Below are positions 1 to 42,041 of a stretch of 42,041 nucleotides of DNA, piece by piece (position 1 is the stretch's first letter; the number at the start of each line of letters is the position of its first letter). This DNA is from an uncultured Clostridia bacterium (lineage in GTDB: Bacteria > Bacillota > Clostridia > UBA1381): NCBI GenBank assembly GCA_947585795.1, contig CANPXG010000017.1, positions 1-42,041 of the forward strand, read 5' to 3'. The translations under genes were made by a program, and so were the position numbers. Below the pieces are notes generated by a model. That model was not told the DNA's origin, made no database searches, and saw only the letters and a program-made list of their open reading frames with translations.

Positions 1-1580
1 AATTTGCACCCGTGCTCCACCGCGCGTATTATAACATCGCACAAGCGCCTGTCGCCGCGCGCGAACACACCCTCGAGGTAACTTGTCTTGTTGTCGTGCC
101 AGTTGTAGCGTATGCGTTTGGATTTTATCGATTTCTTTAACTCGTCCTGCTTTTCTATAAGCATATCGCGCGTGTCCTGCGCAGCCCACTGAAACGCCGT
201 AAACGGCTTTGGGACAAAGCTCGACGTGCTGACTGTTATATTTATGTTTTTCGCGCGCTCCTCCTTCGGTATGGCGAAGTAAACATCCAGCACCTTCTGT
301 GCAAGCTCCGCTATGCCGCGCACGTCGTCCATAGTTTCCGTCGGAAGTCCTATCATAAAGTACAGCTTGACGTTTGTCCACCCGCCGCGGAAAAGCAGGT
401 CTGTGGATTTTATTATATCGTTCTCGTTTATATTCTTGTTTATCACGTCGCGAAGGCGTTGGGTGCCCGCCTCGGGCGCGAACGTTATACCCGTCTTTCT
501 CACCTTCTGCACCTTCTCCATAAGCTCAAGTGAGAAATTATCTATTCGAAGCGACGGTAACGACAGCCCTATTTTCTTTTCCTCGGTAATTTTTAAAAGT
601 CCGTCGGTAAGCTCTTTGAGTGAACTGTAATCGCTCGTGGAAAGTGAGGACAGCGATATCTCGTCGTACCCGCTGCACGTAAGCAGATTTTCCGCGATAC
701 CGAGCAGACGCTTGGGATCACGCTCACGAAGCGGTCGGTAAATGTACCCCGCCTGACAGAAACGGCAGCCCCTCAAGCATCCGCGCATCACTTCGAGCAT
801 CACTCTGTCATGCACGACTTCGCCGAACGGCACTATTATGGTTTCGGGCGTGTACGCGGAGGAAAAGTCGCTCATTATGCGCTTTCTCACCTTCGCCTTC
901 GCGTGCGGGTCGTTCGGCGTGACGCTTTTAACGGTGTTGTCGTCATTGTACTCCACGTCGTAAAACGACGGCACGTAAACGCCCTCTATCTCCGCGATAG
1001 CCTCAAGGTAGTCGCGCTTATTTTTCTTGCCGCTTTTTTTCCACTTCGCATACTCGTCCACGACCTCGTGAATAATATCCTCACCCTCGCCCATCATGAA
1101 GAAGTCGAAAATATCCGCTATCGGCTCGGCATTGTACGCGCAAGGACCGCCGCCGCAAATTATCGGGTACGTTTCGTCCCTGTCCCGCGACAGTACCGGT
1201 ATCTCCGCAAGCTTAAGCATATTCACAACGTTTGAGTAGCAAAGCTCGTACTGGAGCGTAAAGCCGAGCATGTCAAAATGCGTCACCTCGTCGCCCGACT
1301 CGAGCGCGAAAAGACGCATACCGTGTTTTTTCATTTCATCCTCCATGTCGCTCCACGGCGCGAACACGCGCTCGCAGTACGTGTCGGCGCGGTCGTTAAG
1401 CGTGTGGTAGAGAATTTTAAGACCGAGGTGCGACATGGCTATTTCGTAAGTGTCGGCAAAGCAAAAGCCGAAGCGCACGCTGACTTTTGATGTGTCTTTG
1501 AGAACGCAGTTGAGTTCCCCGCCCGTGTAGCGCGTCGGTTTTGTGACCTTGCTGAGAATTTTGTCCTTTAAAGTTATCAT
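1..1580 (-). CDS. B12-binding-type radical SAM protein (TIGR03960-like), C-terminus beyond window
   Basis: The 5' end of a long gene reading leftwards; it has no stop before the window edge, so about 526 codons are visible and the C-terminus is missing. The protein starts MITLKDKILSKV at 1580. A radical SAM cluster motif, CLRGCRFC (CxxxCxxC), lies near residue 265, after an N-terminal region resembling the cobalamin-binding fold of the YgiQ/TIGR03960 group (the stretch around PIICGGGPCAYNAEP is typical). The core with APEAGTQRLRDVINK is also typical of this group. Members are thought to use a 4Fe-4S cluster and SAM; the substrate is not established for this subfamily. It ends the M50-scpA-scpB-ytfI-ytfJ operon, starting 20 bp after ytfJ. 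In related Clostridia a small DUF2344 protein often follows, which would lie outside the window. The family call is confident; the function is unknown. Confidence 0.85.
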   Translation of the reverse strand, partial: MITLKDKILSKVTKPTRYTGGELNCVLKDTSKVSVRFGFCFADTYEIAMSHLGLKILYHTLNDRADTYCERVFAPWSDMEDEMKKHGMRLFALESGDEVTHFDMLGFTLQYELCYSNVVNMLKLAEIPVLSRDRDETYPIICGGGPCAYNAEPIADIFDFFMMGEGEDIIHEVVDEYAKWKKSGKKNKRDYLEAIAEIEGVYVPSFYDVEYNDDNTVKSVTPNDPHAKAKVRKRIMSDFSSAYTPETIIVPFGEVVHDRVMLEVMRGCLRGCRFCQAGYIYRPLRERDPKRLLGIAENLLTCSGYDEISLSSLSTSDYSSLKELTDGLLKITEEKKIGLSLPSLRIDNFSLELMEKVQKVRKTGITFAPEAGTQRLRDVINKNINENDIIKSTDLLFRGGWTNVKLYFMIGLPTETMDDVRGIAELAQKVLDVYFAIPKEERAKNINITVSTSSFVPKPFTAFQWAAQDTRDMLIEKQDELKKSIKSKRIRYNWHDNKTSYLEGVFARGDRRLCDVIIRAVEHGCK

Positions 1581-1599
1581 TGTATATCTCCTGCCGAGT

Positions 1600-2016
1600 T
1601 TATTCCGTTTCGTCAATATCGTCGGTCAAATCGACGGAGTTTTTGCTTTTTCTGTTCGATATGAAGCCGTTCACTTTATCTATCATTCCGGGCATGAGGT
1701 CTACGAGCTTACTCATAGCGCCCGTGCCCTCGTTCATGGAAATAAGGCGTACATTGGAGTTGTTTATCACGAGAAACGCCTCGGCTTTTACAGACGCGCC
1801 GCCGCCCATGCCGCCGCCGAAGTTGGTGTCGTCCGCCCTCTTTGCGTCAAACTCACTTCCGCCGCCGCCGAAGCCGAATGTGACGCGGGATATTGGCACT
1901 ATCATCGTGCCGTCGTCCATGGCGATAGGTTCACCGACAACGGAGTTCGCGTCGATCATGCCTTTAAAATTTTCCGCCGCCTTTTTTAGCATTTCAGTTA
2001 CTTTATTTTCGCCCAT
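1600..2016 (-). CDS. ytfJ: GerW family sporulation protein YtfJ
   Basis: 138 residues, the normal size for the GerW/YtfJ family (Spore_YtfJ). The family signature is visible: MGENKVTEMLKKAAENFKGM at the start, then VVGEPI, DGTMIVPISRVTFGFGGGGSEF and a glycine-rich GGGMGGGA loop before a beta-strand region. In Bacillus this protein is made in the forespore and has been linked to germination; its biochemical role is unknown. Its start overlaps the end of the DUF2953 gene by 14 bp, the same ytfI-ytfJ pairing seen in Bacillus, which supports both calls. The C-terminus is acidic. It indicates a sporulating lineage, although some non-sporulating Clostridia retain the gene. Confidence 0.92.
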   Translation of the reverse strand: MGENKVTEMLKKAAENFKGMIDANSVVGEPIAMDDGTMIVPISRVTFGFGGGGSEFDAKRADDTNFGGGMGGGASVKAEAFLVINNSNVRLISMNEGTGAMSKLVDLMPGMIDKVNGFISNRKSKNSVDLTDDIDETE

Positions 2017-2632
2017 TACTATTTATCCTCCTGCTGATTTTCTTTATTTTAAGCAGCAATATTGCCGCCATTATTCCGAGCTTTATCACGAACGCGACGC
2101 GTGTTCGTATTTTGCAGTACACGCCCGCGTCAAGACACGCCTTGTCAAAGTCCGCGTCTATTGACACGTTCCACTTGTCGAGCTGCATATTTCTTTCCGC
2201 CGCGGCGATCAAATTATACACGACGGCGTTCGCCGTGCCGTAGGCGATACCCGTGTACATCGGATCGCCCGTGCCGAAGCGTGAGGAAATATTAAGCTCC
2301 TTGATCCGCACGGTTTTGGAAAGCGCGTGCGAAAGTAAGTTTAATATGTCGCGCTTAAGTTCTTTGTACACCGTTTTTGCAAGCTTTAAAATCGCTTTTA
2401 CGTTTTTTTCGCTTTTTTCCGCTTCTTTTTCTTCGGTTTTTACGTCCTCTTTTATTTTCTCCTTTTCCTTTTCGGTCGGAAACAGCTTCACCTTGACGAA
2501 CGCGTACCTTATAAAAATACAGCCGTCCGCGTTTTTGTCGCTGCAGCTAACGGAGATGACAGCGTCAACGGGAATAAATATTATGATTGCGATAACGGCT
2601 GCTGCAATTAGAACGATATACCCTGCCGCCAT
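2003..2632 (-). CDS. ytfI: DUF2953 domain membrane protein (YtfI-like)
   Basis: 209 residues with an N-terminal transmembrane helix (about residues 5-24, VLIAAAVIAIIIFIPV), a lysine/glutamate-rich linker around residues 55-85 (KEKEKIKEDVKTEEKEAEK), and a C-terminal part with FGTGDPMYTGIAYGTANA, the DUF2953 signature, then a second hydrophobic helix near residues 180-195. It lies between scpB (5-bp gap) and ytfJ (14-bp overlap), the same order as in many Bacilli and Clostridia, which is the main reason for the name. Likely a membrane protein with a role in sporulation, but the function has not been shown. The family assignment rests on the GTGDP motif and context. Confidence 0.85.
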   Translation of the reverse strand: MAAGYIVLIAAAVIAIIIFIPVDAVISVSCSDKNADGCIFIRYAFVKVKLFPTEKEKEKIKEDVKTEEKEAEKSEKNVKAILKLAKTVYKELKRDILNLLSHALSKTVRIKELNISSRFGTGDPMYTGIAYGTANAVVYNLIAAAERNMQLDKWNVSIDADFDKACLDAGVYCKIRTRVAFVIKLGIMAAILLLKIKKISRRINSNGRK

Positions 2633-2636
2633 TTAT

Positions 2637-3194
2637 TCACTTCCCCTCAATCTCCATTTGCACGCCCTGTGCGCTGTCTGTATTTAAGCTGTCAAGGTCG
2701 ATCGGCGGCAAATCGCGCGGATCCTTAAGTCCGAAGCAACGCAAAAACGTGTCCGTCGTCACGTACAGTATCGGTCTGCCGGGCGCGTCAAGCCTACCCT
2801 TTTCCTCGATAAGACCACGCTCGTACAGCCTGTTCACGCAGCCGTCACTGTTCACGCCGCGTATATGCTCTATTTGCCCGCGCGTTATCGGCTGCTTGTA
2901 CGCAATTATCGCAAGCGCTTCCATCGCGGCGTTCGACAGCGGCTGTTTCCTCTGCTCACCTAATATTTCCTGTATATAGCTGTAATATTCGGGACGCGAA
3001 CAAATCTGGTACCCTTCCAAAATATCTATGATATTAAATCCACGCTTATCACGCTCGTACTCGTCCTTAAGCTCGTTTACGGCATTTTCCACATCATCCG
3101 CACTGCAATCGAGCACCGCCGCCAATTTCGCGGCTTTTACGGGTTCACCCGCCGCGAAAAGTATTCCTTCTATCGCATATTTTAAATTAGTCAT
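2637..3194 (-). CDS. scpB: segregation and condensation protein ScpB
   Basis: 185 residues, usual for ScpB. It is the winged-helix kleisin-associated subunit that binds ScpA and, with SMC, forms the bacterial condensin complex needed for chromosome segregation. The sequence shows the tandem winged-helix pattern: AIEGILFAAGEPV at the start, SNAAMEALAIIAYKQPITRG (the most conserved ScpB stretch) and RGVNSDGCVNRLYERGLIEE, followed by GRPILYVTTDTFLRCFGLK. A longer frame opens with a TTG at 3200, but the sequence GGGAAG lies 8 bases before the ATG at 3194 and only 2 before the TTG, so 3194 is chosen. The start lies just inside the end of scpA, indicating coupled translation. Confidence 0.96.
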   Translation of the reverse strand: MTNLKYAIEGILFAAGEPVKAAKLAAVLDCSADDVENAVNELKDEYERDKRGFNIIDILEGYQICSRPEYYSYIQEILGEQRKQPLSNAAMEALAIIAYKQPITRGQIEHIRGVNSDGCVNRLYERGLIEEKGRLDAPGRPILYVTTDTFLRCFGLKDPRDLPPIDLDSLNTDSAQGVQMEIEGK

Positions 3195-3196
3195 TA

Positions 3197-3922
3197 TCAA
3201 TTCTTCCCTGTCGTTAAAATAAAATCCTTCTTATCCTCATCATAGTCCGCACACAGCTTATTAAGACGTATCATCTCAAGCACCGCCAAAAATGTCGCTA
3301 TCATTTCCGGCTTTGAATCCTCCGGTCGAAACAACGTTTCAAAACGCACTCTCTTTCCGCGTTTAAGCACTTTACATATTTTCTCCACCATATCATCCAC
3401 CGACACCTTTTCACGTCCCACTATCTGTGAAAACGCGCGCTTTTCCGGCTTCGCGCGGCGTATCTGCCGCCTCAATATACTGTTAAACGCCTCCAAAAGC
3501 TCGTCCGTACTGTGACTTACATCATACTCCGCCACGGGAAAATCAATACGCTCCGCCTCACGGAACACCATATATTTCGTGGCAAACTCACTCTTACGAA
3601 GCTCCTTCGATGCTTCCTTGAACTGCTGATACTCGGCGAGCCTACGCGCAAGCTCCTCCCTCGGATCCTCCTCATCCTCATCCGTTTCGGGCTTTGGCAG
3701 CAGCATCTTCGACTTTATATACAACAGCTGCGACGCCATAACAAGAAACTCACTCGCGTTATCGAGGTTCATCTCCTCTATACCGTCGATCGCCTCGAGG
3801 TACTGCTCCGTTATCAGCGCTATCGGTATATCGTATATACTCACCTTATTCTTCTGTATAAGCGTAAGCAAGAGGTCAAGCGGTCCCTCAAACGTGTCAA
3901 GCTTATATAATATTTTCTCCAT
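3197..3922 (-). CDS. scpA: segregation and condensation protein ScpA
   Basis: 241 residues, the standard length for the kleisin ScpA, which bridges the heads of the SMC dimer and recruits ScpB. The N-terminal SMC-binding part is clear (YKLDTFEGPLDLLLTLIQKN, residues 5-24), followed by VSIYDIPIALITEQYLEAI and the SQLLYIKSKMLLP helix. The middle is acidic (TDEDEEDPREE), and the C-terminal winged helix ends with VTFLALLEMIRL-like FLAVLEMIRLNK. A GGGGG ribosome binding site lies 6 bases before the ATG. Its TGA stop lies inside the beginning of scpB. It is the second gene after the M50 protease in this operon. Confidence 0.97.
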   Translation of the reverse strand: MEKILYKLDTFEGPLDLLLTLIQKNKVSIYDIPIALITEQYLEAIDGIEEMNLDNASEFLVMASQLLYIKSKMLLPKPETDEDEEDPREELARRLAEYQQFKEASKELRKSEFATKYMVFREAERIDFPVAEYDVSHSTDELLEAFNSILRRQIRRAKPEKRAFSQIVGREKVSVDDMVEKICKVLKRGKRVRFETLFRPEDSKPEMIATFLAVLEMIRLNKLCADYDEDKKDFILTTGKN

Positions 3923-3939
3923 ACGTATCCCCCAAAAGC

Positions 3940-4599
3940 CTACAGCACAAGACCGACAAACACGTTCAAAAGACGCATTATGCCGTTCATGAACGCGTTC
4001 ACGCCCGTGCCTATTATCCCGCTGAAGAAACCCGTTAATGACAGTACCGCTATGAGTATCATCGAGTAATTTTCATAGCGGAGCATCGTATAGTACGCTC
4101 TGTCCGACAGGAAAAGTCCGAGTACCTTCGAGCCGTCAAGCGGCGGTATGGGAATTATGTTGAATATCATAAAACAGAGATTTCTCACCGCGAGCGCGCT
4201 CAAAATCATACCCGACACATCTGTCACCTTCGTCATACCGGGCACGAATTTTTGATTTACCACAAATATCACCGCATATATGAGCAGCGACAAAAACGCC
4301 ATCACGAGGTTTGCAAGCGGTCCCGCCGCGGCGGTGAGCGCCATACCGCGCTTTTGATTTTTATAATACCTCGGATCTACCGTTACAGGCTTCGCCCAAC
4401 CGAAGCCCGTGAATATCATAAGCAACGTACCCACAAGGTCGAGGTGCGCGAGTGGGTTAAGCGTGAGCCTGCCGTTAAAGCGCGGCGTGGGGTCACCCTG
4501 CTTCGTCGATACCCAAGCATGGGCAAGCTCGTGACCGGTGAGCGCGATAAGCGTTATCGGCACGTTTATAAGTATATCTAACAAGTTAAATCTCAACAT
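3940..4599 (-). CDS. site-2 protease family (M50) membrane metalloprotease
   Basis: 219 residues with several hydrophobic segments. The zinc site HELAH (about residues 24-28) lies in the first membrane helix, and the second motif NIIPIPPLDGSKVL (about residues 146-159) supplies the NPxPxxDG-type aspartate. Both are needed for intramembrane proteolysis and both are intact. This is the short YwhC/YdeX-like S2P subgroup with no PDZ domain, commonly found just before scpA in Clostridia. Substrate unknown. It is the first gene of the scpAB-ytfIJ operon: a promoter lies at 4635-4663, and GGGAG is placed 9 bases before the start. Confidence 0.93.
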   Translation of the reverse strand: MLRFNLLDILINVPITLIALTGHELAHAWVSTKQGDPTPRFNGRLTLNPLAHLDLVGTLLMIFTGFGWAKPVTVDPRYYKNQKRGMALTAAAGPLANLVMAFLSLLIYAVIFVVNQKFVPGMTKVTDVSGMILSALAVRNLCFMIFNIIPIPPLDGSKVLGLFLSDRAYYTMLRYENYSMILIAVLSLTGFFSGIIGTGVNAFMNGIMRLLNVFVGLVL

Positions 4600-4634
4600 A
4601 TAATTTTGCTCCCGTTATAAATATGATCAGTTAT

Positions 4635-4663
4635 ATTATACCTAATTTTTCCCCAAAAGTAAA
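4635..4663 (-). promoter_or_regulatory. sigma-A promoter for the M50-scpA-scpB-ytfIJ operon
   Basis: On the minus strand the -10 box TATAAT (4635-4640) follows a -35 TTTACT (4658-4663) at 17 bases. Transcription would begin near 4628, about 30 bases before the M50 protease start. Confidence 0.7.
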
Positions 4664-4676
4664 GCGGTTTTAAGCA

Positions 4677-4699
4677 AAAACGGCGCAAAGCGCCGTTTT
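4677..4699 (-). terminator. intrinsic terminator after the diguanylate cyclase
   Basis: A 10-bp perfect stem, AAAACGGCGC pairing with GCGCCGTTTT, has a 3-base loop and gives a T run on the minus strand. It lies 17 bp downstream of the cyclase stop and just upstream of the next operon's -35 box. Confidence 0.85.
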
Positions 4700-4716
4700 G
4701 GTCACAGTCCCGTAGT

Positions 4717-5895
4717 TTATCTCATTTCCATGTTCTTTTTCATATAGAACATGCGCTTATTGTCGTACATCATGTTGTCGCTTCGCTCGATCGTGGACGC
4801 GAAGTTTCTGTCAAGCTCCTTGTCAAATTTCGCGTAACCGATCGACATTGTAAGCGTAATACCGTTGCTCTTGTTACCTTCCTCCGTGAGCGCGTCAACA
4901 TCGGCAATGAATTTCTTCAAATCATCCACGCTCTTGTCACGCGCTATGACTGAAAATTCGTCGCCGCCGACACGGTACGCGATGTAATCCGTCTTGTCAC
5001 GCATAACATCACGAAGGATCTTCGCCGCACGCTGAATATACATATCTCCCGCCTGATGTCCTCTCGTGTCGTTTATGACCTTAAGACCGTTCAGGTCGAT
5101 CGTTATTACCGAATAACGGTCTGTACCGTTTACCTCGATATTATGCAGGTCAACCGTGAACGAGTTCCTGTTCTTAAGTCCCGTGAGGTTATCGGTATTG
5201 GAAGAATCCTGATAAAGCGGGTTTGAGATTTTTTTGAATATCCTGCGTGAAAATCTTATCGATATAAGGCAGCACAGGAAGATTATTATCGCTACCAGCA
5301 CCCTCAGCACTATATTAAACGTGCGCACGCTCCGCGCGTTTATCATAACGCCGACAACGCCCTTAACGTTGCGTCCGTCCTCGCTGACGGGGTAGAAGTT
5401 GGCGTAACGGTAGCCGCCGTCCGTGGAGAGGAAATCTCCCGATATTATATAGTTTTTAATGTACATATCCTCAACATACATCGTTATATCTTTGCTTACC
5501 GTGCCGCTTTGGACAAAATACGGTTTGCCCTCGTTTTCCGTATCCAAAACGCACAACACATTGCCGCTGTCCGTGTCTTTGCGGTACACGAGGATGTCCG
5601 ATATTGCCATATCGTCCTTTATTGCGCACAAATAACTCATTACGGAGCTGTATGCCGCGTACGGCATATCATCATCGTAAAGACGGCTGTCAAGGTGAGG
5701 CTCTATCGTTTCAAACGTGAGATTTGCGCGCTCGTCGTAAGCCTCGGTGAGCATTGACATCATTATTCCGGACGTTACAAGGTATATAACAAGGCAGGAA
5801 AAAACCACAAGGGCACAAGTCAATAAGGATACCTGTACGTTCACTTTTTCAAGATTACGCTTTATCGCGTTTCTCAGCTTTTCCATCATTCCCAT
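4717..5895 (-). CDS. membrane-anchored GGDEF diguanylate cyclase
   Basis: 392 residues from the chosen start. A transmembrane helix near residues 25-45 is followed by an extracytoplasmic sensor region of about 150 residues (Cache-like in layout), a second helix (about residues 190-212, VLVAIIIFLCCLISI) and a GGDEF domain beginning at DNLTGLKNRNSF. The active site GGDEF is intact, so it probably makes c-di-GMP from GTP. The product-inhibition RxxD that normally lies five residues before GGDEF is absent (KTDY is there). The frame is open from 5940, but AAAGGG lies 5 bases before the ATG at 5895 and no site precedes 5940. It is a single-gene unit with its own promoter and terminator. Confidence 0.92.
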   Translation of the reverse strand: MGMMEKLRNAIKRNLEKVNVQVSLLTCALVVFSCLVIYLVTSGIMMSMLTEAYDERANLTFETIEPHLDSRLYDDDMPYAAYSSVMSYLCAIKDDMAISDILVYRKDTDSGNVLCVLDTENEGKPYFVQSGTVSKDITMYVEDMYIKNYIISGDFLSTDGGYRYANFYPVSEDGRNVKGVVGVMINARSVRTFNIVLRVLVAIIIFLCCLISIRFSRRIFKKISNPLYQDSSNTDNLTGLKNRNSFTVDLHNIEVNGTDRYSVITIDLNGLKVINDTRGHQAGDMYIQRAAKILRDVMRDKTDYIAYRVGGDEFSVIARDKSVDDLKKFIADVDALTEEGNKSNGITLTMSIGYAKFDKELDRNFASTIERSDNMMYDNKRMFYMKKNMEMR

Positions 5896-5964
5896 ATATC
5901 CCTTTCTGAATGTTGATTGCATATCGCGCAAAAGCATCACCGATACGCACTTTTATTATATTAA

Positions 5965-5993
5965 ATTATACCACATTTTGTTCCATTTTGCAA
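5965..5993 (-). promoter_or_regulatory. sigma-A promoter for the diguanylate cyclase
   Basis: TTGCAA (5988-5993) and TATAAT (5965-5970) on the minus strand are 17 bases apart. Transcription would begin near 5958, leaving a leader of about 60 bases before the start at 5895. Confidence 0.75.
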
Positions 5994-6036
5994 TATTTTT
6001 ATGTGAAATTCCTCTGAATTTTGTACATAATTATAC

Positions 6037-6084
6037 AAAAAAGCTGTCACGCAATATACAAGACGCATACTGCGCGGCAGCTTT
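6037..6084 (-). terminator. probable terminator after serA
   Basis: On the minus strand AAAGCTG pairs with CAGCTTT across a 30-base partly structured loop and is followed by a T run. It lies 15 bp after the serA stop. The long loop makes it less certain than the others. Confidence 0.6.
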
Positions 6085-6098
6085 GTTTTTTTATTGAT

Positions 6099-7253
6099 TT
6101 ATTTTATTACTCTTACTCTTATAACGTCGCTGATGGCTTCAAGCTTCGATACGATCTCGTCCGTGATTTCGTGGTCTGTGTTGATTATCGTGTAAGCGAG
6201 CTTACCCTTCGACTTGTTTATCATGTCGGAAATATTTACGCTTGAAAGCACCTCGGTAAACTTGGCGATAACGTTCGGGATATTCTGATGCGCGATCGTA
6301 ATTCTGCCGACGTTCGCCTCGGGAAGCGAGCAGTTGGGGAAGTTTACGGAGTTTAGTATGTTTCCGTTTTCAAGGTAGTCCGCAAGCTCCTGCGCCGCCA
6401 TAACAGCACAGTTATCCTCGGACTCCTCCGTTGACGCGCCCAAATGCGGTATGTTTATAATGCCCTTTTGGTTGACCGTTTCGCTGTCCGCAAAGTCAAC
6501 GACGTACTTCTTGACTTTACCGTCCGCGATGGCTTTCTTTATGTCGTCGTTGTTTACAAGTCCGCCTCTCGCGAAGTTGAGTATTACCACGCCGTCCTTC
6601 ATCTGAGCTATGGTTTCGGCGTTTATGGTGTTTCTCGTGGAATCCATGAGAGGAACGTGTATCGTAATGTAGTCCGATACGGCGTAAACCTCGTCGGGCG
6701 TGTTCGCCTTTTTAACGTGTCTGGACAGCTTCAACGCGGAATCGACCGACAGATACGGATCGTAACCGATAACGTCCATTCCGAGCGCGGTAGCCGCGTT
6801 TGCGACGAGTATACCGATCGCGCCCAAGCCGATGATGCCGAGCGTCTTGCCCTTTATCTCATTTCCCGCAAAGTTGGACTTGCCCTTTTCCACCTGCTTG
6901 TCAACGTCGTCGCCCGTGAGCGTGTTAGCCCACTCAACGCCGCCTATAACGTCCCTCGACGCGAGCAGCATACCGGCGATAACAAGCTCCTTTACCGCGT
7001 TCGCGTTGGCTCCGGGCGTATTGAATACCACTATTCCCTTTTCACTGCACTTGTCTATGGGAATGTTGTTTGTGCCCGCGCCGGCTCTCGCAACAGCCTT
7101 CAAGCTCGCGGGAAGCTCCATATCGTGCATTTTAAAGCTTCTTAAAATGATACCGTCCGCGTCCGCGTTCACGTCGTCCGTAACGGTGTAACCGCTGCCA
7201 AGCTGGTCAAGTCCGCACTTGGCTATTTTGTTTAACGTAAGAATATTAAACAT
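6099..7253 (-). CDS. serA: D-3-phosphoglycerate dehydrogenase
   Basis: 384 residues: the short clostridial type with one ACT domain. It oxidises 3-phosphoglycerate to 3-phosphohydroxypyruvate with NAD, the first step of serine synthesis. The substrate domain shows RAGAGTNNIPIDKCSEKGIVVFNTPGANANAV. The Rossmann motif GIIGLGAIG is at about residues 140-148. The catalytic Arg is in NFARGGLVNN, and the acid/His pair region ends with INIPHLGASTEESEDN. A C-terminal ACT domain (from about residue 315, VGRITIAHQNIPNVIAKFTE) probably binds serine as a feedback inhibitor. It lies 30 bp after serC in the same operon, so the pathway order is reversed relative to the genes. Confidence 0.95.
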   Translation of the reverse strand: MFNILTLNKIAKCGLDQLGSGYTVTDDVNADADGIILRSFKMHDMELPASLKAVARAGAGTNNIPIDKCSEKGIVVFNTPGANANAVKELVIAGMLLASRDVIGGVEWANTLTGDDVDKQVEKGKSNFAGNEIKGKTLGIIGLGAIGILVANAATALGMDVIGYDPYLSVDSALKLSRHVKKANTPDEVYAVSDYITIHVPLMDSTRNTINAETIAQMKDGVVILNFARGGLVNNDDIKKAIADGKVKKYVVDFADSETVNQKGIINIPHLGASTEESEDNCAVMAAQELADYLENGNILNSVNFPNCSLPEANVGRITIAHQNIPNVIAKFTEVLSSVNISDMINKSKGKLAYTIINTDHEITDEIVSKLEAISDVIRVRVIK

Positions 7254-7282
7254 GGTATTTCTCTCTCCTATTATTTATTTTA

Positions 7283-8362
7283 TTACTTATTTTCCTTTTC
7301 AAACTTCTTCATAAACTCAACGAGCTTCGTAACGCCCTCCGTCGGCATAGCGTTGTATATGCTGGCTCTCATGCCGCCCACCGTTCTGTGACCTTTTAAG
7401 TTTACAAATCCGGCAGCCTTTGCTTCCGCGACGAATTTAGCGTCCAGATCCTCGTTGCCCGTAACGAACGGCACATTCATAAGCGAACGGTCCTCGGGAA
7501 CGACGGTGCCTTTGAAAAGCGCTGAGGAATCAAGGTAGTCGTAAAGTATCTTTGCCTTCGCCTCGTTGATTTTCTGAAGCTCGGCAATACCGCCCTTTGA
7601 CTTGATCCACTCGAGCACGAGCTTCAGCACGTATATGCCGTATGTCGGCGGCGTGTTATACATTGAGCCGTTGTCGGCGTGAGTTTTATAGTTAAGCATT
7701 GTCGGCGTAATGTCCATAGCGTCGCCGATCAAGTCCTCGCGCGCGATAACAAGCGTTACGCCCGCGGGACCGAGGTTCTTCTGGGCGCCGGCGAACAAAA
7801 GTCCGAACTTTGTAACGTCAATAACCTCAGACATTGCGCACGATGAAATATCCGCTACCAAAACAGCGTCCGTTTCGGGGAGCTTCGTGTAGCGCGTACC
7901 GTAAATGGTATTGTTATAGCAAATATAGAAGTAGTCGGCATCGCTTGAGAAGGTCGATTTGTCAAGCTTGGGGATATACGAGAACGTCTTATCCGCCGAT
8001 GACGCGACCTTGTTCACGGTGATGTATCTTTCGGCTTCCTGAGCCGCTTTCTTAGCCCACTGACCGGTTATAACGTAATCAGCCTTCTTGTTCTTGTTCG
8101 CAAGGTTCAGCGGTATCATCGCGAACTGCGTCGAGCCGCCGCCCTGAAGGAACATTACCTTATAGTTGTCAGGCACGTTCATAAGCTCTCTTACAAGCGC
8201 TTCCGCGCTGTCTATAATATCTTGGAAATCCTTGGAACGGTGGCTCATCTCCATAACGGACATGCTGCTTGCGCCATACTCAAGCATTTCGCTCTGCGCC
8301 TTCTTCAAGACCTCCTCGGGAAGCATTGATGGTCCTGCCGAAAAGTTATAAACTCTACTCAT
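7283..8362 (-). CDS. serC: phosphoserine aminotransferase
   Basis: 359 residues, normal for SerC, a class V PLP aminotransferase that converts 3-phosphohydroxypyruvate and glutamate to phosphoserine. The start NFSAGPSMLPEEVL, the GGGSTQFAMIPLN segment, and the PLP lysine in FAGAQKNLGPAG are all typical. GHRTVGGMRASIYNAMP at the C-terminus is the substrate-binding loop. GGAGG lies 7 bases before the start. It is the first gene of serC-serA, under a near-consensus promoter at 8401-8429. No serB is in the window. Confidence 0.97.
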   Translation of the reverse strand: MSRVYNFSAGPSMLPEEVLKKAQSEMLEYGASSMSVMEMSHRSKDFQDIIDSAEALVRELMNVPDNYKVMFLQGGGSTQFAMIPLNLANKNKKADYVITGQWAKKAAQEAERYITVNKVASSADKTFSYIPKLDKSTFSSDADYFYICYNNTIYGTRYTKLPETDAVLVADISSCAMSEVIDVTKFGLLFAGAQKNLGPAGVTLVIAREDLIGDAMDITPTMLNYKTHADNGSMYNTPPTYGIYVLKLVLEWIKSKGGIAELQKINEAKAKILYDYLDSSALFKGTVVPEDRSLMNVPFVTGNEDLDAKFVAEAKAAGFVNLKGHRTVGGMRASIYNAMPTEGVTKLVEFMKKFEKENK

Positions 8363-8400
8363 TATTTATTCCTCCAAACATAAAATCTACATTAAACCAT

Positions 8401-8429
8401 ATTATATATCAAATTTCGGTGAGCGTCAA
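8401..8429 (-). promoter_or_regulatory. sigma-A promoter for serC-serA
   Basis: TTGACG (8424-8429) and a perfect TATAAT (8401-8406) on the minus strand are separated by 17 bases. It lies only 17 bp from the edge of the amidase duplication (8446). Confidence 0.85.
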
Positions 8430-8445
8430 TAGAATTTAAAGAAGA

Positions 8446-8806
8446 GTTGGTAAAATTTTGGCGCGTTTTTAGCGGTTTTTTATATCATTTTGTATAATTT
8501 TGAACGGCAGAGGCTATCGCCCAGGCTATTTTTGACCTGTATTTTTCGTCGCCCAGCTTAGCTTCCTCATCGGGATTTGAGAGAAATCCGCACTCCACAA
8601 GTATCGACGGTATCGGCGGATTTTTTCGTTGGTAAAATTTGGCGCATTTTTGGCGGTTTTTTATATCATTTTGTATAATTTTGAACGGCAGAGGCTATTG
8701 CCCATGCTATTTTTGACCTGTATTTTTCGTCGTTGAGCTTGGCTTCCTCGTCGGGATTTGAGAGAAATCCGCACTCCACGAGTATCGACGGTATCGGCGG
8801 ATTTTT
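8446..8806. repeat. diverged tandem duplication of the amidase 3' end
   Basis: Two direct copies, 8446-8626 and 8628-8806 (about 180 bp each), differ at roughly 8 of 140 coding positions plus a few flanking ones. Both begin GTTGGTAAAAT and end at GGCGGATTTTT. The right copy is the real 3' end of the amidase gene; the left copy is a gene fragment. Copies also share the 38 bp downstream of the stop codon. Confidence 0.9.
8485..8626 (-). pseudogene. amidase C-terminal fragment, duplicate of the neighbouring gene
   Basis: This fragment encodes the last 45 residues of an N-acetylmuramoyl-L-alanine amidase, from NPPIPSILVECGFLSNP to the natural stop at 8485. It has no start, no ribosome binding site and no N-terminal catalytic residues. 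Compared with the complete gene, six of eight base differences are silent third-position changes, and the other two fall in one codon (Gly here, Asn209 in the intact copy). So the fragment descends from a sequence that was under selection as protein, not from a recent slip in replication. It should lie in the 3' untranslated RNA of the intact amidase. Confidence 0.8.
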
Positions 8807-9358
8807 CATGAGAAACAGCCGTTCGTCGGCGGTCTTGACCGCGTGCACCTCGGCTCCCGTCACCTTCGCGATCTCCTCCTGTATCGCCGCGGCAAGCTCC
8901 TCCGCGCCGGGGTGCGCCTTGTCGTAAAACACGTGAAGTCCTTGCACATTCTTGTCGCTGAAGGAGTTCATGTGGATGCTTATAAATAAGTCCGCGCCGC
9001 TGTCGCGTATGATTTTAAGGCGCTTGTTCATGTCCGACACTTTCATTTCGCGTATCGTTTTGGCGCTCGCGTCCTGTAAGCCGCTGTCGCCCTCGCGCGT
9101 CATCACGACCGACGCGCCGCGTCCCTCAAGGACCTCGCGCGTTTTCTGCGCTATCGCGAGGTTCACGTCCTTCTCCTGCGTCCCGTTTACGCCCACCGCG
9201 CCGCCATCCGGGGAGCCGTGTCCAGCGTCAAGAACGACCTTAAGCCCTGTGTTTGCAAGGGTTTGGCGGCTTTCGCATTTTGCCGCCCCGAAGAGCACGG
9301 CGGTGAGCGTCAAAAGTGCGAGCAGCGCCGCCGCAAGCTGTTTTTTCATGATGATCAT
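8666..9358 (-). CDS. N-acetylmuramoyl-L-alanine amidase (Amidase_3, CwlD-like)
   Basis: 230 residues: a signal/anchor helix at about residues 5-26, then one Amidase_3 domain that cleaves the bond between MurNAc and L-alanine in peptidoglycan. All zinc and catalytic residues are present: His47 in VVLDAGHG, Glu62 in QEKDVNL, His129 in SIHMNSF and Glu195 in VECGFLSN. The overall shape resembles CwlD, which makes muramic lactam in the spore cortex, but short secreted amidases of other roles look alike. The frame extends to 9385, but GGGAGG lies 7 bases before the ATG at 9358 and inside the longer frame, so 9358 is the start. The palindrome array lies upstream and a duplicated 3' end downstream. 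Confidence 0.9.
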   Translation of the reverse strand: MIIMKKQLAAALLALLTLTAVLFGAAKCESRQTLANTGLKVVLDAGHGSPDGGAVGVNGTQEKDVNLAIAQKTREVLEGRGASVVMTREGDSGLQDASAKTIREMKVSDMNKRLKIIRDSGADLFISIHMNSFSDKNVQGLHVFYDKAHPGAEELAAAIQEEIAKVTGAEVHAVKTADERLFLMKNPPIPSILVECGFLSNPDEEAKLNDEKYRSKIAWAIASAVQNYTK

Positions 9359-9385
9359 AATACTTCCTCCCACAATTTTTTGCAT

Positions 9386-9460
9386 ATAAAATCTTATTAA
9401 ATCTTATTAAAAAAACAGCTTTTTAATATCTTTTTTACCTCTTTTTTACCTCTTTTTTCC
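9386..9460. repeat. short AT-rich direct repeats upstream of the amidase
   Basis: Two copies of AAATCTTATTA lie side by side near 9388-9409, and three copies of TCTTTTTTACC-like sequence at about 9428-9460. They sit between the amidase start and the palindrome array, where the amidase promoter must be, though no clear -35/-10 pair can be read. They are simple low-complexity repeats of uncertain meaning. Confidence 0.5.
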
Positions 9461-9471
9461 TCCTATTTGCG

Positions 9472-9676
9472 TGTAATTTACCCACAAATGCTCGGTAATT
9501 TACGCACAAACGTCGCTAATTTACCCGCAAATGCTCGGTAATTTACCCCTAAATGCTCATTAATTACCCACAAATGTCGGTAATTTACCCCTAAATGCTC
9601 GGTAATTACCTACAAATGCTCGGTAATTTACCCGCAAATGGTCGGTAATTTACCCATAAATGGTTGGTAATTTACG
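9472..9676. repeat. array of ten ~21.6-bp repeats, each with a GGTAA-TTACC palindrome
   Basis: Units begin at 9472, 9494, 9515, 9537, 9559, 9579, 9601, 9622, 9644 and 9666 (spacings 20-22 bp). The consensus is GGTAATTTACCCACAAATGCTC. The first 11 bases are GGTAA and TTACC about one central base, and in the unit at 9601 they close to the perfect palindrome GGTAATTACC. The rest of the unit varies (CACAAATG, CGCAAATG, CCTAAATG). There are no spacers, no coding potential and no mobile gene nearby. The array lies between the araA terminator and the amidase gene. Confidence 0.85.
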
Positions 9677-9697
9677 CGTTAATTCACTTTAATACGC

Positions 9698-9727
9698 AAA
9701 AAAAGCTGTCAAATGACAGCTTTTTTT
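9698..9727. terminator. bidirectional-type terminator after araA
   Basis: AAAAAAAGCTGTC pairs with GACAGCTTTTTTT around a 4-base loop, with T runs on both strands. It lies 14 bp beyond the araA stop. Confidence 0.9.
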
Positions 9728-9740
9728 ACGAAGTATTATT

Positions 9741-11219
9741 TTATTTTATTTTGTACGCGATGTCGTTCCAAAGAAGTTCCTTTTCAAAAGCTTCGACGGT
9801 GGTGTCCGCGCCGATGTGTACGAACTCGATGTCCATCATCGCAGCCCAGTCCTTCATCATTTCAGCCGTTACGTCGTACGAAAGCACGCTGTGGTGCGCG
9901 CCGCCCGCCAAGATCCAGCAGGTCGCGCTCGTTTCGAGCGACGGCAGCGGTTTCCACATTACGCCCGCAACAGGCAGCTTCGGCATAGGCTTTAACGGAT
10001 TGCAAGCCTTGATGTCGTTTACGATAAGTCTCATTCTGCCGCCCATGTCAACGAGCGAGGCTACAATAGCGTCGCCGTTTTTCGAGTCAAAGACAAGTCT
10101 TGCGGGATCGTTTCTGTCGCCGATGCTCAAAGGATGAACCTGAATTTTCGGCTTGTCTGCCGCGACAAGCGGGCATACCTCAAGCATATGCGCGCCCAAG
10201 ATGTGCTCGTTGCCCTTTTCAAGGTGGTATGTATAGTCCTCCATGAACGCCGTGCCGCCGTCCATGCCCTCAGCCATAGCCTTCATTATAGCGTCCATCG
10301 CCGCAACCTTCCAGTCGCCCTCCGCACCGAAGCCGTAGCCGTCAGCCATCATGTTCTGCGCCGCAAGTCCGGGGAGCTGGTCAAGACCGTGGAGTGTGTC
10401 AAAATGCGTTACAAACGCGCTGTAGCCGTACTTTTCGCAAATCTTGCGTATCGCGATCTCCTCCTTCGCCTGATAGCGAACGGCGCCCACGTTATCCGTG
10501 TCCATGGTGTAACGCTCGTTGTACTCCGCCATTTTAGCGTCGACTTCGGCTTCTGTAACCTCGTTGAGCACGTCAACAAGGTCGCCGACCGCGCGGTACT
10601 CAATATCCCAGCCGAATTTGATTTCCGCCTCGACCTTGTCGCCCTCGGTAACGGCTACCTGACGCATATTGTCGCTGAAACGAACCATTTTAAGTTCCTG
10701 ACTCAAAGCGTAGCCGCACGCGCTCCTCATCCAGTTTGAGAGCTTTTTCTGCGGCTCTTCGTCCTGCCAGTAGCCTACGATGATTTTTCTCGGCATACGC
10801 AATCTTGAGCCGATAAAGCCGTGCTCGCGGTCACCGTGCGCCGACTGATTGAGGTTCATAAAGTCCATGTCTATCTCGTTCCACGGAATCTCGCGGTTAA
10901 ACTGCGTGTGGAAGTGGCAGTACGGCTTTTTGAAGTTTTTAAGACCGTTTATCCACATTTTCGACGGGCTGAACGTGTGCATCCACGCGATAACGCCCGC
11001 GCACTTGTCGTCATGCGTCGCGTCCTTGAACACAGCCGTGACCTCGTCCGGCGTTTTTACCGTCGGCTTTAACACGATTTTACACGGCAGCTTACCCGAC
11101 GCGTTTAAGCCCTCAACCATTGCCGCGCTGTCAAGTGCGACTTGGTCAAGCGTTTCCTGTCCGTAAAGGTGCTGGCTGCCCGTCACGAACCAAAACTCAA
11201 ATTCCTTTATTGATTTCAT
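9741..11219 (-). CDS. araA: L-arabinose isomerase
   Basis: 492 residues, full length. It interconverts L-arabinose and L-ribulose using Mn2+. The family start KEFEFWFVTGSQHLYGQETL is present, as are the metal/active-site residues around EGDWKVAAMDAIMK (Glu) and LEKGNEHILGAHMLEVCP (Glu and His), and the HFHTQFNREIPWNEIDMDFMNLNQSAHGDRE segment that shapes the pocket. AAAGGAG lies 9 bases before the start. It is a single-gene unit with its own promoter (11279-11307) and terminator. No araB, araD, transporter or regulator lies in the window, so the remaining pathway must be encoded elsewhere. Confidence 0.97.
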   Translation of the reverse strand: MKSIKEFEFWFVTGSQHLYGQETLDQVALDSAAMVEGLNASGKLPCKIVLKPTVKTPDEVTAVFKDATHDDKCAGVIAWMHTFSPSKMWINGLKNFKKPYCHFHTQFNREIPWNEIDMDFMNLNQSAHGDREHGFIGSRLRMPRKIIVGYWQDEEPQKKLSNWMRSACGYALSQELKMVRFSDNMRQVAVTEGDKVEAEIKFGWDIEYRAVGDLVDVLNEVTEAEVDAKMAEYNERYTMDTDNVGAVRYQAKEEIAIRKICEKYGYSAFVTHFDTLHGLDQLPGLAAQNMMADGYGFGAEGDWKVAAMDAIMKAMAEGMDGGTAFMEDYTYHLEKGNEHILGAHMLEVCPLVAADKPKIQVHPLSIGDRNDPARLVFDSKNGDAIVASLVDMGGRMRLIVNDIKACNPLKPMPKLPVAGVMWKPLPSLETSATCWILAGGAHHSVLSYDVTAEMMKDWAAMMDIEFVHIGADTTVEAFEKELLWNDIAYKIK

Positions 11220-11278
11220 TTTTATTCGCTCCTTTTAACTCGTCCGCTTGTATAAAAACGAACCGTAATACTTTTTTA

Positions 11279-11307
11279 ATTATAACATGAGCCGCATGGT
11301 TTTTCAA
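11279..11307 (-). promoter_or_regulatory. sigma-A promoter for araA
   Basis: TTGAAA (11302-11307) and a perfect TATAAT (11279-11284) are 17 bases apart on the minus strand. No AraR-type operator palindrome or cre site was recognised in the 60-base leader. Confidence 0.8.
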
Positions 11308-11321
11308 CCGTTTATTGGAAA

Positions 11322-11654
11322 TTATTCCACATACGCGCGTATCGCGTCCTCAACGGTCGCGTTCAGGCTTTTGTGGTTCGACGCGGCGAACGAAACGAGC
11401 GTTTTGTGCAGCGCGGGCGATATTCTTACATTAAAAGTTCCCTTATAGGTTTTTTGCGGCTCGATATTCTTCTCCGCGCACATATCGAGATAGTCGTCTA
11501 CGGCAGCCTCGAAGTCCGCCTGCAGACTTTCAATGCTGTCGCCCTCATATGAAATCAATCCGTTTATTCCGACGATTTGACCGTATAAAACTTTATCCGC
11601 CGATGAATATTCCACAGTGCCGAGGTAATCCTTATATTCAAGAAGATCGTTCAT
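11322..11654 (-). CDS. hicB: HicB-family antitoxin
   Basis: 110 residues. The N-terminal half has the degraded RNase H-like fold of HicB (YLGTVEYSSADKVLYGQIVGINGLISYEGDSIESLQADFEAAVDDYL), which binds and masks the toxin. The C-terminal half is a ribbon-helix-helix DNA-binding domain (GTFNVRISPALHKTLVSFAASNHKSLNATVEDAIRAYV), which would repress the operon promoter. It overlaps the upstream toxin gene by 4 bp (ATGA), as expected for hicAB order. Both parts look intact. It belongs to the subgroup with a DUF1902-like N-terminus plus Arc-type C-terminus. Confidence 0.9.
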   Translation of the reverse strand: MNDLLEYKDYLGTVEYSSADKVLYGQIVGINGLISYEGDSIESLQADFEAAVDDYLDMCAEKNIEPQKTYKGTFNVRISPALHKTLVSFAASNHKSLNATVEDAIRAYVE

Positions 11655-11902
11655 ATCGATCCCTCCTTTTCCAAAATCTCTTTTATCTGTTTTATTTGAT
11701 ATTCAAGCAATTCCTTTCTCGGATGCGGTTTATGCAGAATTATGGGGATATTGCCTTTCATAAATCTTACTCTTGAGCCGCTTGTTTTGCCTTTGTTGGA
11801 CATCACAAACCCAAGCATTTCCAAAAGCGTTTTCATCTCGTCAAACGTGAAATCCTTCGGTGTGCTTGTTAATTTGGCTATCAATTTTTCCTTCTTCCCC
11901 AT
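11651..11902 (-). CDS. hicA: HicA-family mRNA interferase toxin
   Basis: 83 residues from the chosen start MGKKEKLIAKL. HicA is a small double-stranded-RNA-binding-fold protein that cuts mRNA on the ribosome or free. Here the body shows FTFDEMKTLLEMLGFVMSNKGKTSGSRVRF and the HKPHP segment with the likely catalytic His. The open frame reaches 11938; AAGGAG lies immediately before two ATGs (11914, 11911) and 12 bases before 11902, so MMRHMGKK is a possible alternative start. It is followed by hicB with a 4-bp overlap. A promoter at 11927-11954 directs the pair. Confidence 0.88.
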   Translation of the reverse strand: MGKKEKLIAKLTSTPKDFTFDEMKTLLEMLGFVMSNKGKTSGSRVRFMKGNIPIILHKPHPRKELLEYQIKQIKEILEKEGSI

Positions 11903-11926
11903 GTGCCGCATCATCTCCTTAACAAT

Positions 11927-11954
11927 AGTATACCACATTTTTTTATATTTGCAA
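11927..11954 (-). promoter_or_regulatory. sigma-A promoter for hicAB
   Basis: TTGCAA (11949-11954) and TATACT (11927-11932) on the minus strand are 16 bases apart. They lie in the 50-bp gap after tenI, so thiazole-operon read-through into hicAB is also possible because no clear terminator separates them. Confidence 0.65.
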
Positions 11955-11988
11955 CTGTTTTTCGGTTGCTTCTTTGAGGATTTGCTGC

Positions 11989-12570
11989 TTAATACCGTCG
12001 GAACGACTGTATCAGCTTTTCGATTTCACCCAAAGGACAAGTCATGAATGCGGACATTATGCACGCGCCCGACGCGCCGGCTCGGCGGACGGACGCGATG
12101 TTATCGGGCGCTATGCCGCCTATGGCGTATACGGGAACAGTCACGCTTTCGCACACTTCCCCAAGAAAATCAAGTCCGCGCGGCGCAAGACCCTTTTTGC
12201 AGTCGGTCGCGAAAATATGTCCCGCGACAACGTAGTTCGCGCCCATTCCCTGCGCCTCGCGCGCCTCGTTTGCGGAGTGCACCGACGCGCCGACCGTGTC
12301 AAAATCACGTCTTACGCTCGGGTTTTCACACAGCGTTTTTATCGGCAAATGTATTTTTTTTACGCCCAGTTCCTTGGCGGCTCCGATGTACGTGTGCAAA
12401 ATCACGTCCGCACATTCCTGTACGGCGCTATGCGCAATTTCCTTGTATTTTGCCTCGCTCAAATCCTTTTCACGCAAAATGATCGGAACATTTTGTTCCG
12501 ATATTTTTTTTATACGCTCCGAAAAGTCGGAGCAAAGCTTTCTGTTCGTTACGCAAATAATTTTAAACAT
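11989..12570 (-). CDS. tenI: TenI-like thiazole tautomerase (ThiE/TenI family)
   Basis: 193 residues with a TIM-barrel ThiE/TenI pattern: CVTNRKLC, ILREKDLS, GASVHSANEAREA and VYAIGGIAPDNI. Two features point to TenI rather than ThiE: the segment GHIFATDCKKGLAPRGLDFL closely resembles the TenI signature, and the ThiE substrate motif HLGQ-D is replaced by IHLPIKTL. TenI converts the thiazole made by ThiG to its aromatic tautomer. Automatic annotation would probably call this thiamine phosphate synthase. It is the last gene of the thiazole operon and its start overlaps thiH by 8 bp, so it is translated with it. No thiM, thiD or thiC lies nearby. Confidence 0.8.
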   Translation of the reverse strand: MFKIICVTNRKLCSDFSERIKKISEQNVPIILREKDLSEAKYKEIAHSAVQECADVILHTYIGAAKELGVKKIHLPIKTLCENPSVRRDFDTVGASVHSANEAREAQGMGANYVVAGHIFATDCKKGLAPRGLDFLGEVCESVTVPVYAIGGIAPDNIASVRRAGASGACIMSAFMTCPLGEIEKLIQSFRRY

Positions 12571-13714
12571 AGATATAGTCGCTCATTACGGGCTGCAAGC
12601 CCTGTCTTTCTATCGCCTTAAATACCTCGTCCACGTTCCTGCCGTCGGATATTTCAAACTGCTCGTCACCCTTTTTGTTGCCCGAGTGACCGCCTATGCC
12701 GACATCTACGCCGGCGCTTATCTTCGTCGCGGCAATTTTTATAACGTTGTCGCGAAAACGCTCGCTCTCGCGCGTCGATATCGTTATGCTCGCGAACGGC
12801 ATGAATATCCTGTACGCGCACACTACCTGAAGAAGCTGCGGCTCGTGCACGTCCTTCGGGTTTATTTTGTCGTTGTTTATGATCGGGCGCAATCTCGGGC
12901 ACGAAAACGCTATTTCCGCGTGCGGGTACTTTTTTTGTAAAAGGTACGCGTGCATACCCGTCGCGAACGCGTCCTTTCTGAAATCGTCAAGTCCCAGCAG
13001 TGCCGCGAAGCCCACGCCGCGCATACCGCCCAGTATCGCGCGTTCCTGCGCGTAAAAACGGTACGGGAATATGCGTTTGTGTCCCTCCAAATGCAGCGTT
13101 TCGTACTTGTCGCTGTTGTAGGTTTCCTGAAACACCGTCACGAAGTCCGCGCCGCTTTTGTGCAGCTTCGCGTATTCGTCGCTGTTCATCGGGTAGACCT
13201 CAACGCCCACGACGTTAAAGTACTTTTTCGCGGCTGCGCATGCGGAGGCGATATAGTCAACGTCCGACATTTTGCGGCTCTCGCCCGTGAGTATCAGTAT
13301 TTCCTCCAAGCCCGTTTTGGAAATTTCAGCCATTTCACGCTCAATTTCCTCCTCCGTAAGACGCGCGCGGCGTATTTTGTTGTGGCAGTTAAAGCCGCAG
13401 TATATGCAGTAGTTTTCACAGTAATTCGCTATGTAAAGCGGTGTGAACATCGCTATCGAGTTGCCGAAGTGCTTGCGTGTTTCATTCATCGCGCGCTGTG
13501 CCATGTCCTCCAAAAACGGTGCTGCAGCCGGTGACAAAAGCGCGCCGAAATCGTTGGGCGTAAGTACGTCCTTTGAAAGTGCCTCCTTTACGTCGCGCTC
13601 GCTGCAGCGTTCGTAATCGTAAGCGTTCATCGCGGATATGACCTCGTCGAGCATGTCGGAGGGTATTACTTCCATACCGTCCATGTATTTCATGTGGTCG
13701 CATTTTTCTGTCAT
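12563..13714 (-). CDS. thiH: 2-iminoacetate synthase ThiH (radical SAM)
   Basis: 383 residues. ThiH cleaves tyrosine with a SAM radical to give p-cresol and dehydroglycine, which supplies the C2-N3 unit of the thiazole ring. The cluster motif is C99-x3-C103-x2-C106 in YCENYCIYCGF. Family segments such as GLEEILILTGESR, VGVEVYPMN and the YETLHLEGHKR region are all present, and GVGFAALLGLDDFRKDAF is well conserved. Use of ThiH, not the oxygen-dependent ThiO, fits an anaerobe. It lies 12 bp after thiSG and overlaps tenI. Confidence 0.96.
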   Translation of the reverse strand: MTEKCDHMKYMDGMEVIPSDMLDEVISAMNAYDYERCSERDVKEALSKDVLTPNDFGALLSPAAAPFLEDMAQRAMNETRKHFGNSIAMFTPLYIANYCENYCIYCGFNCHNKIRRARLTEEEIEREMAEISKTGLEEILILTGESRKMSDVDYIASACAAAKKYFNVVGVEVYPMNSDEYAKLHKSGADFVTVFQETYNSDKYETLHLEGHKRIFPYRFYAQERAILGGMRGVGFAALLGLDDFRKDAFATGMHAYLLQKKYPHAEIAFSCPRLRPIINNDKINPKDVHEPQLLQVVCAYRIFMPFASITISTRESERFRDNVIKIAATKISAGVDVGIGGHSGNKKGDEQFEISDGRNVDEVFKAIERQGLQPVMSDYIYV

Positions 13715-13726
13715 TTTTATCGCTCC

Positions 13727-14686
13727 TTAATCTCTCAAAAATCCCGTAAGCGGTGACGACGCTCTCGCTCCGCCCTCGACAATTCCGCCCATGCCCGCAA
13801 GGTACGCTTCGCGTCCCGCTTCTATAGCCTTCCTGAACGCGCCCGCCATTGCGCTTACATCTCCGGCGGTGGCTATGGCGGTGTTTGCCATTACCGCGGC
13901 TGCGCCCATTTCCATAGCCTCGCACGCCTGTGACGGTCTGCCTATGCCCGCGTCAACGATCACCGGCAGGTCGATCTCGTCTATGAGTATTTTTATAAAT
14001 TCCTTTGTGCAAAGTCCTTTGTTTGTGCCTATCGGTGAGCCAAGCGGCATTACGCACGCCGCGCCGGCGTTTTGTAAGTCGCGGGCGAAGTTTAGGTCGG
14101 GGTACATGTAAGGCATTACGACAAAGCCCTCTTTCGCAAGAATTTCCGTGGCTTTAAGAGTTTCGTAGTTGTCGGGCAGGAGGTATTTTGTATCGCGTAT
14201 CGCCTCTATTTTGACGAAGTCGCCGCAGCCCGTTTCACGCGCAAGACGCGCTATTCTTACCGCCTCGTCCGCGTTTCTCGCGCCGGACGTATTCGGAAGG
14301 AGCGTCACGTTCTTTGGTATATAGTCAAGTATGTTCGCGGTTTCGCCGCCTCGTGCGCGGCGCAGCGCAAGCGTGATTATCTGTGCGCCGGCGTTTTCAA
14401 CGGCGGCTTTTATCAGTTCGAGTGAGTACTTGCCCGAACCTAAAATAAAGCGCGACGTGAACTCGTGACCGCCGAGTACGAGCTTGTCCTCGGGCGCTCC
14501 GCCGCCCATAAAATGTACTATTTCTATAACGTCGCCGTCGTTTACGGCTTGAGTGTCGTAGTCCTCCTTTTTTATGATCACGCCGTTTATCTCCACGGCT
14601 ATTACCTCGCGCCTGTAGCCGTACTTTTCGAGAAGCGCGTTAAGAGTTTTGGTGCTTTCACATTCCTGACCGTTTAATGTAATCAT
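13727..14686 (-). CDS. thiG: ThiS-ThiG fusion: sulfur carrier joined to thiazole synthase
   Basis: 319 residues. Residues 1-63 are a complete ThiS ([19 protein letters not shown] to [11 protein letters not shown]), and ThiG runs from about residue 66 to the end without a stop. ThiG joins deoxyxylulose phosphate, dehydroglycine and sulfur into thiazole phosphate. Its Schiff-base Lys159 (GDFVKIEAI), [14 protein letters not shown], and [21 protein letters not shown] are present. Normal ThiS ends in free Gly-Gly, adenylated by ThiF and turned into a thiocarboxylate; here Gly61-Gly63 are followed directly by [10 protein letters not shown]. The reading frame is clean, with no sign of a lost stop. 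AGGAGG lies 6 bases before the ATG at 14686; an upstream GTG at 14791 is in the promoter. First gene of thiSG-thiH-tenI; no thiF. Confidence 0.95.
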
Positions 14687-14702
14687 GGTTTTCCTCCTTA
14701 AT

Positions 14703-14757
14703 AAAAAAGTTACACAAAGAAGCACTACGCCCGTGGTGGTGTACCCCTTCGTGTAAC
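14703..14757 (-). terminator. terminator-like hairpin in the thi leader (attenuator candidate)
   Basis: On the minus strand GTTACAC and GAAG pair with CTTC and GTGTAAC (11 bp, a 3-base bulge), with a partly paired 24-base loop, followed at once by TTTTTT (14703-14708). The thiSG ribosome binding site (14693-14698) is only 5 bases further. The leader of about 87 bases lacks the TPP riboswitch core (no CTGAGA, no GGATAAT-like arm). Confidence 0.65.
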
Positions 14758-14779
14758 CTGTGGTTTCACTCTGTATGGT

Positions 14780-14808
14780 ATTGTAACACACAAAATAAAA
14801 TGTGTCAA
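14780..14808 (-). promoter_or_regulatory. sigma-A promoter for thiSG-thiH-tenI
   Basis: A perfect -35 TTGACA (14803-14808) and TACAAT (14780-14785) are 17 bases apart on the minus strand, giving a start near 14773. Confidence 0.85.
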
Positions 14809-14824
14809 CCGATTTTCGTTCTTT

Positions 14825-14941
14825 TTAAAATCTTACAATGAGGTTTACAAAGCCCATTATAAATCCGAGAAGCGCGCCGAGGTAGACGATGGCGCTCAGT
14901 TCCCGTTTCATTATGCCGAATATCATGTCCTCAAGCTGAGC
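14825..14941 (-). pseudogene. C-terminal remnant of a DUF445 (YheB-like) membrane protein
   Basis: A 38-codon minus-strand frame reads AQLEDMIFGIMKREL, SAIVYLGALLGFIMGF and a short tail to a TAA at 14825. The segment ELxxIVxLGALLGFxxG is the characteristic C-terminal end of DUF445 family proteins, which are normally about 400 residues. Upstream the frame closes at a TAA (14942-14944) and no further DUF445 sequence can be read, only about 40 bp before the transporter stop. There is no start or ribosome binding site. It ends 17 bp before the thi -35 box. Confidence 0.6.
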
Positions 14942-14984
14942 TTATAACGCTGCCCACGGTTTTTGCCGCACTCTCCTGTCCGTG

Positions 14985-15932
14985 CTACCCGATATAACCG
15001 AGCGCGCGCGTTATGAATATCCAAAACGTGAGCGTCACTGACGATATAAGCGTTGTGGCGACAATGGCGCTTGACGAAAGCACGCCGTCATGTCCCATAT
15101 TTTTTGACATGATGTAGCTTGACGGTGTCGTCGGTGAGCCGAGCATGATTATAAGCGCCACAAGCGCCTCGTCGCGAAAGCCGAGCTTTATTCCTATCGG
15201 CAGGAAAATTGCCGGAAGCGCGATAAGCTTTATAAACGTCGCAACTGCGGTGGGTTTTATTTTGGCTATCGCCTTTCTGCCCTCAAATCCCGCGCCGATC
15301 GTAACAAGCGCGAGAGGTGATGCCATTTTTGCGAACGACGCAAGCGTTTTGTCTATTATTTCCGGAAAATTTACGCGCAGAAGCGACGCGATAACACCGA
15401 GCACGATCGATATTATTATCGGATTTTTCGCTATGTTTATAAGTGAGCGCTTTATATGCGTCAGACCGTCGGAGCCGCTTTCACTCTCAAACGTGAGCAC
15501 TATCACCGCGAAAACGTTAAAAAGCGGCACGCAGCCGATTATCATTACGGGAGCCATACCACTCGTTCCGTAAATGTTTTCTATAAACGCGATACCGAGT
15601 ACCGCCGCGCTGGAACGGTAAGAAGCCTGCACAAACTCGCCGATAAGGCTTTTGTCCTTTATAAAAAATCTCGCGCCGAGCCATAGCCCGAAAAACATTA
15701 CCGCCGTTACCGAGGCGCAAAAAATCACGTACTTCGGTTCAAACGTGCCGATTATATCCGTTGCCGCAAGGTCCGTAAAGAGCATTGCGGGCAGAGTTAC
15801 TTTAAAGTTAAACTTATTCGCCGATGTCACAAACGGCTCCGTGAGCATTCCCGCGCGCTTTAATATGTACCCCACCACCATTACCAAAAATACGGGCACG
15901 GTGGCGTTTAGACTGTAAATCAAACTATCCAT
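14985..15932 (-). CDS. AEC family transporter (auxin efflux carrier-like)
   Basis: 315 residues with about ten hydrophobic helices in two similar halves. The sequence has NATVPVFLVMVVGYILKRAG at the start, NKFNFKVTLPAMLFTDLA, and ASPLALVTIGAGFEG at the beginning of the second half, followed by LGSPTTPSSYIMSKNMG; these are marks of the AEC/BASS-like Mem_trans family. Bacterial members move organic acids such as malate or malonate, but the substrate cannot be told from sequence. GGAGG lies 5 bases before the start. No own promoter is evident; it follows the leuS terminator and may use read-through. Confidence 0.9.
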   Translation of the reverse strand: MDSLIYSLNATVPVFLVMVVGYILKRAGMLTEPFVTSANKFNFKVTLPAMLFTDLAATDIIGTFEPKYVIFCASVTAVMFFGLWLGARFFIKDKSLIGEFVQASYRSSAAVLGIAFIENIYGTSGMAPVMIIGCVPLFNVFAVIVLTFESESGSDGLTHIKRSLINIAKNPIIISIVLGVIASLLRVNFPEIIDKTLASFAKMASPLALVTIGAGFEGRKAIAKIKPTAVATFIKLIALPAIFLPIGIKLGFRDEALVALIIMLGSPTTPSSYIMSKNMGHDGVLSSSAIVATTLISSVTLTFWIFITRALGYIG

Positions 15933-15953
15933 GTGTTCCTCCGTAAGCGCAAT

Positions 15954-15981
15954 AAAGTGGGCGGCATACGCCGCCCGCTTT
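15954..15981 (-). terminator. hairpin terminator after leuS
   Basis: A GC-rich 12-bp stem with one G-T pair (AAAGTGGGCGGC with GCCGCCCGCTTT on the plus strand) and an ATAC loop lies 11 bp after leuS. The T run after it is short (CTTTATT), so termination may be partial, allowing expression of the AEC gene. Confidence 0.65.
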
Positions 15982-15992
15982 CGCGTAATATT

Positions 15993-18404
15993 TTATTTTA
16001 TCACAACGTTTACAAGTCTGCCCGGGATCGCAATCACCTTGACAACTGTTTTGCCGTCCGCAGCGTCCTTTATCTTGTCGTTTTTAAGCGCAAGCTCCTC
16101 AAGTCCCGCCTTGTCTATATCGGCAGGAACAAGAATTTTGTCGCGTATCTTGCCGTTTATCTGAACGACTATCTCTATCTCGTCGTCGACCGTCTTAGCC
16201 TCATCATACGTAAGCCACGGGTGGAGCGACAGAAGTCCCTCGCCGCCGTACTTCTCCCATAATTCCTCCGTGATGTGCGGTGCGACGGGGTTAAGCAGCG
16301 TTATAAGCGTCATGTATTCGCCCTTCGTTACCGAGCCTTTTTTCGTGAATTCGTTTACAAGGCTCATCATCGCGGCTATGGCGGTGTTGAACTTCATTCT
16401 CTCAAAGTCCTCGCCCACCTTTTTGATCGTCTTGTGAACCGCCTTTTCGAGATCTTTGCTGTAACCCTCCTCGTCGGTCACTATCGACTGCAAATTCCAC
16501 ACTCTTTCGAGGAATTTGTAGCAGCCTTTAAGTCCCTGCTGCGACCACGGCGTTGACTGGTCGAACGCGCCGATAAACATCTCATACGTTCTGAACGCGT
16601 CCGCGCCGAACTCGTCAACGACCTCGTCGGGGTTTACGACGTTGCCGCGCGACTTTGACATTTTCTCGTTATTCTCGCCCAAAATCATGCCATGCGACGT
16701 GCGTTTCATGTACGGCTCTTTCGTCGGCACAACGCCGATGTCATAAAGGAATTTGTGCCAGAAACGCGAATAGAGCAAGTGGAGCGTCGTATGCTCCATG
16801 CCGCCGTTGTACCAATCTACCGGCGTCCAGTATTCAAGCGCCTCCTTCGACGCAAGTACGTCGTTGTTGTGGGGATCGGTGTAGCGAAGGAAGTACCAGC
16901 TCGAGCCTGCCCACTGGGGCATTGTGTCCGTTTCTCTCTGCGCCGGTCCGCCGCAGCACGGACATGTCGTGTTTATCCAGTCGTAAGCCTTCGCAAGCGG
17001 GCTTTCGCCGTTCTCGCCCGGCTCGAACACGTCAAGCTCGGGAAGTTCAAGCGGCAATTCGCTCTCGGGTATCGCTACCCAGCCGCACTTGTCGCAGTGT
17101 ACAAGCGGAATCGGCTCGCCCCAGTAACGCTGACGTGAGAATACCCAGTCGCGCAGCTTATAGTTTACTTTGCGTTTGCCCAAGCCTTCCTTTTCGAGCC
17201 AATCTATCATGGCGGGGATCGCCTCTTTTACCGTCATTCCGGTGAGAAATCCCGAATTTACCATTTTACCTTTGTAAACGTCGGTGTACGCCTCTTTCTG
17301 AACGTCCTCGCCGCCGGCTACGACCTCGATTATAGGCAGGTTGAACTTCTTCGCGAAATCCCAGTCGCGGCTGTCGTGAGCCGGAACCGCCATGATCGCG
17401 CCCGTGCCGTACGTTACGAGCACGTAGTCCGAAATAAACACGGGCAGCTTTTCGCCGTTCGCGGGGTTTACCGCGTAAATGCCTTCAAGCTTTACGCCCG
17501 TTTTTTCCTTCGCAAGCTCCGTTCTCTCGAACTCGCTCTTTTTCGCGGCTTCGGCTTTGTACGCCTCGACTTCGTCGTAGTTTGTTATGGCGTCCTTCAT
17601 CTTCTCGATAAGCGGGTGCTCCGGCGACATAACGGTGTAGGTCGCGCCGAAAAGCGTGTCGGCGCGTGTCGTATAAACGACCATTTCGTCGCCCGTCGAG
17701 AGCTTGAATTTGACCTCCGCGCCCTCGCTCCTGCCTATCCAGTTTTTCTGCTGTATCTTGATTTTTTCGAGATAATCCACATCGTCAAGGTCGTCGATAA
17801 GACGCTGCGCGTACTCGGTGATTTTGAGCATCCACTGGCTCTTTCTGCGCTGCACGACCTCGCCGCCGCATCGTTCGCATACGCCGTTTACGACCTCCTC
17901 GTTACTAAGTCCGACCTTGCAGCTCGTGCACCAGTTTATCGGCATTTCCTGCTTGTACGCAAGTCCGTGCTTAAAGAGCTGCATGAAGATCCACTGCGTC
18001 CACTTGTAATACGCGGGGTCGGTCGTGTTTACCTCGCGCGACCAGTCGAACGAAAAGCCGAGCATTTTAAGCTGGCGCGTGAAATTCGCGATATTTTTCT
18101 CGGTTATGATTTTCGGGTGGACCTTGTTCTTTATTGCAAAGTTTTCCGTCGGTAAGCCGAACGCGTCCCAGCCTATCGGGTAAAGCACGTTGTAGCCCTC
18201 CATGCGGCGCTTTCTCGCGATTATGTCAAGCGCGGTGTAGCTTCTCGGGTGTCCGACGTGCAAGCCCGCGCCCGACGGGTACGGGAACTCTATCATCGTG
18301 AAGTATTTGGGCTTTTTGCTGTTCGTTTCCGCGTGAAACGCGCCCGCCTCTTCCCACTTGTCCTGCCATTTTTTCTCAATGACTTTAAAATTGTAATTTT
18401 CCAT
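15993..18404 (-). CDS. leuS: leucyl-tRNA synthetase
   Basis: 803 residues, usual for bacterial LeuRS. It charges tRNA-Leu. The class I signature [15 protein letters not shown] (HIGH region), the CP1 editing domain with [19 protein letters not shown] and the invariant Asp in [11 protein letters not shown], and the catalytic loop [13 protein letters not shown] are intact. Zinc-binding Cys pairs are seen in [23 protein letters not shown]. The anticodon-binding and C-terminal domains end with VNVVIK. It is last of yhbY-nadD-yqeK-rsfS-leuS, 21 bp after rsfS, with AAAGGAG before the start. Confidence 0.98.
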
Positions 18405-18425
18405 TTGTATATATGCTCCTTTTCG

Positions 18426-18767
18426 TTATTCTTCCTCGCTGTGCGCGGTACCCGCGTCGTCCCAAAGGCGTTCGATCGCGTAAAATTCACGCGTTTCCTG
18501 CTGCATTACGTGAACTATTATGTCGCCGTAGTCCATGAGTATCCACGAGCCGCCGCGGTAGCCTTCCTTGTGCTTTACGACGTAGCCCGCTTCCTCCATC
18601 TTTTCCTCCACCTCGTCAACGCACGCTCTTACCTGTACGGTTGACTGACAGGACGCGATTATGAAATAATCTCCCAAAGACGTTTGCTTCGACACGTCAA
18701 GAATTTCAATATTTGTCGCTTTCTTATCTTCAAGCGCTTTCTTGATAATATCTGTTTTTTTATTCAT
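18426..18767 (-). CDS. rsfS: ribosomal silencing factor RsfS
   Basis: 113 residues. RsfS binds ribosomal protein uL14 and blocks subunit joining when nutrients run short. The family segments are LDVSKQTSLGDYFIIASCQS, a helix QVRACVDEVEEKMEEAG, and SWILMDYGDIIVHVMQQETREFY. AAAGGGG precedes the start. The gap after yqeK is only 3 bp, and leuS follows; the nadD-yqeK-rsfS order is standard in Firmicutes. Confidence 0.97.
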   Translation of the reverse strand: MNKKTDIIKKALEDKKATNIEILDVSKQTSLGDYFIIASCQSTVQVRACVDEVEEKMEEAGYVVKHKEGYRGGSWILMDYGDIIVHVMQQETREFYAIERLWDDAGTAHSEEE

Positions 18768-18770
18768 TAT

Positions 18771-19355
18771 TTAGTGTCCCCTTTCTGTAGTTTTAGTGTC
18801 CCTCGTTAATATATCGTTCCACAGGCAAATTATGTCGGGGTGTATTATGCTCCGTCTTGACATACATAATTTGAGCTGTTGTCGTATGCTTAATTCTATC
18901 GCGCTGTCAAGGTCTTTGTTTACCTCGTTTCTAAGCTCCGTAACGCCGTCAAAGTCACGGTTTTTCTCGGTCATGTCGGCGATGTATATTATTTTTTCCA
19001 AAAGCGTCATACCGTCGCCGCCAACGGTGTGATGCCGTATCGCGCCCAAAATCTCGCTGTCCGTAACGCCGTAGCTTTCCTTCGCGATTTGTGCGCCCAA
19101 AAATCCGTGCACGACGGGCGGACACATTCTCGTCCACTTGTCTATCTTCACGCCGCGCTTGTCGCACTCGGCTATTTGTCGGTCGGTCGGTATTCCCTTT
19201 GCGCAGTCGTGCAAAAGTCCGGCAAGGTACGCCTTGTCCGCGTCGCAGCCGTAAATTTGGGCTAAGCGCCGCGCCTCGTCGGCAACGCCCAAAGAGTGGG
19301 TGTAACGTTTTTCGCTAAGAGATGCGCGAAGTTTTTCCTTTATCTCGTTTAACAT
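18771..19355 (-). CDS. yqeK: YqeK HD-domain bis(5'-nucleosyl)-tetraphosphatase
   Basis: 194 residues. YqeK enzymes split Ap4A symmetrically to two ADP using a metal site. The HD pattern is complete: RYTHSLGVADEARRLA gives the first His, AGLLHDCAKG the HD pair, and VVHGFLGAQIAKE plus AIRHHTVGGDGMTLLEKIIYIADM the remaining ligands. AAGGAAAAG precedes the ATG at 19355, inside the 3' end of nadD; the two genes overlap by 41 bp, so they are translated together in different frames. Confidence 0.95.
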   Translation of the reverse strand: MLNEIKEKLRASLSEKRYTHSLGVADEARRLAQIYGCDADKAYLAGLLHDCAKGIPTDRQIAECDKRGVKIDKWTRMCPPVVHGFLGAQIAKESYGVTDSEILGAIRHHTVGGDGMTLLEKIIYIADMTEKNRDFDGVTELRNEVNKDLDSAIELSIRQQLKLCMSRRSIIHPDIICLWNDILTRDTKTTERGH

Positions 19356-19935
19356 ACAATTTCTTTTCCTTTATATATTCAATGACATTGTCGGGAAGCA
19401 TGTACCTGACGGTTTTACCCTCCGCGATTCGTTCCCTTACAGCTGTGGAGGATATTTCCATGATCGGCGCGTTTATCGGTAAGATGTCGCCGCCGTATTT
19501 TAAGCGCGTTTTTACTATCGTTTTTTCAAGCGTTTCGTGCGACGCGCGCGCGTACACGAGCAGAGTGCAAAGCTTAAGTATTTCCTCGGGCTTGTACCAC
19601 TTCGGCAAATCGTCAAGCGAGTCCTCGCCGATTATGAAAAACAGCTTGTCGTTCGGGTACTTGTCCTTTAAATACGTGAGTGTAGTCAGCGTGTACGATT
19701 TTTCGGTCCGTTTTACCTCGTAATCGTCGTCGGTAAAGTACGGGTTGTCCGCTATTGCAAGACGCGTCATTGAAAAGCGGTCAAGCGCGTCGGTTTTTTC
19801 CGTTTTGTGCGGCGGATTTCCACTCGTTATAAAAATCACGCGGTCAAGCGCAAATTCACCGCGCGCCGTTTCGGCGATAAGTAGGTGCGCGTTGTGCACG
19901 GGATCGAACGTGCCGCCCATTATTCCTATATTCAT
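19315..19935 (-). CDS. nadD: nicotinate-nucleotide adenylyltransferase
   Basis: 206 residues. It makes nicotinic acid adenine dinucleotide from NaMN and ATP on the way to NAD. The nucleotidyltransferase motif GGTFDPVHNAHLLIAE lies at residues 7-22, PHKTEK follows, FIIGEDSLDDLPKWYKPEEI matches the substrate-binding part, and ISSTAVRERIAEGK is the second ATP motif. The tail YIKEKKLYVKRDKGKTSRIS is slightly longer than usual because of the 41-bp overlap with yqeK. It overlaps yhbY by 4 bp. Confidence 0.97.
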   Translation of the reverse strand: MNIGIMGGTFDPVHNAHLLIAETARGEFALDRVIFITSGNPPHKTEKTDALDRFSMTRLAIADNPYFTDDDYEVKRTEKSYTLTTLTYLKDKYPNDKLFFIIGEDSLDDLPKWYKPEEILKLCTLLVYARASHETLEKTIVKTRLKYGGDILPINAPIMEISSTAVRERIAEGKTVRYMLPDNVIEYIKEKKLYVKRDKGKTSRIS

Positions 19936-20234
19936 TTTCTCGGTATCTCGATTTTTCTGTATTTTTCTTCGTCGGAACGGCGGTATAGTATAAATTTATT
20001 CCCTATCGCCTGCACCGGCTCCGCATTAAGCCTTGCGGCGACGTAATCACACGTTTCGCGCGTGTCCAAAAGCGCGGTTTCAAGTATGTGCACCTTCACT
20101 ATTTCACGCTTGTTCAGCGCCTGTGAAATTCCCGTTAAAACCTCGTCCGTCACGCCGTCCTTACCTATCTGAAAAATCGGTTCTGTTCCGTGCGATATTT
20201 TACGCAGGTACGCTCTTTGTTTTCCTGTGATCAT
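19932..20234 (-). CDS. yhbY: YhbY family ribosome-assembly RNA-binding protein
   Basis: 100 residues, a single CRM domain. YhbY binds pre-50S ribosomes. It starts with TGKQRAYLRKISHGTEPIFQIGKDGVTDEVL, the CRM signature (GKxG loop included), and has the final segment of the fold, GNKFILYRR. First gene of the five-gene operon, with GGAGAAG upstream and a perfect -35/-10 promoter at 20276-20304. Confidence 0.95.
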   Translation of the reverse strand: MITGKQRAYLRKISHGTEPIFQIGKDGVTDEVLTGISQALNKREIVKVHILETALLDTRETCDYVAARLNAEPVQAIGNKFILYRRSDEEKYRKIEIPRK

Positions 20235-20275
20235 ATGCTTCTCCTATTTACATACTGCATGGTTATACATTATGA

Positions 20276-20304
20276 ATTATAGCATTTTATCTTGTTTATG
20301 TCAA
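20276..20304 (-). promoter_or_regulatory. consensus sigma-A promoter for the yhbY-leuS operon
   Basis: Perfect TTGACA (20299-20304) and perfect TATAAT (20276-20281) on the minus strand, spacer 17. It should be strong and drives ribosome, NAD and tRNA charging genes. The divergent galactokinase-like gene begins 77 bp beyond; no clear plus-strand promoter could be read. Confidence 0.9.
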
Positions 20305-20380
20305 TAATTCTTATGGATATTATATACATTAGGCGGGTAATATATATTAAAAATTACATTTTTCAAAGGAAGTGGTCGCA

Positions 20381-21442
20381 TTGACGCTGTCGGAATTAAA
20401 GGAGGATTTTTACAAACGCTACCTCCCTTCCTCGAATTACCTTCACTATACCGAAAACGGGATATTGTGCCCGCTTTTGGGTCATCCGAAATTGGATGAT
20501 GCTCCGTCCGTCAGCTGCGCGCTGTCGATGGGGGTGCGTATGTTTGCGCGCGCGCTCGGCGGTGAGGTCATAAAGGTACAAAACCACGCGTCGGACAAGT
20601 ACCTTACGTATAATTTTTCCGATAAGCTTGCGCCGCGACGCGGTATCGACGCGGAAACGATACGTCTTATACGCGCGCTCGGCACGGAAAATCTTAAGGG
20701 CGCGGAAATACTTTACGAGTGCTCTGTACCCGAATTTTTGCCGCGCAGAGAGGTTTTTTCGCTGGCGCTCGTAAGGTCGCTGATGAAAGTAAGCAATATC
20801 GAGGCGGACATATTAAAAACCGCCGCGATAGCGTCGCTCGGTAAAAACACGAACGTCTGTCTTGCGCTCTTGGCGTCGCGCGGCGGTTACTGCACGCATA
20901 TATCGTCCGGCGCGCCGAAAAATTACCCTCTGCCGCTTACCGGCTACAAAATCGTGTCCGCGCACTGTATAGAAAAAGATATTGACCGTTCGCAGCGCGT
21001 TAAATACGCCTTTGGCGTTATACGGCGCATGTACCCGCACATTACGTCTATCGCGGAGGTTACGGAGGATATGTTTACGGGCGCGAAGGATATGATAAAG
21101 GATAAAACGGCGGCGCGGTATATGTATCATCTCGTAAAGGAGAACTCACGTATGGAAAAAGCGCTTGACGCGCTTAAAAAATGTAACGTTAAAACACTTT
21201 TTGACGAAATGAATAAGTCGCAAAGGTCTATGGAAGAGTACTGGAACGCGGGCAAAGAGCACGCGTTTCTCGCCCGCTGTGCGCGCGGTATTCAAGGCGT
21301 GGCGGCTGTACGCTTTTGGGAAAACGGTATTATCGCCGTGACGGAGGAGGATAAAATCGACTACGCAATAGGTATGATACGCGACGGATTTGAGGAAAAT
21401 ATCGGGTATCAGCCGACGTTTTGCGTGTCGGAAACGGTATAA
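20381..21442 (+). CDS. galactokinase-like protein lacking catalytic motifs
   Basis: 353 residues. The C-terminal 180 residues align with galactokinase in order: YPLPLTGYKIVSAH, then YMYHLVKENSRMEKALDALK (the HxxxENxRVxxA region), a FDEMNKSQRSMEEYW segment matching the MNxSHxSLRxxY region, GVAAVRFWENGIIAVT and the closing YQPTF. But the sugar-binding GEHTDY is replaced by LGHPKLDD, no GLSSSA ATP loop is present, GIMDQ with the catalytic Asp is missing, and TGAGFGG is gone. So it is most likely not a kinase. AAGGAAG lies 8 bases before the TTG at 20381; a GTG at 20372 is too close. It is transcribed away from yhbY, with galT 3 kb downstream in opposite orientation. A regulatory or structural role is a guess. 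Confidence 0.75.
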   Translation: MTLSELKEDFYKRYLPSSNYLHYTENGILCPLLGHPKLDDAPSVSCALSMGVRMFARALGGEVIKVQNHASDKYLTYNFSDKLAPRRGIDAETIRLIRALGTENLKGAEILYECSVPEFLPRREVFSLALVRSLMKVSNIEADILKTAAIASLGKNTNVCLALLASRGGYCTHISSGAPKNYPLPLTGYKIVSAHCIEKDIDRSQRVKYAFGVIRRMYPHITSIAEVTEDMFTGAKDMIKDKTAARYMYHLVKENSRMEKALDALKKCNVKTLFDEMNKSQRSMEEYWNAGKEHAFLARCARGIQGVAAVRFWENGIIAVTEEDKIDYAIGMIRDGFEENIGYQPTFCVSETV

Positions 21443-21463
21443 AATCACGTAAATATTTTTATA

Positions 21464-21492
21464 TTGACATTATTGCGCGTTTATGATATATT
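21464..21492 (+). promoter_or_regulatory. sigma-A promoter upstream of the subtilase
   Basis: Perfect TTGACA (21464-21469) and TATATT (21487-21492), spacer 17. The start would be near 21499, about 100 bases before the subtilase ATG at 21602. Confidence 0.8.
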
Positions 21493-21537
21493 TGAACTCG
21501 GAAAGAAATTAAGTCATGTGCTTGTGAATGCTGTTTC

Positions 21538-21566
21538 TGCGCCGGCTTCGGTTGGCGCATTTTTTA
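21538..21566 (+). terminator. terminator-like hairpin in the subtilase leader
   Basis: TGCGCCGGC pairs with GTTGGCGCA (two G-T pairs) around a TTCG tetraloop, followed by six Ts. It lies about 40 bases past the promoter start point and 36 before the subtilase ATG, so it could stop either upstream read-through or the subtilase transcript itself. Confidence 0.75.
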
Positions 21567-21601
21567 TACATGAGCAAACTCAAATATTGGGGGCAATAAC
21601 A

Positions 21602-21841
21602 ATGAAGAGAAAAATTTTAAGCGTGCTCGCTGCCGCGTCACTGCTCGCCGCCGTACCTATCACATATGCGGCGAAAAGCGGCGGCGATAAGGTGACCTTG
21701 ATCGTGGAGGCTGAGGGTGACGCTCTGCTCGCAAGCGGCGACGCCGCGCTTATGGGCGCTTCGCTCTACAACGGTACCGACGCGGCAAAACACGCCGATC
21801 CGATATTATGTCGCTGCAGAGTGAAATACAGTCCGATATAA
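21602..21841 (+). pseudogene. N-terminal part of the subtilase before a frameshift
   Basis: 79 residues. It starts MKRKILSVLAAASLLAAVPITYA, a textbook Sec signal peptide with a cleavage site after AYA-like TYA, followed by KVTLIVEAEGDALLASGDAALMG, which resembles the inhibitor-like propeptide of lactocepin/C5a-peptidase subtilases. GGGGG lies 8 bases before the ATG. The frame then reads into meaningless sequence and stops at 21841, while the expected continuation is found one base back in the frame starting near 21799. A single missing base, at about 21797-21804 (in GCCGATCCGATATT), would restore one protein of about 1004 residues. Confidence 0.75.
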
Positions 21842-24615
21842 AAAGTGAAATCGACAAAAAAGCAGAGGTCGGCTTTACATATACGAACGTGCTTAATGGC
21901 TTTTCCGTAACGTGCGACAGGTCGGACATAGAAAAAATAAAAGCGCTTCCCAACGTCAAAAACGTGTACACGGCGGGTTCTCACGAATACATCGAACCCC
22001 TTCAAGACGAAGGCGAAAGCGCTGTTTCGGATAATTGCTGTGAAATGATAAACGTGCCTTACATGCACGAAAAAGGATATAAAGGTCAGGGACAGGCTAT
22101 CGCGGTCATCGACAGTGAGCTTGACGTGAACCATGAATTTTTTACGTCACCGCTTGAAAGTCCAAAGTACTCAAAATCGGATATATCTGATATTATAAAC
22201 AGCCAAGATTTGAATGTGGATATAAGCGCCAACCGCGTTTACAGAAACGAAAAAATACCGTTCGCTTACAGCTACGCTAACGATAACGCGGACGTGTACA
22301 GTCTGTCAACGGTGCACGGCTCGCACGTATGCGGTATCGCGGCGGGTAAAAACGGCACGCTGAAGGACGGCACAAGGTTTTCGGGTGTCGCGCCCGAAGC
22401 GCAGATAATATTTATGGGCGTTCTTGAAAAGGGCACCTCCAAGCTCCCCGACGATGCTATTATAGCCGCTATCGACGACGCGTCGAAAATGGACGTGGCG
22501 GCGATAAATATGAGCTTGGGCGCGGACTTCACCATGTACGGTGACAAGACCGGAGAGCTTTTTGAAAAAGCTATAGACACGGCGGTAAACGCCGGTATAA
22601 TGGTATGCTCCGCGTCGGGCAACGCGAGTAACCGCGGCATCATTAATTATATACCGACCGAAAACGTAGATTACTCCGTATCGGGTATTCCCGCATCCGT
22701 GGGCGCGTCAACGTCAGTCGCGTCCGTATCGGGGAAAACGGGCGAAATATCCTCGTTCTCGTCATGGGGCACGAACACCACGCTCGACCTTAAGCCGGAA
22801 ATATCGGCTCCCGGCGGCTCTATCTACTCGTCCGTACCCGACGACAAATACGCGACCTACAGCGGCACGTCCATGGCAACGCCGCACATGTCGGGCGCGG
22901 CGGCGCTTATGCGTCAGTATGTGGAGGAAAAGTACGCGGGCAAGTACCAAAACAGCGCGCTGTTCGCGGAAAATTTGATGATGTCGGGCGCGAAGAAAAT
23001 TTGGAGCGACAAAAGTAAAAATCTGCTGTGCTCACCGCGTCAGCAGGGTGCGGGACTTGTAGACTTAAAGGCGGCAGCCGAAACTCCCGTAATACTTTTG
23101 GGCACGGGCGGAAAGTCGAAAATAAGTCTTAAAGACAAGCTCACGGACACCTTTAACATATCGTTTACCGCCAAAAATCTCACGAGTGCCGACGTTACGT
23201 ACGACACCGTGACGCTGTCCCTCATGACGGACGATCACTATATCGACCACAAGGGCAGAAACGTTGTCGATGGCTCGAAAAATCTCTCCTACACGTCGGA
23301 CGGTATGCCGCGCAGCGTTACCGTGCCGGCAAACGGTGAGAGTGAGATCACATTTAATGTGACGCTTGACGCGGCGGAGGCGGCAAAAAATCTTGAAGCG
23401 TTTACAAACGGTTTTTACCTCGAGGGCTTTGTCGAGCTTTCGGCAAGCGGCGGCGACGTGCCGACGGTAAGTATACCTTACGTCGGTTTTTACGGTGACT
23501 GGACGGACGCGGTGGCGTTCGATAAGCCGTACTACGGCGGCGGTGAGTTTGGCAGAACGTTTTTGGGTTCGGGCACGGACGCTTGTGTCTGTGAGAACGC
23601 GCCAACCCCAAGCTCAAGCCTGCGCTGTAATATACTCGGTAAAAATCAGATTTTGGAGGAGCTTATAACAAAAGGGCTTGTAACAAAATCAAACGTCAGC
23701 GATTACGGCGAATACGAGAGTGAGAGCTACGCCGGCGTGTCGCCCAACGGTGACGGCGACTTCGACTTCCTGTGCGCGGGTATCGTGCCGCAAAGACCTG
23801 TCAAAGGCTGTGATGTGCGCGTGGAGAACTCGCGCGGTGAGGTGATGGCGCTTACGCCCTCGTCGGCGACAAACGGTGATTTCGGCGTGCTGAGTAATAT
23901 GGGTAATTTCGATAAATTTTTGATAAACTGCACCGACTTTAACGACTTGTCCTCACTGTCCGACGGCGACTACACCTTGTACGCAAGCGGGCGCGTGGAC
24001 TACGACGGTGCGCGTGATGAGGAGATCGCGATGAGGTTTTACGTTGATACGAAGCCGCCGAAGATCGTGAAGAAAAATCTGCGCGTCGAAGGCGCGAAAA
24101 CGTATATAGACCTGACCGTGTCGGACGACAGGTACGTCATGGGTGCGGAAGCGGTCGGCAAAGGCGCGGACGGCGGTGAGTTTAGCGGGTACGCGTACAC
24201 AAAAGCGGCGAAAAGTGCCGATATGTCGATAGACGTGACCGACGCGGATATGTCAACGCTTAAAGTTACCGTGCTCGATTACGCGTGCAACAAGACCGTG
24301 CTGAACGTCGAGGCGGATAGTATCACAGTGACGAGCATGTCCGCGCCCGTGTACGAAAACGGCGTAACGACGCTGTCATTTACCATCGCAAACGACGGAT
24401 TGATCGACGCGTCGGCGGATGTTGTCGCGGCGGTGTACGACGGTAACGCTTTGACAGCCGTGTCGGTAAACGGTAACGAAACCGTGCCGCGCGGTGAAAG
24501 CCGTCAGGCGCTGACATTTAGCGGTGAGGTAAAGGGTACGGTCAAGCTTATGATTTTCGATAGCCTAAGCACGTTAAAACCTCTCGGGTTCGGTGAAAGG
24601 TTTGTGGTGGAATAA
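21808..24615 (+). CDS. S8 subtilase, C5a-peptidase/lactocepin-like, main part after frameshift
   Basis: 935 residues from the first ATG of this frame. The catalytic triad is intact: Asp102 (AIAVIDSELDVNHEF), His170 (STVHGSHVCG), Ser355 (YSGTSMATPHMSG), with oxyanion Asn272 (SASGN). The end of the propeptide is at residues 1-60 (NGFSVTCDRSDIEKIKALPNV). After the catalytic domain comes a Fn3-like (DUF1034) domain around residues 435-560 (LTDTFNISFTAKNLTSADV), then beta-rich domains to the end. No LPXTG anchor or C-terminal helix is visible, so it was probably secreted to digest proteins. No ribosome binding site precedes ATG 21808, and without the upstream signal peptide the product could not be exported, so the gene is broken, misassembled, or frameshifted. 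Confidence 0.88.
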   Translation: MSLQSEIQSDIKSEIDKKAEVGFTYTNVLNGFSVTCDRSDIEKIKALPNVKNVYTAGSHEYIEPLQDEGESAVSDNCCEMINVPYMHEKGYKGQGQAIAVIDSELDVNHEFFTSPLESPKYSKSDISDIINSQDLNVDISANRVYRNEKIPFAYSYANDNADVYSLSTVHGSHVCGIAAGKNGTLKDGTRFSGVAPEAQIIFMGVLEKGTSKLPDDAIIAAIDDASKMDVAAINMSLGADFTMYGDKTGELFEKAIDTAVNAGIMVCSASGNASNRGIINYIPTENVDYSVSGIPASVGASTSVASVSGKTGEISSFSSWGTNTTLDLKPEISAPGGSIYSSVPDDKYATYSGTSMATPHMSGAAALMRQYVEEKYAGKYQNSALFAENLMMSGAKKIWSDKSKNLLCSPRQQGAGLVDLKAAAETPVILLGTGGKSKISLKDKLTDTFNISFTAKNLTSADVTYDTVTLSLMTDDHYIDHKGRNVVDGSKNLSYTSDGMPRSVTVPANGESEITFNVTLDAAEAAKNLEAFTNGFYLEGFVELSASGGDVPTVSIPYVGFYGDWTDAVAFDKPYYGGGEFGRTFLGSGTDACVCENAPTPSSSLRCNILGKNQILEELITKGLVTKSNVSDYGEYESESYAGVSPNGDGDFDFLCAGIVPQRPVKGCDVRVENSRGEVMALTPSSATNGDFGVLSNMGNFDKFLINCTDFNDLSSLSDGDYTLYASGRVDYDGARDEEIAMRFYVDTKPPKIVKKNLRVEGAKTYIDLTVSDDRYVMGAEAVGKGADGGEFSGYAYTKAAKSADMSIDVTDADMSTLKVTVLDYACNKTVLNVEADSITVTSMSAPVYENGVTTLSFTIANDGLIDASADVVAAVYDGNALTAVSVNGNETVPRGESRQALTFSGEVKGTVKLMIFDSLSTLKPLGFGERFVVE

Positions 24616-24644
24616 AAAAACTGCCCTGAGAGGGCAGTTTTTTT
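24614..24644. terminator. bidirectional terminator between the subtilase and galT
   Basis: AAAAAAACTGCCCT pairs perfectly with AGGGCAGTTTTTTT around a 3-base loop. It directly follows the subtilase stop and lies 14 bp past the galT stop on the other strand. Confidence 0.93.
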
Positions 24645-24658
24645 ATTGCTATCAATAT

Positions 24659-25642
24659 TTAGCCGTTCATTTTTTTCAAAAACTTTTCGTGGGCGGCGCG
24701 GAGTTCAACAGCCTTTTCTTCGGGGGCTGTCGGGTTACAGTGCGCCCACGCGCCCGTTTCCGATGACGCGTTGAACTTCTGCTTGTCCGCGCTTCTCATC
24801 GGCGGATAGAACGCGATGTGGAAATGGTAGTAATCCGACACGTCCTCGCCGTTTACGGGGTTCTGGTACATGCACATCATGTACGGGAACGGATAGTCGA
24901 ACAGACTGTCCAGCGTACCCGCCGCCTCTTTAAGCGCCGACGCGAGGCTTGTCTTTTCCTTGTCGGTCATCTGTGTGAGGTTCTGATAGTGACGCTTTGC
25001 CGCGATGTAGATACCGTAGGGATATTCACAGTAGAACGGCAGGAACACTATAAAGTCGTCGTTCTCGAATATAATTCTCTTTTCAGCCTTGACCTCGTCC
25101 TCGAGCATGTCGCATATAAGGCAGTGGTGCGTTTCGTCAAAATGTTCCTTGCACGACTCCATTTCAAGCTCCAGTTTTTTCGGAATTACCGAATAGCCGT
25201 AAATCTGACCGTGCGGGTGCGGCATCGTTACGCCGACAACATCTCCCCTGTTCTCGAATATGAACACGTACTTTATCTTCGGATCCGCGCTTATCTCCTC
25301 AAAACGGTTTGTCCAAAGGTCTACAAGCTCTCTTATATGAGGAACGGAAAGCTCCGGAAGCGTCACCGTGTGCTCGGGTGAGTACAAAATTACCTCGCAC
25401 TTGCCATATGCGGGCTTTGTCTTGTAAATTCTCGTTTCCACGTCGTCGGGAACCGGCGGGTCCTGCGAAAGCGCGGGGAAGTCGTTATCGTGTTTATGTA
25501 CCGTAAAGCTCTTTGGCACCTTGTCGTTGTCCGGACCGGGACAGAACGGGCACCAATCCTTCGGCATCTGCGGTCTGTTCTGACGGTGTGACGCGATCAT
25601 CACCCAGTCCTTTACAAGCGGGTTCCAACGTAATTCAGCCAT
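24659..25642 (-). CDS. galT: galactose-1-phosphate uridylyltransferase
   Basis: 327 residues, the class I HIT-superfamily GalT. It exchanges UMP between UDP-glucose and galactose-1-phosphate in the Leloir pathway. The zinc site begins with C31 and C34 (DWCPFCPGPDN), the catalytic HPH is in PHPHGQIYGYS, and YYHFHIAFYPP supplies C-terminal metal ligands. ENRGDVVGVTMPHPHGQ is a strongly conserved segment. AAGGAGG precedes the start. Single-gene unit with its own promoter (25680-25708). galE and a true galK are not in the window; the only galactokinase relative nearby is the catalytically empty protein at 20381. Confidence 0.96.
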   Translation of the reverse strand: MAELRWNPLVKDWVMIASHRQNRPQMPKDWCPFCPGPDNDKVPKSFTVHKHDNDFPALSQDPPVPDDVETRIYKTKPAYGKCEVILYSPEHTVTLPELSVPHIRELVDLWTNRFEEISADPKIKYVFIFENRGDVVGVTMPHPHGQIYGYSVIPKKLELEMESCKEHFDETHHCLICDMLEDEVKAEKRIIFENDDFIVFLPFYCEYPYGIYIAAKRHYQNLTQMTDKEKTSLASALKEAAGTLDSLFDYPFPYMMCMYQNPVNGEDVSDYYHFHIAFYPPMRSADKQKFNASSETGAWAHCNPTAPEEKAVELRAAHEKFLKKMNG

Positions 25643-25679
25643 TGTGTGTTTCCTCCTTGGATTTTCATATTATAAGTAT

Positions 25680-25708
25680 ATTTTACACCAAACGCCGCGA
25701 TTAGTCAA
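25680..25708 (-). promoter_or_regulatory. sigma-A promoter for galT
   Basis: TTGACT (25703-25708) and TAAAAT (25680-25685) on the minus strand are 17 bases apart; a second TATAAT-like box lies about 10 bases downstream. Confidence 0.7.
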
Positions 25709-25715
25709 TATGAAA

Positions 25716-27134
25716 TCAAGCAAGTTCAAGAGTAAATGTGAATTTTGTATATTTTGCCGCCGAGCCTTCCTTCGTGTCCACACTCTCCACCCAAACGTTT
25801 TGTTTATGGAGCGTCAGAATGTTTTTGACGAACGACAAGCCCAAGCCCGCGCCGCTTTTTTCGCTTTGGCGCGACTTGTCCGTCTTATAGAAACGGTTGA
25901 ATATATTGTTTAGATCCGCGCCGTTTATACCGTCGCCGAAGTTACCGATACAAAATCTCGCCTTACCCTTTTCCGTCCACGTCCTTATACCTATCGTGGT
26001 GTTGGGGTAGCTGAATTTTACGGCGTTGTCCAAAAGATTTATTATAACGCGCGCGATCGCGTCATGGTCGGCAAGGACCTTTAGCTCGTCGTTTTCAAAA
26101 TCAACGTTGAGCTCGAGATTTTTCTCGTCTATACGTGCGCCCATACTTATTATGCTCACGCGCGTAAGCTCGTTTAAGTCAAACTCGCTTATGTCGAGCT
26201 TGTACTCGCTCGACGACATCTTTGACATTTCAAGCATATCGTTTACCATTTTCGTGAGCCGTTTGCTCTCGTCGAGCACGATTTTAAGGTACTCGTCCTC
26301 CTTTTCCTTCGGGATCGTTCCGTCCATAATGCCCTCGATAAATCCCGATATACTCGTCATCGGCGTGCGAAGCTCGTGCGACACGTCGCTTATAAAGTCG
26401 CTGCGCGTCTTTTCAAGCGCCTCCACGGAGTCTGCCATAAAGTTAAAACTCGACGCAAGCTGTCCGACCTCGTCCGCGCTCGTTACCGCGACGCGCTTGT
26501 CGTACTTGCCGGACGCGATATTGCGCGCTGCGCGGTTTATTTCAACGATAGGCTTTGAAATACGCTTTGACTGCGTGTACACCAGCGCCGCCGCAACCAA
26601 TACGGAAAGCGCCGACGACAAAATCACCGCGTAAAAAAGTTCTATCGAAATTTTTCTGACGTTAAACAGAGCCGTGTTGAAGAACATCGCGCCGACGACC
26701 GTGCCGCCGTAGCGCACGGGTACTCCGACCACGCGCACCTTTTCGCTGTACGCGCCGTTAAATGTCGATGTTCCCTCTATCGTTCTGCCGCTTGTCACCG
26801 CGTTTATAAAATTGTCCGGGACGACACTTATGCTCGACGTTGCCGCGATTACCTCGCCCTTGGTGTTCGTCACTATAATATCCGACGAAAGAAAGTCCGC
26901 CCACGACCGCAAAATTTGATTGTAGCCCATCGCAAGACGTATATTGTTGTTCTCTATCTGCATCTGCGCCGTCCAGTACTCTATCGTTTCGCTCACCTTC
27001 ATAACATTCTCCGTATGCTGCTTCAGCGCGAACCGATTTACGAAAATACCGACCGACACCGATACCGACGTAAATACCAGCACGAGTATTATCGCGTATG
27101 TCCAAAATAAGCGGCTAAGTATACTCTTAAACAT
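25716..27134 (-). CDS. membrane sensor histidine kinase (HAMP-HisKA-HATPase)
   Basis: 472 residues. Helix 1 (about residues 10-32), an extracytoplasmic sensor region of about 130 residues, helix 2 (about 165-187, VILSSALSVLVAAALVY), HAMP (about 190-240), HisKA with the phosphorylated His in FISDVSHELRTPMTS, and a HATPase domain with N box IINLLDNAVKF, F box FNRFYKTDKSR and G2 box GAGLGLSFVK. The G1 box reads IGNFGDGING, with Asn where most kinases have Asp (DNGxGI). It follows its response regulator with no gap: the regulator stop and this ATG are adjacent. Signal unknown; the layout is like PhoR/VicK-type sensors. Confidence 0.94.
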   Translation of the reverse strand: MFKSILSRLFWTYAIILVLVFTSVSVSVGIFVNRFALKQHTENVMKVSETIEYWTAQMQIENNNIRLAMGYNQILRSWADFLSSDIIVTNTKGEVIAATSSISVVPDNFINAVTSGRTIEGTSTFNGAYSEKVRVVGVPVRYGGTVVGAMFFNTALFNVRKISIELFYAVILSSALSVLVAAALVYTQSKRISKPIVEINRAARNIASGKYDKRVAVTSADEVGQLASSFNFMADSVEALEKTRSDFISDVSHELRTPMTSISGFIEGIMDGTIPKEKEDEYLKIVLDESKRLTKMVNDMLEMSKMSSSEYKLDISEFDLNELTRVSIISMGARIDEKNLELNVDFENDELKVLADHDAIARVIINLLDNAVKFSYPNTTIGIRTWTEKGKARFCIGNFGDGINGADLNNIFNRFYKTDKSRQSEKSGAGLGLSFVKNILTLHKQNVWVESVDTKEGSAAKYTKFTFTLELA

Positions 27135-27821
27135 TTATCTGACCTCGAATTTATATCCAACGCCCCATACCGTTTTAAGCTGCCAATTTGCCTCCACTCC
27201 CTCAAGCTTTTCGCGAAGGCGCTTTATGTGCACGTCCACGGTGCGTGAGTCGCCGAAATAGTCGAAGCCCCATACCTCCTCCAAAAGCTGCTCGCGCGTG
27301 AACACGCGGTTCGGGTTCGAGGCGAGGAAGTAGAGAAGCTCCAGCTCCTTCGGCGGTATCTCCATTATGTTGCCGTTGATTTTAAGCTCGTAATTCGTAA
27401 GATTTATGGTAAGGTTCGGGAAAACTATCTCCTTTTCCGCGTTCGTTTCCTTGTTATCGCTTCTCCGAAGCACCGCCTTTACGCGCGCGATAAGCTCCTT
27501 CGGCTCGAACGGTTTTACCATGTAATCGTCCGCGCCGAGCTCAAGTCCCAGTACCTTATCAAACGTTTCGCCCTTCGCGGTGAGCATGATTATGGGGATA
27601 TTGCTTACGCGCCGTATCTCGCGGCATACCTGCCAGCCGTCCATTTCCGGCATCATTACGTCGAGTATTACGATAGACGGCGCCTCCGACTTAAACAGTT
27701 CAACCGCTTTTTTGCCGTCCTCCGCCACAACGGTTGAAAAACCGTCCTTTTCAAAATACAGCTTTATAAGCTCCGCTATATGCTTATCATCATCCGCTAT
27801 AAGTACCTTATTATTGTTCAT
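27135..27821 (-). CDS. OmpR/PhoB-family response regulator
   Basis: 228 residues. The receiver domain has the acidic pair in VLIADDDKHIAEL, the phosphorylated Asp in IVILDVMMPEMDGWQV, Thr in MLTAKGE and Lys in MVKPFEPKELI. A C-terminal winged helix (about residues 130-228, with PPKELELLYFLASNPNRVFTREQLLEEVWGFD and RTVDVHIKRLREKLE) binds DNA. The partner kinase follows directly. GGGAGG lies before the start. It is transcribed away from ychF. Targets cannot be read from sequence. Confidence 0.96.
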   Translation of the reverse strand: MNNNKVLIADDDKHIAELIKLYFEKDGFSTVVAEDGKKAVELFKSEAPSIVILDVMMPEMDGWQVCREIRRVSNIPIIMLTAKGETFDKVLGLELGADDYMVKPFEPKELIARVKAVLRRSDNKETNAEKEIVFPNLTINLTNYELKINGNIMEIPPKELELLYFLASNPNRVFTREQLLEEVWGFDYFGDSRTVDVHIKRLREKLEGVEANWQLKTVWGVGYKFEVR

Positions 27822-27898
27822 TTCCTTTTTCCTCCCGCGTTTTTAACGCTTTAATGTTGAAATAAGTATATCACATCTTAAAAAAATAATAAAGAGTA

Positions 27899-27927
27899 TT
27901 GCGCAAATCTTTTAAATGTTATATAAT
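27899..27927 (+). promoter_or_regulatory. sigma-A promoter for ychF
   Basis: TTGCGC (27899-27904) and perfect TATAAT (27922-27927), spacer 17. Start near 27934, about 60 bases before the gene at 27996. Confidence 0.75.
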
Positions 27928-27995
27928 AAATTCACAGATTTTTTACAAAATAATGCCAAATCGGCGTGTTTTGGCGTATGAAAGGACGAAATATA

Positions 27996-29090
27996 ATGAA
28001 ATTGGGAATAGTAGGTCTGCCGAATGTCGGCAAATCAACGTTGTTTAACGCGATAACGCAGGCGGGCGCGGAGAGCGCGAATTACCCGTTCTGCACGATC
28101 GAGCCGAATATAGGTATCGTGGACGTGCCGGACGAGCGTCTTGACAAGCTCGCGGATATGTATCATCCGAAAAAGGTGACGCACGCGTATATTGAGTTCG
28201 TGGACATCGCGGGACTTGTAAAGGGCGCGTCGAAGGGCGAAGGCTTGGGTAACAAGTTTTTGTCGCACATACGTGAGGTTGACGCTGTTGTGCACGTTGT
28301 GCGCTGCTTCGAGGACGACAATATCACGCACGTGGACGGTTCGATAGATCCGCTTCGCGATATAGAAACGATCAATCTTGAGCTTATTTTCTCTGACGCG
28401 GAAATTATAGACAGGCGCATCGACCGTACAAAAAAGATGATGAAGGGCGACAAGTCGCTCGCGAAAGAGCTTGCGCTGTTGGAGCGCGTAAAGGCGGCAC
28501 TCGAGGACGGTATACCCGCGCGCAGCCTTGAATACGACGAGGACGAGGCGGCGATCATGAAGGAAATCGCGCTCATCTCGATGAAGCCGGTAATTTACGC
28601 CGCCAACGTTGCGGAGGACGACTTTTCAAAGGGTATCGAAAATAACGAGTATGTAAATAAAGTAAAGGAATTTGCCGCGAAGGAAAATTCACAGGTAATG
28701 CCCGTCAGCGCGCGTATAGAAGAGGAAATAGCCATGCTCGACGGTGACGAAAAGGCTATGTTCCTCGAGGAATTGGGTATGGCGGAGTCCGGTCTTGACA
28801 GACTTATAAAGGCGAGTTACACGCTTTTGGGACTTATCAGCTACCTTACCGCGGGTGAGCCGGAGGTGCGCGCGTGGACTATCACAAAGGGCACAAAAGC
28901 TCCGCAGGCGGCAGGTAAAATTCATACAGACTTTGAGCGCGGCTTCATACGCGCCGAGGTGGTGCACTATAACGACCTCATGGCTTGCGGCTCTATGGCG
29001 GCGGCAAAGGAGAAGGGCTTGGTGCGCAGCGAGGGCAAGGAATACGTAATGCAGGACGGCGACATTGTACTGTTCCGCTTTAACGTGTAA
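27996..29090 (+). CDS. ychF: redox-regulated ATPase YchF (Obg family)
   Basis: 364 residues, full length. YchF is an Obg-type P-loop protein that prefers ATP and binds ribosomes. It has G1 GLPNVGKSTLFNA, switch region NYPFCTIEPNIGIVDVPDERL, G3 DIAGLVKGASKGEGLGNKFL and a C-terminal TGS domain (about residues 280-364, SYLTAGEPEVRAWTITKGTKAP to DIVLFRFNV). The frame is open from 27966, but AAAGGA precedes the ATG at 27996 and the family begins MKLGIVG, so 27996 is used. Two glycosyltransferase genes follow after 17 bp. Confidence 0.96.
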   Translation: MKLGIVGLPNVGKSTLFNAITQAGAESANYPFCTIEPNIGIVDVPDERLDKLADMYHPKKVTHAYIEFVDIAGLVKGASKGEGLGNKFLSHIREVDAVVHVVRCFEDDNITHVDGSIDPLRDIETINLELIFSDAEIIDRRIDRTKKMMKGDKSLAKELALLERVKAALEDGIPARSLEYDEDEAAIMKEIALISMKPVIYAANVAEDDFSKGIENNEYVNKVKEFAAKENSQVMPVSARIEEEIAMLDGDEKAMFLEELGMAESGLDRLIKASYTLLGLISYLTAGEPEVRAWTITKGTKAPQAAGKIHTDFERGFIRAEVVHYNDLMACGSMAAAKEKGLVRSEGKEYVMQDGDIVLFRFNV

Positions 29091-29107
29091 ATTGCGGGTG
29101 ACGAAAA

Positions 29108-30055
29108 ATGGATAAACTTATAAGCATTGTCGTCCCCTGCTATAACGAGGCGGCAGCATTGCCGTACTTTTACGGTGAAATAACGAAACAGTCCGACGTG
29201 ATGAAGGACAAATACGGCGCGGATTTTGAGATTTTGTTTGTGAATGACGGTTCGAAGGACAACACGCTTTCCATTATAAAGGAATACGCCGCGAAGGACG
29301 CGCGCGTCAAATACGTGTCCTTTTCGCGTAACTTCGGTAAGGAATCGGCGATATATGCCGGACTTAAATACAGCGCCGGTGATTACGTGTGCGTAATGGA
29401 CGCGGACCTGCAGGATCCGCCGTCAATGCTTTGCGAAATGTACGAGGCGGTCGCGAACGAGGGCTATGACTGTGCCGCCGCAAGACGCGTTACGCGTAAA
29501 GGTGAGCCGCCGGTGCGCTCGTTGTTTGCGCGTCTTTTTTACAGAATTATCAATAAAATTTCAAACGCCGACATAGCGGACGGAGCGCGCGACTACCGCC
29601 TTATGACGCGTCAGGTCGCCGACGCTGTACTTGAAATGGGTGAATACAACCGTTTTTCAAAGGGTATTTTCGGCTGGGTCGGCTTTGAAACGAAGTGGAT
29701 AGAATTTGAGAATACGGAGCGCGTCGCCGGCGAAACGAAATGGTCGTTTTGGCGGCTGTTCCTTTACTCGCTCGACGGCGTGATAGGTTTTTCGACTGCC
29801 CCGCTTGCGATAGCGTCCGTACTGGGATTTATATTCTGCATGGTGTCGTTTATTATGATCGCGGTCATAATAATAAAAACGGTCATTTGGGGCGATCCCG
29901 TCGCGGGCTACCCGTCGCTCGTGTGCATAATATTTTTCGTCGCGGGCGTGCAGACGTTTTGTATCGGAATTTTAGGTCAGTATCTCGCGAAAACGTATCT
30001 CGAAACGAAAAACAGACCAATATATATCATTAAAGAAAAAAATATCGGAGAGTGA
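29108..30055 (+). CDS. GT2 polyprenyl-phosphate glycosyltransferase (GtrB/DPM-like) with two C-terminal helices
   Basis: 315 residues. A GT-A domain at the N-terminus has SIVVPCYNEAAALPYFY, FVNDGSKDNT, VSFSRNFGKESAIYAGLKYS and the DxD-type CVMDADLQDPPS. It is followed by two membrane helices (about residues 225-250 and 268-295) as in GtrB/ArnC-like enzymes, which transfer a sugar from a nucleotide donor to polyprenyl phosphate on the cytoplasmic face. The sugar is not predictable, although glucose or mannose is typical. The next gene, 6 bp on, is a PIG-V-like membrane transferase that could use the lipid-linked sugar. Confidence 0.9.
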   Translation: MDKLISIVVPCYNEAAALPYFYGEITKQSDVMKDKYGADFEILFVNDGSKDNTLSIIKEYAAKDARVKYVSFSRNFGKESAIYAGLKYSAGDYVCVMDADLQDPPSMLCEMYEAVANEGYDCAAARRVTRKGEPPVRSLFARLFYRIINKISNADIADGARDYRLMTRQVADAVLEMGEYNRFSKGIFGWVGFETKWIEFENTERVAGETKWSFWRLFLYSLDGVIGFSTAPLAIASVLGFIFCMVSFIMIAVIIIKTVIWGDPVAGYPSLVCIIFFVAGVQTFCIGILGQYLAKTYLETKNRPIYIIKEKNIGE

Positions 30056-30061
30056 TCAAAT

Positions 30062-31357
30062 ATGATTTGGAGCGTTGTGGTTTCAATAATATTTTTCGCG
30101 GGCACCGCGTTATTTTTGGTGCGCCTTGTAAGTGAGGCGGGCGTTACGCTCCCAAAAAAACGCGCGCTGTCGTTTATGACGGAGGATAAATTCGGCGCGT
30201 ACAGCGGTGAAAAGGTCGGCGTGAAGGAGTGTGCGCGCGTTTTTCTTTTTGCGCTTATTTTCAGAGTGATAGTGTACGCGCTCGCGTGGATGGCAGCCGC
30301 GATTTTCAGTGACGGTGCAAGCTTTTCCGACTACTTTGCAAAGTGGAACCTGTGGGACGCGCCGCACTACCTTGAAATCGCGCAAAACGGCTACGCTCAG
30401 CACGTTGAAAACGGACAGCACTTATTTCTTGTGTTCTTCCCGCTTTACCCGCTGCTTGTGAGAATAGTTTCATCCATAGCGCGTAACTACGTCGCGTCCG
30501 CGCTGATCACGTCAACGCTCTGCTACTGCGGCGGCGCGGCGGTGATGTACAAGCTTGTCGCGGAGGATTACAATAAATCAATCGCACGCACGAGCGTTGT
30601 GCTGCTGTCGGTTTCGCCGTTCGCGTTCTACTTCGGCGGCATAATGACCGAAAGCGCGTTCTTCCTTGTGACGGTCGCGATGTTCCTCGCGATACGCCGC
30701 CACAAATGGCTCACGGCAGGTATCCTCGGCATATTGGCGTCGCTCACGCGCTCGGTGGGCGTGCTTATGGTGATCCCCGCCGCGGTGGAGTGGATATCCT
30801 CGGAAAAGCCCGTGACGCTTGTAAGAGAAAAAGGCGTGAAGGAGCTTTGGAAACGGTTTGTAAAGCTGCTGCCCGTCGCGCTCACGCCGATAGGTACGCT
30901 TATATACTTGTATATAAACTACAAGGTCGAGGGGAACCCGTTCGCTTTTATGAAATATCAGAGTGAGCACTGGTCGATGAACTTGCAGTTCTTCCCCAAA
31001 ACGCTCACCATGCTTTTTGAGCGTGGTTTCAGTCCCAGCGAGAGTTTGACGTTCCGCGCAAGCCTGTTTTTACCGGCGCTTTTTTGCGCGTCGTTCGCGT
31101 CTTTGGCGGTACTTTTCGGCGCAAGGCGCTTACGGTCGATGTACAGCGCGTTCATGATAGTGTATTTTATGTTTAACGTCGCCGCGTCGTGGCCACTCAG
31201 TCTGACGCGGTACATGAGCTGTATGTTCCCCGCGTTTTGGCTTATCGCTGCGCTCACGGATAAGCATAAACAGTTTGAGCTGCCCGTCGCGGTCATGAGC
31301 GCGATTTGCTTCGGAATATACCTGACCGGCTATATCACGGTTCATAATATAATGTAA
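30062..31357 (+). CDS. PIG-V-like (mannosyltransferase family) integral membrane glycosyltransferase
   Basis: 431 residues with about ten hydrophobic helices. The GT-C type loop has WNLWDAPHYLEIAQNGY, with the Asp of the WDxxHY motif, followed by FFPLYPLLVRIVSS; SPFAFYFGGIMTESAFF is the second conserved stretch of the bacterial PIG-V relatives. These enzymes take a sugar from a polyprenyl-phosphate carrier outside the membrane and move it to a glycan or protein. The gene begins 6 bp after the GT2 gene, with GGAGAG upstream; together they look like a donor-making and donor-using pair. Acceptor unknown. A strong terminator follows. Confidence 0.85.
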   Translation: MIWSVVVSIIFFAGTALFLVRLVSEAGVTLPKKRALSFMTEDKFGAYSGEKVGVKECARVFLFALIFRVIVYALAWMAAAIFSDGASFSDYFAKWNLWDAPHYLEIAQNGYAQHVENGQHLFLVFFPLYPLLVRIVSSIARNYVASALITSTLCYCGGAAVMYKLVAEDYNKSIARTSVVLLSVSPFAFYFGGIMTESAFFLVTVAMFLAIRRHKWLTAGILGILASLTRSVGVLMVIPAAVEWISSEKPVTLVREKGVKELWKRFVKLLPVALTPIGTLIYLYINYKVEGNPFAFMKYQSEHWSMNLQFFPKTLTMLFERGFSPSESLTFRASLFLPALFCASFASLAVLFGARRLRSMYSAFMIVYFMFNVAASWPLSLTRYMSCMFPAFWLIAALTDKHKQFELPVAVMSAICFGIYLTGYITVHNIM

Positions 31358-31360
31358 ATC

Positions 31361-31395
31361 AACCAAAAACCCCGCAAAAGCGGGGTTTTTTGGTT
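31361..31395 (+). terminator. terminator after the PIG-V-like gene
   Basis: AACCAAAAACCCCGC pairs with GCGGGGTTTTTTGGTT around an AAAA loop, with a T run. It directly follows the gene and lies just before the repeat cluster. Confidence 0.93.
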
Positions 31396-31411
31396 TTATA
31401 TGATTGTTTTT

Positions 31412-31761
31412 GCTTTTCGTATGCGTCGCAACTGACTGCTCGCTTCGCTCGCGAAAATTCTGCACTCCGTGCGGGCATACTCAGCACTGCTTCGCAGCCA
31501 CTCGGACACGCCGCTTCGCGGCTATGACATACCTTGCTTCGCAAGGGCTGCATCGTCCTCGTTTGCTTTTCGTATGCGTCGCAACTGACTGCTCGCTTTG
31601 CTCGCGAAAGTTCCGCACTCCGTGCGGGCATACTCAGCACTGCTTCGCAGCCACTCGGACACGCCGCTTCGCGGCTATGACATACCTTGCTTCGCAAGGG
31701 CTGCATCGTCCTCGTTTGCTTTTCGTATGCGTCGCAACTGACTGCTCGCTTCGCTCGCGAA
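31412..31761. repeat. 153-bp hairpin-rich direct repeat, two full copies plus a 44-bp partial
   Basis: Copies are 31412-31564, 31565-31717 and 31718-31761. The two full copies differ at about three bases. Each holds a row of short inverted repeats with TTC/TCC/CTCG loops: GCACTCCGTGC (31462-31472), CTGCTTCGCAG (31487-31497), GCCGCTTCGCGGC (31510-31522), CCTTGCTTCGCAAGG (31532-31546). The partial copy ends in GCTTCG-CTCG-CGAAGC (31748-31763), three bases from the groEL stop (31767). The 153-bp period is a multiple of three, so an open minus-strand frame runs through it, but that looks spurious. It fills the 390 bp between the PIG-V terminator and groEL; no other gene is seen. Confidence 0.9.
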
Positions 31762-31766
31762 GCCCA

Positions 31767-33699
<1,933 letters not shown>

Positions 33700-33734
33700 T
33701 TATATTACCTCCTGATTTTGTTAAGACTTTTTTG

Positions 33735-33761
33735 TTAGCACTCAACGTCTTTGAGTGCTAA
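33735..33761. promoter_or_regulatory. CIRCE operator (HrcA binding site)
   Basis: A perfect inverted repeat, TTAGCACTC-N9-GAGTGCTAA, lies between the promoter and groES. It binds the HrcA repressor in Firmicutes and causes heat-inducible groESL. hrcA is not in the window. Confidence 0.97.
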
Positions 33762-33768
33762 CAAGTAT

Positions 33769-33797
33769 AATTTACCACTCTTAACGGCGATTGTCAA
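33769..33797 (-). promoter_or_regulatory. sigma-A promoter for groESL
   Basis: Perfect TTGACA (33792-33797) and TAAATT (33769-33774) on the minus strand, spacer 17. The CIRCE element begins 8 bp downstream, as in other groESL operons. Confidence 0.75.
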
Positions 33798-33831
33798 TAG
33801 TTAAGGTAAATATTTCATAATTTGTTCATAA

Positions 33832-34197
33832 TTAGCTTACAAAATTCTCAAAAAGCTGCTGCGCCTCCTCAAGACGCTCAAAGCGCACTCCCTCGCGAAG
33901 CTCCGCTATATCCTGCGTCGGGAACACGCTCTCGCTTATTTCCTCACTTGTTACGACGCTCTTGCTTTTGCCTATGCATTTGTAGATTTTCAAAATTCCG
34001 TCCTCGATTACCACCTCGTACTCCGGTTCACCCTCGTTTTCCGTCTTTTCCGCGTTCCACGCGGGGTACGCCGTCGCCTGCGGCAAAGGCGCTTCACCCT
34101 CCGTGCCGCGCCGTCCGAGCGCGTATCCGCCCGAGAAAAACAACGCTACAAGTAATAGATATGACGAAATTATTAGCGTATTCTTGAAAATTTTCAT
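33832..34197 (-). CDS. small membrane-anchored protein with BofC-like C-terminal domain
   Basis: 121 residues: a cytoplasmic MKIFKNT, a membrane helix (about residues 8-27, IISSYLLLVALFFSGGYALG), a low-complexity linker rich in Glu/Pro/Ala, and a C-terminal region at about residues 58-119 (YEVVIEDGILKIYK, then SVFPTQDIAELREGVRFERLEEAQQLFENF). The pattern of a short beta hairpin followed by TQDIAELREG resembles BofC C-terminal or related clostridial spore proteins, but the match is by pattern only. GGAGG precedes the start. It diverges from the PBP gene and lies upstream of groESL. The membrane anchor is clear; the function is not established. Confidence 0.6.
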   Translation of the reverse strand: MKIFKNTLIISSYLLLVALFFSGGYALGRRGTEGEAPLPQATAYPAWNAEKTENEGEPEYEVVIEDGILKIYKCIGKSKSVVTSEEISESVFPTQDIAELREGVRFERLEEAQQLFENFVS

Positions 34198-34226
34198 AAT
34201 ATTTCCTCCGTTTGTAATTTTTTATG

Positions 34227-34257
34227 ATTATACCCGTTTTTACCGTTATTTATTCAA
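34227..34257 (-). promoter_or_regulatory. possible promoter for the BofC-like gene
   Basis: TATAAT (34227-34232) with TTGAAT (34252-34257) on the minus strand, spacer 19, which is long. It is back to back with the PBP promoter. Confidence 0.5.
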
Positions 34258-34281
34258 GGCGGCACGCCGTGAAAATAAAGG

Positions 34282-34310
34282 TTGCAAAATTTTCCGTTTT
34301 GAGGTATACT
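34282..34310 (+). promoter_or_regulatory. sigma-A promoter for the class A PBP
   Basis: TTGCAA (34282-34287) and TATACT (34305-34310), spacer 17, start near 34317; the gene's AGGAGGG site is about 20 bases further on. Confidence 0.75.
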
Positions 34311-34349
34311 AAAGGTGTATAATTATCTCTACGGTTAGGAGGGTATATT

Positions 34350-36956
34350 ATGCCGGATAACAATGATAAAAACAGGCAGAACCCCGGGTATACGTCAAAC
34401 GGCGACTTCGATTGGGAGGAGTACGATATGATGACGTCCGGCTCGTCCACCGTGCCAAGACGGCGTAGGCAGGGTTCTTCTTCCGCGCGTTCTTCTTCAC
34501 AGCGAAGCGTGCCAAGGCAGAGCGCTCCGACGCGCGAAGTGTCACCTGCTCCGCAAAGACGGCGTTCTTCATCGTCGAAGAAGCGTAAGAAAAAGAAAAA
34601 GCAGCTTACCGAAAAACAGCTTCGTTTCAGACGGCGCTTAAGACTTACGCTGTTTACCGTCCTGCTCATACTCATTATAATCGGCACAGGCATGACGGTC
34701 GGTATGTACGCCGCGGTATCGCGCGAGATAAAGGATATGAATATACAGTCCCTCGCGCTCAATTACTCGTCGTTTATATATTACGAGGACGAGGGCGGCA
34801 ACGTTCAGGAGCTTGAGCAGATACAGGGTGAGGACAACCGTATATGGGTAGATTCCTCGCAAATCCCGCAGGTAATGAAGGACGCTATGGTTTCCATAGA
34901 GGACGAGCGTTTTTACAAGCACCACGGCGTAGACATAAAGCGTACCGCCGGCGCGACGGCGAAGTGGGTACTGGCGAAAATGGGTATCGGCTCGTCAAGC
35001 TACGGCGGCAGCACGATCACTCAGCAGGTCATAAAGAATATAACGAATGAAAAGGAAAACAAACCGTCGCGTAAAATTAAGGAAATGATGCGCGCGGTAG
35101 CGCTTGAAAAGCAGCTCACAAAGGACGAAATACTTACTATGTACTTAAACATAGTCTTTTTTGCCAACAACTGCAACGGCGTTGAAGCAGCGGCTAACAC
35201 TTACTTCAACAAGGACGCGCTCGACCTCACTCTTCCCGAGGCGGCTTCGATCGCGGGTATCACTCAATTTCCGTCGGAATTTGATCCGTTCACCCACCCC
35301 GACAAGAATATCGAAAAGAGAAACGTCGTTTTGGGTAAGATGCTGGAGCTTGGTTACATCACGCAGGATGAGTATAACTCCGCCGCAACGAGCGATCTTG
35401 CCGTAAGCAACGCGCACAAGGAAAACCGCGGACGCATAACCTCATACTTTGTCGATCAGGTCGTAACGGACGTTATAAACGACCTCGTACGGCAGAAGGG
35501 TTATTCCGAGGACTTTGCTACTCAGCAGGTATATAACGGCGGTCTTAAAATTTACGCGACAATAGATCCCAAGATACAGTCGATAATGGAGGATATATTC
35601 ACCAACGAGGCAAACTTCCCCCACACTGGCAGGGGCGCTCAGTCCGCGATGGTGGTAATAGATCCCTACACGGGCAAGGTGCGCGGACTTATCGGAGGGC
35701 TCGGTGAAAAGACGGATATACGCGGCTGGAACAGAGCTACGCAGTCAAAGCGTCAGCCCGGTTCGTCGATAAAGCCGCTGTCGGTTTACTCGCCCGCGAT
35801 AGACACGGGTAAAATAACGGAAGTGACGACAGTTACGGACGAGGAAATAACGATAGGTAACGACAACTGGAAGCCCAAGAACTCATATTCGGGATTTTTG
35901 GGCGACATGACCATCAAGGAAGCCGTGGCACGCTCGGCGAATATACCGGCGGTAAAGGTTCTCGACATGGTCGGAATATCCACGTCGTTCGGGTATCTGC
36001 AAAACAAATTCCACCTGAGCACGCTCGACGAAAAGGACAAGAACTACAGTTCTCTCGCTTTGGGCGGTCTTACGAACGGTGTTACGGTTGAAGAAATGGC
36101 TGCCGCGTACTGCACGTTCGTAAACAGTGGAAAGTATATCGCGCCTTACACGTACACGCAAGTCCTTGACTCCACAGGGCAGGTCATCCTGCAGAACGGA
36201 GCAGACTCCACGCAGGCGATAAGCGCCGCTTCGGCGTACATCATGTCGGACTTGCTCGCCGGCGTTGTGGACTCTCCGTACGGAACGGGTAGAGGAGCCA
36301 AGCTCGATTCCGGTATGCCGACATACGGAAAGACAGGTACGACGGACGACGACTGCGACAAGTGGTTTGTCGGCTTCACGCCCTACTACGTGGGCGCGTG
36401 CTGGTACGGATTTGACACGCCTTCGTCCATATCGGACGCGGGAGTTTCCGGTAACCCGACCGTGGACGCGTGGAATCTCGTAATGGAGAGAATACATGAA
36501 TCTCTGAACATAAAAGAGCTTACAAAGCCTTCAAACGTTGTTGAGGCTGACGTGTGCGACTACTCGGGTATGCTCGCGACAGAAACGTGTCCGTCTTCGA
36601 ACGGATTCTTCGTCGAGGGTACACAGCCCAAGTCATACTGTACCGATGAGTCCCATACGCGCAGCAGGACAACGCCCACTCCCGAAGCGTCGCCTTCGGC
36701 ATCACCGTCTGCGCCTCCCATTGCTACGCCCGGTCCGGAGCCTACCGTAACTTCGGGTACCGGTTCAGGTACGGGAACGTCAAATACCGGCGCGTCGTCC
36801 AACACGAACACCGGAACATCGCCTTCAAATACAGGCTCGTCGGGTGTGAACGAAGCGCCCGAACCCGATGATACGGACGATGAGCCCGTAAGCGTGGGCG
36901 GCGGTACGGACGAAGCTCCAACCGACGATGGCGGTGAAGCGGAAACCGAAGAATAA
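34350..36956 (+). CDS. class A penicillin-binding protein (PBP1A-type transglycosylase/transpeptidase)
   Basis: 868 residues. A basic, Ser/Arg-rich cytoplasmic tail (residues 1-95, ending KKRKKKKKQLTEKQLRF) precedes one membrane helix (about 98-125). The GT51 domain has EDERFYKHHGVD (about residue 183), GGSTITQQVIKN and ALEKQLTKDEILTMYLN. The transpeptidase domain has the catalytic Ser of QPGSSIKPLSVY (about residue 472), the RSANIPAVK motif and KTGTTDDDCD (about 660). The last 110 residues are a Pro/Thr/Ser/Gly-rich tail outside the membrane. It polymerises and cross-links peptidoglycan. A single-gene unit with its own promoter and terminator. Confidence 0.96.
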   Translation: MPDNNDKNRQNPGYTSNGDFDWEEYDMMTSGSSTVPRRRRQGSSSARSSSQRSVPRQSAPTREVSPAPQRRRSSSSKKRKKKKKQLTEKQLRFRRRLRLTLFTVLLILIIIGTGMTVGMYAAVSREIKDMNIQSLALNYSSFIYYEDEGGNVQELEQIQGEDNRIWVDSSQIPQVMKDAMVSIEDERFYKHHGVDIKRTAGATAKWVLAKMGIGSSSYGGSTITQQVIKNITNEKENKPSRKIKEMMRAVALEKQLTKDEILTMYLNIVFFANNCNGVEAAANTYFNKDALDLTLPEAASIAGITQFPSEFDPFTHPDKNIEKRNVVLGKMLELGYITQDEYNSAATSDLAVSNAHKENRGRITSYFVDQVVTDVINDLVRQKGYSEDFATQQVYNGGLKIYATIDPKIQSIMEDIFTNEANFPHTGRGAQSAMVVIDPYTGKVRGLIGGLGEKTDIRGWNRATQSKRQPGSSIKPLSVYSPAIDTGKITEVTTVTDEEITIGNDNWKPKNSYSGFLGDMTIKEAVARSANIPAVKVLDMVGISTSFGYLQNKFHLSTLDEKDKNYSSLALGGLTNGVTVEEMAAAYCTFVNSGKYIAPYTYTQVLDSTGQVILQNGADSTQAISAASAYIMSDLLAGVVDSPYGTGRGAKLDSGMPTYGKTGTTDDDCDKWFVGFTPYYVGACWYGFDTPSSISDAGVSGNPTVDAWNLVMERIHESLNIKELTKPSNVVEADVCDYSGMLATETCPSSNGFFVEGTQPKSYCTDESHTRSRTTPTPEASPSASPSAPPIATPGPEPTVTSGTGSGTGTSNTGASSNTNTGTSPSNTGSSGVNEAPEPDDTDDEPVSVGGGTDEAPTDDGGEAETEE

Positions 36957-36966
36957 ATAAGCATAC

Positions 36967-36997
36967 AAAAAAATCCACTCATGTGAGTGGATTTTTT
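36967..36997. terminator. bidirectional terminator between the PBP and thiF-like genes
   Basis: AAAAAATCCACTC pairs with GAGTGGATTTTTT around an ATGT loop. It serves the PBP gene on the plus strand and ends the long cysS-to-thiF-like operon on the minus strand. Confidence 0.93.
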
Positions 36998-36999
36998 AT

Positions 37000-37746
37000 T
37001 TACTTATTTCCGCACGCGGCGCAATCACCGTCCGTGGGAACGTGTACCTTGCGAAACTCCTGTGTCAGCGCGTCATAAGTTAAAAGCGCGCCCGTAAGCG
37101 GTTCACCCGCGCCCGTCAGGTACTTGATAGCCTCCATAGCCTGCAGGCTGCCTATAACGCCCGGCACGGCTCCGACCACGCCCGGCGCGGACGGAAAAGC
37201 GTCCTTCGGCGGCGGATTTTTAAACACGCACCTGTAGCACGCGCCGTGATTTGGCACATACGTCATAAGCTGACCTTTAAAACCGCTTATACCCGCGTGA
37301 GTGAACGGTTTACCCGCCTTCACACACGCGTCGTTTATGAGAAATTTCGCGTCGAAATTATCCGTGCAGTCAAGCACAAAATCATAGTCCTTTATTATAT
37401 CGTAAATATTATCCTCAGTGACAAATACGCGGTACGTTTTTACCGTAACGTCGGGATTTATCCGCTGCATTTTCTCCTTTGCGGACTCCACCTTCGCCCT
37501 GCCCGCGTCACACGTCGTATGAATGATCTGCCGCTGTAAATTTGACACGGACACCTCGTCCGCGTCGGCTATTCCGACCGTGCCCACGCCGGCGGCAGCG
37601 AGATATAGTGCGGCGGGTGAACCGAGTCCTCCCGTTCCTATTATGAGCACGCTCGACGAGAGCAGCTTTTTCTGACCTTCCTCGCCTATCCCGTCAAGCA
37701 CGATATGCCGCGCGTACCTTTCCTTCTGTTCACTTGTAAGCTCCAT
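37000..37746 (-). CDS. HesA/MoeB/ThiF-family E1-like adenylating enzyme
   Basis: 248 residues. Such enzymes adenylate the Gly-Gly end of a ubiquitin-like sulfur carrier. Visible are the nucleotide loop IIGTGGLGSPAALYLA (GxGGLG, about residues 36-42), the NLQRQI Arg finger, the catalytic DCTDN region (about 126-130), and zinc Cys at 170, 173, 242 and 245 (CYRC, CAAC). The Cys that ThiF-type enzymes carry just before GVVG is missing (AFPSAPGVVGAV), so sulfur transfer would need another protein; the enzyme may act only as an adenylase, like MoeB. It overlaps the JAMM protease by 17 bp and is last in its operon. No moaD or thiS-like gene is beside it; the only carrier in the window is the ThiS part of thiSG. 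Confidence 0.92.
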   Translation of the reverse strand: MELTSEQKERYARHIVLDGIGEEGQKKLLSSSVLIIGTGGLGSPAALYLAAAGVGTVGIADADEVSVSNLQRQIIHTTCDAGRAKVESAKEKMQRINPDVTVKTYRVFVTEDNIYDIIKDYDFVLDCTDNFDAKFLINDACVKAGKPFTHAGISGFKGQLMTYVPNHGACYRCVFKNPPPKDAFPSAPGVVGAVPGVIGSLQAMEAIKYLTGAGEPLTGALLTYDALTQEFRKVHVPTDGDCAACGNK

Positions 37747-38167
37747 TTTTCCTTTGTCCTTCTTCCGTCACGACCGCTTCCTCAGCCGCTTCTCCGTCTT
37801 TTACACGAAACGACTTTATCACGGGCTTACCCTTGGCGAGCGATATGATCACGTAGCTTGCGCCTTCATCGTGCGCAAGACGTATGTCTTCCCTCGACGG
37901 TATCGGCGGTGACGCGGGGTGCGAATGGAAATTACCAAGCGGTGTTATCCCCTTTTTACGCATATCTCTCACCGCGTCAAGCTGAGCGTGAACGTCTATG
38001 GAAAAATGTTCGCGCGATCGGTCGATATTTTCAAGGGGATATATGTCCGTGACCTCTTTTGCGCCGTCCGATATTATCCCGCCGATAAGTCCGCACACCT
38101 CATACGGTGCGCCGCTTTCGGCGCAGCGTATCAACTCGGTACAAAGACACTTCGGTATTTTGAGCAT
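37730..38167 (-). CDS. JAMM/MPN+ metalloprotease (M67 family)
   Basis: 145 residues, one compact JAMM domain. The zinc ligands and catalytic residues of the JAMM signature are all present: Glu23 (EVCGLIGG), His81 and His83 (NFHSHPASPP), Ser91 and Asp94 (PSREDI), with the correct HxH-x7-S-x2-D spacing. In prokaryotes such proteases trim C-terminal extensions from ubiquitin-like sulfur carriers or cut the carrier-target bond, and are commonly encoded beside an E1-like enzyme, as here (17-bp overlap). No signal peptide, so cytoplasmic. The natural substrate is not encoded adjacent; the fused ThiS-ThiG is a candidate by inference. Confidence 0.93.
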   Translation of the reverse strand: MLKIPKCLCTELIRCAESGAPYEVCGLIGGIISDGAKEVTDIYPLENIDRSREHFSIDVHAQLDAVRDMRKKGITPLGNFHSHPASPPIPSREDIRLAHDEGASYVIISLAKGKPVIKSFRVKDGEAAEEAVVTEEGQRKNGAYK

Positions 38168-38172
38168 CGTCT

Positions 38173-38712
38173 TTATTGCTCGCCGGTTTGGTCGGGCACT
38201 ATCGCCTCAAGCTTTCCCGACGCGGTGATCGCGAGATTTTTAAGCAAATTTCTCTGCGTATCGTCCGAACCGCTGCCAGCCGTTATCTCGATAAGACAGC
38301 CTCTGTCGTACACGTGTATCGTCGGGAACGCGATAAACGCCTCCTGACCTATACCGCCTATGACCTCCGCCGTGGAGCGAGCCGCCTTTTCCTGCTCGTA
38401 CTGCGCGAATATCTGCTGATAATCTATCGTGTCCGTAAACTGCGTCACCGTGACCTTCACCGGATCATACTGACCTATCGGCTCACTTCTGTAAAGCACC
38501 GTCGCGGTGTTTCCGTCACGCGTCACTTCCGTCGGCTCCACCACGGGCGTGTAACCCGCGTTGATCGCCACGTCGTCAACGGTGACAAGCGACGCGGGAT
38601 CTATCTCCGGTATCGGGATCGGAGTGGGCTTCGCGAACAGTCCGCCGCCCGAGCAGGAACAAAGTCCCACGGTGACCGCGACGCTCGCGAGAGCGAGTAA
38701 TATCTTTTTCAT
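38173..38712 (-). CDS. putative lipoprotein of unknown function
   Basis: 179 residues. A signal peptide MKKILLALASVAVTVG is followed by LCSC, a plausible lipobox (cleavage before the second Cys), then a Pro-rich linker (KPTPIPIPEIDP) and a 130-residue beta-rich domain with TVDDVAINAGYTPV, VKVTVTQFTDTI and AYDRGC-like VYDRGCLIEITAGSGS. The layout resembles DUF3558-type extracellular lipoproteins, but the match is not firm. GGAGG precedes the start. It lies between transketolase and the JAMM protease in the operon; the link to either is unclear. Confidence 0.75.
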   Translation of the reverse strand: MKKILLALASVAVTVGLCSCSGGGLFAKPTPIPIPEIDPASLVTVDDVAINAGYTPVVEPTEVTRDGNTATVLYRSEPIGQYDPVKVTVTQFTDTIDYQQIFAQYEQEKAARSTAEVIGGIGQEAFIAFPTIHVYDRGCLIEITAGSGSDDTQRNLLKNLAITASGKLEAIVPDQTGEQ

Positions 38713-38729
38713 ATCCCTTACCTCCGAAT

Positions 38730-39662
38730 TTACTTCTTCTTAATAACTTCTTTGACGTTCTTAATTATATTTTCGGCTGTCAGTCCATACGCTTCAAACA
38801 GTTCTGCCGGTTTGCCCGACTGACCAAAGTCCTCCGTACCGATTATCTTCACGGGACACGGCGCGTTTTGGCAAACGACTTCGCTTACCGCGCTGCCCAA
38901 GCCGCCCATAACGTAATGCTCCTCGGCGGTGACGATAGCGCCTGTTTCCTTCGCCGCCTTAATAATAATTTCCTCGTCGATAGGCTTTATCGTGTGAATG
39001 TTTATAACTCTCGCGCTTATGCCCTCAGCCGCGAGCGTTTCAGCCGCCTTTAATGATTCCTGAACGAGCAAGCCCGTTGCGATGATCGTAACGTCCGAGC
39101 CTTCTTTCAGCTGAACGCCCTTACCTATCTCGAACTTGTAATCCTCTCCGTTTACGTCCTCAACAGCCAGTCTGCCGAATCGCATATAAACCGGTCCGTC
39201 ATGCTCCATAGCCGCCTTTACGGCAAGCTGCGCCTCAATGTCATCGGCGGGATTTATAATGACCATACCCGGGATCGTGCGCATAAGCGCTATATCCTCA
39301 AGGCACTGATGTGATGCGCCGTCCTCGCCGACGGAAATACCCGCGTGTGTCGCGCCTATCTTTACGTTAAGGTGCGGATAGCCGATAGAATTGCGTATCT
39401 GCTCGAACGCTCTGCCAGCCGCGAACATAGCGAACGTTGACGCGAACGCGATTTTGCCGCACGTCGCGAGACCTGCCGCGACACACATCATATCCGCCTC
39501 GGCTATGCCCATGTTGATAAATCTTTCGGGACACGCTTCCTTGAATTTTGTGGTCATTGTTGATTTCGAAAGGTCGGCGTCGAGAACAACGACGTTCTCA
39601 TTGGGAATGCCGTATTTGACAAGCGCCTGACCGTATGACGCTCTTGTTGCCTGCTTTGCCAT
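38730..39662 (-). CDS. transketolase, C-terminal subunit
   Basis: 310 residues, the pyrimidine-binding and C-terminal domains of a split transketolase, common in Clostridia and archaea. It has VLDADLSKSTMTTKFKEACPERFINMGIAEADMMCVAAGLA (the catalytic Glu in GIAEAD), SVGEDGASHQCLEDIALMR and MRFGRLAVED. A GIVTAEEH-like AIVTAEEHYVMGGLGSAV segment shapes the C-terminal domain. It moves two-carbon units in the pentose phosphate pathway together with the N-terminal subunit; the two genes overlap by one base at 39662. Confidence 0.96.
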   Translation of the reverse strand: MAKQATRASYGQALVKYGIPNENVVVLDADLSKSTMTTKFKEACPERFINMGIAEADMMCVAAGLATCGKIAFASTFAMFAAGRAFEQIRNSIGYPHLNVKIGATHAGISVGEDGASHQCLEDIALMRTIPGMVIINPADDIEAQLAVKAAMEHDGPVYMRFGRLAVEDVNGEDYKFEIGKGVQLKEGSDVTIIATGLLVQESLKAAETLAAEGISARVINIHTIKPIDEEIIIKAAKETGAIVTAEEHYVMGGLGSAVSEVVCQNAPCPVKIIGTEDFGQSGKPAELFEAYGLTAENIIKNVKEVIKKK

Positions 39663-40510
39663 TATAAGCTCGCCTCCAATCTCTTTATCTGCTCGTCAAG
39701 CTCCGCGATCGCCTTATTGTAATCGTCCTCCTTCGGAGCTGCGCCGTGCCATGCGGGGTTGTTTTCCATAAACGACACGTTCTTGCCCTTGACCGACTTC
39801 ATTATAACGGCGGTCGGCTTGCCCTTCGTAGCCTTCGCCTCGTTTACCGCCGCTTCAAGCTCATTAAAATCATGAGCACTGCACTTTATAACGTGCCAAC
39901 CGAACGCTTCAAACTTCTTGTCTATCGGCGTAGGGTTCATGACCTTCGTTATATCGCCGTCGATCTGCAAGCCGTTGTTGTCAATGAAAATCGTGAAGTT
40001 GTCAAGCTTGTAATGCGGAGCGAACATCGCCTGCTCCCAGACCTGTCCTTCCTCCAATTCTCCGTCGCCGAGAATCGAATAAACGCGGTAATCCTTGTTG
40101 TCGAGCTTCGCCGCGAGAGCCATTCCGCCCGCGACGCACACGCCCTGACCGAGCGAACCGGTTGACATCTCAACGCCCGGAACCTTATCGAGAACCGGAT
40201 GTCCCTGTAAGAAGCTTCCGAATTTTCTCAGATTTTTCATTTCGGCGGGATCGAAAAAACCCCTCTCAGCCAGCGTTCCGTAAAGCGCGGGCGCGGTGTG
40301 ACCCTTCGACAGCACAAATCTGTCGCGTCCCTCCATCTTCGGATTTTTGGGATCAATGTTCATAACCTCGAAATAGAGGTATGTAAGCACGTCCGCTATC
40401 GAAAGCGAGCCGCCCGGGTGACCCGACGCCGCGTTGTACACGCCCGTAAGCGCGTGCTTACGCACCTTGTTGGCGATTATGGACAGCTCTGTTACTCTTT
40501 TTGCATCCAT
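39662..40510 (-). CDS. transketolase, N-terminal subunit
   Basis: 282 residues, the thiamine diphosphate-binding half of a split transketolase. Visible are AASGHPGGSLSIADVLTYL, RDRFVLSKGHTAPALY, GSLGQGVCVAGGMALA, and the ThDP/Mg motif GDGELEEGQVWEQAMFA with DNNGLQIDG. It pairs with the next gene to form the active enzyme. GGAGGAAACGA precedes the start. The gap to mrnC (about 50 bp) holds no promoter, so it is likely transcribed from the cysS-mrnC operon. Confidence 0.97.
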   Translation of the reverse strand: MDAKRVTELSIIANKVRKHALTGVYNAASGHPGGSLSIADVLTYLYFEVMNIDPKNPKMEGRDRFVLSKGHTAPALYGTLAERGFFDPAEMKNLRKFGSFLQGHPVLDKVPGVEMSTGSLGQGVCVAGGMALAAKLDNKDYRVYSILGDGELEEGQVWEQAMFAPHYKLDNFTIFIDNNGLQIDGDITKVMNPTPIDKKFEAFGWHVIKCSAHDFNELEAAVNEAKATKGKPTAVIMKSVKGKNVSFMENNPAWHGAAPKEDDYNKAIAELDEQIKRLEASL

Positions 40511-40560
40511 TATATCGTTTCCTCCTGTTATTTTTATTAAATCGGTTTTTATACCGTTTT

Positions 40561-40968
40561 TTACTGTTTCTTTCGCTCGTCCGCCGCATGCTCGTACGCG
40601 AACGCCATAAGCTCTCTGAGCCTGTCCTTCTCGTCCGCGAGGTACAGGTAGCCGAAAAGAGCCTCCAGCCCCGTCGCGTAACGGTAATCGGAAAGGTCGG
40701 CGTTCTTCGGCACGGTCGGCGATTTCGCGTTCCTGCCGCGCCTGAATACCGCCGTTTCGTCGTCCGTAAGTATCGGGAGCATCGCGTGTATGCTGTTCGA
40801 CTGCGCGTGGGCTTTGACGTATTTTATACTGTGTACGTGCAGCTTATGCGCAGCCATGTCGGGGTGTTCCGCGATGAGCCGCGTGCGCACGTACACCTCG
40901 TATACCGCGTCGCCGATGTACGCCAAAGGCAGTGGCGCGTATTGATTGGGTGGTTTCGTTTGCATCAT
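40561..40968 (-). CDS. mrnC: Mini-ribonuclease III
   Basis: 135 residues. Mini-III is a small RNase III with no dsRNA-binding domain; it matures 23S rRNA in Firmicutes. [19 protein letters not shown] is the catalytic RNase III signature and [11 protein letters not shown] the second acid-bearing motif. The frame extends to 41061 through the end of cysS, but the family start [20 protein letters not shown] at 40968 overlaps the cysS stop by 4 bases with GGAG 9 bases upstream, so 40968 is used. cysS-mrnC order is standard in Clostridia and Bacilli. Confidence 0.95.
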
Positions 40969-42041
40969 TTTGCATAACTCCACTGCACGCCCGTCGGGGT
41001 ATCCTTCAGGACGATATTCATTTCCTTCAGCTTGTCGCGTATCGCGTCCGCCTCCGCCCAATTCTTCTCCGCGCGAGCCTTGTTACGCTTTTCTATAAGT
41101 TCCTCAACCTCCGCGTCGATCGACTTTTTCTGTTTTTGGAACAATCCCAGAACGCCGCCGAGCTCGCGGATAAGTCCGAGCGTTTTCTCTATTATTGCCT
41201 TCGAGCTATCACCCGTCAGCTCCGTATTCGCGGCGTACACTATATCGAATATCGCGGCGGTCGCGCCGGCGGTGTTAAGGTCGTCGTCCATAGCCTCGAT
41301 GAATTTATCCTTAAACCCGTCGAGTTTTTCCGACAGCTCCGTTTCGGTCAACTGCTTATCCTCCGCGCTCTTTAACAGAAATTCCAAATTATCTATGCAC
41401 GTGTACACGCGCTCGACAGCCGATTTTGCCTGTTCCATAAGTTCGTCGGAGAAATTCACGGGACTTCTGTAATGCGCCGCGAGCATGAAATAGCGGATAA
41501 CCTCGCCGTCAAACTTTTTGCGCACGTCGCGCACCGTGAAGAAATTGCCGAGCGACTTGCTCATTTTGCGGTTGTCGATATTTATATAGCCGTTGTGCAT
41601 CCAGTAATGCGAAAACGGCTTGCCGTTCGCACACTCGGACTGTGCTATCTCGTTTTCGTGGTGCGGGAAAATCAAATCCTGACCGCCCGCGTGAATATCG
41701 ATAGTTTCGCCGAGGTACCTGTTTACCATCGCGCTGCACTCTATGTGCCAGCCCGGTCTGCCCATGCCCCACGGGCTTTCCCATGCCGGCTCGCTCTCTT
41801 CCTTCTGCTTTTTCCAGAGAGCGAAATCCATCGGATCTCTTTTCTTTTCACCAACTTCTATTCTCGCACCGGCTTCAAGGTCATCCAAGGGCTGCTTTGA
41901 CAGCTTACCGTAGCCCGCGAATTTCTTCGCCGCAAAGTACACGTCGCCGTCAACGCAGTACGCGTAACCGTTTTCCTCGAGCTTTTTTATAACGTCTATG
42001 ATAGCGTCAATGTTCTCGGTCGCCTTCGGGTGAATTGTCGC
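40965..42041 (-). CDS. cysS: cysteinyl-tRNA synthetase, N-terminus beyond window
   Basis: The frame runs through to the right edge, so the first 100 or so residues are missing; 358 codons remain of the usual 460-470. It has [21 protein letters not shown] (zinc ligands and catalytic core), the KMSKS loop in [14 protein letters not shown] and MSKSLGN, a DALR helical domain (about 325-420) and a short anticodon-binding C-terminus ending in QWSYAK. It charges tRNA-Cys. First visible gene of an operon running to 37000: cysS, mrnC, split transketolase, lipoprotein, JAMM and the E1-like gene. Confidence 0.98.

Follow-up and report, generated by a model that had tools for sequence, protein, structure and literature searches.

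A JAMM protease and an E1-like enzyme without a transfer cysteine as candidate maturation system for a ThiS-ThiG fusion in an uncultured Clostridia bacterium

When a 42,041 nt stretch of DNA from an uncultured Clostridia bacterium (the window) was analysed together with the draft genome to which it belongs (G000; 2.54 Mb, 86.5% complete) and with related genomes, the pattern of genes pointed to a JAMM protease that would cut a ThiS-ThiG fusion (ThiSG) after its GGG motif and to an E1-like enzyme, encoded by the overlapping gene, that would adenylate the freed ThiS for ThiG and ThiH; we put the probability of this reading at about 0.78. The genes, the motifs, the fusion junction, the phylogeny and the co-occurrence described below were all observed in the sequences.

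Results

The JAMM and E1-like genes

The window encodes a JAMM/MPN+ metalloprotease of 145 aa (37730..38167, (-) strand; PF14464, E 3e-21), a candidate pro-ThiS processing protease, and a MoeB/ThiF-like E1-like adenylating enzyme of 248 aa without transfer Cys (37000..37746, (-) strand; PF00899, E 1.8e-84). The two genes share 17 bp (37730–37746), and the initial annotation of a complete JAMM gene overlapping an E1-like gene was confirmed by the open reading frames, the Pfam matches and the intact motif. This motif, E-x(n)-HxH-x7-S-x2-D, is complete (E23, H81-S-H83, S91 and D94) and its residues E23, H81, H83, S91 and D94 are invariant across 35 aligned relatives. An AlphaFold2 model of the protease (pLDDT 92.6) has its nearest solved fold in a JAMM from Desulfitobacterium (2KKS; TM 0.86, 49% identity) and is also near JAMM1 from Pyrococcus with and without the SAMP2 carrier (PfJAMM1-SAMP2, 5LDA, TM 0.80). 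The modelled fold matches those of active JAMMs, and the protein is a predicted zinc-dependent isopeptidase/peptidase.

The E1-like enzyme has kept its ATP and zinc motifs (GTGGLGS 37–43, NLQRQ 69–73, DCTDN 126–130, CYRC 170–173 and CAAC 242–245). Its best solved match is ThiF from E. coli (PDB 1ZUD), and in the alignment of the two the sequence FPSAPGVVG (PSAPGVVG being residues 185–192) replaces NCRTAGVVG of ThiF, so that the transfer Cys before GVVG is missing, as had been claimed; the loop is two residues shorter than in relatives. With the NCBIfam models the protein scored below the ThiF equivalog cut-offs (TIGR02356, 259.9 vs 275.25 bits; thiF_fam2, 88.8 vs 152.2) and above the cut-off of the MoeB subfamily (PRK05690, 273.2 vs 266 bits). 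A function of the pair as MoeB for molybdopterin was nevertheless rejected because no MoaD partner was found in the draft genome, where PF02597 at E ≤ 1 matches nothing but the ThiS part of ThiSG.

Among the neighbouring genes a penicillin-binding protein, transketolase halves and a 179-aa lipoprotein-like ORF were recognised by sight, the last giving no match in NCBIfam. Sight inspection found no sulfur-assimilation genes among those adjoining the pair, no CysM or CysO beside it, and no E2-like gene in the translations of the neighbouring ORFs. Further along the window a 356-aa ORF (20372–21442, (+) strand) has no Pfam match; its C-terminal part is galactokinase-like (NCBIfam, 7.6e-16, below cut-off).

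A search of the draft genome with PF00899 returned, in addition to the E1 of the pair, a MoeB-like E1 with Cys on contig C11, a protein on contig C24 called TcdA-like after its top-scoring NCBIfam model, although the score falls short of the cut-off, and two sub-threshold matches. The earlier account of a Cys-less E1 thus stood, with the correction that a second, Cys-bearing MoeB-like E1 exists in the genome. The gene on C11 (locus L009, 9979–10791) has its Cys in the sequence VSDCSQFGVLG and a recombinase-like gene nearby (by sight), and no ThiS partner for it was found in the window genome. On contig C86 (locus L002, 754–1203) there is also a second, divergent JAB-domain protein, adjoining a zinc-ribbon-like membrane protein (by sight).

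The ThiS-ThiG fusion and its leader RNA

The fusion (13727..14686, (-) strand) is 319 aa long and holds both domains in one ORF, ThiS as residues 1–63 (TIGR01683, 2.2e-20) and ThiG from residue 64 (PF05690, 6e-100). It starts with MITLNG at the ATG at 14686, with aaggagg ahead, and a longer ORF with a GTG start was considered less likely. The ThiS part ends HFMGGG, directly followed by ThiG, so that the GG is kept; the junction residues Gly61-Gly62-Gly63 are encoded at 14498..14506 ((-) strand), and the proposed cut after Gly63 would correspond to the boundary between 14498 and 14497. ThiS needs a free C-terminal carboxylate, and in ThiSG this is tied up. In an AlphaFold2 model (pLDDT 88.1) two confident domains were obtained, with residues 60–63 under pLDDT 50, which would fit an exposed site of cleavage, although low confidence of a model is no proof of flexibility.

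Downstream of thiSG lie the genes for ThiH, 2-iminoacetate synthase (12563..13714, (-) strand; TIGR02351, 1.2e-158), and, following it, a ThiE/TenI-like protein (11989..12570, (-) strand; PF02581, 5.7e-35; TenI model 1.1e-34, below its cut-off). No thiF is present among these thi genes of the window. The JAMM-E1 pair is located 22 kb from thiSG, outside the thi operon, with a similar spacing in the close relative G027. That no MoaD/ThiS gene stands beside the pair in the window, and that the only ubiquitin-like protein there is fused to ThiG, both proved correct, the fused domain being the sole ThiS domain detected in the whole draft genome.

A terminator-like leader RNA was identified upstream of thiSG (14693..14772, (-) strand; covariance model match 2.6e-22, the model having been built from five copies of which the window is one of the seed sequences). 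It consists of a conserved hairpin and a U-run behind a TTGACA/TACAAT promoter (by sight). With the model, 56 matches (E ≤ 1e-3) were obtained, spread over 55 of the 89 sources, among which some genomes are represented twice; by their coordinates the matches are mostly situated just upstream of thiS. In the alignment fitted to the model, compensatory changes are seen across 67 distinct rows. A search of Rfam with the leader gave no match at gathering score. The leader was at one stage regarded as an unlisted element, but it has the same architecture as the HMP-PP riboswitch in the description given in PMC6478431; it is therefore probably an HMP-PP (thiS motif) riboswitch, and no novelty is claimed for it. 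At locus L298 a TPP riboswitch is found just upstream of the leader.

Carrier-E1-JAMM modules in relatives

The statement that JAMM and E1 lack a partner carrier holds for the window genome but not for many relatives, where the same JAMM is found with an own ThiS-like carrier and an E1 bearing the Cys (VPTCKQAG and the like). The carriers of these modules end with (F/Y)MGGG and at least one further residue. The initial annotation had named a moaD/thiS-like gene pairing with JAMM-E1 in relatives as evidence against its proposal; such a gene does occur in relatives, and in the window genome it is gone. As JAMM and E1 are accompanied by a carrier of their own in these relatives, the pair did not originate as a system for ThiSG, and given these triads the idea that the missing carrier makes the pair unique in kind was discarded. 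A pair without its carrier, in a genome where no other carrier was found, fits a re-use for ThiS.

The neighbours of the module in G007 include a Cys/Met-metabolism PLP enzyme, TusA and a sulfite reductase; G036 has the PLP enzyme and a protein like the reductase of G007. In the E1 tree (51 rows, none of them from the six loci L461, L464, L465, L376, L379 and L381) the window E1 falls inside the module clade (25 rows, support 99/96), in which a Cys-less set of seven rows is nested (98/89; G000, G027, G024, G008, G016, G515 and G497). The pair of the window thus descends from a ThiS-E1-JAMM sulfur-assimilation module (HcyS/F/D-like) that has lost its own carrier.

The Cys-less E1s of G031 and G037 were placed near the seven-row set without a resolved position (for G031 a separate reading was used, the entries of G031 and G206 in the E1 motif listing being wrong matches). 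A tenth Cys-less row, G507 (locus L256), is long-branched and of unsure place outside the module clade, because of which the Cys-less label needs two changes on the tree; many independent losses of the Cys were rejected, as about two suffice. The possibility that the G507 row is a wrong ORF was also rejected, since it is a real 252-aa Cys-less E1 ahead of thiS-thiG. No module carrier was found in the flanking stretches of the Cys-less E1s (for G515 covering 1.5 kb on each side), and the only ThiS near any of them is the thiamine ThiS of G507, directly behind the E1 and ahead of ThiG.

Carriers can also be found fused to the E1 itself. ThiS-like carriers joined to the N-terminus of E1 via a GG junction, with JAMM nearby, were seen at L328 (G296), L336 (G206), L378 (G222) and L379 (G302), and these are probably other carriers needing the same cut; in G222 and G302 the join is made via (P)AMAGG, a sequence close to AMAGG and MGGG at the ThiSG junctions. 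In G238, G318 and G433 the carrier-E1-JAMM module is located beside thi genes, with JAMM ~3 kb from ThiG, and ThiS ends GGGA in G238 and G318 and GGG in G433. At two loci (L131, 6596–8503, and L133, 215–2113) one ORF adjoining the carrier-E1 genes combines a Cys/Met-metabolism PLP enzyme with an AraC-type HTH. The module JAMM at L131 (~4240–4490; G007, contig C38) is without its N-terminal half, and a complete second JAMM is present on contig C72.

Co-occurrence of ThiS tails and JAMM

The C-terminus of ThiS was read beside ThiG in three samples: a family sample (31 genomes with readable ThiS out of 70 searched), a named sample (50 of 80 loci searched for JAMM, 12 already in the family set and 18 unsearched, 6 of these without a readable ThiS end) and a phylum sample (84 loci, 82 with ThiS, drawn from the 134 further ThiG-positive genomes in a set of 398). 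G522, G529, G532 and G277 were dropped as duplicates; G305 and G373 have no ThiS near ThiG, G461 was left out as its ThiS is >3 kb off, and the rows of G238 and G268 were taken from their module loci, their thi loci being tailed as well. After de-duplication 158 genomes remained, 135 untailed and 23 tailed or fused, the latter comprising 12 with ThiS fused to ThiG and 11 with tails of 1–5 residues (A, C, SC, SI, SK, CR, AFA, SGA and SVAFR after GG(G)).

A strong JAMM was found in 23/23 genomes with tailed or fused ThiS vs 39/135 with ThiS ending at GG(G) (Fisher 2e-11; here and below the p-values assume independent genomes, an assumption that does not hold). Since loss of ThiF could explain both tail and JAMM, the test was repeated among loci without thi-locus ThiF, giving 23/23 tailed vs 27/62 untailed (p 3e-7). 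The main test disregarded weak JAB matches; they occur in 14 genomes (G014, G015, G034, G047, G065, G069, G499, G500, G502, G519, G523, G529, G536 and G419, with G529 already removed as a duplicate), and when counted as positive the numbers became 23/23 vs 52/135 (p 4e-9). Divided by sample, JAMM was present in 8/8 tailed vs 1/23 untailed (family), 6/6 vs 10/41 (named) and 9/9 vs 28/71 (phylum). Loci of the phylum sample had been selected according to JAMM status, covering 40 of the 41 genomes with a strong JAMM and 44 of the 93 lacking one; this raises the JAMM rate among untailed loci and means that a short tail in any of the other 49 JAMM-negative genomes would have escaped notice. The presence of JAMM in 39 of the 135 untailed genomes implies that it has other jobs or substrates.

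The tailed genomes represent 15 genera or single genomes. When the label was followed on a ThiG tree (155 rows, quick method; G046, G047 and G056 have no ThiG in it) 14 changes were counted, with a minimum of 8 set by the well-supported branches. A thi-locus ThiF was seen at 0/23 tailed vs 73/135 untailed loci, and all 73 separate ThiS with ThiF in the same locus end at GG(G). Counting backwards from the last glycine of GG(G), the fourth residue is Val in 73/73 ThiS with ThiF in the locus vs Met in 22/23 tailed ThiS (the exception, G493, has Val) and in every listed module carrier; untailed ThiS without ThiF are mixed (Met in 15/62).

Fusion genomes and Cys-less E1s

Fusions were found in 13 genomes, all with GG at the junction and all with JAMM: five of the family (G000, G016, G027, G007 and G008), a Selenomonadaceae MAG (L249) and seven distant GC-rich genomes (G149, G188, G277, G222, G302, G399 and G404). 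In the phylum sample the search for fusions relied on match range and on open frames over ~330 codons, by which diverged ones could be missed. The co-occurrence check suggested by the initial annotation came out in its favour, JAMM being present in 13/13 fusion genomes (12 after de-duplication) and in 11/11 genomes with tailed ThiS, and no ThiSG genome without JAMM was met within the phylum sampled. ThiS-ThiG fusions of Proteobacteria and Rubrobacter, mentioned in the passages of Iyer et al. 2006 cited here (PMC1779556), lie outside this phylum.

In several of these genomes few other candidates are left. G027 (92% complete) has no ThiS other than ThiSG, no JAMM apart from the E1-linked copy and, at E ≤ 0.001, just two ThiF-family matches, the Cys-less E1 and one TcdA-sized protein; G008 (83% complete) gives the same picture. 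The seven distant fusion genomes (97–100% complete) each have a single ThiF-family match at E ≤ 1e-15, within ~2.2 kb of JAMM, and in G222, G302 and G404 a cysteine-synthase-like gene (by sight) adjoins JAMM. In G019 (87% complete) tailed ThiS and JAMM are present and no E1 was found.

Nine genomes contain both a Cys-less E1 and a thiamine ThiS. The six with tailed ThiS (G000, G027, G016, G008, G031 and G497) keep JAMM, and in the three with untailed ThiS (G037, G515 and G507) none was found. G507, an uncultured Selenomonadales, has its Cys-less E1 directly ahead of thiS-thiG (L256, 180–1900), and its untailed ThiS ends FMGGG. In G024 (81% complete) a Cys-less E1 of the same clade (L138, 2195–2956) was identified and no ThiS, ThiG or JAMM was found; it is either an orphan or the assembly is incomplete. 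Loss of the Cys is not required for serving ThiS, as G505, G517, G520 and G521 have Cys-bearing E1s together with untailed ThiS, no thi-locus ThiF and no JAMM.

Discussion

According to the proposed mechanism ThiSG would be a precursor in which JAMM hydrolyses the peptide bond after Gly63, yielding ThiS with a free ...MGGG carboxylate and a separate ThiG. The E1 encoded beside JAMM would then bind the freed ThiS and adenylate Gly63 with ATP, whereupon sulfide or a cysteine-desulfurase persulfide may attack the acyl-adenylate directly to give ThiS-COSH, from which ThiG and ThiH would build the thiazole. The direct sulfur step is proposed because the E1 has no transfer Cys, together with what is known of MoeB and ThiF chemistry. 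Thiamine synthesis may have taken over the E1 and protease of the module as ThiF disappeared from the thi operon, and the carrier of the module would have been lost later. Cleavage, cut site, adenylation, the direct sulfur step and this order of events are what we infer; the earlier suggestion that JAMM frees ThiS and the E1 adenylates it is supported at the level of the genomes.

It could instead be imagined that ThiSG functions as an intact fusion, or that a housekeeping protease cleaves it, and that JAMM and E1 are kept for another carrier or for trimming of amino-acid adducts, as HcyD or Mec+. Most module JAMMs examined do have a carrier of their own beside them, in G007 as part of a sulfur-assimilation operon, and the JAMMs of the 39/135 genomes with untailed ThiS would also agree with such a role. 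We nevertheless regard it as unlikely, as no other ThiS-family carrier was found in G000 and G027, the link between tail and JAMM persists among loci without ThiF (23/23 vs 27/62), no JAMM was found in the Cys-less-E1 genomes with untailed ThiS (G037, G515 and G507) and the fusion blocks the carboxylate that ThiS chemistry demands.

Even if JAMM processes ThiSG, the activation of ThiS might be left to a different E1, for instance the Cys-bearing MoeB-like protein on C11, whose presence in the window genome speaks for this, as does G019 with its tail and JAMM and no E1 found. G027 and G008, on the other hand, carry ThiSG and JAMM-E1 without such a second E1, the E1 linked to JAMM has intact ATP and zinc motifs, and in G507 it is a Cys-less E1 that directly precedes thiS-thiG, all of which makes this division of labour improbable. 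Least probable, to the point of being hardly credible, is a ubiquitin-like system of conjugation and deconjugation attaching ThiS to proteins, a role proposed in 2006 for JAB-associated E1s from neighbourhoods of JAMM and E1 (PMC1779556, in the part cited): the E1 lacks the Cys needed by a thioester route and, by sight, no E2-like gene was noticed beside the pair. The reading that JAMM cuts ThiSG and the paired E1 adenylates ThiS is therefore preferred.

This arrangement can be compared with several known systems. In E. coli ThiF has a transfer Cys and its ThiS ends at Gly-Gly; ThiF-ThiS (1ZUD) provides the closest solved E1 and the same type of target, but the E1 of the window lacks that Cys and its ThiS, instead of ending at the glycines, is fused. 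HcyS/HcyF/HcyD of Wolinella form a protein-thiocarboxylate homocysteine pathway, which the modules of G007 and G036 resemble. The window pair shares the E1 clade and the JAMM family with the carrier-E1-JAMM modules, whose relatives keep a carrier ending EFLYFMGGG-x, and differs from them by having no carrier, no sulfur-assimilation neighbours and no Cys in the E1. The sulfur-assimilation neighbourhood of such modules is tabulated in Iyer et al. 2006 (PMC1779556).

The direct biochemical precedent is DR0402, a JAMM from Deinococcus that, in the experiments cited from PMC8832034, cuts a MoaD-MoaE fusion and leaves a C-terminal Gly. There, as proposed here, a ubiquitin-like sulfur carrier is released by JAMM from the enzyme with which it works; that case concerns molybdopterin synthase and the biochemistry has been done, while for the thiazole synthase we infer the cleavage. 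A shared E1 has its precedent in mycobacteria, where MoeZR serves both MoaD and CysO (PMC3227635, part cited). The CysO-MoeZ-CysM-Mec+ system of the same source likewise has a carrier, an E1 and a JAMM-type protease, with one E1 for more than one carrier, but Mec+ removes cysteine from CysO and the system has a rhodanese-bearing E1 and CysM, neither of which is present in the window.

In one sentence Iyer et al. 2006 (PMC1779556) suggested that a ThiS or MoaD joined to another protein may be released by JAB domains, and in the passages cited they report no JAB gene in thiamine operons; a co-occurrence test, ThiS tails and a link to E1 are not part of those passages and are presented here. No paper on JAMM cutting ThiS-ThiG was found in a literature search blunted by 'ThiS' being read as 'this'.

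Extended across Bacillota, the findings lead us to lean, if only slightly, towards the view that thiamine ThiS has repeatedly been made as a pro-protein, with a tail of 1–5 residues or fused to ThiG, and is matured by a JAMM borrowed from an amino-acid sulfur module; Met in place of Val before the glycines would then mark carriers handed over from ThiF to a borrowed E1 and JAMM, and the maturation of ThiS would be a proteolytic checkpoint shared by sulfur assimilation and vitamin B1 synthesis. The E1-JAMM pair would thereby be seen passing between sulfur pathways. A one-sentence speculation is turned into the sharp prediction that fused or tailed ThiS needs JAMM, which would explain how a ThiS-ThiG fusion can work although the carrier needs a free C-terminus, and, if true, a ubiquitin-type protease would gain a predicted essential step in the synthesis of vitamin B1 in gut bacteria.
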